Shown piece by piece: positions 1 to 56,649 of a stretch of 56,649 nt of DNA. Position 1 is the first letter of the stretch. The number at the start of each line of letters is the position of its first letter. Location: contig JANJXJ010000010.1 of NCBI GenBank assembly GCA_024709105.1, positions 1 through 56,649 of the forward strand, in the 5' to 3' direction. The DNA comes from Lentimicrobium sp. (GTDB lineage: Bacteria > Bacteroidota > Bacteroidia > Bacteroidales > Lentimicrobiaceae). The notes beneath the pieces are model-generated. The model did not search any database. It was given only the letters and a program-made list of their open reading frames with translations, and was not told the origin of the DNA. Made by a program: the position numbers and the translations under genes.

Positions 1-1
1 A

Positions 2-163
2 ACACCCGCCATTACCACCCGCGGATTAAAAGAAGAACATATGGGCATTATTGTTGACCTTATTGACGAAGTACTCAGCAATACCGAAAACGAAGCCGTG
101 ATTGAAAAAGTTCGCACCAATGTAAACGAACTGATGTCTTCCTTCCCGCTTTTTGCCTGGTAA
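2..163 (+). CDS. glyA: Serine hydroxymethyltransferase, C-terminal end (partial)
   Basis: The first 53 codons in frame 2 read as the C-terminal tail of serine hydroxymethyltransferase and stop at TAA 161-163. The fragment begins with TPAITTRG, the conserved segment that supplies the Arg of the small domain in GlyA. It then continues as two helices and ends in the typical 'FPLF' tail. GlyA converts serine and tetrahydrofolate to glycine and 5,10-methylene-THF, using pyridoxal phosphate in the cytoplasm. The catalytic lysine and the rest of the enzyme lie upstream of the window. The assignment rests on a short tail and is therefore good but not absolute. Confidence 0.85.
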   Translation, partial: TPAITTRGLKEEHMGIIVDLIDEVLSNTENEAVIEKVRTNVNELMSSFPLFAW

Positions 164-186
164 TAAATAAATTTCAGTTAAAGAAC

Positions 187-224
187 AACAAAAGCCATCC
201 AGTAAAGGGTGGTTTTTGTTTTTT
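187..224 (+). terminator. Intrinsic terminator of glyA
   Basis: A 14-bp stem (187-200 with 207-220, two G-U pairs) with a 6-base loop is followed by a run of T. It lies 24 bases after the glyA stop codon. Confidence 0.8.
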
Positions 225-321
225 AATGGGGGAGCGCAATGGGAGCGCATCTCTATTTAGTCTTTTTGGTGCATTAATAAAAGCTGTATGACGGTGAGAA
301 TTGAATTCAGAGCTAATCAAC

Positions 322-353
322 GTAAATAAATAAGCCCTCAAATGTGAGGCTTT
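322..353 (-). terminator. Terminator-like hairpin after the tRNA-Asp relic
   Basis: On the minus strand an AAGCCTCA/TGAGGGCTT hairpin (332-352, one bulge) is followed by a T-rich tail. It sits just 3' of the tRNA-Asp relic and closely parallels the hairpin following the intact tRNA-Asp (654-683). This suggests that it is the original 3' flank of a former tRNA gene. Confidence 0.6.
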
Positions 354-399
354 AAGCGGTCTCGTCACTTGTGACGAGATGACATGCCCGTATTCTAAC
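353..399 (-). pseudogene. tRNA-Asp relic with palindrome (copy A)
   Basis: Positions 380-399 match the D-arm to anticodon-loop part of the intact tRNA-Asp (722-741) at 18 of 20 bases. The sequence then jumps directly into a palindrome (360-379). It resumes as ACCGCT plus A-rich sequence, which is the end of the acceptor and the 3' flank of the intact tRNA (about 685-690). The anticodon 3' side, variable loop and T arm are missing, so this cannot be a functional tRNA. The stop codon of the GIY-YIG gene (397-395) lies inside the relic. Confidence 0.75.
360..379. repeat. Perfect 9-bp palindrome inside tRNA-Asp relic A
   Basis: TCTCGTCAC, two bases, then GTGACGAGA: a perfect 9-bp inverted repeat. 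A near-identical palindrome with a different loop lies at 808-827. Both join the tRNA-Asp anticodon-loop sequence at exactly the same base. It is probably a REP-like hairpin unit. Confidence 0.85.
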
Positions 400-652
400 T
401 GTCCATAGTTTTGTGTTTCATCACGAGCAGTTCAATAGATCTTCGATTGAGGCTTTTAAGTCTGTTTTCTTCAATCAGACAATCTCTTTTTTGTTCAAAG
501 GTATTTAGATACACTAGCGCCCACGGCCCTTTTCCGGCAGTGAACCGGCTTTTATTATTATTATGTTCCCAAAGCCTGTGTTCAGGATTTTGGGTAACAC
601 CTTTGTAATAGATGTCGTAATTTTCAGAGTAAATGATATAGGTATAATACAT
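395..652 (-). CDS. Small GIY-YIG nuclease-domain protein
   Basis: An 85-residue protein that is a single GIY-YIG (UvrC/Slx4-type) endonuclease domain. The GIY position is the variant YTYII (residues 3-7) and the YIG position is YYKG (15-18). The catalytic Arg is R26 in the helix 'HRLWEHNN', and the metal-binding Glu is E61 or E62. Length and motifs match the stand-alone UPF0213-like family, whose physiological substrate is generally unknown. The gene starts 33 bases after the 3' end of the intact tRNA-Asp, directly after that tRNA's terminator-like hairpin. It ends inside a tRNA-Asp relic: the last codons run into D-arm sequence that supplies the TAG stop. That position suggests an element that settles in or duplicates tRNA-Asp genes, which is inference. 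Confidence 0.88.
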   Translation of the reverse strand: MYYTYIIYSENYDIYYKGVTQNPEHRLWEHNNNKSRFTAGKGPWALVYLNTFEQKRDCLIEENRLKSLNRRSIELLVMKHKTMDS

Positions 653-653
653 A

Positions 654-683
654 ATAAAAAAAGCTCCCTATTGAGGAGCTTTT
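654..683 (-). terminator. Terminator-like hairpin between tRNA-Asp and GIY-YIG gene
   Basis: An AAAGCTCC/GGAGCTTT stem (660-667 with 675-682 on the plus strand) is followed on the minus strand by seven T. It begins 2-3 bases after the tRNA-Asp 3' end. The GIY-YIG ATG (652) follows the T run directly, so the gene would need readthrough or a promoter of its own. Confidence 0.8.
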
Positions 684-685
684 AG

Positions 686-759
686 CGGTCCGGACGGGAC
701 TCGAACCCGCGACCCCGTGCGTGACAGGCACGTATTCTAACCAACTGAACTACCGGACC
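686..759 (-). tRNA. tRNA-Asp (GTC)
   Basis: A 74-base cloverleaf. The acceptor stem is GGTCCGG/CCGGACC with discriminator G. The D arm contains AGTTCAGTTGGTTAG. The anticodon loop CTGTCAC carries GTC (Asp), and the T arm is CGGGTTCGAGTCCCG. CCA is not encoded. All stems pair. The transcript probably starts at the promoter 900-929, upstream of a disrupted copy of the same tRNA (793-865), and stops at the hairpin 654-683. It is the only intact one of three tRNA-Asp-derived sequences here. Confidence 0.97.
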
Positions 760-792
760 AATATTTTTAAGAACTGAGAATTATCCGAAGAG

Positions 793-865
793 CCTGGCTC
801 GAACCCGTCTCGTCACTCTTGACGAGATGACAGGCACGTATTCTAACCAACTGAACTACCGGACC
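793..865 (-). pseudogene. Disrupted tRNA-Asp copy with palindrome (copy C)
   Basis: On the minus strand the 5' acceptor strand, D arm and anticodon 5' half through the anticodon GTC and the following A (865 to 828) are identical to the intact tRNA-Asp. The ~20 bases upstream (AATATT...AAGAACT) are also shared. After TGTCA the sequence enters a perfect 8-bp palindrome (827-808) instead of the anticodon 3' strand and variable loop. It then resumes at the T arm (CGGGTTCGAG, with a mismatch after it). The 3' acceptor strand does not pair with the 5' strand. I infer a tandem tRNA duplicate whose middle was replaced. It cannot fold as a normal tRNA. Confidence 0.8.
808..827. repeat. Perfect 8-bp palindrome inside disrupted tRNA-Asp (copy C)
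   Basis: TCTCGTCA, CTCT loop, TGACGAGA. It has the same arms as the palindrome at 360-379 and the same left junction with TGTCA of the tRNA anticodon loop (minus strand). Its loop and right junction differ. Confidence 0.85.
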
Positions 866-899
866 AATATTCAGAAGAACTATCTCGTAATTGAGAGCG

Positions 900-929
900 C
901 AAAGATATACACATTTTTCGACTCTGCAA
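900..929 (-). promoter_or_regulatory. Bacteroidota-type promoter of the tRNA-Asp locus
   Basis: On the minus strand TTG (929-927), 19 bases, then TATCTTTG (907-900), which fits TTG-N19-TAnnTTTG very well. The predicted start at about 893 is ~28 bases before the disrupted tRNA-Asp copy C. Transcription should therefore cross copy C and then the intact tRNA. Confidence 0.75.
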
Positions 930-1042
930 GCACTTCTGAAATTTTTTTTAAAAAATTCTGAAAGCCCGGGGTTATCCGGAATCTAAGCCGGATTTACAGG
1001 CTGATTAATTATAATATCAGATTGTAATCGTAAGCTAACCAG

Positions 1043-1939
1043 TTACTTGCCATCAACAATCAGGGATGCTGGCTTTTTGGCATCCATAAATATAAGCTTG
1101 GCATTGGGCGAATTGGCTATGGCCTTGATCATTTCGTACTGAAGTTGTTTTTCGCTTAAAGCACTGCTTATAATATTCTGATAATCAGCAATTCCCTGGG
1201 CTTCTACTCTTTTTCGCTCGGCTTCCTGTTTTTCTTTCTGTAAAACAAAAGTCATTTTCTGGGCTTCCTGTTCGGCGTTGATTTTCGACTCTATGGTTGC
1301 TTTTACCGATTGAGGCAGTGTAATGTTACGCACCAGCAATTGCTCAAGTTCGAGGCCACGGGCTCTGAAATCGGCTTCTATTGATTTAAAAATCCTGTCC
1401 TGAAATTCATCTCTTTTGGATGAATACAGAGCTACAGCATCATAATATACCGCATTGTCCCTGATTTTTGTCCTGCACAAAGGCCTTACAATGGTGTTTT
1501 TGTAGTCGGTGCCTAATTCCTGCAAGATGCGTGGTGCCTGCGAAGGGGTTACTCTGTAAAGGACGGTGAGGTCAATTATTACCTCAAGTCCGTCAGCTGA
1601 AAGAACCCTGATGGCATCGTCGCTGGCTTTATCGCCCTCATCATTAACCCCCGACATGGTATAGTTTTGGGTTCTGATGTCGAAAATAACCACTTCAACC
1701 AAAGGATTGATGAGGTTAAGTCCGCTGCTCAGCGTTTTGTTGCTCACCTTGCCGAATAATTTCTGAACTCCCACCTGCCCCGGCTCAACCTGATAAATAA
1801 CCGAAAACGCCAGGCCTGCCACAGTGAGGGCAATTCCTGCAATTCTGATAAAACCCAGATAGGGCTTGAGCGGAGTTTGGGCTTTTGAAAGCACAACGCC
1901 GATCACAATCAATACAATTCCAAAAATAATAGCTGCCAT
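1043..1939 (-). CDS. SPFH/Band 7 (prohibitin-like) membrane protein
   Basis: 298 residues. Two N-terminal hydrophobic segments (about 2-20 and 27-48) anchor the protein. The SPFH domain follows (about 50-230), starting with the prohibitin-type 'VEPGQVGVQKLFGKV'. A charged coiled coil (about 225-265, 'NAEQEAQKMTFVLQKEKQEAERKRVEAQG') precedes the C-terminal 'KAIANSPNAKLIFMD', typical of prohibitin homologues. Such proteins form ring- or cage-like membrane assemblies that organise membrane domains or protect and regulate membrane proteases such as FtsH. No protease gene is adjacent, so its partner cannot be told from context. It is transcribed alone, divergent from the transporter at 2049. Confidence 0.88.
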   Translation of the reverse strand: MAAIIFGIVLIVIGVVLSKAQTPLKPYLGFIRIAGIALTVAGLAFSVIYQVEPGQVGVQKLFGKVSNKTLSSGLNLINPLVEVVIFDIRTQNYTMSGVNDEGDKASDDAIRVLSADGLEVIIDLTVLYRVTPSQAPRILQELGTDYKNTIVRPLCRTKIRDNAVYYDAVALYSSKRDEFQDRIFKSIEADFRARGLELEQLLVRNITLPQSVKATIESKINAEQEAQKMTFVLQKEKQEAERKRVEAQGIADYQNIISSALSEKQLQYEMIKAIANSPNAKLIFMDAKKPASLIVDGK

Positions 1940-2048
1940 AATTTTTTGTTTTATATGTCAGGTAAAGGTATCAAATATGAAGCGAACTGCAACATGATTT
2001 GTTAAAACAATATTTTCTCCCTAACTTTAATCCACTTAAAGCAGCAGT

Positions 2049-3548
2049 ATGAATCCTGGAAAAATCGTCAGTTTTGTTATTACTCCGCTGGTTGTTGCCG
2101 GCCTGGTGTTGTTTGCCGATTTTGAGCCAGGCAAGCCTTTGGTAACCTATACCTTTTGCGTTGCCTTGCTTATGGCGGTCTGGTGGATAACTGAAGCAGT
2201 TCCGCTGGCTGTTACCTCTTTACTGCCTGTGGCCCTTTTCCCCCTTTTTGGGATTATGGATGGAAAAACTGTATCAGGGGCTTACTTCAACGATGTCATC
2301 TTTCTGTTTATGGGGGGATTTCTGGTTGCGCTGGCCATGGAGCGCTGGGGGCTTCACCGGAGAATTGCTTTGTATATTCTTAATTTTACCGGAGTAAGTC
2401 CTGCCCGAATATTGCTTGGGTTTATGCTGGCATCGTTTTTTCTTTCGATGTGGATATCAAATACCGCCACGGTTATGATGATGCTGCCGATTGCCATGTC
2501 GGTGATCAATCAGCTTGACGGGCTGATGAAGCCGGGCAAATCAAGTGGTTTCAGTGTAGGTTTGCTGCTCGGTATTGCTTACAGTGCTTCAACCGGAGGA
2601 ATGGCTACGCTGGTGGGAACTCCGCCGAATCTTTCTTTCAGCCGGATATTTCACATTTATTTTCCTTTAGCCCCGGAAATATCGTTTGCAGCATGGATGA
2701 TGTTTGCTCTCCCTGTTTCGGTTTTGATGGCTGCTTTTATATGGATATTTCTGTTTTACAGATTCAGACCCTCAAAGGCAGAATGGACCGAAATTGATAA
2801 AAATACATTTACAAATCAATTGAAAGCCCTGGGAAAATCAAGCCGGGAAGAACGAATTATTTTTGTGGTTTTTATACTGCTTGCTTTTTTGTGGATTTTC
2901 AGATCAGACCTTGATCTGGGGGAATTCAGCATTCCGGGATGGGCAGGTTTGTTTCCAGAAAGTAAATTTATTAATGATGGAAGCATAGCCATTTTTATGG
3001 CTGTTCTTTTGTTTTTGATTCCATCGAAAAAAGGAGGCACCCTGCTCGACTGGCCTACAGCTTCAAAGCTCCCCTGGAATATTCTATTGCTTTTTGGAGG
3101 TGGATTCGCGCTCGCCACAGGTTTTAAGGAGTCGGGGCTTTCATTGTGGTTTGGCGAAGGCCTTTCGGGAATAGCAGGGCTTCATCCGTTGTACATCATT
3201 TTTTCGGTAGCTCTGCTTATGACGTTCCTTACCGAACTTACTTCAAATACCGCAACAACCGAGATGATCCTTCCTATCCTTGCCGGGATTGCCATTTCCT
3301 CGGGAATCCATCCCTTGTTGCTGATGATACCGGCTACCTTGTCGGCATCCATGGCTTTTATGTTGCCGGTTGCAACGCCTCCCAATGCCATTATTTTCGG
3401 CACTTCACGAATCAGTGTGCGGCAAATGGCTACTACCGGGCTGATTATTAATTTGTTCGGGGCTGTAATAGTTACCGTTATGATGTACTATTGGGGCGAT
3501 GTTGTTTTTGGCACTTCCGAAATACCACATTGGATGAACATTAAATAG
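2049..3548 (+). CDS. DASS/SLC13-family sodium:carboxylate symporter
   Basis: 499 residues with about 11 hydrophobic segments, the length of VcINDY-type DASS transporters. Both family hallmarks occur twice, as expected for the inverted repeat. The SNT motifs are at S137-N138-T139 and S399-N400-T401. The TPPN-type motifs are in 'VGTPPN' (first repeat) and 'VATPPNAIIFGT' (second repeat). These build the Na+ and carboxylate sites. The likely role is Na+-driven uptake of C4-dicarboxylates or similar di- or tricarboxylates; substrate cannot be fixed from sequence. The gene is monocistronic and convergent with the AddB-like gene, whose stop lies 5 bases away. TAACTTTA at 2022-2029 resembles a -7 box but lacks a spaced -33 TTG. 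Confidence 0.92.
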   Translation: MNPGKIVSFVITPLVVAGLVLFADFEPGKPLVTYTFCVALLMAVWWITEAVPLAVTSLLPVALFPLFGIMDGKTVSGAYFNDVIFLFMGGFLVALAMERWGLHRRIALYILNFTGVSPARILLGFMLASFFLSMWISNTATVMMMLPIAMSVINQLDGLMKPGKSSGFSVGLLLGIAYSASTGGMATLVGTPPNLSFSRIFHIYFPLAPEISFAAWMMFALPVSVLMAAFIWIFLFYRFRPSKAEWTEIDKNTFTNQLKALGKSSREERIIFVVFILLAFLWIFRSDLDLGEFSIPGWAGLFPESKFINDGSIAIFMAVLLFLIPSKKGGTLLDWPTASKLPWNILLLFGGGFALATGFKESGLSLWFGEGLSGIAGLHPLYIIFSVALLMTFLTELTSNTATTEMILPILAGIAISSGIHPLLLMIPATLSASMAFMLPVATPPNAIIFGTSRISVRQMATTGLIINLFGAVIVTVMMYYWGDVVFGTSEIPHWMNIK

Positions 3549-3553
3549 TTATC

Positions 3554-6421
3554 TTACCATTCTGTTGAAGCATACTCGCGCCTGCAAATCTGTTTGTAAT
3601 TACAGTTTGCACATCGTTTTTCGTAGGGAGTACAGTTGAAGGGCGTTGTTTTGTCAAATAACTCTTCGAGGAGTTGTGTTAAGTGATTGCCAAATTCATT
3701 TGCCATATCCAGTGGCAGAACATCTCCTGAGTTCAAAGGTAAAAAGCCATCGGCAAGCTTTCTGAATGTGATGATGCCAGCCCGAACTTTTTCCGGTTGC
3801 GGGAACAAATCAGGATGGTTTTTGGATAAAAACTGGTAAAACATCAGCTGAAATGCCTTTTCGGGGAAGCTTTCCTTTTCATTGGCAAAAACTTCTGAAG
3901 GTGTCTTTTTCAGGTCGCTGGCATCAACCTTGCCGGTTTTGTAATCGATGATTCTGGTAATTCCGTTTACTCTGTCAATGCGGTCGGCAGTGCCTTTTAG
4001 CCTGATTTTCAGGGTTTGACTACTATCATTCTTGAGAGTGACAAAAGATTCGAGTTGCTGCTCGGCACAAATAAAATGGTCGCCTTTTTCGGTGGAATAT
4101 TCAGCGCTGGCTTCCATTTCAAGATAGCGTTTTATCCAGGTTTCAGCTACTCTTACAATCAGCAGGTTACGTCCGGTTTCGGTATCTCCGCCGCTGTAAT
4201 GTTTGTTCATGGCAGCTTTTACCGAAGTACTGATGCTGTTTTCCATCTGCCGGTAATCAGATTCTCCGGGGAAACGTCCTGCAAAAGGTGTATAAAAATC
4301 CTGAAGCACCTGGTGTACCACGGTACCTAATGTTCTGAAATCAATGGTTTCTTCAACTTCGGAAGTTTCATCCAAACGCAGAACCGTAGAGAAATAGAAT
4401 CTCATCGGGCAAATCAGTAACTGACTCAGTGTGGTGGGGGAGAAACCTTTGTCAGCCATTTCAATTAATCTCTCCATCACAACTTCATCTTTTTCAATCA
4501 CCGGGCTTGTAGTCCTGGAAGCCTGATTGCTGCTGCGGATGTGAAGTTCCTGAATTTTATTAACCTTGCTGTAAGCCGGCAATTCGCGAATGATCTGGCT
4601 GATAAATCTGCTTTTTTCTCCGCCGCCCAGGTCGTTGGCTTCGGAATTGTAGATAAGCCAGATGTTTTTGCTTCGCTGCAGCAAACGATAGAAATGGTAT
4701 GCATACACCGCCTGCTGGTCGGTGTGGGTGGGTAAACCAAATTCCCTGCGAAGATCAAACGGAATAAAACTGTTGTAGCTTTTGCCTGAAGGAAGTTTGT
4801 CTTCGTTGGCTGAAAGCAGAATCACATTCTCAAAATCGAGGGTTCGCGTTTCCAGCATTCCCATAATCTGGGTTCCTCTGAGTGGTTCGCCGTAAAAGGC
4901 CACCGGCATGCTGCCTGCTGCATCTCTGAAAAGGCTGCGGAAGGTACGAAGTGATTCCAGCAATCCTTCTTCTGTTGAAAGGCTGTGCAAACGATTGATA
5001 ATTAGCGATATGTTGTACAGAACCTCTGTGTCTGCCTGTTTTTCGTTTTTGTTTTCCTCAGTTTTGCCTGCAATGGGAACTCTCAGATGCTCTGCAATCT
5101 GCTGCAAAAGAACTGCGAGGGATTCGGGTTTCACGGCAGCTTTCATAAGCAAGCGGGCCAATGGCAGAACTGTATTTCCGGGAGATGCTGTCTCAATATC
5201 GGCAAGTGCAATGAAAGGCCGTTTCATGGCACGGATCTGCTGGTTAATCTCGTTGATATCTTTGCTTCTGGCAACAAGTTGTATGTGGCTGTGAGTAAGA
5301 ATTTGCAGCAGTTGCCTGTGATAAAAGGAAACCATTCTGTTTCCCGGTTCAGGCCGGCTGTTTACATGCATTTCGATGATGCTGTCGAACAAATTGAAAA
5401 GCGGCGATTGATTGAGCGGGTATCCCATGGTTACGTTGAATACCTCTATTTCGGCAGGCAGGGCATTCAGCATGGGCAGCATCAGCGATTCGTCGGCAAG
5501 AACTACAGCTGTTTTGTCAAGCACCTGTTTATTGTTGTCAGAAGCAATGTTTTTCAGGATGTTGCCGGCCAGCAGGGTTTGCCCCACTTGCCCGGGAACT
5601 CCGGCGATATGAATATTCCTTTCGGCTTCAGCAAAAAAACCTGAAAGATCAGGAGCCTTGCCCAAAGACTTGTCAGTAAATAGTTTCCTTAAAAATCTGC
5701 CTGCTTCCTGAGATTGATTTTCAACATAATAGGAGTCAGCGTCCCACAGTATCTCACCCTTGCCCGATGAAACAATATATTTAATCACTGAAATCTGAGC
5801 TGGCGCAATGGCATTGAATCCGGCAAAAATAATATGATCGTGATCGCGGAAAAAAGGATAGTTCCCGGGTGTTTCGGCTGCTAATCTGCAAGCCAGTCCA
5901 TGGTAGGCTAATTTCTTTTCCAGCAGCAACTGTTTGTAGTGTTTGTGATAATCGGGCAGCGACCTGAAAAATTCCAGGTAGTTTTTCTCGAAGTCAGTGA
6001 GTGGCTTACCATCGGGATTCCAGAGTGAAATGGCGCGGGTTTCAGAAAGATGGCCAAACAATAAATCAGGTTGAATAAGATATTGGTCTGTTTCTTCAAA
6101 ATCGCGAATCAGTCCTTTGCTCCAGCCGATAAAATCGTCGAAGGGGAGGGCTTTGCTGCCTCTGACTGTGCAGTGAGCCTTGTAAAGAGCCGACATCTGC
6201 TCCAAAGGATCAGGCAAATGAAGGTTTGTAATGGCAGAAATGTAGTCTTCTATTGAGTAAACCGCAGGCGCCCAGGTTGGAACATTATTGTCGGGAATAA
6301 GATATTGCCTGAGAAACAAACCTCCGCGCCGGTTGGGCAAAACCACGCATAATCGATTTCCTGCATCCGGATGGTTTTTGGTAATGTGGTCAGCGAGTAT
6401 TTTCAGGAACGGCTTATTCAT
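3554..6421 (-). CDS. AddB-like PD-(D/E)XK nuclease with Fe-S cysteines
   Basis: 955 residues from the ATG at 6421. A longer in-frame start at 6493 would overlap the upstream gene by ~60 bases and adds no conserved sequence. The N-terminal half resembles the inactivated helicase-like part of AddB ('LCVVLPNRRGGLFLRQYL'). The C-terminal nuclease has a cysteine in 'LLICPMRFYF', then 'GTADRIDRV' and 'IIDYKTGK' (the D...DxK catalytic core), and the Cys cluster 'CTPYEKRCANCNYKQIC'. A Cys plus C-terminal Cys cluster is the Fe-S arrangement of AddB. AddAB processes double-strand breaks for RecA. The expected AddA helicase is not in the window. It is last in a minus-strand operon with cell-wall sugar genes, 10 bases after the nucleotidyltransferase stop. 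Confidence 0.85.
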   Translation of the reverse strand: MNKPFLKILADHITKNHPDAGNRLCVVLPNRRGGLFLRQYLIPDNNVPTWAPAVYSIEDYISAITNLHLPDPLEQMSALYKAHCTVRGSKALPFDDFIGWSKGLIRDFEETDQYLIQPDLLFGHLSETRAISLWNPDGKPLTDFEKNYLEFFRSLPDYHKHYKQLLLEKKLAYHGLACRLAAETPGNYPFFRDHDHIIFAGFNAIAPAQISVIKYIVSSGKGEILWDADSYYVENQSQEAGRFLRKLFTDKSLGKAPDLSGFFAEAERNIHIAGVPGQVGQTLLAGNILKNIASDNNKQVLDKTAVVLADESLMLPMLNALPAEIEVFNVTMGYPLNQSPLFNLFDSIIEMHVNSRPEPGNRMVSFYHRQLLQILTHSHIQLVARSKDINEINQQIRAMKRPFIALADIETASPGNTVLPLARLLMKAAVKPESLAVLLQQIAEHLRVPIAGKTEENKNEKQADTEVLYNISLIINRLHSLSTEEGLLESLRTFRSLFRDAAGSMPVAFYGEPLRGTQIMGMLETRTLDFENVILLSANEDKLPSGKSYNSFIPFDLRREFGLPTHTDQQAVYAYHFYRLLQRSKNIWLIYNSEANDLGGGEKSRFISQIIRELPAYSKVNKIQELHIRSSNQASRTTSPVIEKDEVVMERLIEMADKGFSPTTLSQLLICPMRFYFSTVLRLDETSEVEETIDFRTLGTVVHQVLQDFYTPFAGRFPGESDYRQMENSISTSVKAAMNKHYSGGDTETGRNLLIVRVAETWIKRYLEMEASAEYSTEKGDHFICAEQQLESFVTLKNDSSQTLKIRLKGTADRIDRVNGITRIIDYKTGKVDASDLKKTPSEVFANEKESFPEKAFQLMFYQFLSKNHPDLFPQPEKVRAGIITFRKLADGFLPLNSGDVLPLDMANEFGNHLTQLLEELFDKTTPFNCTPYEKRCANCNYKQICRREYASTEW

Positions 6422-6431
6422 GATGTGTAGA

Positions 6432-7157
6432 TTAAAATGATATACGGGCGGCAATTTCAGATGCTTCCAAAAGCGAATGTGGTTTGCCTGCATCGGCCCA
6501 AAGGTTGGAAGTGTCAGTTATACCTTTGATTTGATGATCGGATGCTAAATTAAGATAAGTATCAATAATTGAAAATTTTCCATCTGACATGTGACTGAAA
6601 ATTTCAGGATTTACAGCATGAATGCCACTGAATGCCATGGGCTGCATACTTTCAGAATTCCTGGCTATTCTTTTTTCAGCTGTGGATGGATTTTCCCATC
6701 CGCACAGGTTCATTTCGCTGTCAAAAAGCAAATAGCGGGAAGCCGGGCGGTTTCTTACCGAAAGACTTGCCATTGCCTGACTTTGTATGTGGCTGTCCAT
6801 GAATTCATTCAGGTTTATATTGCTTACAATGTCGGCGTTATAGACCAGAAACGGATTCCCATCTTCAAAAAACCACGAAGCTTTCTTCAGTCCGCCTCCG
6901 GTGTCGAGCAGTTTGTCGGTTTCGTCGGATATTTCAATGTTACACCCGAAGTTATCATTACCGGCTAAGTAGTCTTTCACCATTTGAGCATGGTGATGTA
7001 CATTGATTATGAGTTGATTATATCCAAAACTCCGGAGTTTGAGAATGGCAAATTGCAGCAGGGTATAAGGTCCGGCTTTGAGCAGAACTTTGGGGCAATT
7101 GTCGGTGAGCGGCTTCAGCCGGCTGCCCAGCCCTGCTGCTAAAATCATCGCTTTCAT
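6432..7157 (-). CDS. MurU-like sugar-1-phosphate nucleotidyltransferase
   Basis: 241 residues of the NTP_transferase fold. The signature 'LAAGLGSRLKPLT' (6-18) binds the nucleotide, with 'PKVLL' following. 'DTGGGLKKA' (about 85-93) and the metal-site region 'YNADIV' match MurU, the uridylyltransferase that makes UDP-MurNAc from MurNAc-1-phosphate in peptidoglycan recycling. A mannose-1-phosphate guanylyltransferase is the main alternative. The first gene of this operon encodes an AmgK-like sugar kinase, and AmgK is MurU's known partner in Pseudomonas. That context favours the MurU reading. Its ATG overlaps the TGA of the upstream gene (ATGA), indicating translational coupling. Confidence 0.8.
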   Translation of the reverse strand: MKAMILAAGLGSRLKPLTDNCPKVLLKAGPYTLLQFAILKLRSFGYNQLIINVHHHAQMVKDYLAGNDNFGCNIEISDETDKLLDTGGGLKKASWFFEDGNPFLVYNADIVSNINLNEFMDSHIQSQAMASLSVRNRPASRYLLFDSEMNLCGWENPSTAEKRIARNSESMQPMAFSGIHAVNPEIFSHMSDGKFSIIDTYLNLASDHQIKGITDTSNLWADAGKPHSLLEASEIAARISF

Positions 7158-7546
7158 TCTCCGGCGGGATCTTCGAGTTTGTAATATTTATAATAGTTCC
7201 TGAATATTACCTTTTTAAGTTCACGGTATATCACCAATTCGGTAACTACCTGAGAATGGGTATATTCTGGATGTTTCTCCCATGCATTAAGTATCTCTTT
7301 TTCAGGGATATCTATTTGGTAAAGCAGGGCCATGAGCTTTTGAACATTGCCGGTAAGCAATCCCGAAATATGCATTTCGAGTTGATAAAACAGTTGTTCG
7401 TAAGCCATTTCCATGTCGAGAGGGAACTCAACATCCATCCCAAACATGGCAAAATCTTTAATGATTTGATTGGCAGTTTGCCTGATGACTTCTTCTTTGG
7501 CTTTGAATTGTTCTATGTCGAACGAATCCTTTGTTATATCATTCAT
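7154..7546 (-). CDS. Conserved-looking helical hypothetical protein
   Basis: 130 residues, acidic and almost entirely predicted helix, with no signal peptide, membrane span or Cys. I do not recognise a family. It begins 9 bases after the stop of a Cys-rich microprotein gene, and its TGA overlaps the ATG of the MurU-like gene (ATGA). Its position between an amino-sugar kinase/RapZ fusion and a nucleotidyltransferase makes it a candidate accessory or regulatory factor of that pathway, from context alone. Confidence 0.7.
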   Translation of the reverse strand: MNDITKDSFDIEQFKAKEEVIRQTANQIIKDFAMFGMDVEFPLDMEMAYEQLFYQLEMHISGLLTGNVQKLMALLYQIDIPEKEILNAWEKHPEYTHSQVVTELVIYRELKKVIFRNYYKYYKLEDPAGE

Positions 7547-7555
7547 ATAATTGAT

Positions 7556-7684
7556 TTATAATTCTTTAGGTTTGCAAACCTGCTTCTCTTTGCGTACCAT
7601 TGCACCACATTTCTTGCATTTGAAACGCAGGTCGCCGCTTTCCTTTTCGCCTTTCTTCCCTTTTTCGCACATTGTTTTACTCAT
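7556..7684 (-). CDS. 42-residue Cys-rich (zinc-ribbon-like) microprotein
   Basis: An ATG at 7684 opens a 42-codon frame ending at TAA 7558-7556. The product is very basic, with cysteines at positions 6, 23, 26 and 37. The core is FKCKKCGAMV (21-30), a typical half zinc ribbon. There is no signal or membrane span. It lies between the kinase-RapZ fusion (73 bases upstream) and the helical hypothetical gene (9 bases downstream), all on the same strand, and fills an otherwise empty gap. Dense Lys/Cys content and position argue that it is a real small gene, probably metal- and perhaps nucleic-acid-binding. No function is known to me. Confidence 0.65.
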   Translation of the reverse strand: MSKTMCEKGKKGEKESGDLRFKCKKCGAMVRKEKQVCKPKEL

Positions 7685-7757
7685 GGTAGATTTTTGTTTT
7701 CGTTCAGGATGTTTTGTTTGAACTGATTTTAAGTAAACATTAAAACAGCCTCAGGGT

Positions 7758-9173
7758 TTAAACGGGCCAAAAATCGCGCCGGGTGTGTTCAGCAGTGATA
7801 TTCATCCGGTATTTCTGATTCAGATGTGCGGCAAGCTGTTCGGCGCAATAAACCGAGCGATGCTGGCCTCCGGTGCATCCAAAACTGATCATCAGATTTT
7901 CAAATCCCCGGCTGAGGTAGTTTTCTACTGCCTGGTCCACCAAAGTGTAAACGCCGGAAAGAAATATGCTGGTTTCAGGTTTTGATGAAAGGTACAGCTT
8001 AACTGCCGAATCTTTACCGCTCATGGTTTTATATTCCTCATTTCTGCCCGGATTCGGCAGTGCCCTGCAATCAAAAACAAATCCGCCGCCATTTCCTGAT
8101 TCATCTTCCGGAATCCCTGATTTATATGAAAAACTGCAAATTCTTACTTTGAGTGTTGGTTTTGCATAGGCCCGCAAGGTTTCGCTTTTTGTAAACTTCC
8201 TCAGCAGGTTTTCCAGCTCGGCGAATGTGGTATCGGGATGGTGATTGTCTAGCAAGTGCTGGAGATTATCGAGCGCAAAAGGTATACTTTGAAGGAAATG
8301 CTCTTTTTTCTGATAAAATCCCCTGAATCCGTAGGCGCCGAGTGCCTGTAGTATCCGTATAAGCACAAAGCCGTAGTAATGGCGGAGAAAGGTGCTGCGA
8401 TCAAAAGGCATAATTCCTGCAACGGCATTCATATAAATTTCGAGCAACTCAGCTCTGAAACTTTCAGGCAGGTTGGCTTTTGCATCATAAAGTAAGGATG
8501 CAATGTCGTATTGCAGAGGGCCTTTTCTTCCTCCCTGGAAATCAATAAAATAAGGTTTATTTCCAACCAGCATAACATTTCGTGACTGAAAGTCACGGTA
8601 AAGGAAAAAATCTGCCGGAGCTTCAAGCAGAAAGTCGGCCAACGTATTAAAATCATCTTCGAGAGCCTGTTCATCGAAGGTTATACCCGCCAGCCTGACA
8701 AAATAATACTTAAAGTAATTCAAATCCCAGAACATGGATTGCCTGTCGAAAGCTGCTCTGGGGAAACATACGGAAAAGTCGAGGTTGTTTTTGCCGTTTA
8801 TCTGAAAATGTGGCAAAATTCTGGCTACTTGTCTGTAGATGTCGCGCACGTTCCCGGTGAGGCCGGCTTCTGTAAGTCTGCTGAAAAGGGTAGTATCTCC
8901 CAGGTCGGTTTGGATGTACGAGGTACCCGATGGATCAGTAAGAAATACTTCAGGAACCGGAAGGCCAAGGTTGGCAAAATGATCAGAGAAGGTAACAAAT
9001 GCCTTGTTCTCGCGAATGTCGCTGTTCCATGCCCCTATGGCAGTAGCATCTCTTCCTGAGATGCGATAATAACGCCTGTCGGAGCCTGAAGCCGGAAGTA
9101 AAACAATATTTACGGCTTCTTCTCCGCTCCATTTTTCAAAAAGGGTGGCAAGTTGTTTTTCTGTTTCAGTCAT
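7758..9173 (-). CDS. AmgK-like amino-sugar kinase fused to RapZ C-terminal domain
   Basis: 471 residues from ATG 9173. The N-terminal ~320 residues are an aminoglycoside-phosphotransferase-fold kinase. It has a nucleotide loop 'GSDRRYYRI', the catalytic loop 'YRDFQSRNVM' with Asp and Asn, and the Mg2+ site 'IDFQGGRKGPLQYD'. This resembles AmgK, which phosphorylates MurNAc/GlcNAc at C1. From about residue 336 comes a complete RapZ C-terminal domain: 'FVFDCRALPNPG', then 'SFGCTGGQHRSVY' (about 430-442) and a basic tail. In E. coli RapZ senses glucosamine-6-phosphate and adapts RNase E to small RNAs. The RapZ kinase domain proper is absent. A TTG start at 9209 is possible, but the -7 box TACCTTTG (9214-9207) overlaps it, so transcription should begin downstream and 9173 is preferred. 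Confidence 0.88.
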   Translation of the reverse strand: MTETEKQLATLFEKWSGEEAVNIVLLPASGSDRRYYRISGRDATAIGAWNSDIRENKAFVTFSDHFANLGLPVPEVFLTDPSGTSYIQTDLGDTTLFSRLTEAGLTGNVRDIYRQVARILPHFQINGKNNLDFSVCFPRAAFDRQSMFWDLNYFKYYFVRLAGITFDEQALEDDFNTLADFLLEAPADFFLYRDFQSRNVMLVGNKPYFIDFQGGRKGPLQYDIASLLYDAKANLPESFRAELLEIYMNAVAGIMPFDRSTFLRHYYGFVLIRILQALGAYGFRGFYQKKEHFLQSIPFALDNLQHLLDNHHPDTTFAELENLLRKFTKSETLRAYAKPTLKVRICSFSYKSGIPEDESGNGGGFVFDCRALPNPGRNEEYKTMSGKDSAVKLYLSSKPETSIFLSGVYTLVDQAVENYLSRGFENLMISFGCTGGQHRSVYCAEQLAAHLNQKYRMNITAEHTRRDFWPV

Positions 9174-9206
9174 TCTCTTTGAAGGATTCAATACATACTG
9201 TTGATG

Positions 9207-9214
9207 CAAAGGTA
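9207..9214 (-). promoter_or_regulatory. -7 promoter box of the kinase-RapZ operon
   Basis: TACCTTTG on the minus strand matches TAnnTTTG. No clear -33 TTG is seen at the right distance. The predicted start near 9200 gives a leader of ~27 bases to ATG 9173 and excludes the TTG start at 9209. Confidence 0.55.
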
Positions 9215-9440
9215 AGTGTTTTTCGGGTGTTTCAGTTCCTGTTTGTGATGGCTGAATAAACTTAAATGGCGGTTTGTTCGCTAAAGGAATTACCTTGATA
9301 AACCCAAAAAAACTGTTTTTAAATGCATGTGCAACAATCCGGGTTTGCTATGTGTTTTTAATAATTAAACAGCCATCGGTAATTTTAGAATTTTGGTGCC
9401 TTCAAATCGAAGTTTTTTCGCGTATTAATTCTTATTTTCG

Positions 9441-9448
9441 TAGGTTTG
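9441..9448 (+). promoter_or_regulatory. -7 promoter box of the rubrerythrin-like gene
   Basis: TAGGTTTG fits TAnnTTTG, 48 bases before the ATG at 9497. The -33 region has TTC rather than TTG, so the match is partial. Confidence 0.5.
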
Positions 9449-9496
9449 TACGTTCAAGAGCAGAAGTTAAACCAACACTCCATAAAACCCTGAATC

Positions 9497-9994
9497 ATGG
9501 AAAATACCAGATCAAACGAAATTTTAAAAACCGCCATCCTCATGGAAAAAAGAGGAAAGGCATTTTACGAAACAGTAGCAGCACAGACCAACAGTGCCGA
9601 CGTGAAAAAAATCTTCAGTATGATGGCTGAAGAGGAGCAATTGCATGTTGAGTTTCTGTCGAAGCAATTTGCCAGTTACAACAAAAATCAGAAGTTTGAT
9701 AAGATTGAACTGAAAGCCGATGCCGGAGTTGCTGAACAAATACTTTCAGAAGACATCAGAAAGCAGATTTCTGCTGCCAGTTTTGAAGCCGCAGCCATTT
9801 CTGCTGCCATTGATATGGAAACCAAAGCCATTGAGGTGTACTCAAAACAAGCTGCCGAGGCTACCGATCCTAACGAAAAAGAGTTGTTTGCATGGCTTGC
9901 CGACTGGGAAAAGGGCCATCATAAAATTCTTCACGAACTGAATGAGAAACTCAAGGAAGACATTTGGTACGACAATCAGTTCTGGCCTTTCTAA
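9497..9994 (+). CDS. Rubrerythrin/ferritin-like di-iron protein
   Basis: 165 residues forming a four-helix bundle with two half-sites of a di-iron centre: E17, E47-x-x-H50 in the first half, and E108, E138-x-x-H141 in the second. No rubredoxin Cys4 domain follows, so this is the rubredoxin-less ferritin-like form of rubrerythrin. The likely role is reduction of peroxide or handling of iron in the cytoplasm, which suits an organism that keeps oxygen low. It is a single gene with its own promoter box and terminator. Confidence 0.88.
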   Translation: MENTRSNEILKTAILMEKRGKAFYETVAAQTNSADVKKIFSMMAEEEQLHVEFLSKQFASYNKNQKFDKIELKADAGVAEQILSEDIRKQISAASFEAAAISAAIDMETKAIEVYSKQAAEATDPNEKELFAWLADWEKGHHKILHELNEKLKEDIWYDNQFWPF

Positions 9995-10021
9995 AAAGGT
10001 TGGTTTCAATAACAAATGAAG

Positions 10022-10051
10022 AGCTCTTCCCGCCACGGAGGGGCTTTTTTT
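10022..10051 (+). terminator. Intrinsic terminator of the rubrerythrin-like gene
   Basis: A 9-bp stem with G-U pairs (10022-10030 with 10037-10045), a 6-base loop and seven T. Confidence 0.7.
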
Positions 10052-11636
10052 ACCAGTCGTAATAGCGGTTAAACAGTGCCGACCTTAAACCAAACCACAA
10101 AAATGTGGTTTGTCTTGCCGATTTTGTGCTGTTTTCATTCCTTAGCGTGATCCCTGCGCTGAGTTGCAGGTTGGTTGCCGGGTTAACTAACCAGGAGGCT
10201 TTAAAATCGTGTTGTATTAGCCTGGTTTTAAGTCCCTGGCCAATCTTGTTGCCAAATTCATACACATAGGTATTGTATGATTTGAATATGTCGCCGCCGA
10301 AATTTAGTCCTGAAGTATCGGCTCCAAAAGTTCCGGCTATCAATTTATAATCAAGCATCAGGCGCTGTTTGCGATAAGATGCAATAAAAACGGTTTCCCT
10401 GAAATTGGCACCTTTCGGGTGGGCAAGCGGCTGATTGTAATGGCCGTAGTTTTGCAAAGAAACATTGTGGGCATAAGTGTACGGACGAACATGGTTGTAT
10501 TCGGCCTGAACATAAAGATTCGGAATATTGAATAAATCAAATGCCTTTGCCCCGATCTGGAAACCATGTTTGTTGGCCCACCAGCCATCGCCTTTTCTAA
10601 CATGCTCCAGTTTAAACTCATCGAGCATAAACTGCGCAAAAATCAGATACTTTTTGTTGATAGTAAAACGCATGCTTCCGCCCATCAGCACATTGTCGGG
10701 AGAACTGAGTGAAAATTCAACAGGCCGGTAAAAGATGACCGGATTAAGATAATTGACCTCAAACCCACGCGGGCCGGTGCTGTCGGCTGCCTGCCACACT
10801 ACAGCCTCGAAAATGCTGACGTTAAACCATTCGGTAACATTCCAGCTCAAATGATGCATGGTAGCATATTTTTTATTCCAGGGAGTCCACGAACCTCCGC
10901 TTTTGGTAAGCTCCTGAAACTGAGCATAAAGATTGGTGTATTGCAGATTCCAGACCTTAGTATTGATCATAAGGTAGGGATAATTAAATGCTGCATCCGA
11001 AAGCAACAAAGAGCGATAGCCATCGCCGATAAAATTCTTTCCGTGTCCGAATCTGAAATCAAAATATTTTGAAGGGGAATAAATAAAATGACCTTCGGCA
11101 AATGCAAAGTCAAAGCCGCGGTCTTTAAAGTTTTTGGTGAAGGCTTGTCCCGGTACCACTGCCAGTGACCGGGTAATGCTGTCAACCCAGGTTGGAAAAA
11201 CAGCCTGACTTTCGTAAAAGGCAGTGTAAAAACTGAATTTTTCGCCAATACTGCCTTTCCCTCTGAAACCTCTGGTATTGAGCCAGGTTATATCATCTTT
11301 CCGTGAATCCCTGCCAGCCTCGAAGCCAACAAGAGGGTCAATAGCCAGGTTAAAATCAGGGTTTTTGACTGTAATAAGAGATTCAGTGAATAATTTCCTT
11401 CCGAGCCATGTGTTGCCAAACTTTCCTGACATCGGTTTTAAATCATGGTAATTGATGGTGTCAGCTTTGCCTGAAACAACCAATGGCCATACCGAGTGCA
11501 GGTCTCCTGATTGCAGCAGCCCCTTTTCCTGTGCCTGCCTGAGTCCCTGCTCAAAAGGAAGTGCTATTTGCTGCCCAAAACTGCTCAACGACATAAACAG
11601 AATCAGAACCGGGATTAAGAACCTAAATGATTTCAT
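10050..11636 (-). CDS. Wzi/RemB-like outer-membrane beta-barrel protein
   Basis: 528 residues from ATG 11636. Translation from 11726 would overlap the upstream gene's end and place 30 extra residues before the signal peptide. The signal peptide (1-21, ending 'SSFGQQ') is followed by ~500 residues rich in alternating aromatic/polar strands ending in W, the pattern of an outer-membrane barrel. Content such as 'FDFRFGHGKNFIGDGYRSLLLSD' resembles capsule-assembly Wzi and the related RemB of gliding Bacteroidota. Wzi binds surface polysaccharide. The gene follows a UDP-sugar dehydratase on the same strand (73 bases), which supports a surface-polysaccharide role. RemB-type adhesion is the alternative. 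Confidence 0.75.
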   Translation of the reverse strand: MKSFRFLIPVLILFMSLSSFGQQIALPFEQGLRQAQEKGLLQSGDLHSVWPLVVSGKADTINYHDLKPMSGKFGNTWLGRKLFTESLITVKNPDFNLAIDPLVGFEAGRDSRKDDITWLNTRGFRGKGSIGEKFSFYTAFYESQAVFPTWVDSITRSLAVVPGQAFTKNFKDRGFDFAFAEGHFIYSPSKYFDFRFGHGKNFIGDGYRSLLLSDAAFNYPYLMINTKVWNLQYTNLYAQFQELTKSGGSWTPWNKKYATMHHLSWNVTEWFNVSIFEAVVWQAADSTGPRGFEVNYLNPVIFYRPVEFSLSSPDNVLMGGSMRFTINKKYLIFAQFMLDEFKLEHVRKGDGWWANKHGFQIGAKAFDLFNIPNLYVQAEYNHVRPYTYAHNVSLQNYGHYNQPLAHPKGANFRETVFIASYRKQRLMLDYKLIAGTFGADTSGLNFGGDIFKSYNTYVYEFGNKIGQGLKTRLIQHDFKASWLVNPATNLQLSAGITLRNENSTKSARQTTFLWFGLRSALFNRYYDW

Positions 11637-11709
11637 CAATTTGAGCTTTGGTTTTTTTTGTTTCAGGTTCAATATGTCCTGAAATGTATAGTTGTCAAAA
11701 ATGTTAATT

Positions 11710-13623
11710 TTAATTAAGTCGGTCAAGTGATTGATAATCAGAGTTGTTTGATTTAAACTCTGGTACTATGCGTTTAATCTGGGCAACAACTTCCAGACGG
11801 TCGTAAGTGTTGAAAGAATCCTGTAAATCGAGAAACATGGCATCCACTTCTGCCGGAGAATGATGAAAAACCTGAGCAATGGTGATTTTGGGATGATGGG
11901 TAGGCAGGTTGTTTTCTCCATCATTAAGCAGTTCCTCAAATAGTTTTTCTCCCGGCCTGAGGCCTGTATATTTGATTTCAATATCCTTGCCGGGTTTAAG
12001 CCCCGATAAGCGGATCATCTGTAAGGCCAGGTCGTTGATTTTTACAGGTTTACCCATGTCGAACAAGAATATTTCGCCGCCCATGCCCATAACACCGGCT
12101 TCGAGTACAAGCTGACAGGCTTCGGGAATGGTCATAAAATAGCGGATGATGTCCGGATGGGTAACAGTGACCGGCCCTCCGGCGGCAATTTGTTTTTCAA
12201 ATAACGGGATTACAGAACCGTTTGAGCCCAGTACATTTCCGAATCGGGTGGTGATAAAGGCAGTTTTATTGCCCATTCTCAGGTTCAGGCTCTGAATATA
12301 AATTTCGGCAGTACGTTTAGAGGCTCCCATTACATTGGTGGGATTAACAGCCTTGTCGGTTGAGATCATCACAAATTTCTGAACCTTATAACGCGTTGCA
12401 GTATCAGCGACAATTCTGGTGCCGAATACATTTACTCTAACGGCTTCAAACGGGTTAGATTCCATTAGCGGGACATGTTTATAAGCCGCGGCATGGTACA
12501 CCATCTGCGGCCTGTGTATTCTGAACAGGCGCTCAATGGTCTCTTTATTACTGACATCTCCCACAATAAACTCAAATTTTGGCGCCATGCCGGGATAAGC
12601 TTTGATAAGCTCCTGCTGTAGTTCATAAAGAGGCGATTCAGCCTGATCGAAAAAAATGAGCCGGGCAGGGTGTACCTGACAAAGCTGCCGGCTTATTTCG
12701 CTTCCAATGCTACCGGCAGCACCAGTTACCAGAATAATTTTATCACGCAACTCTTTTACTACATGATCCATGCTTAACTTGATTGGAGCGCGCTGCAAAA
12801 GATCTTCAATTTTAACTTTGTTCAATTGCTTGAGCGATAACTCGCCATTTATCCAGCTGCTGGCAGGGGGTATTTCCTTGACAACTACCGATGCCTGGGC
12901 AATCAAAGCTTCAATTAATTCGCGTTTTTCTTCAGGGCTGATGTTCTGAACGGAGAAAATTATGTCTTTAACTTTTAACTTTTCAATAAAGGCTTCGTTA
13001 ACAGCATCAGGGGAATAAACAGGTACTCCGGATATGGCTTTGCCCTGAAGTAATGGATTATGATCTAAGAAACCGACTGCTTTCATTCCTGAATCCTTGT
13101 CGGCATTAATTACCTGTAATGTTGTTAAACCAGCTTTCCCTGCTCCAAAAATCAAAACATTGCGCCTGAGTACTCCGGTAGAGGTGAATGTGCTGAATAG
13201 TATTTTGATAATCATTCTGGTAAAAAGCAGCAGAAATAATCCACTCAATATATAGATGATCATTATTGAATAGGGCATGTGCGGAAACCATCCATTCCCC
13301 CAAAAGGGGATACTGATATTAAGCAGCAGAATTGCAACCCCGTTAAATGCAATGCTTTTGGCAAGGCGAATAATGTCTTCTAAACTGGTATGTCTTATAA
13401 TTCCTGCATATGGTTTAAATATCAAAAAACTGATTATCGAAACTGCTGATGTCATTACTAGGTGTAACCACATGTTGTGTACCTGATCATCAGTCATTGA
13501 AAAATTAAACCGTAGCAGATAGGCTGCTATTAAAGCCATAGCCAGAAGAAGTAAATCTTTTCCAAAGATTACCCACCGCGAAACGAAGTGGTGGGCGAAG
13601 TTACGAAAGAGCTTATGTATCAT
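11710..13623 (-). CDS. WbpM/CapD/FlaA1-family nucleotide-sugar 4,6-dehydratase, membrane form
   Basis: 637 residues. Four N-terminal membrane spans (about 20-135) are followed by a Rossmann domain ('LIFGAGKAGLTTL', about 155) and then the SDR catalytic domain starting with 'VTGAAGSIGSE' (about 297-307). The active-site region 'STDKAVNPTNVMGASKR' (about 424-440) has Met in place of the usual SDR Tyr (MxxxK). That is the hallmark of the WbpM/PglF/FlaA1 UDP-GlcNAc 4,6-dehydratases. The product starts synthesis of bacillosamine- or QuiNAc/FucNAc-type sugars for surface glycans. The Wzi/RemB-like gene lies downstream. No glycosyltransferases are in the window. Confidence 0.9.
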   Translation of the reverse strand: MIHKLFRNFAHHFVSRWVIFGKDLLLLAMALIAAYLLRFNFSMTDDQVHNMWLHLVMTSAVSIISFLIFKPYAGIIRHTSLEDIIRLAKSIAFNGVAILLLNISIPFWGNGWFPHMPYSIMIIYILSGLFLLLFTRMIIKILFSTFTSTGVLRRNVLIFGAGKAGLTTLQVINADKDSGMKAVGFLDHNPLLQGKAISGVPVYSPDAVNEAFIEKLKVKDIIFSVQNISPEEKRELIEALIAQASVVVKEIPPASSWINGELSLKQLNKVKIEDLLQRAPIKLSMDHVVKELRDKIILVTGAAGSIGSEISRQLCQVHPARLIFFDQAESPLYELQQELIKAYPGMAPKFEFIVGDVSNKETIERLFRIHRPQMVYHAAAYKHVPLMESNPFEAVRVNVFGTRIVADTATRYKVQKFVMISTDKAVNPTNVMGASKRTAEIYIQSLNLRMGNKTAFITTRFGNVLGSNGSVIPLFEKQIAAGGPVTVTHPDIIRYFMTIPEACQLVLEAGVMGMGGEIFLFDMGKPVKINDLALQMIRLSGLKPGKDIEIKYTGLRPGEKLFEELLNDGENNLPTHHPKITIAQVFHHSPAEVDAMFLDLQDSFNTYDRLEVVAQIKRIVPEFKSNNSDYQSLDRLN

Positions 13624-13843
13624 TTTCCGGGCTTTTATAATTTAATAATGTTACTGGTTATCAGGTTACTATTTCCTGAATGGAATGATGGTGAAAATTG
13701 AATCACACAACGGATTAAAAGTATGCAAATATCGGTTATTAAAGATTAAAATTTTGGCTAAGAAAAATTTTAATACAACAGAAGTATTTTTTATACAATT
13801 AAACCCCTGTAAAACCACTTTCCCAGCTTATGATGATGAAAGT

Positions 13844-15283
13844 TTAGCAATGTCCTGAAATCGTTTCTACCCGGGTAATAAACCAGGAGTTATTACATTG
13901 ATTACAAGCACAAATGTCGCGATATTTCATATAGGTAACCGGCGAAGTTGAAGTTTGTTTCTGGTAATAATCGGTTTTTGTCCTGACATTTACTGAGTCA
14001 ACCTGCGAATATGTTGTTTTGCTCCCTAAATATTTGTCCCATGTGTAAGAAACAAAGGAGTGTGTTTTATCAACGAGTTCAACATCTTTAACTGATCCTG
14101 AAAGATGGTGACATTTGCTGCAGCGTTTATAATTGATAGTCAAATGGTTAAAACGTTTTATCGGATAAGCCTTGCTGATCAGAAGCAAGAGGACCAGACA
14201 CAGCGCACCAAAAAATACCGGATCGTCAGATACAGTTGAAAAGAGTATAAACATTGCCACGAGATAAAACACCAGATAGTAGACCGGGTAATTCAGAAAT
14301 TTCAGTGTATTGTTTGGGATCGCTCTGACATAAGCCAAACTTCTGAAAGCCAGTTGACCAATAATTGCCGGGAAACCAAAAATGATTAAAACCAGCAGGA
14401 GTTTAAAAATAAATGTCAGCCATTTGCCCCAGCGGCCTTTCTCCGAAAGTTTGTCAAAATAGGGTTCAATGGAGATATTTCTTGAGGAGAACCTGTGTGT
14501 AAATGAAATTCCCCTGAAAAAATGAGCCAGCGGCATGCTTTCAGTCCATACGTTTCGCCCTTCTCCTGCCAGGCTGTCGCCCGAAAATACACCATCAGCA
14601 AGCCTGAAAAACACTCCATCATAATGCTTTTTGTCTGATACTACCGTAAAATCCTGGTAAAACCAGAGTGAATTGTTTCCTGATATCTTTATTGCGGTTG
14701 GATTTCCAAAAGACTCAACTAATTCTTCTTGATTTTTTTGAGCTGCAAATGAAATCAGCCGGTCATCCCGGTATATTCTGTTGTCATCAATCCTTAAGGG
14801 AATTTTTTCCCGGTCGGCCGGCCAAACGCACGATCTGAAAACCCAGCCACTATATTCTCCATCCTTGCTTATTCTAATCATTCCTTTGTCGGTATTTTCT
14901 TCCAGATATCTGACCGCATCACCAACAATTGTTTTTCCAATCGTACCTTTGTTAAAATCATCTTTTTTGTATATGTCTGCTTCAGAAATAATTACAAGTA
15001 ACCTGCCTTCGTTGAAATGGTGGTACCGGGCCCAGCCTCTGCCTTTTGCAGACAAGTTCACCTGGTATTCGAAGTTGCCGTCACGGCTCATGATTTCAAC
15101 TCTTTCACCTTTTTTAATTTTGAACCATTCAGGCTGTCCGGCTGCCGAAGTAAGAAAAACAGGGGTTTCTTCCCGGGTTGTCCAGTATAAAGTGTCATTT
15201 GCAGACAATCTGGGCTGAAATAATAGGGTTGCTGTCAGGATAAAAACAACTATTACCGCCCATATTTTTTTTGTTGCAGACAT
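13844..15283 (-). CDS. Unrecognised SH3-like, three- or four-span membrane protein with C-terminal Cys motifs
   Basis: 479 residues; I do not recognise the whole protein. A signal peptide or anchor (1-28) is followed by a periplasmic part. That part has two SH3-like segments ending in 'GRGWARYHHF' (about 82) and 'YSGWVFRSCVW' (about 150), as in bacterial SH3 domains. A mixed region comes next, then hydrophobic segments at about 290-315, 330-350 and 358-378. The C-terminal ~95 residues have CSKCH (about 386) and CACNQCNNSW (about 452), spaced like a zinc ribbon, and end in Cys. The gene is monocistronic and flanked by long AT-rich gaps. A sensor or envelope-quality role would be speculation. 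Confidence 0.75.
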   Translation of the reverse strand: MSATKKIWAVIVVFILTATLLFQPRLSANDTLYWTTREETPVFLTSAAGQPEWFKIKKGERVEIMSRDGNFEYQVNLSAKGRGWARYHHFNEGRLLVIISEADIYKKDDFNKGTIGKTIVGDAVRYLEENTDKGMIRISKDGEYSGWVFRSCVWPADREKIPLRIDDNRIYRDDRLISFAAQKNQEELVESFGNPTAIKISGNNSLWFYQDFTVVSDKKHYDGVFFRLADGVFSGDSLAGEGRNVWTESMPLAHFFRGISFTHRFSSRNISIEPYFDKLSEKGRWGKWLTFIFKLLLVLIIFGFPAIIGQLAFRSLAYVRAIPNNTLKFLNYPVYYLVFYLVAMFILFSTVSDDPVFFGALCLVLLLLISKAYPIKRFNHLTINYKRCSKCHHLSGSVKDVELVDKTHSFVSYTWDKYLGSKTTYSQVDSVNVRTKTDYYQKQTSTSPVTYMKYRDICACNQCNNSWFITRVETISGHC

Positions 15284-15694
15284 GTTAAACTTTTTAATTG
15301 ATAAAAAATAATAATGATTGAAAAAGGTATCAGATTATTTTAAGTAATCAGCCTGTATTTTCCTGAAGAAAAAGTAGAAAACTAATTATTGGAACGGCTG
15401 CATGGCCGATTTGGATATTTGAAAGTAACCGGGCGTTAAACTGAGTGCTCATTCAGCCGGATTTTTTACACATGCAAATGTAGTGCAATCTTTTTCAGGA
15501 TGTTCTTGTTCAAAAAAATATATTTTTGCCTGCTGCGGAAATGCAAATTACTTTGGTAAAGGTGAATACTTATTCAGGTTATTATTGTCAGGCTGACAAT
15601 CAGGCTAATGTTAAACCGATTATCAGGAACAGTTCGTTTTTGTCATTTAAAATTTTATGCTTAGGTTTGCTGCAAAAGGTTTAACGGCTTCTAT
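15284..15694. other. Intergenic gap, promoter only
   Basis: AT-rich 411-base divergent gap. Besides the promoter at 15640-15669, a second TAnnTTTG-like box (TATTTTTG, 15521-15528) is present without a spaced TTG. No ORF or RNA gene is recognised. Confidence 0.6.
15640..15669 (+). promoter_or_regulatory. Promoter of the POT transporter gene
   Basis: TTG (15640-15642), 19 bases, TAGGTTTG (15662-15669): a full match to the Bacteroidota consensus. Expected start near 15675, ~20 bases before the ATG. Confidence 0.75.
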
Positions 15695-17002
15695 ATGGAA
15701 AAAGCAGAAAAGTCAAAATCCGGGTTCAGGTCATTTCCCAAAAATTTCTGGACAGTTATAGTGATGGAGTTTTTTGAACGTGGTTCTTACTACGGGGTAA
15801 TGTCAGTGCTGTCGGTGTATCTGGTTATGAGCACAGGCGAAGGTGGACTGGGCTTTAGCAAGGAAAGTGTGGGAGTAATCAAAAGTACTATAACTCCGCT
15901 GTTGTATCTTTTGCCTATTCTTGCTGGAGCTCTGGCCGACAGGTTCGGTTACAGAAGGACCTTAATGATGGCGTTTGCCGTGATGAGTCTGGGATATTTT
16001 TTTACAAGTCAGGCTACTTCGTATTCCCTTGTTTTTCTTAGCCTCATTCTTATGGCTATTGGAGCAGGCTTCTTTAAACCAGTTATTTCAGGAACCATTG
16101 CCAGGGTAACCGACGAAAGCAATTCGGGACTTGGGTTTGGTATTTTTTACTGGTCAATTAATCTGGGTGCATTTATTTTTCCGCTCATACTCGTTCCTTA
16201 CCTCAAAGGCATCGGATGGAGTTATATTTTTATCATGGCAGCTGTGGGTACCGGGTCAATGCTGTTGCTAAACCTTTTTGTTTATAAAGAGCCGCCCAGA
16301 CCTCAGTCTTCCAAGCCGCTGTCGGAAGTGCTGAAAGGAATTTTAATGGTGCTGAATGACTACAGGTTTGTGCTAATGATTGTTATTTACAGCGGATTCT
16401 GGATTCTGTATTTTCAAATGTTTGATACTGTGTTATGGTATCTGAAAGATTATATGGATATGACTCCGGTTAATAATTTTGTAAACTCTGTTGTACATGT
16501 TTTTAATCCTGAAGCCAATTGGAAATTCGACGCTGAACATGTTACAGTAATCAATGCAGGAGCCATCATTGCACTTCAATTGCTGGTTTCATCAATAGTG
16601 AAGAAAACACCTGCACTCCCAACCATGATTACCGGAATTGCATTGGGTACTTTGGGTATGGGTATTCTTGCCATTTCAACTTATGCCTGGGTTTTTGTTG
16701 CAGGACTGATTATTTTCAGCATCGGTGAAATGACAGCACATCCAAAATTTATTTCATACATCGGGCTCATAGCACCTCCCGACAAAAAAGCACTCTATCT
16801 GGGCTATTCTTTCCTTTATGGTGTAATTGGCAGCGGAATCGGAGGTATTCTCGGGGCTACTTTGTACGTAAAGTTTGTTGATGAAATGGGCAGACCCGGA
16901 ATGTTGTGGTTTATTTTCAGTATGATAGGTGTGGCCACAATTATCGGATTGCTGTTGTATAACCATTATTTAAAACCTAAGTCTGGTCAGGAAAACCGAT
17001 AG
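15695..17002 (+). CDS. POT/PTR2-family (MFS) peptide transporter
   Basis: 435 residues with about 12 membrane spans. The N-terminus contains 'MEFFERGSYYGV', matching the conserved ExxERFxYYG proton-coupling motif of proton-dependent oligopeptide transporters. 'FYWSINLGAFIFP' (about 150-162) is the PTR2 signature. Between the two MFS bundles lies the motif-A-like loop 'ADRFGYRRTLM'. The likely role is H+-driven uptake of di- and tripeptides. The ExxER motif is intact, and the length is a little short of the usual ~460-500. It is convergent with the HELGH membrane protein gene, the stops being only 7 bases apart. Confidence 0.88.
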   Translation: MEKAEKSKSGFRSFPKNFWTVIVMEFFERGSYYGVMSVLSVYLVMSTGEGGLGFSKESVGVIKSTITPLLYLLPILAGALADRFGYRRTLMMAFAVMSLGYFFTSQATSYSLVFLSLILMAIGAGFFKPVISGTIARVTDESNSGLGFGIFYWSINLGAFIFPLILVPYLKGIGWSYIFIMAAVGTGSMLLLNLFVYKEPPRPQSSKPLSEVLKGILMVLNDYRFVLMIVIYSGFWILYFQMFDTVLWYLKDYMDMTPVNNFVNSVVHVFNPEANWKFDAEHVTVINAGAIIALQLLVSSIVKKTPALPTMITGIALGTLGMGILAISTYAWVFVAGLIIFSIGEMTAHPKFISYIGLIAPPDKKALYLGYSFLYGVIGSGIGGILGATLYVKFVDEMGRPGMLWFIFSMIGVATIIGLLLYNHYLKPKSGQENR

Positions 17003-17009
17003 GTGTTCT

Positions 17010-18035
17010 TCAGAAAATCCTGCTGTTTGATTTGCCCAGATTCAGTGTTGCAATTATCCCTGCACACAGCAGGTAAGCACCGAGCAATCCGGGTGTTCCG
17101 TTCCAGGCCAGTCCGGCAATGGAAGCAGTCATAAGCAGGAAATATGTTGCTATTCCGGCATTGGCTTTTTTGTAGGTTTTTTCGTAGGAGCTGAATATTG
17201 GCACAATCCCAAAGTCAACGAGTAAATGTCTGTCGGATCTGAATTCGGCGTCTTTTTCAGTCCAGCCCTGAGTCATGGCGCTTGGTATTCCATATTTGTA
17301 AAGATAAGCCGGACCGCAGCAGCGGCTTTGGAGGCTATGGCCCAGTTCATGTCTGATAAGTACAGATAGATAAGAGTTCTTGTCAGTAATGTCATTTCCA
17401 TCATCGCGGGTTGAAAATCTGGTGGTAACCAGCACAAATGAACCAAATGCAACTCCGTTGGCGAATGGGATGCGTCCCTGCATAACTGTAATGCCTTCAA
17501 TAAAAACCACTTTCGATATCCAGCCTCCGAAATTTAATAACTGCCCGGCAGCATGGCCAATGGCTGTTTGAGGCTGTTCCCATACATGCCGGGAAACTGC
17601 CCGTGTTATTCCGGATAGCCAGGTTTGTCCGGGTTCAATATAAAAGTTTCCTGAGAAAATGGCCAGAGAATTTTCAAGAATCCGGTGCTCCCGAAAAAAA
17701 GCGAACTGCAGTATTCCGGTTGTTAATCCAAGCGCAAAGGGCGTAATGGTGAGCCAAAGCCAGATTAGAATTACCTGAGGAATTATAAGATAAAGCAACC
17801 CGTTTAAAAAAGCCAGCAGAACACCAGATGCCAGCATTTGAAGCAAATCGGCACGATGTTCGATTTCGGTTGATTTTTTAGTGATTCTCAGTGGTTTGAT
17901 GAAATATCCTGTAATGATGAAAAGACTCAGCCAGATTAACACAATGGCAAACCAGTTCAGAGCCAGAAATTCGGCCCTGAACACCGGAAGCCAAAGCAAT
18001 AAGTCGTCATAAAGATTTGCAATCCAGACCGGCAT
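17010..18035 (-). CDS. Membrane protein with HELGH metallopeptidase-like motif
   Basis: 341 residues. Hydrophobic segments lie at about 25-47, 70-95 and 97-112, with more at the C-terminus (about 290-335). A central soluble region contains H229-E-L-G-H233 followed by 'SLQSRCCGPAYLYKYGIPSA'. E260 in 'WTEKDAEFRSD' could be the third zinc ligand, as in gluzincins. Similar 'HExGHxLQSR...GIPSA' proteins occur in Bacteroidota, but I know of no characterised member. The gene starts one base after the stop of the alpha-2-macroglobulin gene, so the two form one operon. That is the place where many bacteria have pbpC. Catalytic activity is inferred only. Confidence 0.75.
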   Translation of the reverse strand: MPVWIANLYDDLLLWLPVFRAEFLALNWFAIVLIWLSLFIITGYFIKPLRITKKSTEIEHRADLLQMLASGVLLAFLNGLLYLIIPQVILIWLWLTITPFALGLTTGILQFAFFREHRILENSLAIFSGNFYIEPGQTWLSGITRAVSRHVWEQPQTAIGHAAGQLLNFGGWISKVVFIEGITVMQGRIPFANGVAFGSFVLVTTRFSTRDDGNDITDKNSYLSVLIRHELGHSLQSRCCGPAYLYKYGIPSAMTQGWTEKDAEFRSDRHLLVDFGIVPIFSSYEKTYKKANAGIATYFLLMTASIAGLAWNGTPGLLGAYLLCAGIIATLNLGKSNSRIF

Positions 18036-18036
18036 A

Positions 18037-21000
18037 CTATCTTACCAAAATCTTGTTGGAACCTGAATAAGAATAGTACATTCCATTATACATGGCCTCA
18101 GCTGATACCGGCCCCTGCAAGTATGTGCCTTTGCCTGTAACTCTTACCATGTAATAGAATTTTTTAATCTGCCCGTTGGCCGAAGTAAAGATGTTTACCC
18201 GGTCGTCGCGGTAATCGGTATGTTCTGGCACAGCTTTTTCTATAGCCCAGGGCAAATCGCGGTTTACAGTAAGCCGGGTGTTCTCCGTTTCGAAGCAGGC
18301 AGGCAAAATATCAGAAATTACAACATTTTCAACAAAGCTGTTGTCGGTGGTTGACAGCGAAACTTCAACCACTACCAGATCGTTGCGGTTCAGTTCGGCA
18401 ACGTTAACGGTTTTGCCATTCCGGTCGAAGAACTTTCTTCGTACCATCAGCACCTGATCTTCATTTCGGGAAGAGTTGTTCTCAGGAACACCTTCTGTTT
18501 CAAGGTAATAATAAAGATTTCCAGTTCCTGATGTCTTTATGGTAACTTTATCTCCGTTTATGTCTGCGATAAAGTCCTTGTCGGAAAATGTGCCTATTTT
18601 TTTGCCATTTACCTCTATTTCTGCAGTGATCTTGCCTTCGGTAGCTTTGCCGGCAAGTTTGCCCAGCGCCAGAAGTGCAAATGCCCTTTCCTGGGTGCTC
18701 AGATAATTCCTCTTGTTAAGCATTTCACCCAGTTGCCTTGATAACATGGCAATTTGTTTGTTGTCGGGGTCGGCATTCAAAAGTGTGTAAAGGGCAATGG
18801 CTTTATCTCTGACTGGCGAACTGAAACTGCCACCTGTCATACGCATGGGCTCGTGGCTTTTATCCCAGTTGGCGGGCAACAGAGCCGCAAAACTTTTTTT
18901 GTCGCCGGTCAGAGCATAAGTGCAGGCCAAAAGATAGCGACTGTCGAGGCTAAGTTCATTGGCCCTGGCTTTGTAGTAATTCATAGTTGGCATGTGCTGT
19001 TTGCCATATAAAGCCAGGACGTATAATGAATAAAATGTTTCGCGGTAGGGTTGGTTGACTCTTTTCCAGGAGTTGCCCCCATCACTCATGTAAAAATACT
19101 CTGTAGTTTCTTTTTGTTTGACCTTCTCGGTAAGGAAACGAATCAGATTATCAATAACATTCTGGTTTACAGCAAATCCAGCCTGATTTGCCTCGTAGAG
19201 GAAGTTGGCGGCATAAGCTGTATTCCACCAATGAACTTCTCCGCCAGAGGGCCAGGTAACCAAGCCGCCATTATATTGCTGATAGGCTGAGATTTTCATA
19301 ATGGCAGCATTTACATTCTCAGTTGTATTAGATTGTGCAGCCTTGCTGTCTTGTTTTAGCATTTTGGCTAAGTCGGCGAAATAAATCTGCGGAAAAGCAG
19401 CCGAAATGGTTTGCTCCATGCACCCATGCGGATAATTGACTAATTCGCTCAGTTCGCCGGCAAATTTTGCTGCCGGAGAGCGGGTGATCAGAATCCTGCT
19501 TTTTTTGGTGCCTTCAAGATAATCATTGGAATTAGTAAGTGATGTTTTGGCTCCGGCATTCAAAACGCCTGAAATTGAGGTTTTCTCAAGTGCAGCCGCA
19601 GGCCTTACTGAAATATTGGTTTCTTCAGAAAAGGTTTCTCCTCCCTGTGCTGCCATCAGGTTAATTTCGGCTTTTCCCGGTTGAAGGGCTTCCAGATCAA
19701 AACTGGTTTGTATTTCGCTGTTTGCGGGTATGTTTACTTTGGTTCCGGAAACTCCACTGGCTTTTACAGGGCCTTTTGTGGTGGCTTTTAAGGTGGTGGT
19801 AACAGCTTTGGAGGTTGTATTGGTTAGTGTGATTATTACTTCTGCTTTATCACCCGGGCTCAGGAATCGTGGCAAGGAGCTGCTGATAATCAGCGGATCA
19901 GCCACTTTCATCTCTTTTTCTGATGAACCGAACTGACTTCCTTTGTAAGCTACTGCCATTATCCTGACAGCTCCTGAGAAGGCAGGAATATTTGCTTCAA
20001 ATACCACTTCGCCGGACGAATTGGCTTTTTTGATGCCACTCCACAACGAAAGCAATTTTACCCTTTTTGTCGTGAGTGGATTCAGGCGGCTGCCCATGTC
20101 GAATCCCATGTCGCCACCACTGGATGAGCGTTTTATAGAAAGCTCAGGGAAAAGTTCGTCAAAAATATCATAAGATTTTACCTCAAGTGCCCTTTTGCCG
20201 TAAAACCAGGCATACGGATCGGGTGATGTGTATGAAGTAATCTGTAATATTCCTTCATCTACCACAGCCAAAGTAACTTCAGCTCCCGGAGACGTTTTTA
20301 CTTTTATTTTCTGGGTGGTTTTGGATCTGATTCTTTCAGGATTCTCAATGTTTACATTCAGCTTGTTGTCGGGCTTTTCAACTGTAATTGAGGCCACGCC
20401 ATGCCCTACTGTAAGCGGAAGCCCCGATCCGTCGGCTTTCCTGATTAATGTGGCACTTACATATATATTGGGAAGATGAGACTCGGTGATTTTGAGTTTC
20501 AGGGTTGCTCCTGAAGCATCGGCTTTTAGTGTGTAATGTTCAAGAATTTTATCCTGCTCAATGGTTACAAGCAATTCACCTTCGAATGGGGTTTTAAAGA
20601 GTATGCCTGCGGTTTCTCCGGGCTTGTAGGTTTCTTTGTCGGCCTCAATCCCAACTTCACCTTCGCGGTTGACATAAAACGATGAAGTGCTGAAATCGCT
20701 GCTGCCGTAAGCATAGAACCAGGATGCCACATAGTTGGAGCTTCCGGGCAAACTCACCCTTATTTCATATTCGCCCGACACAGGAGGTGTGTACTGGAAA
20801 TTATAACCTGATGCCGGAATGCTGGCTTCCCGGGAATAAACAGCTACTTCTTTCTTCTGCGAACGGTATCTGGTTTGCCCGTAATTGCGTTCAAGTACAT
20901 TTTCCCATCTTATCTGAACTACTTCTATTCTTGCTTTTGCATTTACCGGTTTTTCCTGAGGACTTAATGCTATCAAACTAATCTTTTGCGGCCTTTTGGT

Positions 21001-23439
21001 GCTGACCCAGCCGGGAGTTCTCTGAATACCAAGCATGGCTTCCTGTGTGAGAATTTCTGCTTTGGTGAGCCGGTTTACGGGCCTGCCGTTTTCATCAAAA
21101 ACGGTGGTAAATGTTTTGGCTTCCAGAATGCCTATGTTCATGAAGTCGGGCAAAACAAACTCCTGTGCAAACATTCCGTTGGCATCGGTTGAGCCTTCAC
21201 TCAGCTGATTTTCAAAATACACATCAGCAGAAGTTTTAATGTCGAAATTAAAGTTTCTGTATTGCGATGGATAAAAAGATTTGCGGCTTATTCTTAATTC
21301 GTTTTCTACTTTCCGGTTTGCAGCAGGAGTGCCAAACAGATTATCGGCTTTTATTGCCAAAGCAATCACCTCGCCGGGTTTAAAACTGTTTTTGTTGGGT
21401 TTTACATTAACTTTAATCCGGTCAGGCATAAAATCCTCAACCGAAAAACGGCGGCTGCCCATCATTACATCGTTGCCCGAAAGTACTTCGAGAGTGTAGG
21501 AGCCTGTAAGTGACGCTTCTGGCAGATGAAATGCAATCTGCGCAGAACCCTCTCTGCCCAATTGTGATCTTCTCACCAGCAGGTCTTTCCCGTCGGGAGT
21601 AATTACTCTGAATTTAACAGGAATATCCTTAATAACATCCCATGCAAAACTTCTAACAATGATATTGCTGAAAACAGAATCACCGGGCCGGTATAAATTT
21701 CGGTCGCCGTAAACAAATACATCCGAAATCATCCCTGCAGTCCGCTTTCCGCCAATATCGAAACGTGAGGTTTCAACATACGACCTGTCATAAAGCAAAA
21801 CATTGAAGTCGTCACCTTTGCGGGCCGACAACATGGCGATTTTAAATCCCGGGGCAATTTTAGAGATATCCTTAAAAACCAGCGTGCCATCGCTGCCTGT
21901 AACAGCCTGGTGCATGAGCTGGTTGTTTGAGCTGAAGAACCTGATGCTCACTCCCTCCATGGGCTGAGCTGTAGATATTGACCTGGCGGCAACAAAAACC
22001 TCGTCGTTGCCTTCTTTAACAATCAGGCCAATGTCTGATACCGCTACCAGCTGCACATCAGACAGCCATGTTTTTTCAGTAGATTCAGCTCTGATGAGAT
22101 AAATTCCTTTCAGTTCTGATGTCAACTGCAGGTCAGCGGGGTTCATGTTCAGAAGTTTGAGATTTCCCTGCCTGGGAAGGGTTCGGGTGTCAATTTCGCG
22201 GCTGCTGATTTTTTGCCCGAAATTTTCGTCAATTCGATAATTGTATGAATCATAATACTCATCTTCATCATAGTACCAGTCCCATTCCTTGCCGTTGCGA
22301 AGATAGTGCTGGATGTTATTTTCAAAAACCTTGAAAACAGTGATTTTCACCTTTGGAATATTAATGATACTCAGGCCAAGGTTGCCAGCTCCTTTGGGGG
22401 TTAAATACAAGCTGTTCTGGTCGCTGAATGCGATGTATGGTTTCAGCGAACCAAAAGTAACTGCCTGTTGAAAATCAACCTCCAGCGCCGGGCCGAAAAC
22501 CCCCTTGAGTTTGCCCGAAACCCATACTTCGTAAGATTGCCCGTCGGCAAAAGCTCCGGTTATATTAAAACCATTTCCGGCAGTACTTGCCTGAAAATCA
22601 ACATGAGGATTGACTTTTATTAATCCTTTTAATCCTTTTTCGACAACTGGCTGGGTAGTGTAAAAAGTAATAACTCCTTCTGCATCAACAAAATCAGCTG
22701 ATACATCACTGATGTTTAATGCATCACGGGGAGGTACGGGCGTACTGTATACTTCATCGGATGGTATTTCTCTTTCTGAGCCTATGCAGCGAAAACCTTT
22801 TTTTAATGTAAGGTTTATGTTTCCATCAAGTTTCTCGTTCACCGAGGCAGGAATGGCAATGGTGATCTGATTGGCTTCAGTCACTTCTGATATGTCAAAA
22901 GTTTTTGGTTGTTCTTTCAGTGCCACAGCCAGCTTTTGTCTGATCTCATCAATGTTAACCGCGTAGTTGAACTGCATGGAAACTTTGAGCTGTATCTGAT
23001 TTTTATCGGCCTCGTTTATTCCCCAGTAAGCATTGCTTCTTTCAAGGGTGAGGTATGGAGTGTGAAATTCAATGGGTTTTATACTTTCGTCGGGTTTCAG
23101 GTCCGAAAACCGTCCTACCTGCTTTGTTACCACCGCTTTATAATCGGTATTGGGCGCAAAGGGCGCCGAGGGCATAAAAACTAATTTTTCGGGACTGGCC
23201 CATTTATATACACCTTTTAACGCAGGTTCAAAAGTTATGTAAACTGTGGTATCTACCTTGTCAATCAGCGAATCGGGTGCCAGTGCAGCACTAAATTCGA
23301 ATTCCAGATTCTGAAAAGGGTCAACAATCAACCCGAAGTTGGTACGGCTGAGTTTGAAAAATCCGGGGGTTGAGCACGACAGCAGGATTGCTGAAATGCT
23401 TAAGGCCAATAAGCCTGCACGAAATAATCTGGAAGACAT
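18037..23439 (-). CDS. Bacterial alpha-2-macroglobulin-family lipoprotein (YfhM-like)
   Basis: 1800 residues from ATG 23439. A start at 23469 would put ten residues before the signal. The signal peptide ends in lipobox LLSC, so the protein is lipidated. Ig-like MG domains fill the N-terminal two thirds. The segment 'GDRNLYRPGDSVF' and the bait-like and A2M regions follow ('ARNDPLIISSSLPRFLSPGD'-type sequence at about 1175). The thioester motif GC1340MEQ is intact, and the alpha-helical toroid follows. Such proteins are thought to trap invading proteases in the periplasm, often alongside penicillin-binding protein 1C. Here no pbpC is adjacent; instead a HELGH membrane protein follows after one base. 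It is longer than E. coli YfhM (about 1650). Confidence 0.93.
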   Translation of the reverse strand: MSSRLFRAGLLALSISAILLSCSTPGFFKLSRTNFGLIVDPFQNLEFEFSAALAPDSLIDKVDTTVYITFEPALKGVYKWASPEKLVFMPSAPFAPNTDYKAVVTKQVGRFSDLKPDESIKPIEFHTPYLTLERSNAYWGINEADKNQIQLKVSMQFNYAVNIDEIRQKLAVALKEQPKTFDISEVTEANQITIAIPASVNEKLDGNINLTLKKGFRCIGSEREIPSDEVYSTPVPPRDALNISDVSADFVDAEGVITFYTTQPVVEKGLKGLIKVNPHVDFQASTAGNGFNITGAFADGQSYEVWVSGKLKGVFGPALEVDFQQAVTFGSLKPYIAFSDQNSLYLTPKGAGNLGLSIINIPKVKITVFKVFENNIQHYLRNGKEWDWYYDEDEYYDSYNYRIDENFGQKISSREIDTRTLPRQGNLKLLNMNPADLQLTSELKGIYLIRAESTEKTWLSDVQLVAVSDIGLIVKEGNDEVFVAARSISTAQPMEGVSIRFFSSNNQLMHQAVTGSDGTLVFKDISKIAPGFKIAMLSARKGDDFNVLLYDRSYVETSRFDIGGKRTAGMISDVFVYGDRNLYRPGDSVFSNIIVRSFAWDVIKDIPVKFRVITPDGKDLLVRRSQLGREGSAQIAFHLPEASLTGSYTLEVLSGNDVMMGSRRFSVEDFMPDRIKVNVKPNKNSFKPGEVIALAIKADNLFGTPAANRKVENELRISRKSFYPSQYRNFNFDIKTSADVYFENQLSEGSTDANGMFAQEFVLPDFMNIGILEAKTFTTVFDENGRPVNRLTKAEILTQEAMLGIQRTPGWVSTKRPQKISLIALSPQEKPVNAKARIEVVQIRWENVLERNYGQTRYRSQKKEVAVYSREASIPASGYNFQYTPPVSGEYEIRVSLPGSSNYVASWFYAYGSSDFSTSSFYVNREGEVGIEADKETYKPGETAGILFKTPFEGELLVTIEQDKILEHYTLKADASGATLKLKITESHLPNIYVSATLIRKADGSGLPLTVGHGVASITVEKPDNKLNVNIENPERIRSKTTQKIKVKTSPGAEVTLAVVDEGILQITSYTSPDPYAWFYGKRALEVKSYDIFDELFPELSIKRSSSGGDMGFDMGSRLNPLTTKRVKLLSLWSGIKKANSSGEVVFEANIPAFSGAVRIMAVAYKGSQFGSSEKEMKVADPLIISSSLPRFLSPGDKAEVIITLTNTTSKAVTTTLKATTKGPVKASGVSGTKVNIPANSEIQTSFDLEALQPGKAEINLMAAQGGETFSEETNISVRPAAALEKTSISGVLNAGAKTSLTNSNDYLEGTKKSRILITRSPAAKFAGELSELVNYPHGCMEQTISAAFPQIYFADLAKMLKQDSKAAQSNTTENVNAAIMKISAYQQYNGGLVTWPSGGEVHWWNTAYAANFLYEANQAGFAVNQNVIDNLIRFLTEKVKQKETTEYFYMSDGGNSWKRVNQPYRETFYSLYVLALYGKQHMPTMNYYKARANELSLDSRYLLACTYALTGDKKSFAALLPANWDKSHEPMRMTGGSFSSPVRDKAIALYTLLNADPDNKQIAMLSRQLGEMLNKRNYLSTQERAFALLALGKLAGKATEGKITAEIEVNGKKIGTFSDKDFIADINGDKVTIKTSGTGNLYYYLETEGVPENNSSRNEDQVLMVRRKFFDRNGKTVNVAELNRNDLVVVEVSLSTTDNSFVENVVISDILPACFETENTRLTVNRDLPWAIEKAVPEHTDYRDDRVNIFTSANGQIKKFYYMVRVTGKGTYLQGPVSAEAMYNGMYYSYSGSNKILVR

Positions 23440-23834
23440 AATGTTGCTTTTGTTGATGAAGGAATCCAATGTTTACTAACGCATTCAGGTGTTTATAATT
23501 GGCTAAAGTACAACTTTTTTTAAGCCCGGGGAATTCAAATCATTGTTTTTTTGAAACACACTTGAATTACATTCACAAACTCGTATGTAATTAATATTCA
23601 AGCATGTGGGTGACATACGATATTTAAAATCAAAGTTATTTACTGATTGAATAAAAAGTGACGTTTTGCATAAATGCCTTTTTCAGGGGAATTGGAATTG
23701 ATTTGCATTTTTTAACACCAGACTGTGAGCCATTGGAGTGTTTTTTGAACAGAAAACTTAAAATTTTCTCCGAAACCACCGTTTCCCGTTTATAACAGGT
23801 TATTTTTGCAGGGTCAAACAGTAATCTGACTTTA
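23440..23834. other. Divergent intergenic gap
   Basis: AT-rich gap between the macroglobulin gene and ispG. Only the ispG -7 box (23801-23808) can be named. No ORF or RNA gene is seen. Confidence 0.6.
23801..23808 (+). promoter_or_regulatory. -7 promoter box of ispG
   Basis: TATTTTTG fits TAnnTTTG; no well-placed TTG upstream. It lies 27 bases before the ATG at 23835. Confidence 0.5.
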
Positions 23835-25538
23835 ATGAAATACAAATCCCGGGTTGTTCATGTAGGAAAACTGGCAATAGGAGGCGAAACTCCTGTTGTT
23901 TTGCAATCCATGACCAATACTTCAACTTTGGATACTGAAGCAACTGTGGCTCAATCAATAAGAATGATAGAAGCTGGTTGTCAAATGGTAAGAATAACCG
24001 CACAGGGTCCCCGTGAAGCGTCGCATTTGCAGCTTATTAAAGAATCAATGGCTGCTTCAGGCTATGATGTGCCTTTGATAGCCGATATCCACTACAGTCC
24101 CGCTGCTGCTGAAATTGCTGCCGGAATTGTCGAAAAAGTGAGAATTAATCCTGGTAATTATGTGGATAGTAATAAGGTGGATTATACTTCTGAAGAGTAT
24201 GATGCTGAACTTGTGCAGATTGAAATCCGCCTGATGCCCTTGCTTGATATTTGCAAAAAGCACAACACAGCCATCCGCATTGGGGTGAATCATGGTTCTT
24301 TGTCTAAACGAATTGTTTCCAGGTACGGTGATACTCCTGCCGGGATGGTTCAGTCTGCGCTTGAGTTTACAAGAATTTGCCATAAGAATGGTTTTAACAA
24401 TCTCATTCTCTCCATGAAATCGAGTAATGTGCGCGTAATGGTGGAGGCGTATTGTCTGCTCGCTGAAAAACTCACAGCTGAAGGGCTGAATTTCCCTTTG
24501 CATCTGGGCGTAACCGAGGCGGGCGAAGGCGACGAGGGCAGGATTAAATCAATTGCCGGCATAGGAGCGCTCCTTGCCCGGGGAATCGGCGACACCATCA
24601 GGGTTTCACTCACCGAAGAGCCGGAAGCCGAACTTCCTGTTGCCGCTGATATTATTTCTCGTTTTCATTCTATTGATGAAAAAGGAAATGTAATTCGTAG
24701 AGTCAGGGACGATTTGTCAGACTCAGGAGAAATGCTGGCATACAGAGAAACTGCTGAAATTTTGGGAGTTGGAGGTAAAAATCCTGTAGCTGTTGTTGTT
24801 CAGCAAAACCATGAATTCTTTCTGGCTGCAGAAGATTTTCAGTTGAGTCCTTTGCCTTTATTTAATCATACCTCAGACGCTGAAGAGCCTTCAGTATACC
24901 TTGCCCGTGAAGAAGAATATTTCTCTGATACAACTCAATTCTGTGTTTTTTTGAAAAAGCACCCGCAATTGTTGCTTATTGCGGAGGGAGGGACTTCTTC
25001 ATTGAGGAAACTAAGCCATGCAATGTCAGAAAATGGCATCACCAATCCCTTGATTTTAAAAGGGAAAATACATACACCTGAAAAGGCCGAAGCCATCATT
25101 GAATACAGCCTGAATCCTGGTAATCTGCTGATTGACGGGGCAGGGAACGGGATTTGTATTGATGCGAAGGAGATGGGAGAATCTGAAGCAGCATCTCTGG
25201 GATTTAAACTGCTGCAGGCAAGCAGAAGAAGAATAAGCCGTACTGAATTTATTTCATGCCCCTCTTGCGGAAGAACTTTATTCAATATTCAGGAAACATT
25301 GCAGGAAGTAAAATCCCGCACTTCGCACCTGAAAGGGCTGAAAATTGCCGTTATGGGCTGTATTGTGAACGGGCCCGGCGAAATGGCTGATGCCGACTAC
25401 GGTTATGTAGGCGCAGGCAGCGGAAAAGTTACGCTGTATAAAGGGAAAACTCCTGTTAAAAGAGGAGTAGCCCAGGAAAATGCCGTTGAAGAGCTGATTG
25501 GCCTGATTCAAGAAAATGGGGATTGGTTCGATAAATAA
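23835..25538 (+). CDS. ispG: 4-hydroxy-3-methylbut-2-enyl-diphosphate synthase, long form
   Basis: 567 residues. The N-terminal TIM-barrel begins 'GGETPVVLQSMTNTST'. A large middle domain (about 270-450) is absent from the ~370-residue E. coli type and present in plant, Chlamydia and Bacteroidota enzymes. The C-terminal reductase domain has 'SCPSCGR' and 'GCIVNGPGE', whose cysteines and glutamate bind the [4Fe-4S] cluster. IspG converts methylerythritol cyclodiphosphate to HMBPP, so isoprenoids are made by the MEP pathway. All three Cys and the Glu are present. It is followed by a GH3 gene 70 bases downstream with no clear terminator. Confidence 0.96.
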   Translation: MKYKSRVVHVGKLAIGGETPVVLQSMTNTSTLDTEATVAQSIRMIEAGCQMVRITAQGPREASHLQLIKESMAASGYDVPLIADIHYSPAAAEIAAGIVEKVRINPGNYVDSNKVDYTSEEYDAELVQIEIRLMPLLDICKKHNTAIRIGVNHGSLSKRIVSRYGDTPAGMVQSALEFTRICHKNGFNNLILSMKSSNVRVMVEAYCLLAEKLTAEGLNFPLHLGVTEAGEGDEGRIKSIAGIGALLARGIGDTIRVSLTEEPEAELPVAADIISRFHSIDEKGNVIRRVRDDLSDSGEMLAYRETAEILGVGGKNPVAVVVQQNHEFFLAAEDFQLSPLPLFNHTSDAEEPSVYLAREEEYFSDTTQFCVFLKKHPQLLLIAEGGTSSLRKLSHAMSENGITNPLILKGKIHTPEKAEAIIEYSLNPGNLLIDGAGNGICIDAKEMGESEAASLGFKLLQASRRRISRTEFISCPSCGRTLFNIQETLQEVKSRTSHLKGLKIAVMGCIVNGPGEMADADYGYVGAGSGKVTLYKGKTPVKRGVAQENAVEELIGLIQENGDWFDK

Positions 25539-25608
25539 GTGAAAAAATGGAATTGGTTTTTTCCATATCCATCGGTTAGCAAAAAAAATCTGGATTTACT
25601 ATATTTTC

Positions 25609-28263
25609 ATGAAAAAAATCGTCTTTTTATTGATTGTTCAATCAGTAGTTCTGCTCGCAGCCGGTCAGGATTATAAAAACGCCCGATTGCCTGTTCAACA
25701 GCGGGTGAATGATCTGCTGCAACGAATGACAACCGAAGAAAAGTTCTGGCAGTTGTTTATGCTTGTCGAAGACTGGAGCATGGATAAAAGCCGCTATACT
25801 TGCGGGGCTTTTGGTTTTGAGGGTGGTGTTTCTGCTCAGGATGGCAGTACAGCCGGGCAAATGATTCAGATAACAGGTACGGATAATGCAGCTGCTATGA
25901 CCCGGGCAATCAATGCTGCTCAAAAGCATTTTATTGAAAATACGCGGCTTGGAATTCCCATGCTGCCTTTTGATGAAGCCCTGCACGGATTGGTCAGGCC
26001 CGGCGCTACTGCATTTCCTCAGTCTATCGGTTTGGCGGCAATGTTCGACATAGCGCTTATGAGCAAAGTGGCAGCTGCCATTGCTGAGGAAACGCGAAGC
26101 AGGGGAATAAGGCAAATTCTTTCACCTGTCATAAACATTGCCGGTGATGTGCGCTGGGGCAGGGTAGAGGAAACTTATGGAGAGGATCCTTTTCTGGCTT
26201 CTGAAATGGGTGTAGCATTTGTTAAGGAATTTGAAAAGCGCGGAATCATTGCAACTCCCAAACATTTTGTTTCCAACTATGGTGCCGGCGGCCGCGACAG
26301 TTATCCGGTTCACTATAATGAAAGGTATCTGCGCGAAGTGGAGCTTCCGCCGTTTGAAGCAGCCTTTAAGCGAGGCGGTGCCAGGTCGGTGATGACAGCC
26401 TATAACTCCCTCGATGGAACTCCTTGTACGGCTAATCCATGGTTGCTGAATGATTTGCTGAGAAAGGATTGGGGATTTACCGGATTTGTTATTTCTGATG
26501 CCGGAGCCACAGGTGGAGCAAATGTGCTGCATTTTACTGCCCGCGATTATCCCGGTTCTACCGAAAATGCCATCAATGGTGGCCTTGATGTTATTTTTCA
26601 AACTGCTTACGAACATTATCCGCTTTTTATTGATGCTTTTACGTCAGGTAACATTCCTGTGGCAGTCATTGATTCTGCTGTAGCCAGGGTGTTGAAAGCC
26701 AAATTTGAACTCGGACTTTTTGACTCACCCTATGCCGATCCCACCGAAGCCGAGCGGGTGAATGGCTGCGCTGAACACAGGGCCGTTGCACTGGAAGCTG
26801 CCCGTAAATCTTTGGTTTTGCTCAAAAACGATATGAATCTACTCCCGCTAAAATCTGAGAATATCTCAATTGCCGTGGCAGGTTCCGATGCTGTGGAGGC
26901 AAGGCTGGGCGGATACAGTGGGCCGGGAAACAATCTTATTTCTATCCTCGACGGTATAAAACAGGAAGCCCCTGAAAAATATACTGTTAAATACGCCCGT
27001 GGTTGCGAGCGCGAGGTTATTGAATATCAAACCATTCCGGCGGAATTTCTTTCATGTGTTGTTGATGGCAAGACTGTGACAGGGTTAAATGGAGAATATT
27101 TTGATAACACTCAGTTTTCTGGCAAGCCTGCTTTTGTGCGAAAAGACAAGCAGATAAATTTTCAATGGACATTGTTCTCTCCCGACCCTGAAAAACTTGC
27201 CTATGATTCCTATTCAGTAAGATGGAGTGGAAAGTTAACTGCGCCGGTTTCAGGGACAATCCATCTGGGTGTTGACGGGAACGATGGATACCGCATTTTT
27301 ATTGACAACAAACTTTTGCTCGATAACCGCAAATTTACCGGCAGAAACCTGAAAACAATTCCTGTTGATCTTGTTAAAGGTAAAGAATATGAAATACGTG
27401 TCGAATATTCCGAACCCTCTGGAAATGCCTGGTTCAGGTTGGTTTGGGATTACGGAGTACCTGCTGATTATGACTCGAAAATTAAAGAAGCTGTAGCTCT
27501 TGCCAATGAAAGCGATGTTATCGTGGCAGTTGTTGGCATTGAAGAGGGCGAATTCCGCGACAGGGCGCTCTTATCCCTTCCCGGAAATCAGGAAATAATG
27601 CTAATGGAGCTGGCACAAACCGGAAAACCGCTTGTTGTTGTGCTGGTTGGTGGAAGTGCTGTAACACCAGGCCTTTGGATGGAAAAATCTGATGCAGTGT
27701 TGTGTGCCTGGTATCCCGGAGAAGTGGGTGGAATTGCTGTTGCAGAAGCCATCTTTGGAAAAATTAATCCCGCAGGAAGACTTCCTGTTACATGGCCTCA
27801 GCACGAAGGTCAGCTGCCTTTGGTATACAACAGCAAACCCACTGGACGGGGTGATGACTACCTCAATCTAAGTGGTCAGCCATTGTTCCCTTTTGGTTAT
27901 GGATTGAGCTATACCAACTTTGAATACACTAACTTGCAAATTTCTGAATCTTCAGTCCAAAACCATTTTATGGTTTCTTTCGAAGTGAAGAATTCTGGAA
28001 AATGCAAAGGTGATGAAGTGCCACAGCTTTACCTGCGCGACATGTTTGCATCGGTTGCCCGCCCTGTGAAGGAACTAAAAGGGTTTAAACGAATTGCACT
28101 CGAAGCAGGAGAAACTCAAAAAGTTGAATTTGAAATTACGCCCCAAATGCTTCAGATGCTGGATAAGGACCTTCGCACAGTAATTGAGCCCGGAGAGATC
28201 AGGGTGATGATTGGAGCATCTTCAAAAGACATCAGGTTAACAGGAGTCTTGCAGGCAAAATAG
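25609..28263 (+). CDS. Secreted GH3 glycosidase with PA14 insert
   Basis: 884 residues. A signal peptide (1-19, 'AAGQDY') is followed by the GH3 TIM-barrel with catalytic nucleophile D297 in 'VISDAG', and then the GH3 alpha/beta sandwich. A PA14 domain (about 483-610, 'GLNGEYFDN'...'FRLVWDYG') interrupts the sandwich. The general acid/base lies in the E-rich 'EEGEFRDRALLSLPGNQ' (E645-E648). A fibronectin-III-like domain forms the C-terminus (about 800-875). PA14 inserts occur in beta-glucosidases and xylosidases of this family. The probable role is release of terminal beta-linked sugars from plant-type oligosaccharides in the periplasm or outside. No SusC/SusD pair is nearby, so this is not a classical polysaccharide utilisation locus. 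Confidence 0.93.
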   Translation: MKKIVFLLIVQSVVLLAAGQDYKNARLPVQQRVNDLLQRMTTEEKFWQLFMLVEDWSMDKSRYTCGAFGFEGGVSAQDGSTAGQMIQITGTDNAAAMTRAINAAQKHFIENTRLGIPMLPFDEALHGLVRPGATAFPQSIGLAAMFDIALMSKVAAAIAEETRSRGIRQILSPVINIAGDVRWGRVEETYGEDPFLASEMGVAFVKEFEKRGIIATPKHFVSNYGAGGRDSYPVHYNERYLREVELPPFEAAFKRGGARSVMTAYNSLDGTPCTANPWLLNDLLRKDWGFTGFVISDAGATGGANVLHFTARDYPGSTENAINGGLDVIFQTAYEHYPLFIDAFTSGNIPVAVIDSAVARVLKAKFELGLFDSPYADPTEAERVNGCAEHRAVALEAARKSLVLLKNDMNLLPLKSENISIAVAGSDAVEARLGGYSGPGNNLISILDGIKQEAPEKYTVKYARGCEREVIEYQTIPAEFLSCVVDGKTVTGLNGEYFDNTQFSGKPAFVRKDKQINFQWTLFSPDPEKLAYDSYSVRWSGKLTAPVSGTIHLGVDGNDGYRIFIDNKLLLDNRKFTGRNLKTIPVDLVKGKEYEIRVEYSEPSGNAWFRLVWDYGVPADYDSKIKEAVALANESDVIVAVVGIEEGEFRDRALLSLPGNQEIMLMELAQTGKPLVVVLVGGSAVTPGLWMEKSDAVLCAWYPGEVGGIAVAEAIFGKINPAGRLPVTWPQHEGQLPLVYNSKPTGRGDDYLNLSGQPLFPFGYGLSYTNFEYTNLQISESSVQNHFMVSFEVKNSGKCKGDEVPQLYLRDMFASVARPVKELKGFKRIALEAGETQKVEFEITPQMLQMLDKDLRTVIEPGEIRVMIGASSKDIRLTGVLQAK

Positions 28264-28324
28264 AATTTGAATTTTGTCGTTTCCCGGAGCTCCCGGAAAT
28301 TATACCTGTCAGCAATTTTAAGAA

Positions 28325-29323
28325 TTATTGAGGCTTAAATGCTTCATTTATCACATCAGTGAAAAGCTGTTTTAATGTTATGCCCATAACTGCAGCCTGC
28401 TGAGGTACGATGCTGGCTTCCGAAAGCCCGGGAATGGTGTTTACCTCCAGGAAATAGAATTGCCCCGGGTCGCGAAAATCATCGGGAGTAAGAATATAAT
28501 CAAACCTAACAATGCCCCGGCAATTGAACTTCCTGTAAAGTTTCAGCGACAACTCCCTGCATTCATTGGTCAGGTTTTCGCTTATCCGGGCCGGTGTTAT
28601 TTCCTGTGATTTGCCTTTGTATTTGGCCTCATAATCAAAAAATTCATTGCCGCTGATGATTTCGGTGAGCGGCAAAGCAATCAGGTTCCCCTCTTTTTCA
28701 TACACACCGCAGGTAATTTCAACCCCCGGAATAAATTCCTGTATAAGAATTTCGCTGTCAACAGCAAAAGCTTCGTGTATGGCTGACATTAATTTGTCTT
28801 CCTGATGGACTTTAGTAACTCCTACACTTGAACCATTGCTGTTTGGTTTTACAAAGCAGGGCAATGAGGTGCACGCAAGAATTTCGCTGGGCACTATTTC
28901 ATCCCGGCGATGCAGATAATAAGTGGCAGCAGTTTTTACTCCTGCCCTGGCAGCAAATTCATTGCAAAAGTATTTGTTGAAGGTAAGCGCAGAAGTGGCT
29001 CTGCCACATGTATTATAGGGGATATTCAGCAAATCAAGATAACCCTGAATTTTTCCGTCTTCGCCGGGTGTGCCGTGAATACCGATAAATGCTGCATCAA
29101 ATTTTACCTTACCTGCTGGCAGATCGAGCGAAAAAGTATTCATGTCAAGGGGAAATACTTTTCCATCTTCGGTAGCATAAGTCCACGAATTTTTTCCAAC
29201 ATGAATAATGTAAACATTGAAAAGTTCCTTGTCAATGTTTTTGTATATCACCTTTCCGCTTTCAAGCGAAACCTCATATTCGCCGGAATAGCCCCCGGAA
29301 AGCAGAGCGATGTTTTTTTTCAT
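28325..29323 (-). CDS. ddl: D-alanine--D-alanine ligase
   Basis: 332 residues, an ATP-grasp enzyme of normal Ddl length. N-terminal 'LLSGGYSGEYEVSLESGK' is the substrate-binding S/E motif. 'FIGIHGTPGEDGKIQGYLD' follows, then 'PCFVKPNSNGSSVGVTK' (ATP loop), 'EVTCGVYEKEG'-type strand, 'RFDYIL' and 'FLEVNTIPGL' (Mg2+ site and D-Ala carboxylate). It joins two D-Ala for the peptidoglycan stem peptide in the cytoplasm. The gene stands alone here, not in the usual mur cluster, and is divergent from the heavy-metal lipoprotein gene. Confidence 0.96.
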   Translation of the reverse strand: MKKNIALLSGGYSGEYEVSLESGKVIYKNIDKELFNVYIIHVGKNSWTYATEDGKVFPLDMNTFSLDLPAGKVKFDAAFIGIHGTPGEDGKIQGYLDLLNIPYNTCGRATSALTFNKYFCNEFAARAGVKTAATYYLHRRDEIVPSEILACTSLPCFVKPNSNGSSVGVTKVHQEDKLMSAIHEAFAVDSEILIQEFIPGVEITCGVYEKEGNLIALPLTEIISGNEFFDYEAKYKGKSQEITPARISENLTNECRELSLKLYRKFNCRGIVRFDYILTPDDFRDPGQFYFLEVNTIPGLSEASIVPQQAAVMGITLKQLFTDVINEAFKPQ

Positions 29324-29347
29324 GTGTACTTTTTATTGAATTCAGCG

Positions 29348-29355
29348 CAAATTTA
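29348..29355 (-). promoter_or_regulatory. -7 promoter box of ddl
   Basis: TAAATTTG on the minus strand fits TAnnTTTG, 24 bases before the ATG at 29323. No spaced TTG is found. Confidence 0.45.
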
Positions 29356-29410
29356 CTCACTCTGTTGTTTAAATGAATGTTTGAGCGAAAATAATCTTCA
29401 CAGTGGTGGT

Positions 29411-29441
29411 TTGCCAAATGCTTCGATAATTCCTATCTTTG
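29411..29441 (+). promoter_or_regulatory. Promoter of the heavy-metal-binding lipoprotein gene
   Basis: TTG (29411-29413), 20 bases, TATCTTTG (29434-29441): full consensus. It gives a ~48-base leader to the ATG at 29495. Confidence 0.75.
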
Positions 29442-29494
29442 CATTACAAATTTGACTGGCACTCACTGTTATTGATAACAAAATCTCATTTTTC

Positions 29495-29830
29495 ATGAAA
29501 AGAATCCTTCTATTTGTGGCTGCAGTAGCATTTTTTGCTTCCTGCGGACAAACAGGTTCGAAGCCTGAAGCCGCTGCCGAAATTAATGTGGCCGCTGTAA
29601 AAACTATTGAGCTGCATGTAACCGGAATGACCTGCGAAGGCTGTGAAAATTCTGTTACTACTGCGGTTGCCGAACTCCCCGGTGTTACTACGAGTGTAGC
29701 TTCTTTTCGCGAAGAACTGGCATCGGTAAGCTTTGATACCACTCAGGTGAGTATAGAAACGATTACAGCAACCATCAACGACCTCGGATATACTGTTGTT
29801 GGTGAACTGAAACCCGAAGACCTGCACTGA
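29495..29830 (+). CDS. Lipoprotein with a heavy-metal-associated (HMA) domain
   Basis: 111 residues. A lipoprotein signal ends in FFASC17. A short linker rich in Ala/Glu leads to one HMA domain (about 37-105) with the metal motif GMTC47EGC50. HMA domains bind Cu(I) or Hg(II)/Zn(II), usually in chaperones or P-type ATPases in the cytoplasm. Here the domain is lipid-anchored and so periplasmic or at the outer membrane, which is unusual. It has its own promoter and terminator and no metal-transport neighbour. Possible roles are metal buffering or a MerP-like relay. Confidence 0.9.
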   Translation: MKRILLFVAAVAFFASCGQTGSKPEAAAEINVAAVKTIELHVTGMTCEGCENSVTTAVAELPGVTTSVASFREELASVSFDTTQVSIETITATINDLGYTVVGELKPEDLH

Positions 29831-29864
29831 GTTTTAATATTCGATAATAAAATGGAAGTTAAAC

Positions 29865-29892
29865 AAAATCCCCTGAAACGGGGATTTTTTGT
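29865..29892 (+). terminator. Intrinsic terminator of the HMA lipoprotein gene
   Basis: A perfect 9-bp stem (29865-29873 with 29880-29888), a 6-base loop and a T run. Confidence 0.85.
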
Positions 29893-30156
29893 TTCATGAT
29901 TTTTGGATGAATTTAAAATATAATCAACAAAGGAACCATTCTCAAAACGATTTGAAGCTTTTGTTCAAGCTAGCGCCTTGCTGATTTTTTTGATATATTT
30001 GGCAAAGAAATAGATATACAGATATATAAACCTGAATATGTGTAATACTGTAGAATTTTCATGGTTAAACAATTTAGACAATTTCTAAATTAGCTTTCTG
30101 AGGATAATTTCCTGTGTTTATAAATAACTTTGAAGGGCATTAAAAATGCTTAAATC
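29893..30156. other. Intergenic region upstream of the bd-oxidase operon
   Basis: AT-rich. Contains TAACTTTG (30125-30132), a -7 box 25 bases before the DUF4492 start, without a good -33 TTG. No ORF or RNA gene is seen. Confidence 0.55.
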
Positions 30157-30375
30157 ATGAAGCGGAACATTTTTTCACGGGTTTTTCATTTCTATTATGA
30201 GGGATTTAAAAGTATGACCATAGGCAAAACCCTTTGGGCAATCATTCTCATTAAGCTATTTGTGATGTTTGTGATTCTGAAAATATTTTTCTTTCCCAAT
30301 TTTCTTAAGACCAATTTCGAAACCGACCAGGAGCGCAGTGATTATGTTCTTGAGCAATTAACTAATCCTAAATAA
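30157..30375 (+). CDS. DUF4492 small membrane protein, first gene of the cyd operon
   Basis: 72 residues. A basic N-terminus with aromatic residues ('FSRVFHFYYEGFKSM', 6-20) precedes one membrane span (about 25-47) and an acidic tail. This fits DUF4492, a family that in Bacteroidota lies just before cydA. It is 11 bases upstream of cydA. Its conserved location points to a role in assembly or as an extra subunit of cytochrome bd; its function is not established to my knowledge. Confidence 0.85.
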   Translation: MKRNIFSRVFHFYYEGFKSMTIGKTLWAIILIKLFVMFVILKIFFFPNFLKTNFETDQERSDYVLEQLTNPK

Positions 30376-30386
30376 AAAGCTGTATC

Positions 30387-31937
30387 ATGACAGAAACTTT
30401 TGACTATTCATTGATTGACTGGTCGCGGGCGCAATTTGCCCTTACGGCCATGTATCACTGGATGTTCGTGCCCCTTACGCTTGGCCTGGGCTTTATTGTG
30501 GCCATTATGGAATCAATTTATGTTAAAACCGGCGACCCTGAGTGGAAACGGATTACCAAATTCTGGATGACTATTTTCGGTATTAATTTTGCCATTGGAG
30601 TAGCCACCGGAATTATTCTTGAGTTTGAGTTCGGCACCAACTGGTCGAACTATTCTTGGTTTGTGGGCGATATTTTTGGCGCTCCCTTAGCCATTGAAGG
30701 AATTATGGCTTTCTTTATTGAGTCTACTTTTATTGCAGTAATGTTCTTTGGATGGAATAAAGTAAGCAAAAAGTTTCATCTGATCTCCACCTGGCTGGTT
30801 GCCTTTGGGGCCAGTCTTTCTGCTTTGTGGATTCTGGTTGCCAATGCCTGGATGCAGATGCCGGTAGGTATGAAATTTAATCCCGATACTGCCCGTAACG
30901 AAATGGTGCATTTTTGGGATGTGCTTTTCTCCCCCATGGCGGTAAGTAAGTTTACACATACCATTTCTTCTTCCTATATGCTTGCCGCACTGGTGGTTAT
31001 TGGAATTAGCTCATGGTTCCTGCTTAAAAAGCGGCATCTTGTTTTTGCTAAACGCAGCATAGTGGTTGCTGCAGTCTTCGGATTGGTTACTTCAATTTTT
31101 ACGGTAGCAACCGGAGATTACAGTGCTAAGGTAGTGGCCAGGTATCAGCCGATGAAATTTGCTGCATTCGAAGGTTTGTATGTGGGGCAGCGGGGCGCTC
31201 CTCTGGTGGCTTTGGGAATTGTTTCCTCAACCCCTGAAGATCCGGATAATGAAAATATCAAAGACTTTGTGTTTAAGATCGAAATTCCGAACTTCCTGTC
31301 ATACATGGCTTTCCAGGATTTTGACGCCTTTATTCCCGGGGTTCGCGATCTGATGGAAGGCAACGAGGAACATGGAATTATGTCAGCAGCCGAAAAAATT
31401 TCCAGAGGAAAGCTTGCTATTGATGCTCTTGCCGAATACAAAGCAGCAAAAAAAGCAGGTAATACTGAGAAGCTTGCTGAAGCAGAGACTATTCTTGAAG
31501 AAAACTTCAAATATTTTGGATATGGCTACTTTGTGGATGACCCATCCCGGTTAGTTCCCAATGTGCCATTGACATTCTACAGTTTCCATCTTATGGTGGC
31601 GCTGGGTATGTGGTTCCTTTTCTTTTTTGGTATAGTGCTGGTGCTGGTTTACAAGGATAAAATTTCAAGAGCCAGATTCTGGTTGATTATGGGTATTGTA
31701 AATATTCCGCTGGCATATCTTGCATCTCAATCGGGTTGGGTAACTGCTGAGATGGGCCGTCAGCCCTGGGTAATTCAGGATCTTATGCCCACCATGACTG
31801 CTGTCAGCCGACTTGATGTAAATGCGGTAATCACTACTTTTATTCTGTTTGCTGTAATTTTTACCACACTTATGATTGCTGAGCTCAGGATAATGTTCAA
31901 AACCATAAAAAACGGACCTAAACCAGGAGGAAATTAA
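30387..31937 (+). CDS. cydA: Cytochrome bd quinol oxidase subunit I
   Basis: 516 residues with nine predicted spans. H24 in 'MYHWMFVPLTLG' is the haem b595/d-side ligand position. 'FEFGTNW' and 'GAPLAIEGIMAFFIEST' carry the conserved Glu residues of the proton path. The periplasmic Q loop (about 270-390) is long and charged, with 'AAEKISRGKLAIDALAEYK' and 'LEENFKYFGYGY', like the L-type (E. coli-like) loop. 'FHLMVALG' holds the Met ligand of haem b558, and 'GWVTAEMGRQPW' is the family signature. The enzyme oxidises quinol and reduces O2 with high affinity without pumping protons, suiting a microaerobic or oxygen-scavenging life. Confidence 0.97.
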   Translation: MTETFDYSLIDWSRAQFALTAMYHWMFVPLTLGLGFIVAIMESIYVKTGDPEWKRITKFWMTIFGINFAIGVATGIILEFEFGTNWSNYSWFVGDIFGAPLAIEGIMAFFIESTFIAVMFFGWNKVSKKFHLISTWLVAFGASLSALWILVANAWMQMPVGMKFNPDTARNEMVHFWDVLFSPMAVSKFTHTISSSYMLAALVVIGISSWFLLKKRHLVFAKRSIVVAAVFGLVTSIFTVATGDYSAKVVARYQPMKFAAFEGLYVGQRGAPLVALGIVSSTPEDPDNENIKDFVFKIEIPNFLSYMAFQDFDAFIPGVRDLMEGNEEHGIMSAAEKISRGKLAIDALAEYKAAKKAGNTEKLAEAETILEENFKYFGYGYFVDDPSRLVPNVPLTFYSFHLMVALGMWFLFFFGIVLVLVYKDKISRARFWLIMGIVNIPLAYLASQSGWVTAEMGRQPWVIQDLMPTMTAVSRLDVNAVITTFILFAVIFTTLMIAELRIMFKTIKNGPKPGGN

Positions 31938-31938
31938 G

Positions 31939-33096
31939 ATGTTTGAAACTTTTTCAATTTTATCGCTTCAGCAATACTGGTGGGTAATTATATCAGTTCT
32001 GGCAAGTTTGCTGGTTTTTATGATGTTTGTTCAGGGTGGACAAACACTCATCTACACTCTCGGTAAAACCGAAACCGAAAGGTCGCTTATTGTGAATACG
32101 CTGGGCCGGAAATGGGAACTTACTTTTACAACTCTAGTAACCTTTGGAGGTGCCTTTTTTGCTTCTTTTCCTCTTTTCTATTCTACCAGCTTCGGAGGCG
32201 CTTACTGGGTGTGGATGGCCATTTTGTTTGCCTTTGTTATTCAGGCCATTTCTTATGAGTACAGGTCTAAACCCAATAATTTCTTAGGTAAGCGTACCTT
32301 CGAGATCTTTCTTCTTCTGAATGGTGCATTGGGCACAATTCTAATTGGAACGGCCGTTGGCACTTTCTTTAATGGTGCCATGTTTTCAGTTGACAAACTG
32401 AATATTACAAATATTTACGATTCAGCTATTTCGCGCTGGATGACTCCTGCTCACGGTCTGGAAGCTGTATTGAATTTTCATAATGTAGCTCTTGGACTCG
32501 CTGTATTCTTCCTTGCACGTGTGCTCGGAATCCTTTACATTGTGAATAGCGTTGATGATGCCGAAATTCACAACCGGGCGCGCAAACAAATGATTTACAA
32601 TGCAGTTCCGTTTCTTGTTTTCTTCCTGTATTTTGTAATTCATTTGCTTTTAAAACAAGGTTTTGCCTACAATCCCGAAACCGGTGAGGTCTTTATGGAA
32701 AAATACAAATATTTCCATAACCTTATTCAAATGCCGGTTGTACTTATCATATTTCTTGCGGGTGTAGTTGGAGTACTTGCAGGCATTGCGAGATTTCTTT
32801 TTTGCAGAAGCCTGTCAGGAATATGGTTTTCGGGAGCCGGCACTGTGCTGGCTGTTTTGGCGTTGTTCCTCATTGCCGGGCTAAACAACACTGCTTATTA
32901 CCCGTCGCTGCATAATCTTCAGGAATCTCTTACCATTGAGAACAGTTCTTCAAGTCATTACACGCTTACTGCAATGAGTTATGTGTCGTTGTTTGTGCCT
33001 GTGGTTATTACCTACATCTTTTTCGTATGGCGCGCAATCAATAACAAGCCTATAAAGAAAGCCGACCTTGAGGATGAAAATTCTCACATTTATTAA
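31939..33096 (+). CDS. cydB: Cytochrome bd quinol oxidase subunit II
   Basis: 385 residues with about eight to nine spans. It starts one base after the cydA stop. N-terminal 'LQQYWWVIISVLASLLVFMMFVQGGQTL' corresponds to the conserved 'WW..ig.ll.gfa..dGfdlG' start of CydB. 'SYEYRSKP' is the usual cytoplasmic loop after the third helix. CydB supports CydA and holds no haem itself. The gene is followed after 17 bases by a 45-codon single-span ORF. Confidence 0.95.
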   Translation: MFETFSILSLQQYWWVIISVLASLLVFMMFVQGGQTLIYTLGKTETERSLIVNTLGRKWELTFTTLVTFGGAFFASFPLFYSTSFGGAYWVWMAILFAFVIQAISYEYRSKPNNFLGKRTFEIFLLLNGALGTILIGTAVGTFFNGAMFSVDKLNITNIYDSAISRWMTPAHGLEAVLNFHNVALGLAVFFLARVLGILYIVNSVDDAEIHNRARKQMIYNAVPFLVFFLYFVIHLLLKQGFAYNPETGEVFMEKYKYFHNLIQMPVVLIIFLAGVVGVLAGIARFLFCRSLSGIWFSGAGTVLAVLALFLIAGLNNTAYYPSLHNLQESLTIENSSSSHYTLTAMSYVSLFVPVVITYIFFVWRAINNKPIKKADLEDENSHIY

Positions 33097-33113
33097 CCTA
33101 AAACCCTGCTGAA

Positions 33114-33251
33114 ATGTATTTGGATAAAATCATGTGGTTTCTGGCTTGGCCGGCCATGATAGCAATTTCGTACTATCTTGCTTTGTTTGCGCTTAAAACC
33201 CTCAAACGCCAGATTCAGGAAGACCCGTTGGGGGAAGATACCAGGCCCTGA
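33114..33251 (+). CDS. 45-residue single-span ORF after cydB, candidate CydX-like subunit
   Basis: ATG 33114 to TGA 33249-33251. The product has a short N-terminus (MYLDK), one hydrophobic helix with three aromatic residues (about 6-27) and a charged tail 'LKTLKRQIQEDPLGEDTRP'. Size, topology and position directly after cydB match CydX/CydS/CydH, the small subunits that stabilise haems of bd oxidases. Sequence similarity to E. coli CydX is not evident beyond pattern. It lies 17 bases behind cydB and ahead of the operon terminator (33328-33362), so it should be cotranscribed. This is a strong positional inference, but the protein itself is unproven. Confidence 0.72.
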   Translation: MYLDKIMWFLAWPAMIAISYYLALFALKTLKRQIQEDPLGEDTRP

Positions 33252-33327
33252 TCATGCAATTTGGATGATTTCCGGAACTTATTAACACTTTTTCGGGATC
33301 ATTCTATTTATAGTATTTACTTTTTAA

Positions 33328-33362
33328 ATGGCAGTCTGAGGGTCTCAGGCTGTCATTTTTTA
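33328..33362 (+). terminator. Intrinsic terminator of the cyd operon
   Basis: A 13-bp stem (33328-33340 with 33344-33356, two G-U pairs), 3-base loop and T run, 77 bases after the last gene. Confidence 0.85.
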
Positions 33363-33394
33363 TTTAGAATTATTCCATCAAACTTTGTATTTTC

Positions 33395-33426
33395 TTGTTT
33401 TACAATTCTGAAAACAACTATTTTTG
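33395..33426 (+). promoter_or_regulatory. Promoter of the Asp-box/PKD T9SS protein gene
   Basis: TTG (33395-33397), 21 bases, TATTTTTG (33419-33426); the start would give a ~30-base leader to ATG 33461. Confidence 0.6.
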
Positions 33427-33460
33427 TGATTCTCATATCAACGCTACAAACATTTGTAAA

Positions 33461-36400
33461 ATGAAAGCAAGCTACAGAACAGTTTTTATTGCGCTGGCAT
33501 TGGTTGCTGCACTGGCATTGCCCGTGCAATCTGATGCACAGTCAACCAAAGCCGACACAGCTTCATTTCCCTACTGGATTGAAATGATGCAGGACCCCAC
33601 GGCAAATTTCTTTGAAACTCAAAAAGCCTTTTATACATACTGGGAAGGCCGCGAAATAACAAAAGGCAGCGGATACAAGCCTTTTAAACGCTGGGAATAC
33701 TGGATGCAGAATCGTGTAAATGCAGATGGAAGCAAACCAGATCCCGCAAACGACCTCAGAGCTTATAATGAGTATGTTAGTGCGAACGCAAGCCGTAGTT
33801 CGGCTGGTAACTGGACTGCTCTCGGGCCTTTTACCGTACCTTCGGGTTACAACGGCTATCGTGGATTGGGCAGGGTAAATGCCATTGCATTCCATCCGGT
33901 GGATGCCAATAAAATCTATATCGGAGCCCCGTCCGGTGGATTCTGGTACACGCATGATGGTGGTCAGACATGGAACACACAAACAGATATTCTGCCCACT
34001 CTTGGGGTTTCTGCAATTGTTGTTGATCATACCAATACCGAAGTGGTATATATGGGCACAGGAGATCGCGATGCAGGTGATGCACCCGGACTTGGAGTCT
34101 GGAGAAGTCTGGATGGTGGTTTTACCTGGACTCAGTGGAATACCGGCATGGGTAATGTTACTGTCGGCCGGCTCATTATGCATCCCGCTGACAACAACAT
34201 TATTCTCGCAGCAACTTCGGGCGGACTCTACAAAACAACCAACGGTGGTCAGACCTGGGTGAGATCTGTGAATGGTAACTTTAAGGAAGTTGTCTTTAAG
34301 CCAGGTAATCCTGATATAGTTTATGCAGCTGCAGGTGGCGACTTTTATCGCTCAGTGAACAATGGCGATACTTTTGTTACCATCACCAGCGGATTGCCAG
34401 GAGGTGCCAGAGGGGTGATTGGTGTGTCACCGGCAAATCCTGAGATAGTTTATTTCCTGCTTACCAACAGCGATTCGTATAAGGGGATTTATCGTTCAAC
34501 CGACAGCGGACTTTCTTTCTCGGTGCGTTCTACTACTCCAAATATCATGAGCTGGGATTGCAACGGAGGTTCTGGCGGACAGGCATGGTATGACCTTGAT
34601 ATCGCTGTTGATCCATCAAATCCTGATATTATTTATGCAGGTGGTGTAAACATTTTCAAATCAACTAATGGCGGATCAAACTGGTCAATAACAGCACATT
34701 GGTATGGTGGATGCGGTGTGCAATCGGTTCATGCCGACCTGCATATTCTCGAATACAATCCATTAAACAATCGTCTTTATGCTGGAAACGATGGCGGGGT
34801 CTACTGGACAGCAAACAACGGGCAATCGTGGACAGAGATTTCTAACGGTCTGGTTATCAGTCAGGCTTATAAAATCGGGCAGAGCGCTACCAATAAAAAT
34901 TATGTGATCAATGGTTATCAGGACAATGGTACATCAACCTACACTGGTACATCATGGGTGGCTGTAGGTGGCGGCGATGGTATGGAATGTGCATTCGACC
35001 CAACCGACGACCGTTACAGCTATTCTACCGTTTATTACGGAGATATCAACCGCATTTTTAATAACAATTCGCAAGGACAGATTGCCGGACAAGGTGCTAA
35101 TGGAATTACCGAAAGTGGCGCATGGGTAACTCCTTTCCTCATTGATCATTTCAATGGCAATGTAATGTTTATCGGTTACAAGAATGTCTGGAGAAGTACC
35201 AACATCAAAGCATCAAATACAAACAGTGTTTCCTGGACAAAAATTTCGTCCATCAATACCAGCAACCTGAGTGTTTTAGTCCAGTCAAGGGCAAATACAA
35301 ATATTATTTATGCCTCGGCAGGGAGTTCACTCTATCGCAGCGATAATGTAAAAGATGCCAGTGTTCAATGGGCAAACTTGTCAGCTTTTCTGCCAACCTC
35401 AGGGTCTGTTACAGCTATTGAAGCCAGCCCGGTTGACGAAAATGTAGTTTATCTGGTACAGAACAAGAGAGTTTTTAAAAGTGTGGACAAAGGGTTCAAC
35501 TGGAATGAGATAACAGGCTCTCTTCCGGATGTTGCCATGAATACCATTACTTATTACCGCAATAGTGCCGAGGGACTTTATCTTGGAACCGATATCGGTA
35601 TTTTCTACCGCGATGCCAATATTGCCGACTGGATTATGTTTTCAAATGGTTTCCCTGCAGCCGGAAGAGTTACTGAACTTGAAATTTATTACGATCCGGC
35701 AGGGCCCAATGGCGATGTTATACGCGCTGGAACCTATGGACGCGGACTTTGGGAATCTCCTGTGGCTTATTCAAACCCCGATGCCAATTTTACAGCTTCC
35801 GAAACAACTGTTCCAGTGGGTTGTCCGGTTAACTTTACTGATTTATCTACCGGGGTTCCGTTTGAATGGGCCTGGTCATTTCAGGGAGCTAATGTTACAT
35901 CATCAACCGAAAGAAACCCTTCAGGAATTACCTGGAGCACACCCGGAACTTATAATGTTAGCTTAACTGTTAGCAACCCTGCAGGTGTGGCTACTGAACT
36001 CAAAACCGGATATATTACTGTTAGCAGCGATATTTTACCTGTTGCAGCCTTTTCTGCTGATAACAGAATATTCTGCACCACCGATTATCCGGCAGTAAAA
36101 TTTACAGATGAATCTGAGTATTGCCCTGTAAGCTGGAACTGGAGTTTTGAGCCTGCTGATGTTTCATTCCTGAATGGGACTTCTGCTACATCTCAGCATC
36201 CTGAAGTGTTGTTCAATTCCACGGGAAGCTACAGTGTAACTCTTACGGTAACCAATGTAAATGGCAGCTCTGATGTTTCCTTGCCTGACTTTATTCAGGT
36301 AGGCGGATCATTAGTCCCGTTCGGCGAAACATGGGAATCCATGTCACTCTCAGCCAACGATTGGACTGTTGAAAATCCCGACAACAAAAATACCTGGGAA

Positions 36401-37129
36401 CTGACTCAGGCCGGAGGTAGTGCTGATGGTGCCGGTGTAATCAGAATGAACTTCTTTGATTATGCAGTAGCCCCCGGCCCCCGCGATCGCCTTGTTTCTC
36501 CACCGTTTAACTTCGAAGGTCTTGATGAAGTAATACTTGGCTTTCAGCATGCTTATGCCAAAAGGTATCCACAAATCACCGATTCACTCATAGTGCTGGT
36601 ATCCCCTGATTGCGGCGCAACCTGGCAAAGGGTGCTGGCCATTGGCGAAAACGGAAATGGTAATTTTGTAACTCACGAAGTGGTGGATACCGGATTGTTT
36701 GTTCCTGCTCTTCCTTCTGACTGGTGCGGTGCTCCCGGAAATCCTCCCTGCTATATGGTTGACCTGAGCGAATTCGCCGGATCATCCAATGTTCGTATAG
36801 CATTTGAATCGGTTCATCGCCGTGGAAATAGTTTGTATCTTGACAACGTTTACCTCACCGACCTGGTAAAAACCAAAACCATACTGAGGTCTGAAGAAAT
36901 TGCCTTGTTCCCCAATCCGGTTTCAGATGTGCTCAATATTCGTTCTGGAAATGAATTAAAGGGTTCAAAACTAAGCATTTATAATGCAGCAGGAAAAGCA
37001 GTTCTTGATAAGGCACTTGAAAATGGACAATCCTGGATAATCTCAACTGCACAATTGAAACCCGGGGTTTATATCGTTAAAATTACTGATGGTAATCAGG
37101 TATTTACTGAGAAACTGATTGTTGAATAG
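33461..37129 (+). CDS. Secreted Asp-box (sortilin-like) repeat protein with PKD domains and type A T9SS tail
   Basis: 1222 residues from ATG 33461. An upstream in-frame ATG at 33395 precedes the promoter's start and is rejected. A signal peptide (1-27, 'SDAQ') precedes a ~700-residue region with repeated Asp-box/BNR motifs of the SxDxGxTW type ('THDGGQTWN', 'SLDGGFTWT', 'TTNGGQTWV', 'STDSGLSF', 'STNGGSNWS', 'SVDKGFNWN'). These form a VPS10/sortilin-like beta-propeller. Two PKD domains follow (about 770-945), then a jelly-roll-like domain with a Cys-rich loop (about 950-1130). The last ~75 residues are a Por-type T9SS sorting domain ('LFPNPVSDVLNI' to 'EKLIVE'). It is exported and probably surface-bound or released. 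Its substrate is unknown; adhesion or glycan binding are possible. Confidence 0.88.
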   Translation: MKASYRTVFIALALVAALALPVQSDAQSTKADTASFPYWIEMMQDPTANFFETQKAFYTYWEGREITKGSGYKPFKRWEYWMQNRVNADGSKPDPANDLRAYNEYVSANASRSSAGNWTALGPFTVPSGYNGYRGLGRVNAIAFHPVDANKIYIGAPSGGFWYTHDGGQTWNTQTDILPTLGVSAIVVDHTNTEVVYMGTGDRDAGDAPGLGVWRSLDGGFTWTQWNTGMGNVTVGRLIMHPADNNIILAATSGGLYKTTNGGQTWVRSVNGNFKEVVFKPGNPDIVYAAAGGDFYRSVNNGDTFVTITSGLPGGARGVIGVSPANPEIVYFLLTNSDSYKGIYRSTDSGLSFSVRSTTPNIMSWDCNGGSGGQAWYDLDIAVDPSNPDIIYAGGVNIFKSTNGGSNWSITAHWYGGCGVQSVHADLHILEYNPLNNRLYAGNDGGVYWTANNGQSWTEISNGLVISQAYKIGQSATNKNYVINGYQDNGTSTYTGTSWVAVGGGDGMECAFDPTDDRYSYSTVYYGDINRIFNNNSQGQIAGQGANGITESGAWVTPFLIDHFNGNVMFIGYKNVWRSTNIKASNTNSVSWTKISSINTSNLSVLVQSRANTNIIYASAGSSLYRSDNVKDASVQWANLSAFLPTSGSVTAIEASPVDENVVYLVQNKRVFKSVDKGFNWNEITGSLPDVAMNTITYYRNSAEGLYLGTDIGIFYRDANIADWIMFSNGFPAAGRVTELEIYYDPAGPNGDVIRAGTYGRGLWESPVAYSNPDANFTASETTVPVGCPVNFTDLSTGVPFEWAWSFQGANVTSSTERNPSGITWSTPGTYNVSLTVSNPAGVATELKTGYITVSSDILPVAAFSADNRIFCTTDYPAVKFTDESEYCPVSWNWSFEPADVSFLNGTSATSQHPEVLFNSTGSYSVTLTVTNVNGSSDVSLPDFIQVGGSLVPFGETWESMSLSANDWTVENPDNKNTWELTQAGGSADGAGVIRMNFFDYAVAPGPRDRLVSPPFNFEGLDEVILGFQHAYAKRYPQITDSLIVLVSPDCGATWQRVLAIGENGNGNFVTHEVVDTGLFVPALPSDWCGAPGNPPCYMVDLSEFAGSSNVRIAFESVHRRGNSLYLDNVYLTDLVKTKTILRSEEIALFPNPVSDVLNIRSGNELKGSKLSIYNAAGKAVLDKALENGQSWIISTAQLKPGVYIVKITDGNQVFTEKLIVE

Positions 37130-37145
37130 CAAATTCAATCAGATA

Positions 37146-37186
37146 AACAAAAGCCATATTCCTGCATGGTATGGCTTTTGTTTTTT
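37146..37186. terminator. Bidirectional terminator between the T9SS protein gene and pgk
   Basis: A perfect 13-bp stem (37146-37158 with 37170-37182), T run on the plus strand and T-rich sequence on the minus strand. Confidence 0.85.
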
Positions 37187-37191
37187 AAGTT

Positions 37192-37228
37192 GTAAAAAAT
37201 AAACCCCGGATGTTTTCACCCGGGGTTT
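37192..37228 (-). terminator. Intrinsic terminator of pgk
   Basis: A perfect 9-bp GC-rich stem (37201-37209 with 37220-37228), 10-base loop; on the minus strand it is followed by a T-rich tail. Confidence 0.85.
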
Positions 37229-37247
37229 TGTTTGAAATAGCTGGAAA

Positions 37248-38507
37248 TTATTCAGCTTCGATTGCTGCAACTCCTGGTAATACTTTGCCTTCAATAAACT
37301 CAAGCATTGCACCACCTCCGGTACTTACATAACTTACTTTATCAGCAAGTTTAAATTTGTTGACGGCAGCAACCGAATCTCCGCCTCCTACAAGTGAGAA
37401 AGCTCCTTTTTGGGTTGCATTGGCAATGGATTTAGCAATCTGTATGGTTCCTTCGGCAAAGCTGGGCATTTCAAAAACACCCATCGGGCCATTCCATAAA
37501 ATGGTTTCCGAGTTCATGAGCACTTTGTCGAACAAAGCTATTGACTCTGGTCCTATGTCTAAGCCCATCCATCCATCAGGAATTTCTCCGGCCTTAACAT
37601 GCTGTGTTTCTGCATCATTGGCAAAGCCGCTGGCTGCAATTGCATCAACGGGAAGGATAATATTTACACCATGCATTTTGGCACCTTCGAGGGTGTTGAG
37701 TGCAAGTTCGAGCAAATCGTCTTCAACCAGTGAGTTGCCTACATTACCGCCCTGAGCTTTGATAAATGTAAACATCATACCACCTCCCACTATAAGGTTG
37801 TCAACTTTGTCTAGCAGGTGATTGATAATTTGAATCTTACCAGATACTTTGGCGCCGCCAAGAACTGCTGTAAAAGGTTTTTTGCCTTCTTTTAGTACTT
37901 TATTGAGGCTTCCTACTTCGGCATTCATCAGGTAGCCGAACATTTTATCGTCAGGGAAATAAGCTGCAACCAATGCAGTTGAAGCATGTGCACGATGTGC
38001 TGTACCAAAAGCATCATTGATGTAGCAATCTCCGTAAGTAGCCAGTTGTTTGGTAAATTCTTTCTGTTTTTCTTTGGTAGCAGCTTTGGCAGCTTTTTTC
38101 TCTTCCTCGGTAACGGTCTCGGGCAGACGGGGTTTGCCTTCTTCCTCTTCGTAATACCTCAGGTTTTCGAGCAGAAGAACCTCTCCGGGTTTTAATCCGG
38201 CACTCAGAGTTTTTGCAGATTCGCCCATGCAATCGTCGGCAAATTTGACATCAAGACCAAGCACATGGCTCAGGTAAGGTACAATATGCTTAAGCGATAA
38301 CTTGTTTTCAAAATTCTTTTTCGGACGGCCCAGATGCGACATCAGAATGACCGAACCACCACCAGCCAATACTTTTTTAATGGTGGATAGGGCTGCATCA
38401 ATACGGGTAGTATCGGTAATCTTCAGCTCGTCGTCCAAAGGCACATTAAAGTCCACCCGAATGAGGGCGCGTTTTTCTGTAAAGTCGTATGAATCAATGT
38501 TTTTCAT
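37248..38507 (-). CDS. pgk: Phosphoglycerate kinase
   Basis: 419 residues. '[10 protein letters not shown]' and 'LMSHLGRPK' form the substrate-binding site, and '[14 protein letters not shown]' and '[18 protein letters not shown]' are the family signatures. '[12 protein letters not shown]' and '[14 protein letters not shown]' make the nucleotide-binding C-terminal domain. A charged Lys/Glu-rich insertion at about 120-155 ('[17 protein letters not shown]') is slightly longer than in E. coli (387). It transfers phosphate from 1,3-bisphosphoglycerate to ADP in glycolysis. It lies 98 bases after gapA on the same strand, but has its own TACCTTTG box in the gap, so it can be transcribed separately. 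Confidence 0.97.
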
Positions 38508-38535
38508 AAGATTTTCTGTTTTTTAACATTCATGG

Positions 38536-38543
38536 CAAAGGTA
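38536..38543 (-). promoter_or_regulatory. -7 promoter box between gapA and pgk
   Basis: TACCTTTG on the minus strand, 29 bases upstream of the pgk ATG; the -33 element is weak. Confidence 0.55.
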
Positions 38544-38605
38544 CTTAAATTCTATGAAAGGAGAAACCATATATTTTCTTTAACACAAAAATTTAACAGA
38601 GTATT

Positions 38606-39616
38606 TTATACAAATCTCTCTACCAGATCTGCAAGCCTGTGAGCGTACCCACTCTCATTGTCGTACCAGGCTACAATTTTTACCAATTTGTTTTTGTCGC
38701 CAAGCACTGCGGTAAGGCCGGCGTCAAATATCGCAGAATGCGGATTGCCAATGATATCAATGGAAACTATCGGATCTTCGGTATATTCCATTATTCCCTT
38801 CAAATATCCTTCCGATGCTTCCTTAAAAGCCAGATTTATTTCTTCTATGCTCGTTGATTCCTTTAATGTACAGGTAAGGTCGGTGAGTGAGCCATCAGGA
38901 ACCGGTACCCTGATTCCGGCACCACCCAGGTTCTTTTTAAGATGAGGAAATATTCTGGTTGCTGCCTTTGCAGCGCCTGTGGTAGTTGGTATTATGCTGT
39001 AAGCTGCAGCTCTGGCCCGCCTGAGGTCGGTATGCGGAGCATCAATCAGATTCTGGTCGCGGGTGTAGGAGTGCACTGTGGTGATGAAACCTTTTTCAAC
39101 GCCCCACAAATCATCGAGTACCTTAATCATGGGCGCAACACAATTGGTGGTGCAGCTGGCATTTGAGATAATTACATCACTTTTGTCAATGATATTGTCG
39201 TTAATGCCTAAAACAACATATTTTACATCGTCATGTTCGGCTTTGGCCGGAGCTGAGATGATTACTTTACGGGCTCCGGCTTCCACATGTTTTAAGGCGG
39301 CGGTTTTGTCGGTGAATTTTCCGGTGGATTCTATAACAACGTCAATGCCGAGTTTGCCCCAGTTGATGTCGCCCGGATTGGGTTTTGCAAAAATCAGAAT
39401 CTTCTTTTTATTCACCAGCAGATGGTCGGGGCCAAAGGAAATTTCGCCGGGGAAATTGCCATGTACTGAATCGTACTTAAGCAAATGCGCCAGAGTTGCC
39501 GGGTCGGCCATATCGTTGATGGCAACCACCTGAATGTTCTTTTTTGATAGCAGAGCCCTGAAGGTAACTCGTCCGATACGGCCAAATCCATTGATAGCCA
39601 ACCTGATTTTTGTCAT
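38606..39616 (-). CDS. gapA: Glyceraldehyde-3-phosphate dehydrogenase
   Basis: 336 residues. The N-terminal 'INGFGRIGR' (8-16) is the NAD-binding loop. D35 in 'INDMAD' indicates NAD+ rather than NADP+ preference. The catalytic cysteine is C155 in 'SNASCTTNC'. 'GAAKAATRIFPHL' and 'WYDNESGYAHR' complete the phosphate and dimer motifs. The enzyme catalyses the glycolytic oxidation and phosphorylation of glyceraldehyde-3-phosphate. It sits directly upstream of pgk, the next enzyme in the pathway, with a -7 box at 39639-39646. Confidence 0.97.
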   Translation of the reverse strand: MTKIRLAINGFGRIGRVTFRALLSKKNIQVVAINDMADPATLAHLLKYDSVHGNFPGEISFGPDHLLVNKKKILIFAKPNPGDINWGKLGIDVVIESTGKFTDKTAALKHVEAGARKVIISAPAKAEHDDVKYVVLGINDNIIDKSDVIISNASCTTNCVAPMIKVLDDLWGVEKGFITTVHSYTRDQNLIDAPHTDLRRARAAAYSIIPTTTGAAKAATRIFPHLKKNLGGAGIRVPVPDGSLTDLTCTLKESTSIEEINLAFKEASEGYLKGIMEYTEDPIVSIDIIGNPHSAIFDAGLTAVLGDKNKLVKIVAWYDNESGYAHRLADLVERFV

Positions 39617-39638
39617 AACATGCAGTTTTTAATCCCTG

Positions 39639-39646
39639 CAAAGTTA
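39639..39646 (-). promoter_or_regulatory. -7 promoter box of gapA
   Basis: TAACTTTG on the minus strand, 23 bases upstream of the gapA ATG; -33 TTG not well placed. Confidence 0.5.
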
Positions 39647-39669
39647 TACAAACCCCGGGATAATTGTTC

Positions 39670-42600
39670 TTAGCGCATGAGGAAGAAACTTCCCTGGTAT
39701 TCACTTACTTCATCGTTCTCATCGCGGAAGAAGATGTGGTATATGTAAGAGCCTGGCAGGGTTTTGTTGCCTGAGGTTTCTCCTTTCCAGCTTTCGTTAA
39801 TATCGTTTGAGGTGTAAACCAAGGCGCCCCAGCGGTTGTAGATATTGATTCTGAACTCCTTAACGCCATTTCCATTCACTTTGAATTCGTCGTTCAGCCC
39901 ATCTCCGTTGGGAGTAAAGGCATTAGGAATCCTGAGCATGTACCGTGGACTAATGAAAATGGTTTTCTCAAACACATCGGGGCAGCCATATTTATTGATT
40001 ACTGTCAGAGATGCCTGATAATATCCTGAATCTGCATACGTGTGTGTAAATGCTGAATCGGAATAGGTTATGCCGTCACCGGTGTTCCATAAAAATGATA
40101 AGCTTTCACCGGCCGAGGTGCTGTGGAAATTTACCTTTGGATTTTTCATGCTTACCACTTCCGGAGTGGTTTCGAATGCAGATACTGGATTGGGCCATGC
40201 GTCTACAAGCGCACTTACTACCTTTTCACTAACACATCCGCCGGGATTGGTGACTGTAAGCCTGACATCATAAAGTCCCTGTTCAGCAAAGGTTGTACTT
40301 GCTGAAGTTCCGGTAGCGCTTCCTGCACTGCCAAAATCCCAGCTCCAGGTTGTTCCGCTGACGGTATTGGTGGATGCATCGCTAAAATCAACACTTAAAG
40401 GAACACAGCCTGATGTAATTCCTGTGCTGAAATCTGCTGCAGGCATAGCATTCACATTTACAGTGGTTTGTACCGCCTCGCTCACACAGGATTGCTGCGT
40501 TACTGTCAGTGAAATGGTTTTTGTTCCGGCATTGTCCCAACTCACCGTAATCGGTCCGTTTCCTGAGCCCGTAGCGTTGCCTCCGTCGAAAGACCAGTCG
40601 TAAGTCGCTGTGGACTGACCATTACCGGTGTAAGTAAGCACAAGCGCGTTGCCTTCGCACACATCGGCAGCTGATGCAGTAAAATCGGCATACATTCTTG
40701 GCTTAACATTAACGGCTGTTTGCTCGGTGTTAACACATCCGTTGGCATCGGTGCCAGTAACTGTGTATAGATAGACAGTGCTGGTAACCGGACTGGCGGT
40801 GGGATTGCCAGAGTTTGGATCGCTGATGCTTGGATCAGGGGGTATGGATGTCCATGTATAAGTTGTTGCCCCGACAGCTTGCAGTGTAAAACTATCATCG
40901 GGACAAATAGCTGTAACACTGGTGTTGGCTGTTACCACCGGAAGCGGGTAAACGGTAAGTGTAAGCTGATCTGTAGCAATGCAGCCGTCGTCAACTGTCA
41001 GAGTGTAAGTGGTAGTTTCAGTTGGTGAAACTTCAACTTGTGGTCCGTTAAAAACATTGGTGCCGTCGCTCCAGGTAAAAATGCCGTTGCCTGTTGAGGA
41101 TGAGCCATTAAGTGTGGCTGTGCCTCCTGTGCAGATGGGATCGGCTGTCCCTGCAATGGCCTGAAGCTGAAATACATTTATTGTTGTTTGATCGGTTTCT
41201 GTATTTCCGCAATCATCGGTTACTGCAACACTAAAATCAGTGGTAACCGGGGGTGAAACAGTCCAGATTCTTCCGTTATAGGTTTCGCCGGTTGTAAGAT
41301 TGGTCCAGAGCCAGCTGCCGTTGGGGGTATCGTTGGCAATCAGATCAACACTTTGTCCTGCACAAATACCATCGTAAATGCCGGCATCAGCAAAAGGTTG
41401 CCCCACAGTAACTTCTATCTCTGACTGATTGGTATTACCGCAATCGTCGGTAACCACCACTGAATAGGATGTGTTGGAAGAAGGCGAAACCGTTATGGAT
41501 GAAGTGGTTTCACCGGTGCTCCAGAGCCAGGAAGTGCCTCCTTCAACACTCAACACGGTGCTGCTGTTCAGGCAGATATTTACAGTGGATTGTCCTCCGT
41601 TGATGGTAGCTGTTGGCCCGGTAACGGTAAAGGGTATGTCAGCAGTAACTTCATTGCCGCATACATCCCTGACAATCACAGTGTAAGTGGTTGAGCTTGG
41701 CGGTGATACTGAGATGATATCAGTGGTATCTGCCGGATTTCCGGTGTTCCATTCATAGGTCCATGGCTCTATACCTCCGTTGGCCCCGGCTCTGATAAAC
41801 CGGGTTTGCCCGCATTCAATGGTTTGGGGATTGCTTGCATTCAGGAAAAACTCGGGGTAATCCTTGATCCAGATTCTGGCCGTATCGGGAATAAATTCGC
41901 AAAATGAGGTGTTGTAAACAATTTCAACAACTTTAGTAATTTCGGGTATGTCGTCAATAATAGGAACAATATCCACCGATACTTCCTGCTGCCCAACAGG
42001 AATAATCACGCTGTCAGGGATTTGCACATAATCCACTCCATTCACGGCTGTTCCTGTAAGCTCGTAGTGGATAATAAAGGGTTCAGACCTTACATTATCT
42101 ATTCTGAAACGAAGTGAAGCAGTATTGCAGTTTTCTACGGCAGTATCTACCACGGCATGTGTATATGCCAGCGACGACTGCACCCCAACGCTGTTAAAAC
42201 TGTTGGCTTCGAGGAATACGCCGGAGTCGTATGCCCGGTCACCGCAATCTGCAACGGCAAGCTTTATGTGGTATGTCTCGCATGGAATTACCAGTGCTCT
42301 TGCTGTCAGTACTGTTGTAAAGCCATCGTATTGAATATATGGGTTGGCTAATGGTGTAGACCCATTACCATTGTTTACATAGTAACTGCAGTTCTGGCAA
42401 GGCCCATTATTTGTTGTACCGTTATTGATGCTGTTGATTGAAACAATTACAGGAGGGTTGGAAAGTATCGGTAATACCGCAATATTTTGCGCATTGTTGG
42501 AATATGGCCCATAAATGCCCGGCCCGCTGATGAAAAATCCGAAAACATCATTAAAACTAGGATTATTTGCGTATTCCGGGTATTCTTCAGAAGCAAAAAC

Positions 42601-43068
42601 ATACCTGAACTCAACTATCGTAGACTGTGGTACAAAGTCGAATTCAAGAATTGATGCATCATAAGATGATCTTCCTGCTGGAAGCAATTGATTTAGGTCT
42701 GAATCTCCGGGTGTGTTGGCTGGTGCTCCGGCATCTGCTTTGTTGTTTGGGCCTTTCGAGATATTTGCCCTTCCCGAGGTAAGAAGAATCCCGGATTGAA
42801 TACCTATATTGGATAAGCCATTAAAGACCCCCTGAGCATTCATGGCTCCGGTATAGGTTATGTTTGTTGTAGTAACCCCTTGCCCAATCAGGTGTTGCTG
42901 TACCAGTGCCACAGGGTCAACTCCTTCCACAACGGTATATTCCGGAATAATCTGACTGTAAACATGCTTTCCATGCATGAAGCTAGACATCACAACCAAG
43001 AGCAAAACTGCTGCAGCAATTCCTGTTCTTTGCATTACATTTAATCCGGGGGTAAGTTTCAAATTCAT
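39670..43068 (-). CDS. Large secreted protein: choice-of-anchor L, Ig/PKD repeats, type B T9SS tail
   Basis: 1132 residues from ATG 43068. A signal peptide (1-39, 'SSFMHGKHVYSQ') precedes a choice-of-anchor-L-type domain (about 55-290: 'GILLTSGRANISKG', 'EYPEYANNPSFNDVFGFFI'). A Calx-beta-like segment follows ('GTAVNGVDYVQIPDSVIIP', about 350-420), then several Ig-like repeats with 'DDCGNT' signatures (about 425-760) and PKD domains ('YDWSFDGGNATG', 'WSWDFGSAGSATG'). The last ~90 residues start 'IPNAFTPNGDGLNDEF' and end 'YQGSFFLMR', a type B (gliding-motility-associated) T9SS domain. The protein should be exported by T9SS and attached to the surface. It has a strong promoter at 43243-43271 and a ~170-base leader. 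Confidence 0.9.
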   Translation of the reverse strand: MNLKLTPGLNVMQRTGIAAAVLLLVVMSSFMHGKHVYSQIIPEYTVVEGVDPVALVQQHLIGQGVTTTNITYTGAMNAQGVFNGLSNIGIQSGILLTSGRANISKGPNNKADAGAPANTPGDSDLNQLLPAGRSSYDASILEFDFVPQSTIVEFRYVFASEEYPEYANNPSFNDVFGFFISGPGIYGPYSNNAQNIAVLPILSNPPVIVSINSINNGTTNNGPCQNCSYYVNNGNGSTPLANPYIQYDGFTTVLTARALVIPCETYHIKLAVADCGDRAYDSGVFLEANSFNSVGVQSSLAYTHAVVDTAVENCNTASLRFRIDNVRSEPFIIHYELTGTAVNGVDYVQIPDSVIIPVGQQEVSVDIVPIIDDIPEITKVVEIVYNTSFCEFIPDTARIWIKDYPEFFLNASNPQTIECGQTRFIRAGANGGIEPWTYEWNTGNPADTTDIISVSPPSSTTYTVIVRDVCGNEVTADIPFTVTGPTATINGGQSTVNICLNSSTVLSVEGGTSWLWSTGETTSSITVSPSSNTSYSVVVTDDCGNTNQSEIEVTVGQPFADAGIYDGICAGQSVDLIANDTPNGSWLWTNLTTGETYNGRIWTVSPPVTTDFSVAVTDDCGNTETDQTTINVFQLQAIAGTADPICTGGTATLNGSSSTGNGIFTWSDGTNVFNGPQVEVSPTETTTYTLTVDDGCIATDQLTLTVYPLPVVTANTSVTAICPDDSFTLQAVGATTYTWTSIPPDPSISDPNSGNPTASPVTSTVYLYTVTGTDANGCVNTEQTAVNVKPRMYADFTASAADVCEGNALVLTYTGNGQSTATYDWSFDGGNATGSGNGPITVSWDNAGTKTISLTVTQQSCVSEAVQTTVNVNAMPAADFSTGITSGCVPLSVDFSDASTNTVSGTTWSWDFGSAGSATGTSASTTFAEQGLYDVRLTVTNPGGCVSEKVVSALVDAWPNPVSAFETTPEVVSMKNPKVNFHSTSAGESLSFLWNTGDGITYSDSAFTHTYADSGYYQASLTVINKYGCPDVFEKTIFISPRYMLRIPNAFTPNGDGLNDEFKVNGNGVKEFRINIYNRWGALVYTSNDINESWKGETSGNKTLPGSYIYHIFFRDENDEVSEYQGSFFLMR

Positions 43069-43547
43069 GCTCAAATCCTTTTTTGAATCCGGTTTATGAG
43101 AATTTGCAAACAATGCCCAATCGCCCTGTAACAGGCAATTTGCGCCTTGTAAGCGAATGCTGGTCAAAAACTGAATTTATAATCTGTCGTTTCAGAAAGG
43201 CCGGAAAGTTATTCCGGGAAGTGAAGGGAAATCCCTGACTGCCAAAGTTAAACATTTTTTTTATCCGGCAAGTGAAATTACCAGGGTTTTGTACTTTTTT
43301 TAAGAACATATTTTCAATATGTACCCTGCCTCATCCTGTAAACCTTTAATAACAAGTAATGTCGCTGTTTCATGCAGTTTGTCTGAAGAATTTTCTTTTA
43401 AAGACATATAAATGCGGAAACCCGCACTCTTATTTAAGTTTCGATTCGTTAAAATTGGTTAAATTGTGGTTTCCTCTCCCCTCAAAAAGCTCTTTTTTCT
43501 ATCTTTATGCCCTTAATCTCCCGAAAACGTAAAACCACTATAACCAC
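43069..43547. other. Divergent gap with long leader of the type B T9SS gene
   Basis: The minus-strand leader (about 43237 to 43069) contains two hairpins: CCGGAA/TTCCGG at 43201-43217 and a longer imperfect one at about 43106-43146. On the plus side only a TATCTTTA near-box (43500-43507) precedes the M20 gene. No ORF is seen. Confidence 0.5.
43243..43271 (-). promoter_or_regulatory. Promoter of the type B T9SS protein gene
   Basis: On the minus strand TTG (43271-43269), 18 bases, TAACTTTG (43250-43243): full consensus. The predicted start near 43237 leaves an unusually long ~170-base leader. Confidence 0.72.
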
Positions 43548-44909
43548 ATGGAAAAATTAAACACCTATCTTGAGGCCAACAAACAGCGCTTCCTTGATGA
43601 ATTGTTCGGACTGATTCGTATTCCTTCAATCAGTTCAATATCAGATCATAAACCTGATATGCTCAGAGCTGCTGAGTACTGGAAAGAAGCTATACTGAAA
43701 GCCGGTGCCGACAAGGCTGAAATCATTGCTACTGCAGGAAACCCCGTAGTTTATGGCGAAAAGATAATTGACCCTTCAAAACCTACAGTGCTGGTTTATG
43801 GCCATTATGATGTAATGCCGGTTGACCCTCTGAATCTCTGGAATTCGCCTCCGTTTGAGCCCGAAATCAGGGATGGCAAAATTTATGCCCGTGGTGCCGA
43901 CGATGATAAAGGTCAGGCATTTATGCATGCCAAGGCGTTTGAAGCCATGGTTCAAACCGGAACACTACCCTGTAATGTAAAGTTTATGATTGAAGGTGAA
44001 GAAGAAATAGGCTCACCCAATCTGGAAAAATTCTGTGCCGACCATAAAGAAATGCTGCAGGCTGACATCATTCTGGTTTCTGATACAGGTATGATTGCTC
44101 AGGATATTCCTTCAATAACTGTCGGTCTTCGCGGTCTTGCTTACCTCGAAGTGGAAGTAACCGGTCCCAACCGCGACCTGCATTCAGGTCTTTTCGGGGG
44201 TGCTGTGGCCAATCCAATCAATGTTCTTTCGAAAATGATTGCTTCGCTTACCGATGAAAAAGGCCGCATTACTGTTGCCGGATTCTATGATAAGGTGCAG
44301 GATCTTACAGCCGAAGAACGCGCCGAAATGGCCAAAGCTCCTTTTAATCTCGATGAATATAAAAAGGCCATTGATATTGCCGAAGTGTGGGGCGAAGAAG
44401 GATATTCTACCATTGAGCGTACGGGAATAAGGCCAACACTGGATGTTTGCGGAATCTGGGGTGGCTATACCGGCGAAGGTGCCAAGACTGTTCTTCCTTC
44501 AAAAGCCTACGCCAAGATTTCTATGCGTCTGGTGCCCGATCAGGATCATCACGAAATTTCTGAATTGTTTGAGAAACATTTCCTTAGCATTGCACCTCCC
44601 TATGTAAAAGTAAAGGTAACCAATCTGCATGGCGGCCAGGGTTATGTTTCGCCAACCAATACCAAAGCCTATCAGGCAGCCAGCAAAGCCTACGAAACTA
44701 CTTTCGGTAAAAAACCTGTGCCCACCCGCAGCGGCGGAAGTATTCCCATCATCTCTACTTTTGAAAGGGTACTGGGTATAAAATCAATTCTCATGGGATT
44801 TGGCCTTGAATCAGACGCCATTCACTCTCCCAATGAAAATTACCCGCTCTTCAATTTCTACAAAGGAATTGAAACCATCCCTTACTTTTATAAGTTTTAT
44901 TGCGAATAA
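43548..44909 (+). CDS. M20-family metallopeptidase (dipeptidase)
   Basis: 453 residues without signal peptide, so cytoplasmic. The di-zinc site is visible: H86 and D88 in 'VYGHYDVMPVD', Asp in 'RGADDDKGQAFMH' (118-120), catalytic and ligand Glu in 'IEGEEEIGS' (E151-E153). A later Asp lies in 'VSDTG', and the C-terminal His in 'ESDAIHSPNE'. The dimerisation domain begins with 'GPNRDLHSGLFGG'. This architecture matches M20 dipeptidases of the CNDP/PepV-like group, which cleave dipeptides. It stands alone, bounded by a terminator. A role in using peptides imported by transporters such as the POT protein is plausible but only contextual. Confidence 0.93.
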   Translation: MEKLNTYLEANKQRFLDELFGLIRIPSISSISDHKPDMLRAAEYWKEAILKAGADKAEIIATAGNPVVYGEKIIDPSKPTVLVYGHYDVMPVDPLNLWNSPPFEPEIRDGKIYARGADDDKGQAFMHAKAFEAMVQTGTLPCNVKFMIEGEEEIGSPNLEKFCADHKEMLQADIILVSDTGMIAQDIPSITVGLRGLAYLEVEVTGPNRDLHSGLFGGAVANPINVLSKMIASLTDEKGRITVAGFYDKVQDLTAEERAEMAKAPFNLDEYKKAIDIAEVWGEEGYSTIERTGIRPTLDVCGIWGGYTGEGAKTVLPSKAYAKISMRLVPDQDHHEISELFEKHFLSIAPPYVKVKVTNLHGGQGYVSPTNTKAYQAASKAYETTFGKKPVPTRSGGSIPIISTFERVLGIKSILMGFGLESDAIHSPNENYPLFNFYKGIETIPYFYKFYCE

Positions 44910-44930
44910 AGTCTCTTAAACCTGATAAAT

Positions 44931-44964
44931 GAAAAGCCTTCTCACGATTCCGGGAAGGCTTTTC
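44931..44964. terminator. Bidirectional terminator
   Basis: A perfect 11-bp stem (44931-44941 with 44954-44964), serving the M20 gene on the plus strand and possibly the SGNH gene on the minus strand. Confidence 0.75.
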
Positions 44965-45017
44965 TTATGTAAATCATTTCATTTTTCCCTGCAGATTCTG
45001 CGAGATTAAAAATTACA

Positions 45018-45938
45018 TTATGGAATGTAAAACTTCCCTGAAAAACCATCTCCTGATGCTCCGGTAAATCTGAACAGATAAATGCCCGATGCCAGAAAAT
45101 CAAACGGGATGGATCTGCCTTCCACTGAAAAAACAGACTCTCTGGCAACCAGTCTTCCGTCTGAGCTGATAATACTGATTTCACCATTACCGGGCAAATT
45201 CGTCAGAACCATGGACATGTTTTCAATTCTCCAGTGAATGACTTTATCTGTTTGAGCAACTTCTTCAAAACTCAGCTCTTTTTCAATGTTTAGCATTATT
45301 TCATCTACCCAAAGGCGGTACATCAGTCCACTCGGGTGAAGACCATCGCCGGCAATAAGTGCAGGGTTTGCCAATCCTCCCCTCGAAATGGGGGTTATGT
45401 CAATGTAAGCCACATTATATGACTCTGTGATGTTGCGGTTTACCTGATTAAACGCATCAATCTGCTGGCTGATGAGAGGGTTGCCGTTTCCAAATGGTGT
45501 ATATGCGTAGTCAGGAATGGAAAGTACAAATACCTTGCTGTGGTTGTATCCCGCCAATGCAATGGCTTGATTGAGCAGATCTTCGAACTGCGGTCCGTAT
45601 GCCTGTGTGGTTCCTCCCTGATACTGATTATTCACTCCGATTAACAGCGAAACCAGATTAAATCCGTTAAGCGGAAGCTGTTGATTGATGGCATTTTTCA
45701 AATTGTCGGTTCTCCAGCCTGTTTGAGCTATGATTTTAAGCTCGCCTGTTGCAAATCCTGCCTCTTGAAGGGCCTGCATCAGTTGGGCCGGCCATCTTTC
45801 GTTTACACCAACGCCCTGGCCTATTGTGTAAGAATCGCCCAATGCAAGCAGATTGACTGGTTCAGAAACTTTAATGGTTTGGCCAAAGCTCCAGTAGGCA
45901 AATAGTAAAATGGCTGATATAGAGAGAAGTATCTTCAT
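45018..45938 (-). CDS. Secreted SGNH/GDSL hydrolase with T9SS-type tail
   Basis: 306 residues. The signal peptide (1-19, 'SFGQT') precedes an SGNH hydrolase fold: block I 'LALGDSYTIGQG' with catalytic Ser, the Asn block 'SLLIGVNNQYQGG', and the catalytic Asp-His in 'AGDGLHPSGLMY' (about 210). After the domain (from about residue 225) comes a short beta-rich C-terminus ending 'LFRFTGASGDGFSGKFYIP', consistent with a type A T9SS domain. It would act as a secreted esterase or lipase on acyl or acetyl esters, for example on polysaccharides. It lies upstream of the VCBS-repeat gene's stop with 75 bases between, but on the same strand as a separate unit. Confidence 0.87.
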   Translation of the reverse strand: MKILLSISAILLFAYWSFGQTIKVSEPVNLLALGDSYTIGQGVGVNERWPAQLMQALQEAGFATGELKIIAQTGWRTDNLKNAINQQLPLNGFNLVSLLIGVNNQYQGGTTQAYGPQFEDLLNQAIALAGYNHSKVFVLSIPDYAYTPFGNGNPLISQQIDAFNQVNRNITESYNVAYIDITPISRGGLANPALIAGDGLHPSGLMYRLWVDEIMLNIEKELSFEEVAQTDKVIHWRIENMSMVLTNLPGNGEISIISSDGRLVARESVFSVEGRSIPFDFLASGIYLFRFTGASGDGFSGKFYIP

Positions 45939-46013
45939 GGTTTGTTTTCTGTTTCAACAAAACCAAGAAGGTTTGGTTCAAATACCAACAACAGGTCTGA
46001 TATGAGATTTCCC

Positions 46014-47741
46014 TTATTTTACAAACTTTGAAGAGAGCAGCAGCCCTTCGCTGTTAAGGTGCAGAATATAAATCCCCGGAAGTAGCTTTTGAGTGCCGAT
46101 TTCGGAATTACTAACACTGACAGTATGCTCAGAAATTAGTTTGCCGTCTGCCGAAACGATTGAAAGTTTTGATGGTTTTTCCGGAAGATTGTTAAGTATA
46201 ATTCTGTCGCCAAGCACATTAAAATCAATTTTCCGGTGTTCATTTGTTTTGACATCAGTCCCGAGCACGGTAAAGCTGCCTTCCTGCGAAAAGGCTGAAC
46301 CTTCATAAGCCTGATCAATGGCCTGAACCCTGAAATAATAATCGCCGGGTTGCAGATTGCGGAATACCAGAAAGTCATTTTGCCCGGCATTTCCTGTTGA
46401 TGAAGTATGCCTTTTGCCTGTTTGTGCATCTGACATGGGTGAAATTACATTGATACTTCCGGGGTTATTGCCCATCATTACATTGTAAGTAATGCTGTTT
46501 TGCGGACTTTGGGCATCGGTAGAACGTGCCCAGCTGATCACTGCATAGTCGCCGGCAACATAAGTGTAAAGATTGTCGGGAACAGTAGGAGGGGTGTTTT
46601 GTTGAAAGCTATTGGTAATTAAGTCATTCCTGTAAAATTTTGTGGTATGGATTCCTGAAATGCCGGTAAGAATCAGGTCTATATCCCCATCATTGTCGTA
46701 ATCTCCCCATGCTGAGGCTGCTCTTTCGGCAAAAGCGAGCCCGGCGGGGAATTCAGAAAAACTGCCTATCCCATTATTGGTGTAAAGTCTGGTGGATGCA
46801 TTGCCACAACCTGCATTCTGGCCTGCTACCATAATATCGAGATCACCGTCGTTGTCGTAATCTATCCAGTTTGCGGGGCCCAGTGCTGTACCAACCAGCC
46901 CTGCATTGGCAAAGCTGAAGGTTTTGTCGCCATTGTTACGGTAAACATACGAAACCGGAATTAAAGAAGCATCCTTGCCGGTAATGAGAATATCAAGGTT
47001 ACCGTCGTTGTCGGCATCGCCCCATTGTGCATCTCCGCCAACAGCGCCTTCAATCTGGGTTTCCAGCAGGTTAAAAATTCCCTGATCGTTGATGTAGATA
47101 TATGCTTCACCAACTGATCCGGCATCGCCTGACATGAGCAGGTCGGGATCGCCGTCATTGTCGGCATCACCCCAGGCAAGTGAAGGAGTGTTCATTCCCA
47201 CCAGTCCGGCTTCAACCAGGGCAAAGGTTCCGTCTCCGTTGTTTGAATAAAGTTTTGTTTGCCAGTTTCCTGAAATAACCAGATCAGGAAAACCGTCGCT
47301 GTTGTAGTCGGCCCAGGCCAGGTCGCTGCCTGCACCTGCATTATAAAAACCTGCAGGCATCAACTCAAACTGAAAATTTCCCAGGTTGCGGTAAAGGAAT
47401 GTCTTGCTACCTTCCAGATTAACACCGGTGATAACAAAATCCTGAAATCCGTCAAGGTCATAATCTGCAATGGCAAGTGCACAATTTTCGAGCGGAATTA
47501 TTCCGGTTTCAATGTGGGTGAACAATCCGGCATCATTGCGAAAAACGGCTGCATATGGATTATAGTTGATGTCTTGCCCGCTGATAATTACATCCAGATC
47601 GTGATCATTGTCGAAATCGGCGAAAGCTACAGCTCCGCGGCCAATCCCCGGAAGTCCGGAAACTGTATTTACAAAAGGTTGGGCAAATAAGGTTGCTGAA
47701 GCCAGCAGCGAAAGAAGTATTGCAGTGTAAAATTGCTTCAT
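46014..47741 (-). CDS. Secreted VCBS/FG-GAP repeat protein with type A T9SS tail
   Basis: 575 residues. A signal peptide (1-20, 'ATLFAQP') precedes at least seven VCBS/FG-GAP repeats. Each has a Ca2+-binding-like core such as 'DFDNDHDLDVIISG', 'DADNDGDPDLLMSG' and 'DYDNDGDLDIMVAG' (about 25-370), building an integrin-like beta-propeller. A fibronectin-III-like domain (about 385-480) follows, then the T9SS sorting domain ('SIVSADGKLISE' to 'LLSSKFVK'). Such proteins are usually surface adhesins or binding proteins; no enzymatic motif is visible. Ca2+ is expected to be needed for folding. Confidence 0.9.
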   Translation of the reverse strand: MKQFYTAILLSLLASATLFAQPFVNTVSGLPGIGRGAVAFADFDNDHDLDVIISGQDINYNPYAAVFRNDAGLFTHIETGIIPLENCALAIADYDLDGFQDFVITGVNLEGSKTFLYRNLGNFQFELMPAGFYNAGAGSDLAWADYNSDGFPDLVISGNWQTKLYSNNGDGTFALVEAGLVGMNTPSLAWGDADNDGDPDLLMSGDAGSVGEAYIYINDQGIFNLLETQIEGAVGGDAQWGDADNDGNLDILITGKDASLIPVSYVYRNNGDKTFSFANAGLVGTALGPANWIDYDNDGDLDIMVAGQNAGCGNASTRLYTNNGIGSFSEFPAGLAFAERAASAWGDYDNDGDIDLILTGISGIHTTKFYRNDLITNSFQQNTPPTVPDNLYTYVAGDYAVISWARSTDAQSPQNSITYNVMMGNNPGSINVISPMSDAQTGKRHTSSTGNAGQNDFLVFRNLQPGDYYFRVQAIDQAYEGSAFSQEGSFTVLGTDVKTNEHRKIDFNVLGDRIILNNLPEKPSKLSIVSADGKLISEHTVSVSNSEIGTQKLLPGIYILHLNSEGLLLSSKFVK

Positions 47742-47825
47742 GATTTTGCTTTTTCGGCTGTGAAATTACAATAAACTGCTGATATATGCAGGAAAATGAA
47801 TGTAAGTTTTGGCTGAAATTATTAA

Positions 47826-47857
47826 AAAAAGGCTGCACTTGCGTGTGCAGCCTTTTT
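47826..47857. terminator. Bidirectional terminator after dsbD
   Basis: A perfect 13-bp stem (47826-47838 with 47845-47857), loop of 6, runs of A and T on either side. Confidence 0.88.
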
Positions 47858-47874
47858 CAGTAAGCCGGTTTGGT

Positions 47875-49962
47875 TTATTTACGGGCTTTAAACTCGGCAA
47901 GTCCGCTGTCGAGGAATTCCAGGAAATTTTCAACATTCAGGTCGTAGGCTTTGGGTGGCACCAGCGTATTGCCTTTTGTGTCCAGCAGAACATAATAGGG
48001 TTGTGCATTTACATTGAACCTGCTGATCTGAAAGTCGGCGTATTTCTTGCCTATGGTTTTCTTAACCTTGCCATCGTAAGTTGATGTAATCCATTCTGAT
48101 TCTGGCAGTTGAGTTTTGTCATCAACATACAAGGCGACAATCACAAACTCTTCGCGCAGTTTTTTCAGAACTCTGGGGTCGGCCCACACCCGGGCTTCCA
48201 TTTCACGGCAATTTACACAACCGTGTCCTGTAAAGTCAATAAACACTGGCTTGTTTTGTTTTGCGGCACAGGCTAATCCCTGCTCATAATCGAAATAACC
48301 TTCCAATCCATGCGGCAGGTGCAGCAATTCACCGTGTTTGGGTTTGTCGCACAATCCGGTGGGTGTTTCTGATCCGGAACCACCGCCTGAGCCAAACACC
48401 TGAACATTGTCTCGTACGATTTTATTCAGATCAAAATCATGGGTAGCCTGTGGGGGCAGATATCCCGAAAGTGCCTGCAGCGGAGCGCCGAACATACCGG
48501 GAATCATGTATATTACAAAAGTAAATGTAATGATGGCCAGTGTTAAGCGGGGAACTCCAATGTATTTAAGATCGCTGTCGTGCGAAAATTTGAGTTTTCC
48601 GAGCAGATAAAATCCCATCAGGGTAAAAATTACAATCCAGAAGGCAAGGTATATTTCGCGGTCGAGGATTCCCCAATGATAAGTTTGGTCGGCAATGCTG
48701 AGGAACTTTAACCCCAGTGCAATTTCTATAAAGCCAAGCACCACTTTGACTGAGTTGAGCCATCCGCCTGACTTTGGCATGTTGTTGAGCCATCTCGGGA
48801 AGAAGGCAAACAAGGTAAATGGCAGGGCAAATGCAAGTGAAAATCCAAGCATTCCAACGATGGGCTCAAGTACCTGTCCGCTGGCCGATGCTACCAGAAT
48901 TGCGCCAACTATTGGCCCGGTGCAGGAGAATGAAACCAGCACCAGCGTAAATGCCATGAAGAAAGACCCCAGAATTCCGCCTTTGTCAGCCTGAGCATCT
49001 GATTTGTTTACCAACCAGCTGGGTAGCGTTATCTCGAACATCCCCAGGAAGGAGGCTGCAAAAAACATAAAAATCAGGAAGAAAAGCACATTGGGCAGCC
49101 AGTGTGTGCTCAGGAAGTTGGCAAAATTTGCCCCCAGTGTTATGGCTACAACAGTTCCGATAACGGTGTAAATGAATATAATGGATACACCATAAGTAAG
49201 TGCCTGAAACTTGGCTTTTACCTTGTCTTTTTCTTTTAAAAAGAAGGTAACAGTCATGGGAATCATCGGAAATACACAGGGGGTGAGTATCGCTGCAAGT
49301 CCTGCCAGAAATGAGAAAAAGAAAAGTGTCCAGAGTGAGGAATGTTCGTCTAACCCGCCGCTGTCGGCTGTTTTGATTTCTCCGGCGGAAGCCGTGGTGT
49401 CTTGTTGCGAAACTGCTGCCGAATCAGGAACCACCTCGGTGAGTGTATCCTTGGGTTGCACAGTTTCTTCAACTGCTGCAGTTTTGCCAGCTTCGGGATT
49501 GCCCTTTACATTAAACACGAAATCCACTTCATCGGGAGGAAGGCAGCGGCTGTCGTCGCAGCACATAAATTCTATTACGCCTTTTACCTGAAAGTCTTTT
49601 TCGCTGAGTACTTCAATGGTTTGTGTAAATACAGCCTTGTCGGCAAAATATTTCACAACCATATCGAAGTTTTTATCGAATTCTTCCTTGGCTTTGGGCT
49701 CTTTAACCTTGCCCTTTAGCTTATAGGCAGGGCTTTTTTCAAAAGTAAAAGAGGTAGGTACCGGGCCATCGGGAGGAATATCCTGCGAATAGAGATGCCA
49801 GGTTGGGTCGATGGTAGCTGTAAAAAGCAGCTGAACCTCTGATGCCGAAACCTGTTTGGTGCTGAAACTCCATTTTACCGGAGTTAAAATCTGTGCTCCG
49901 GCAGTATATGCCTGCAATGCAACAAACAATACAGCCAGAAGCAACTTTTGGTAGTGTTTCAT
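47875..49962 (-). CDS. dsbD: Thiol:disulfide interchange protein DsbD
   Basis: 695 residues from ATG 49962. The upstream in-frame start (50082) would overlap the tilS stop and precede the signal peptide, and is rejected. A signal peptide (1-24) is followed by an N-terminal immunoglobulin-like domain with 'EFMCCDDSRCLP' (about 130-142). An Ala/Thr/Glu-rich linker and eight or nine spans follow (about 205-470), including conserved 'LTPCVFPMIPMTV' and 'SFSCTGPIVG'. The C-terminal thioredoxin-like domain has C582-V-N-C585. DsbD carries electrons from cytoplasmic thioredoxin to periplasmic thiols. It follows tilS on the same strand after 40 bases, sharing its promoter or using an unseen one. Confidence 0.94.
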   Translation of the reverse strand: MKHYQKLLLAVLFVALQAYTAGAQILTPVKWSFSTKQVSASEVQLLFTATIDPTWHLYSQDIPPDGPVPTSFTFEKSPAYKLKGKVKEPKAKEEFDKNFDMVVKYFADKAVFTQTIEVLSEKDFQVKGVIEFMCCDDSRCLPPDEVDFVFNVKGNPEAGKTAAVEETVQPKDTLTEVVPDSAAVSQQDTTASAGEIKTADSGGLDEHSSLWTLFFFSFLAGLAAILTPCVFPMIPMTVTFFLKEKDKVKAKFQALTYGVSIIFIYTVIGTVVAITLGANFANFLSTHWLPNVLFFLIFMFFAASFLGMFEITLPSWLVNKSDAQADKGGILGSFFMAFTLVLVSFSCTGPIVGAILVASASGQVLEPIVGMLGFSLAFALPFTLFAFFPRWLNNMPKSGGWLNSVKVVLGFIEIALGLKFLSIADQTYHWGILDREIYLAFWIVIFTLMGFYLLGKLKFSHDSDLKYIGVPRLTLAIITFTFVIYMIPGMFGAPLQALSGYLPPQATHDFDLNKIVRDNVQVFGSGGGSGSETPTGLCDKPKHGELLHLPHGLEGYFDYEQGLACAAKQNKPVFIDFTGHGCVNCREMEARVWADPRVLKKLREEFVIVALYVDDKTQLPESEWITSTYDGKVKKTIGKKYADFQISRFNVNAQPYYVLLDTKGNTLVPPKAYDLNVENFLEFLDSGLAEFKARK

Positions 49963-50002
49963 TAATCGGGTTTTTATGATGAATACTTCAGTGAATTCAT
50001 GA

Positions 50003-51337
50003 TTAATCGAGCAGCTCAATCTGTACAATGGATTCGGTTTCGGGCTGAATCCTGAATAAATTGCTGATGCGATGGCCAACAACCCAGGCTATTTCGTTGC
50101 CCGAAATCAACAGCCATGCATTTTCTTTTTCAACAATCGAAAATTTATTGTCAATAAAAAAGTCGCTCAGCTTTTTGTTGTTATTCATCCCGTAGGGAAC
50201 AAAGGTGTCGCCTTCTTTCCATTTGCGAAGCCTGAGCGGCCAGGAAATTTTTGAGGCATCCAGCATGGCTATCAATCCGCTTTTGTTAATGCGCAGTGTG
50301 TTGCTGTTTGGTATAACCGATATTCTGAGCGGAATGGGTTTTTTAAGTTCTATGGTTCCTTCTTCAAGAATAATTTCTCCTGAAGGCTGCATTCCGCTTG
50401 GACCGGATTCAGTTATTAACAGAAACTCTCTGTCCTTGATCAGTCTGTGTGTCGGAGAAAAATACTGATTTCCTGAGATTTCGTCAAGTCCGGCTGCTAC
50501 TTCGTCAGAAACACTGCGATTAAAGCCATAAGGTTCAAGCAGTTCGTAAAGATAGGTCTCTGTGGGAGTAAGCTTTTTTAATGCAGCAATATTCAGTTTA
50601 ACTATACCGTCATCTATTTTAATAACCATGTCGCGGATATCGTGCAGATGATTGCTCAGCATTTTTTCCGATTCTCTGAGCCTGTCAATGGTAAAGGTGA
50701 TGGTTTTTCTGAATTCAGGATTTATCTCGGCTAGCAAAGGCATAAGGTCGTGCCTGAGCTTGTTGCGCAAATATTTGGTGGAGCGGTTCGAACTGTCTTC
50801 GCGAAAGGCAATGGCTTCGTCGCCTGCAAATTCTTCTATCTGTCTTCTGAAAGCAAACATCAGAGGGTGAACTACTTTGGTGCGGTTGGGCATGATTCCG
50901 TGCAGACCGCTGATTCCTGTACCTCTGAGCAGATTGATAAAAAAGGTTTCAATCTGATCGTCGAGATGATGGGCTGTGGCAAGGGTTTTAAATCCTTCAG
51001 CAGCCAGCAATTCGTCAAACCATTCGTAACGGAGCGTGCGGGCAGCCATTTGTACCGAGATTTTGTTGAATCCGGCATATTCGCGGGTTTTAAAATGCTT
51101 CACAAAGCATGGCACACCATACGCTTCAGCGATGGATACCACAAACTTCTCGTCCTGATTGGACTCTGCACCTCTCAACCCAAAATTACAATGGGCTATG
51201 GCGAAATTAAATCCGGCTCTGTGAAAAAGCTCGGCCAGTACCATGGAGTCGATTCCACCGCTTACTGCGATGAGGATTTTGTCAGTTTCGTCAAACAGAC
51301 CAAATTCCGAGATGTATTGTCTGAACTGTGATAGCAT
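50003..51337 (-). CDS. tilS: tRNA(Ile)-lysidine synthase
   Basis: 444 residues. The PP-loop 'AVSGGIDSMVL' (SGGIDS 26-31) activates the tRNA with ATP. 'ATAHHLDDQIETFFINLLRGTG' is the second TilS signature, and the central and C-terminal domains follow. TilS modifies C34 of tRNA-Ile(CAU) to lysidine so that AUA is read. The length matches the two-C-terminal-domain form. A full promoter (TTG-N18-TAATTTTG) lies so close that transcription should start at or beside the ATG (51337), suggesting a leaderless or nearly leaderless mRNA. The next Met lies after the PP-loop and cannot be the start. Confidence 0.95.
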   Translation of the reverse strand: MLSQFRQYISEFGLFDETDKILIAVSGGIDSMVLAELFHRAGFNFAIAHCNFGLRGAESNQDEKFVVSIAEAYGVPCFVKHFKTREYAGFNKISVQMAARTLRYEWFDELLAAEGFKTLATAHHLDDQIETFFINLLRGTGISGLHGIMPNRTKVVHPLMFAFRRQIEEFAGDEAIAFREDSSNRSTKYLRNKLRHDLMPLLAEINPEFRKTITFTIDRLRESEKMLSNHLHDIRDMVIKIDDGIVKLNIAALKKLTPTETYLYELLEPYGFNRSVSDEVAAGLDEISGNQYFSPTHRLIKDREFLLITESGPSGMQPSGEIILEEGTIELKKPIPLRISVIPNSNTLRINKSGLIAMLDASKISWPLRLRKWKEGDTFVPYGMNNNKKLSDFFIDNKFSIVEKENAWLLISGNEIAWVVGHRISNLFRIQPETESIVQIELLD

Positions 51338-51341
51338 AGCG

Positions 51342-51370
51342 CAAAATTAAAAAAAGAAAGTGATTCTCAA
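51342..51370 (-). promoter_or_regulatory. Promoter of tilS-dsbD, adjacent to the start codon
   Basis: On the minus strand TTG (51370-51368), 18 bases, TAATTTTG (51349-51342). The ATG is only 4 bases downstream of the box. Confidence 0.7.
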
Positions 51371-51571
51371 CCGCTAAAGTTCATTCTCAAATCAAGAATT
51401 TAACATATTTTATTAAGTAATTGTTTCTATGAATTTTAAAGAGTGGTAAACTCTGATTTTCAATGTCATTATAACTGGATTCAGGCAGCTGACTTTGTAT
51501 TTTTTGGCTGAGGAAGGGATTTTATTTTAAAAATCATTCATAATCAGGTATGATGTTGTTTAAGATATCAT

Positions 51572-51579
51572 TATATTTG
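51572..51579 (+). promoter_or_regulatory. -7 promoter box of the esterase gene
   Basis: TATATTTG fits TAnnTTTG, 21 bases before the ATG at 51601; the nearest TTG is too close (13 bases). Confidence 0.45.
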
Positions 51580-51600
51580 TAATGATAAAAGGCTGGTATT

Positions 51601-52917
51601 ATGCGAACATTAAGAGTATTTATAGTTGTACTTTTGCTCTGCGGATTCATTTCAACTGCCAGATCACAGTACTTTAAGGTTGACAGCAGCTTCTACAGTG
51701 TTTCACTGAAAGAAAAGCGAAATGTAACCCTCTTTTTACCTGATACATATTTTCAGGAGAACGATGTCCATTACCCGGTAATTTATTTTCTGCATGGCTG
51801 GGGAGGCAATCATAATTCGCTGAATGACAGACTGGAGTGGTTAAACTATCTGTTGGGCTCAGGAATGATTCAACCTACAATAATTGTTTGTGCCGATAAC
51901 AGCGATGAGCCTTTTGGATCGGGAGTTTATGTAAATTCTTCGCTTACCGGGAATTTTGAAGATTACAACATCAACGACCTGATTCCCTGGGTTGAGAGCA
52001 AGTTCAGGGCAATATCACATAAAAATGCAAGAGGGATGCTGGGGCAATCGCTGGGCGGTTTTGGTGCGCTGCGGTACGGAATTCTGCATAAAGATATGAT
52101 CAGGGCGGTGGCTTCGCACGGCGCTCAGGTCAATACCGCCATATGGTTGCCGATGATCGGGCAGATGCTGATGTTCGAAAATTCAGGGCCGCCTTACTTT
52201 TATGATTTTTACGGTTTTAACAACGACTTACCTTTTGGTGCTGCAGGTTTTTTTACCCGAAGTCTGTTTCTGGCAGCCAGCGGTTTTTCACCCGACCCCA
52301 ATTCCCAGCAAAATTACATCAACCCGCAAATTGTGCAGTTCCCTTACAACCAATATGCTCAAATCATTGATAGTATTTATGACAAATGGATGGATTACAA
52401 CATAACCTCCATGGTAAATACCCTAACCCCGGCCGATAGTGTTGGAATCCTGGTTGGTTGCGGACTTTATGATGAAACCCTGGCATATCTCCCGAATCTC
52501 AGTTTGTCAAATGCACTAAACACCCAGGGAATAGCACATGAGTTATACGTTCACAAGGCTGGACACGTAATGCCGGATTCATATTTTACCCACGCTGTAA
52601 TTTTCCTTGATTCGCTGCTTATGGATCCCGATTTTTATACAGCGAACGAACGAAAGCCATTGGAATCCCACTTTCAGGTTTATCCTAACCCGGCCGGGAA
52701 ATATGTTCATATCGGATTTGATAATCCGGCAAGTGGTAAGATTGATGTAAATATTTATGACCTGAAAGGCTCCTTAGTCCAGCAACTAAATGCAGGTAGA
52801 TTCCCCAAAGGATATCAAACCCTAACTTTGGAGCTGGCTGGTTGTAAACCGGGAGCATACCTGCTGAATCTGCTGACGCCAGAAATTAACTTCCACAGCA
52901 AACTGATTGTGCATTAA
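51601..52917 (+). CDS. Secreted alpha/beta-hydrolase (esterase D-like) with type A T9SS tail
   Basis: 438 residues. A signal peptide (1-22, 'STARSQYF') precedes a putative esterase domain. It has 'YFLHGWGG' (oxyanion loop), 'IIVCADNS', the nucleophile elbow 'GQSLGGFGALRYG' with catalytic Ser (about 151), and late Asp and His ('YDETLAY' and 'HKAGHVMPDSYF'). The family includes acetyl xylan and feruloyl esterases and S-formylglutathione hydrolase. The last ~80 residues ('VYPNPAGKYVHIGF' to 'FHSKLIVH') are a Por-type T9SS domain. It is likely a surface or extracellular carbohydrate esterase; the exact substrate is not visible. Confidence 0.9.
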   Translation: MRTLRVFIVVLLLCGFISTARSQYFKVDSSFYSVSLKEKRNVTLFLPDTYFQENDVHYPVIYFLHGWGGNHNSLNDRLEWLNYLLGSGMIQPTIIVCADNSDEPFGSGVYVNSSLTGNFEDYNINDLIPWVESKFRAISHKNARGMLGQSLGGFGALRYGILHKDMIRAVASHGAQVNTAIWLPMIGQMLMFENSGPPYFYDFYGFNNDLPFGAAGFFTRSLFLAASGFSPDPNSQQNYINPQIVQFPYNQYAQIIDSIYDKWMDYNITSMVNTLTPADSVGILVGCGLYDETLAYLPNLSLSNALNTQGIAHELYVHKAGHVMPDSYFTHAVIFLDSLLMDPDFYTANERKPLESHFQVYPNPAGKYVHIGFDNPASGKIDVNIYDLKGSLVQQLNAGRFPKGYQTLTLELAGCKPGAYLLNLLTPEINFHSKLIVH

Positions 52918-52951
52918 GAGTTTGATATTTTTATTGACACTTTGGATTCAA

Positions 52952-52984
52952 AAAAATACGCCGGTTTTGCCAGCGTATTTTTTT
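52952..52984. terminator. Terminator between convergent esterase and acyl-CoA synthetase genes
   Basis: AAATACGC/GCGTATTT stem (52954-52961 with 52973-52980) with extra inner pairs, A run before and T run after; serves the plus strand and probably the minus strand. Confidence 0.75.
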
Positions 52985-53027
52985 GCAATTTTTTGGAATA
53001 ATGGTTTGCTGTTAGATTCCTTTAGAT

Positions 53028-54941
53028 TTACTCAATAGCAGAAAACAATTGTTTCAAATGCTTTCGGTTCGTTTCATTGAGCGGGTTTCTTGCTGCGGGT
53101 GTATATAGAAACTCAATTGTAGGGGCATACACCTCGTTGATTTTACCGCGCACCATTTTCATGGTTGAGTTGAGCATAAGGTTCTTTTCGGTAAATGGTT
53201 CCGGAAGAATTACAAAACAGGCCGGAAGCCAGCGCTCGGGAAAAATCCCCGCATGACGGCCCTTGCCCTTGTATGCATCTATCTCATGTTCAATGGTTTT
53301 GATGGCAAGGTCTATTCCTTCGTCGGAAAGAGGGTCGGCCCCATGTTTTTTTACATGACTCTTAAGCGCAGCTGCATTTGGCACAAAAACGCCCACTGTG
53401 TAAGGATCCTGATTGTTGTGCAACATGCACTGGTCTATAATTTTTGAGTTGTCAACCAGAGCTTCTTCAATACCTTCGGGGCTGTATTTTTCTCCGTCGC
53501 TGCCAATCAGAAGGCTCTTAAATCTGCCTTTAACTACCAGAAAATCATCCTCATCCATATACCCCAGATCGCCGGTAAACAGCCATCCGTTGCGAATGGT
53601 ATCGGCCGTTGCTTCAGGGTTTCTCCAGTAACCGGCCATAACGTTTCCGCCTTTGATTACAATTTCGCCCGGTTGACCTTTAGGAAGTTCGTTGCCTTCG
53701 GTGTCGCATATCTTCAATCCCAAAGGTTTGACCAATTTACCCGAAGTTCCCAGTTTAAGGTACTTTAATGAGTTGGATGAAATAACCGGGGAAGCTTCTG
53801 ATAGACCGTAGCCCTGGCAAACCGGAATTCCTATGGCAAGGAAAAATCTTTGTAACTCAACATCAAGCAGTGCGCCGCCACCAATGAAAAATTTCAGTTC
53901 TCCGCCAAACCCCTCGCGAACTTTGCTGAACAAAATTTTATCGAAGAGTGCAACCAAAGGCTTCAGCAGCATTCTGAAACCTTTGCCCCGGTTAATGCCA
54001 ATTCCATTGTATGCATAAGCAATTCCAATGCCTGTGTTAAAAAGTATGGTAGCTATTTTGCCTTTGGCGGCAATCCCGTTTTCAATGTTCTTTCTGAAGT
54101 TTTTCGAGAGTGCGGGCACACTCATCAGCAGGTTGGGCTTGATTTCCTTGATATTTCCGGGAATATTGCGAATGGTTTCATTGGCAGATTTTCCGGTTTG
54201 AACCGAAGCAACTCCGGCGCCCTTGGCCATAAAGCAATACAGACAGGCAGTGTGAGCAAAACAATGGTCCCAGGGTAAAATGGCCAGCGTACGATAAGAG
54301 TCCGGAATGTCCATCAGCGTAAGCGATTGCTCAACATTGGCGATGTAATTCCCGTGCGAAATCATTACACCTTTTGGGTCGGAAGTTGTTCCTGATGTAT
54401 AGGTGATGTTCGCAATGGTTTCGGGTGTCACCTGTTTGGCTGCATCATCAACTATTCCTGGATTTTGAGCCAGGAACTCAACTCCCGAAGCACATATGTC
54501 CGAAAAAAAGTAGTCATTCTCATCCTTTTCCGATCTGTCGTCAAGAAGTATCAAGTGTTTAAGCTGACTGAGCTGTGATCGGATTTCCCTGACTTTTGCT
54601 ACCTGACTTTCAGAAACAACGGCAATTTTTGCTCCGCTGTGCTCAATTCTGAAAGCAATTTCGGCCGGTGAAAGCTTAACCGAAAGTGGCACGCTACAGC
54701 ACCCGGTATGCAACATTCCCAGTTCCGATATTATCCAGTAGTCCCTTCCTTCTGACAATAAGGCGATTCTGTCTCCGGGTTCAACGCCCAGTTTTAGAAG
54801 TCCGGCAGCAAATTCATGTACTTTTTGCCGGGTTTGCGCATAAGTAAACGGATGCCAGTCTCCATCGCGTTTTTCATAAAGATAAGGGTTGCCCGGAAAC
54901 TTTTCGGCTGCATTGTTCAGAAGGTCAATGAGAGTGCGCAT
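53028..54941 (-). CDS. Long-chain acyl-CoA synthetase (AMP-binding, FadD15-like)
   Basis: 637 residues of the ANL superfamily. The P-loop 'YTSGTTSDPKGVMISHGNY' (about 175-193), 'GYGLSEASPVISSN' (A5-type), 'LFTGDLGYMDEDDFLVVKGRFKSLL' (A7-A8) and a C-terminal Lys-containing region are all present. Insertions and length place it with the long-chain/bubblegum-type FadD15 synthetases common in Bacteroidota. It activates fatty acids to acyl-CoA for degradation or lipid remodelling. It stands alone with a full consensus promoter. Confidence 0.92.
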   Translation of the reverse strand: MRTLIDLLNNAAEKFPGNPYLYEKRDGDWHPFTYAQTRQKVHEFAAGLLKLGVEPGDRIALLSEGRDYWIISELGMLHTGCCSVPLSVKLSPAEIAFRIEHSGAKIAVVSESQVAKVREIRSQLSQLKHLILLDDRSEKDENDYFFSDICASGVEFLAQNPGIVDDAAKQVTPETIANITYTSGTTSDPKGVMISHGNYIANVEQSLTLMDIPDSYRTLAILPWDHCFAHTACLYCFMAKGAGVASVQTGKSANETIRNIPGNIKEIKPNLLMSVPALSKNFRKNIENGIAAKGKIATILFNTGIGIAYAYNGIGINRGKGFRMLLKPLVALFDKILFSKVREGFGGELKFFIGGGALLDVELQRFFLAIGIPVCQGYGLSEASPVISSNSLKYLKLGTSGKLVKPLGLKICDTEGNELPKGQPGEIVIKGGNVMAGYWRNPEATADTIRNGWLFTGDLGYMDEDDFLVVKGRFKSLLIGSDGEKYSPEGIEEALVDNSKIIDQCMLHNNQDPYTVGVFVPNAAALKSHVKKHGADPLSDEGIDLAIKTIEHEIDAYKGKGRHAGIFPERWLPACFVILPEPFTEKNLMLNSTMKMVRGKINEVYAPTIEFLYTPAARNPLNETNRKHLKQLFSAIE

Positions 54942-54967
54942 AAAACAGATTTGCTTTTTTTTGATAG

Positions 54968-54997
54968 CAAAGTTAAAAGGTTAATTGACAAATCCAA
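54968..54997 (-). promoter_or_regulatory. Promoter of the acyl-CoA synthetase gene
   Basis: On the minus strand TTG (54997-54995), 19 bases, TAACTTTG (54975-54968); full consensus, ~20-base leader. Confidence 0.75.
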
Positions 54998-55081
54998 TCC
55001 GGCCATAAAATACATATTCATATTTTTTGATATAATAGGAGGGATTGCTTAATCCGGTTATGTACTCAATTCTTCTTTAAA

Positions 55082-55165
55082 CAATTGCTCAGCGCAATTT
55101 AGCTCCCTCGCTTTCGCTGCACTAGTGCGGGGTGCGCCTTCGGTCGGTTGCAATTCCGCTCCTGT
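55082..55165. repeat. GC-rich repeat-like block in AT-rich gap
   Basis: About 84 bases, clearly richer in GC than the flanks. It has partly repeated words (GCGCAATTTAGCTCC / GCAATTCCGCTCC) and the palindrome GCACTAGTGC (55119-55128). It looks like a dispersed intergenic repeat unit, but no second copy was noticed in this window. Confidence 0.35.
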
Positions 55166-55367
55166 AATTCCCTTAATCATTGTAAAACCTTTCCCTGCCC
55201 AAAACATTGGCAGGATATTGTCTTTCCTATGTCTGAATCAATTATTTTTAAACTGCACTAAACTTTGAAACCTCTTTAAGCTGAGTATAATATAGTAAAA
55301 CAGCCCGGTTTTTTTCTTTTTTCAGAATAATAATTGTCCGGCTCAATATTTGTAGTTCATCTCTCGT

Positions 55368-55375
55368 TAACTTTG
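55368..55375 (+). promoter_or_regulatory. -7 promoter box of the lipoprotein gene
   Basis: TAACTTTG fits TAnnTTTG, 42 bases before the ATG at 55418; a TTG at 55350-55352 is closer than usual (15 bases). Confidence 0.5.
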
Positions 55376-55417
55376 CATTAGTTTATCATGAATGATTTTT
55401 CATTAAAAAATTGAAAT

Positions 55418-55846
55418 ATGGCTCGCAAATTCTTTCGGATTTTTGCATTTTTTATGCTCATTTCCAGTGTAATGATTTCCTGTGTCCCCGAGGAAGACCT
55501 TGATCCTGATGCAGATGATGTGCGCGATAAATTCATTGGTTCGTGGCGCTTTACCGAAACTCAGGTAAGCCGGGGCATTGATGGTATCAGCTATACCGTT
55601 ACCATTTCATATGATGCCGGCAATAGTTCGCAGGTACTGCTGAAAAATTTTGCACAGGCTGGCGGACAGTTTTCGGCCTATGGCATTGTAACCAATAATC
55701 GAATTACAGTTCCGACTCAGGAACTCTCTCCGGGCTTTACAGTCAGCGGATCGGGAACCATGTCGAGCCTTTCTTCCATGGATTGGGAGTACACCATTAT
55801 TGCCGGCAGTGATATGGAATCGTATACTGCTGTTGCTTCAAAATAA
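55418..55846 (+). CDS. Small lipoprotein, lipocalin-like hypothetical
   Basis: 142 residues. A lipoprotein signal ends in MISC22, followed by an acidic 'PEEDLDPDADDVRD' segment as found on exported Bacteroidota lipoproteins. The remaining ~100 residues begin 'FIGSWRFTETQ' and alternate short strands, resembling the start of a lipocalin-like or META-type barrel. No specific family is recognised. The acidic residues after the Cys could act as a lipoprotein export signal to the cell surface, which is an inference from known Bacteroidota signals. Confidence 0.8.
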   Translation: MARKFFRIFAFFMLISSVMISCVPEEDLDPDADDVRDKFIGSWRFTETQVSRGIDGISYTVTISYDAGNSSQVLLKNFAQAGGQFSAYGIVTNNRITVPTQELSPGFTVSGSGTMSSLSSMDWEYTIIAGSDMESYTAVASK

Positions 55847-55865
55847 CTTATTACATCACATGAGA

Positions 55866-55901
55866 AATAAAAAACGGCTGCCCGGGCAGCCGTTTTTTAT
55901 T
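55866..55901. terminator. 36-base perfect palindrome, bidirectional terminator
   Basis: An 18-bp perfect inverted repeat without loop (55866-55883 with 55884-55901), GC core with A and T arms. Its right arm overlaps the stop codon of the DUF4296 gene (55902-55900) and it ends the lipoprotein gene on the plus strand. Confidence 0.9.
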
Positions 55902-56295
55902 AATTGTTTTTTACACTATCAGCTGGTGGCGACTTCATGTTATTAATACTGTCTTTTTCGCGGGTAATGATTTGCATTACTTCATCCATCATTCGCTCAA
56001 AATTGTCAAGCTTTTTCTGATAAAATGCCAGGCTGTTTTTGAACTGAGCCGGAGTAACCTGATGATAGATGTATAACGAATCAAATGCCCTGGATTTGAG
56101 CCTGGTAAGGCTGTCACCACTTATTTTGGTCTGTTTGAACCGCAAGCCCGCTTCAGTAATTTCAATATCGGCCATCAGTCTTACCATTTTTTCCTGAGGA
56201 ATAATGTCCTGATCGTTCAACTGTTTGCCTTTCATATTGCAGGCAGAGAGCAGCACAATTCCAAACAATAAGAAAAACAGCCGTTTCTTGCTCAT
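55900..56295 (-). CDS. DUF4296 lipoprotein
   Basis: 131 residues from ATG 56295. The open frame runs on to 56334, but that part lies in foreign chemoreceptor sequence. A lipoprotein signal ends in LLSAC. The body has 'IIPQEKMVRLMADIEITEAGLRFKQ' and a helical, charged C-terminal part (about 85-131), as in DUF4296, a Bacteroidota-specific family of unknown function. The sequence upstream of the ATG is not native, so the promoter and any operon partner are lost. Confidence 0.82.
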   Translation of the reverse strand: MSKKRLFFLLFGIVLLSACNMKGKQLNDQDIIPQEKMVRLMADIEITEAGLRFKQTKISGDSLTRLKSRAFDSLYIYHQVTPAQFKNSLAFYQKKLDNFERMMDEVMQIITREKDSINNMKSPPADSVKNN

Positions 56296-56649
56296 GGCGT
56301 CCTCCCACGCTGATGCCCCCGCTGAAATCCCCATTTGCTACCTTATGGGCCAGTTGCACTGCCTGTGCGATGGGCTGCGTAATAGAGCGGGCAATCGCCT
56401 TGGCCACTACAAACCCCAGGAATAAACTCACGCCGGCCAGCACCAGCATCAGGCTGCGACTGCTTTGAATGTGCTGCCGGATCTCCATGCTTTGAGCCTC
56501 CAGGCGAGAATTCTGCCGTTCTGCCAACACGGAAATCGAGGCTTGTAGGGCCGTAATCGCGGGTAAGGTTTCACGCTTCATCAAGCCTGCGGCCTGATCA
56601 TGCAGCCCCAGGGAAACAAGTTCAGCCACGCGGGTAAACGAAGTGACAT
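56291..56649 (-). CDS. Methyl-accepting chemotaxis protein fragment (probable contig chimera)
   Basis: The minus-strand frame is open from the window end to about 56291 and encodes ~119 residues. They comprise the end of a ligand-binding helical domain ('LHDQAAGLMKRETLPAI', 'LQASISVLAERQ'), a membrane span ('SLMLVLAGVSLFLGFVVAKAIA') and a HAMP domain ('RSITQPIAQAVQLAHKVANGDFSGGISVGGR'). This is typical of proteobacterial chemoreceptors. At 'GRHE' the chemoreceptor ends where the Bacteroidota lipoprotein gene starts, so all signalling parts are missing. Base composition is much richer in GC than the rest. The joint lies within CATGAG-like sequence. Confidence 0.85.

Follow-up and report, generated by a model that had tools for sequence, protein, structure and literature searches.

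The closest precedent for the locus analyzed here is SegB, a GIY-YIG enzyme of phages T4 and T6. The sections of the source that deal with SegB report that it cuts within tRNA genes and drives the tandem amplification of tRNA/segB units, that the motif RAWTSGAAC is found at 23 of 83 sites, and that the 3′ end of segB shares microhomology with the 5′ end of the tRNA (PMC13096335). By our own reading, this motif would be the complement of the T-loop. The elements described below likewise present a free-standing GIY-YIG enzyme beside tRNA genes. They also contain hairpins, whereas the string "palindrom" is absent from the text on SegB (PMC13096335). In addition, SegB belongs to phages, whereas the present elements are located at chromosomal tRNA genes of several phyla and form clades that track tRNA isotype.

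Several other systems share part of these features. Integrative elements that use tRNA attachment sites rebuild the tRNA and leave a partial tRNA copy at their other end, and the present elements similarly appear to insert into a tRNA gene, rebuild it and leave a partial copy. They differ, however, in that their unit of roughly 315 bp contains no integrase gene (only an 85-aa ORF was found, in the window as well as in a tandem array), the 5′ as well as the 3′ half of the tRNA may be the one restored, and the partial copy contains a hairpin. Group I intron endonucleases also target tRNA genes; Bonocora and Shub reportedly described such a homing nuclease in 2001. Here, no intron is seen, and splicing could not restore the interrupted tRNA copy, which lacks stem sequence. 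Finally, REP/RAYT systems, CGTC-tagged REPs and the palindromic elements of Rickettsia consist of short dispersed palindromes, as here. The passages on CGTC-tagged REPs report them without a dedicated transposase (PMC3733652). The neighbor of REP/RAYT palindromes is a tyrosine (Y1) transposase, whereas the neighbor at this locus is a GIY-YIG gene.

We analyzed a 56,649-nt stretch of DNA from Lentimicrobium sp. (hereafter, the window), in which a tRNA-Asp locus with two palindrome-disrupted tRNA copies around a small nuclease gene had been predicted. ARAGORN, a repeat search, a PF01541 match and a terminator scan confirmed the predicted order on the minus strand: a putative promoter, a hairpin-bearing relic, an intact tRNA-Asp, a terminator, the GIY-YIG gene, a second hairpin-bearing relic and a second terminator. 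The putative promoter (900–930), initially proposed as a "strong promoter", yielded no site in a sigma-70 scan; read from the sequence, it shows a TTG ... TATCTTTG pair of putative Bacteroidota −33/−7 type. The upstream relic begins with tRNA-Asp positions 1–38 (828–865), which a sequence match showed to be 100% identical to the intact copy. The palindrome TCTCGTCA-AGAG-TGACGAGA (808–827), found by repeat and pattern search, takes the place of positions 39–50, and is followed by CGGGTTCGAGCC (796–807), which, read against the ARAGORN tRNA, corresponds to positions of about 51–62, after which the relic is truncated. The same layout is found upstream in the relative G011. The intact tRNA-Asp(GTC) (685–759) is the only tRNA identified by ARAGORN in the window and the sole full-length tRNA-Asp match in its own genome.

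A terminator hairpin (659–683) follows, with 6 nt between its stem and the start of the 85-aa nuclease ORF (395–652), whose stop codon is provided by the TAG of the D-loop in the downstream relic. As delimited by sequence and repeat search, this relic extends from the D-loop to the anticodon loop of tRNA-Asp (380–399; about positions 19–38), continues with the palindrome TCTCGTCA-CAAG-TGACGAGA (360–379), detected like the first one, and ends with the five 3′-terminal nucleotides of the tRNA (ACCGC; 355–359), read from the sequence; the relic of the related G013 locus retains the full positions 51–75. The second terminator (331–354) has its stem at 336–349. Two terminators were found, as predicted, relative to 0.3 expected. 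Both disrupted copies were recovered as repeats (722–775 and 828–881, 54 nt with 94% identity; 348–399 and 796–847, 52 nt with 85% identity), and a search of the window for the palindrome pattern, with up to 3 mismatches allowed, gave two occurrences relative to 0.08 expected, a number reached in none of 100 shuffles. We infer that an earlier round left the upstream relic behind as a remnant without an ORF and that the downstream relic is part of the resident nuclease unit.

We then considered the genomic context of small GIY-YIG genes. In the genome of the window, all three small intact GIY-YIG genes that were found adjoin a tRNA (Asp, Pro and Asn), each with a broken copy of the cognate tRNA on its 3′ side. 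The original prediction had suggested such a neighborhood in Bacteroidota, and this is borne out more broadly: a tRNA or tmRNA lies within 600 bp in 69 of 80 GTDB loci (the best 80 of 363 confirmed matches), in 36 of 70 small GIY-YIG matches of the 60 relatives (among the matches listed), and in 24 of 29 loci of a fresh sample, where two of the five unlinked loci have a tRNA 0.8–1.3 kb upstream (L363 and L372). None of 20 GIY-YIG controls with long ORFs is linked. The nearest tRNA or tmRNA of the linked GTDB loci is on the same strand in every case, and this rule has no exception among the linked relatives' loci and fresh loci either. The nuclease genes thus lie in or beside their presumed target, as is the case for free-standing homing endonucleases. 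Linked members were found in Patescibacteria, Cloacimonadota, Desulfobacteraceae and others. A profile of the clade matches 250 of 395 Bacteroidota genomes, a count that may include matches of the sister clade, tRNA linkage being checked in the fetched loci. The nuclease protein had no match in phage records, and a plasmid set yielded one partial match (an Aeromonas record).

We reconstructed a tree of 147 sequences: 80 GTDB loci, three loci of the genome itself, 60 small matches of relatives (the G013 match entering as L130) and four SPFH-anchored loci, without short or contig-edge fragments (L180, L189, L190 and L192–L195) and with a single copy retained out of three in L156. One clade contains 104 tRNA-linked sequences out of 123, the 19 others having no tRNA found, in contrast to 0 of 24 in its sister clade (split support of 94), which we take to be UPF0213/YhbQ-like. 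tRNA isotype changes 43 times on this tree, relative to a mean of 74.1 and a minimum of 66 across 300 shuffles; the tracking is loose, with 43 changes for 18 states. Among relatives only, isotype requires 12 changes (shuffled minimum of 19) and genome of origin 24 (shuffled mean of 25.5), such that nuclease clades track tRNA isotype more than genome of origin. An Rfam scan with gathering scores of tRNA-less loci (sets of 11, 20 and 12) revealed no further structured RNA by the gene: apart from the tRNA already known in L147, it yielded a pemK element in L095, located about 2.7 kb away from the nuclease gene.

At orthologous loci of the genus, the GIY-YIG gene is present at 6 of 15 tRNA-Asp, 4 of 17 tRNA-Pro and 3 of 15 tRNA-Asn loci (fetched loci, some near a contig edge). 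Orthologous tRNA loci are found in three states: gene with relic, relic only, and empty. Such presence and absence at an orthologous site is a property of homing endonucleases. The 3-kb locus of G006, for instance, contains a single full-length tRNA-Asp and one terminator of near-identical sequence without any GIY-YIG gene. Since ORF-free relatives carry a single full-length tRNA-Asp, the extra copies came with the remodeling, contrary to the ancestral tandem array that had been proposed. The intact tRNA-Asp is identical (75/75) between ORF-bearing loci (the window, G001, G011 and G013) and ORF-free loci (G006, G014, G016 and G009), such that a nuclease cutting the tRNA sequence alone would cut the allele of its own host. 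We considered whether tRNA replacement provides a resistant allele: genomes with the ORF have a tRNA-Pro markedly unlike that of most genomes without it, but tRNA-Asp does not differ in this way and tRNA-Asn hardly does, and replacement is therefore no general rule.

The relics show a marked polarity (81 loci, leaving out tmRNA, unnamed and long tRNAs). On the 3′ side of the gene (n = 60), tRNA position 1 is retained in three relics and position 73 in 45, whereas on the 5′ side (n = 21) position 1 is retained in all 21 and position 73 in one; the partial copy thus retains the end adjoining the original flank. Entry of the nuclease gene into a tRNA gene, followed by reconstruction of the latter, would leave such a pattern. 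The relic match exceeds 99% of the null (control regions and reversed tRNAs) in 82 of 103 linked loci; the 21 others include all six sequences of the tmRNA/Ala/Glu clade. With a stricter null based on the relic zones of other loci, 41 of 103 pass, as do 4 of 85 control regions; this latter null is very strict because tRNAs resemble one another. Usually, at least one short GC-rich hairpin disrupts the partial copy: hairpins were found in 77 of 100 relic zones relative to 8 of 86 control zones and, in the relics read by eye, often take the place of one side of the anticodon stem or T stem. One of 20 hairpins in the fresh sample is terminator-like (L385). Of 30 loci where the tRNA lies downstream of the gene, 18 have an ORF whose end overlaps this intact tRNA.

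The nuclease itself is minimal, as are the genes of its class (mostly 80–95 aa). Its predicted GIY-YIG identity was confirmed by PF01541 (E = 3e-14), and domain, fold and catalytic residues of the superfamily are all present. Y16, H30 and E62 are conserved in 104 of 104 aligned sequences, R26 in 103 of 104, and Y5 in the 102 of 102 that have a letter there; these correspond to the catalytic Tyr, Tyr, Arg, His and Glu of GIY-YIG enzymes. The AlphaFold model (mean pLDDT of 96.6) has its best PDB matches in UPF0213 proteins and SLX1, and UPF0213 proteins (BH0048 and EF2693) and SLX1 are its closest relatives of known structure in both sequence profile and fold, with a bare GIY-YIG domain in common; according to PDB titles, SLX1 processes branched DNA. 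No separate DNA-binding domain, as in I-TevI, is visible in the 85-residue model. Free-standing homing endonucleases do not strictly require one, but isotype specificity is hard to explain for a protein reduced to its catalytic domain. dN/dS ranges from 0.10 to 0.20 in the five pairs with dS < 1. Ten of 29 ungapped pairs were usable (ratios of 0.05–0.20, five of them with dS > 2); pairs with L128, L185a or L033 were misaligned without gaps (1.92, 0.64, some infinite) and others were saturated. These ratios indicate that the gene evolves under purifying selection.

Taken together, these patterns make it probable that this locus represents a widespread class of small homing-like elements, free-standing and directed at tRNA genes, in which the nuclease gene lies between one tRNA copy that stays intact and another that is partial. 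The nuclease would cut its cognate tRNA gene, and repair of the break by copying from an element-bearing allele would insert the nuclease gene and the terminator together with as much tRNA sequence as is needed to restore a functional tRNA; the host would thereby survive the invasion of an essential gene. Tandem arrays, such as the five 315-bp units of a single-contig genome, could result from further cuts or from unequal recombination between repeats. The hairpin may stop the leftover copy, which in the window overlaps the 3′ end of the nuclease gene, from folding and being processed as a tRNA, and may also destroy it as a repeat target. The comparative evidence points to a widespread selfish gene at the tRNA genes of several phyla that does not kill its host. 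It is apparently undescribed: among the matches listed in the open-licence PMC literature, we found no description of a nuclease with hairpin-broken tRNAs. If this is true, essential tRNA genes of many bacterial genomes harbor a selfish gene. This would extend the idea of SegB from phages to chromosomes, suggest how an essential gene can be invaded at all, namely by rebuilding it and breaking the spare copy, and account for a part of the tRNA pseudogenes and of the small "GIY-YIG domain" proteins; it would also provide a natural collection of minimal nucleases grouped by their target tRNA. Besides the identical tRNA-Asp, the loose isotype tracking, the missing DNA-binding domain, the absence of a phage match and the clade members without tRNA or relic, a further difficulty for this homing-like reading lies in hairpin-broken copies without a nearby nuclease gene.

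Indeed, 23 of the 26 places of the TCTCGTCA palindrome family in the genus are tRNA relics, unlike dispersed REPs, but 13 of these 26 are broken tRNA-Gly or tRNA-Arg copies whose flanks, as far as fetched, contain no GIY-YIG gene. In addition, palindrome families (hand-assigned, 76 of 147 sequences) differ between nuclease clades. The nuclease and its palindromes are thus not the single fixed element originally predicted. What survives of the predicted tRNA-targeted selfish element is a strongly supported association (GTDB and fresh loci, tree, isotype and polarity), but neither its tandem array nor its fixed unit. A two-part mobile system is a possible, though doubtful, account. An SLX1-like, structure-selective nuclease would recognize the DNA structure of tRNA genes and hairpins, break tRNA genes, and spread itself as well as, in trans, a non-autonomous unit of 70–110 nt composed of a tRNA stub and a hairpin; arrays of tRNA-Gly and tRNA-Arg copies without an ORF would be its MITE-like derivatives, and the tRNA duplication a built-in antidote that saves the host.

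Alternatively, the hairpins might be the mobile units, mobilized in trans by the nuclease as REPs are by RAYT transposases, with duplicated tRNAs as a frequent landing place. The ORF-less Gly and Arg relics would fit this scenario, and palindrome family tracks nuclease clade (12 changes relative to a shuffled mean of 37.5 and minimum of 33). Moreover, palindromes of the most common family, TCCCGA..TCGGGA, are more numerous where a genome has GIY genes of the tRNA type (median of 14.5 per genome in 20 genomes relative to 2 in 40 others; Spearman 0.67 over 60 genomes, with GIY counts hand-compiled among the matches listed and P values that ignore kinship). However, the correlation is weak within the genus (0.36, P = 0.13), and TCCCGA palindromes are mostly dispersed off tRNAs (1 of 30 sampled near a tRNA, 2 of 30 near a GIY gene). 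One genome also presents three nucleases next to three different palindromes, and we regard this scenario as unlikely.

A domesticated host function appears slightly less likely still. Under this hypothesis, the gene and its relic would form a regulatory or defense module reading the state of the tRNA, the relic acting as a non-coding RNA or a decoy. Purifying selection and the conserved catalytic residues agree with it, as do the upstream relic within the tRNA leader and the terminator directly 5′ of the ORF in the window, which transcription starting at the tRNA promoter would have to pass for the ORF to be expressed. Nevertheless, the gene is patchily present within one genus, with ORF-less and empty sites, isotypes differ between genomes, and tandem copies are identical or near-identical.

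A passive hot spot, in which tRNA loci gather small genes by duplication and illegitimate recombination without any role of the nuclease, is already disfavored and very improbable: tRNA genes are well-known insertion sites, but the long-ORF genes (0 of 20) and the sister-clade genes (0 of 24) are never linked, the strand rule has no exception and clades track isotype. Misassembly of repeats, for which one could invoke the 239 contigs of the genome and a contig ending inside a repeat (L012), is scarcely credible because the same arrangement recurs in many independent species and in the single-contig genome.

Finally, the TCTCGTCA..TGACGAGA palindrome is also found in the 23S gene of the genome itself, where we considered a hairpin insertion. 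Three of 19 genomes were matched at this gene, the genome itself included, and the two relatives (G001 and G010) carry a helix of other sequence but near-equal length at the same spot, which suggests that this is a native helix and that the match is coincidental.

We resolved the locus on the minus strand between positions 322 and 929 as a tRNA-Asp relic (796-865), an intact tRNA-Asp (685-759), a terminator (659-683), a GIY-YIG gene of 85 aa (395-652), a second, downstream tRNA-Asp relic (355-399) and a second terminator (336-349). Relics, i.e. partial tRNA copies, were delimited by sequence and repeat comparison, the intact tRNA by tRNA prediction, the terminators by a terminator scan and the gene by its ORF and a domain match. 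Prediction and sequence reading thus recover the order originally described. The promoter claimed upstream survives as a putative one: a candidate is visible at 900-930 (minus strand), matching the Bacteroidota-type consensus. The palindrome TCTCGTCA-4 nt-TGACGAGA splits both relics, which otherwise consist mostly of tRNA sequence. It replaces tRNA positions 39-50 in the upstream relic, and the D-loop TAG of the downstream relic doubles, as we read the sequence, as the nuclease stop codon. Apart from the intact copy, this genome has no full-length tRNA-Asp match.

Six places in the same genome matched PF01541, and the small intact genes are three: the one described here and those of the tRNA-Pro (L012) and tRNA-Asn (L013) loci. 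At L012, tRNA-Pro is followed by the gene and then by a tRNA-Pro relic split by CCCCGCC-ATC-GGCGGGG; at L013, tRNA-Asn is followed by a gene running into a relic of tRNA-Asn that carries two hairpin-like inserts. No tRNA was found by searching around two longer GIY-YIG ORFs (L015, L016). The remaining place is a short gene fragment (L017, ~1520-1617, contig C236) of the tRNA-Asn type, nearly identical to part of L013 and situated away from tRNAs.

The association with tRNA genes extends well beyond this genome. Scanning a collection of 84,980 species with the three proteins yielded at least 585 stretches, 363 of which were confirmed. The best 80 of these 363 span Bacteroidota, several Patescibacteria lineages, Cloacimonadota, Ignavibacteria, Omnitrophota, Desulfobacteraceae and others. 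A tRNA or tmRNA lay within 600 bp in 69 of these 80 loci, the nearest one always co-oriented with the gene (69/69) and no more than 60 bp away in 51 of the 69. In 60 relatives, 36 of the 70 small GIY-YIG matches listed were linked, all 36 on the same strand, and none of 20 long-ORF GIY-YIG domains, picked as UvrC-like on length, was linked. A fresh set from other Bacteroidota gave 24 linked loci out of 29, every one on the same strand. The original prediction's idea that such genes sit beside tRNA genes is strongly supported, as an association. In a tree of 147 proteins, many of whose inner forks lack resolution, a split with support of 94 separates a clade with 104 of 123 members linked from one with 0 of 24. 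A profile of the linked clade matched 250 of 395 Bacteroidota genomes (E 1e-8; at least 13 matches in several, 13 being the number of candidates scored in each genome), with linkage checked in the fetched loci only.

In the common layout the gene lies between two tRNA sequences: one is intact, and its partner, in those loci where we found it, is a relic of that tRNA. In 82 of 103 loci the relic match exceeded the 99% null (56/73 with the intact tRNA upstream, 26/30 with it downstream); a stricter null was passed by 41 of 103 loci and also by 4 of 85 control regions. Where the intact tRNA lies upstream, relics retain the 3′ end (position 73 in 45/60, position 1 in 3/60); where it lies downstream, they retain the 5′ end (position 1 in 21/21, position 73 in 1/21). 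Such polarity is expected if the gene enters a single tRNA gene and the lost half is rebuilt. In 18 of the 30 loci with a downstream intact tRNA, the 3′ end of the gene reaches into that tRNA. GC-rich non-terminator hairpins occur in 77 of 100 relic zones versus 8 of 86 control zones, and hairpins occur in 20 of the 24 linked loci of the fresh set, one of the 20 being probably a terminator.

Isotype requires 43 changes on the protein tree (101 rows, 18 states; shuffled mean 74.1, minimum 66). Among close relatives (33 rows), isotype changes 12 times (shuffled mean 23.3, minimum 19) and genome of origin 24 times (mean 25.5, minimum 22), which indicates that the nuclease tracks its tRNA more closely than its genome. 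Hairpin family, assigned by hand in 76 rows, likewise tracks the tree, with 12 changes (shuffled minimum 33).

Compared across the genus, as had been proposed, tRNA-Asp loci display occupied, gene-remnant, inverted and tRNA-truncated, and gene-free states. Anchored on the flanking SPFH gene, the nuclease gene is present in this genome, in G012, in G013 and in G018, where it occurs twice; in G005, whose flank is shared with G013, only ~15 nt similar to the start of the gene remain; and G009 carries an inverted version with a truncated tRNA. Among loci fetched by tRNA sequence, a few of which end close to a contig edge, the gene occupies 6 of 15 tRNA-Asp, 4 of 17 tRNA-Pro and 3 of 15 tRNA-Asn loci. 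G006 has tRNA-Asp and a terminator resembling that of occupied loci, without the gene. The tRNA-Pro locus is occupied in this genome, G011, G018 and G009, all with a divergent tRNA-Pro that also occurs in the ORF-less G012, and holds a solo hairpin relic in G001, G013 and G005. The tRNA-Asn locus is occupied in this genome, G018 and G011, with solo relics in G013 and G008. Tight clusters of linked-clade genes number at least seven among the matches listed for relatives, and the single-contig genome G353 carries five near-identical 315-bp units in tandem after tRNA-Asp.

Three side observations concern these loci. The tRNA-Pro(TGG) following tRNA-Ser exists as two strongly different sequence types within the genus (L308-L312 versus L313-L324); the rarer, in the four occupied genomes and G012, looks like a tRNA gene replacement. 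In G006 (L321), a CRISPR-type array with repeat ~GTTGTGAATTGCTTTTGAATTGTATCTTTGAAGTATTGAGCACAAC begins shortly downstream of tRNA-Pro. In L342 (G003, contig C10), an N run splits tRNA-Asn into a part with positions 1-49 and a part with positions 28-75, an assembly gap such as an element array might produce.

The protein is modelled as a bare GIY-YIG fold (pLDDT 96.6), closest among solved structures to UPF0213 proteins and SLX1. All 104 linked proteins carry Y16, H30 and E62, and 103 of them carry R26. The gene is under selection: of 29 pairs, dN/dS was 0.10-0.20 in five with dS < 1 and 0.05-0.10 in five further pairs with dS > 2, the remaining 19 being saturated or misaligned. We found no match to phage records for this protein, a single, partial one among the plasmid records, and none in PHROG for the three proteins of this genome. 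The NCBIfam group I intron endonuclease model weakly matched 24 of 55 members, this protein not among them.

We propose that the nuclease would cut the tRNA gene and that the break would be repaired by copying from an occupied allele; the host would survive because insertion rebuilds the tRNA, and the hairpin may silence the spare copy. Cutting and amplification have a phage precedent, since SegB, a GIY-YIG homing endonuclease, is described as cutting inside tRNA genes and driving tandem tRNA/nuclease amplification (PMC13096335); the rebuilding and hairpin steps have no such precedent. This homing scheme has two weak points: occupied and ORF-free genomes share an identical intact tRNA-Asp, and the modelled protein appears to lack a DNA-binding domain. 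Recognition of structure, by analogy with SLX1, is one possible way out, and recognition of tRNA plus flank another. Searches of open-licence PMC brought up no recognisable description of this arrangement. A 2006 superfamily survey names tRNA three times, for one TrmH-type fusion and in two references (PMC1564403). The novelty of the arrangement is provisional because the search was confined to open-licence PMC.

The palindrome is largely tied to tRNA sequences. A search of 19 genomes of the genus for the pattern TCTCGTCA-3..25-TGACGAGA gave 26 places, spread over 10 genomes (reversed control, 0 places), and we assign 23 of the 26 to relics of tRNA-Asp (10), tRNA-Gly (10) or tRNA-Arg (3). The fetched flanks of the Gly and Arg relics contain no GIY-YIG gene, and nuclease and palindrome are thus not a fixed unit. 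By our reading, the Gly, Arg and upstream Asp relics lost one anticodon-stem strand to the hairpin and kept the loop. The exceptions are a 23S helix of this genome, a match with a 25-nt loop (L224) and L231 (1501-1520; G018, contig C65), the sole short-loop place of the family in the genus outside tRNA and rRNA; our impression is that its surroundings are a group II intron reverse transcriptase gene region. Another family, TCCCGA..TCGGGA, behaves differently: its counts range from 0 to 80 in each genome (0-4 for the control), and most of its places are not close to a tRNA (1 of 30 sampled places near one). Its median was 14.5 in 20 genomes with linked nucleases versus 2 in 40 others (Spearman 0.67; within the genus only, 0.36, p 0.13).

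Two nuclease groups deserve separate mention. A second small GIY-YIG clade, most members ~94-127 aa, had no tRNA-linked gene and no Rfam RNA near the gene (L078, L095, L137, L138, L140-L144, L146, L148, L149, L152-L154, L158, L159, L165, L168, L170, L177, L181, L187). Another clade, with several Patescibacteria members, is linked to tmRNA (which replaces tRNA as the neighbor in L080, L085 and L094), tRNA-Ala and tRNA-Glu (also L054, L063 and L038); none of these six loci showed a relic exceeding the null or a hairpin family that we recognized, and this clade possibly follows a different insertion mode.
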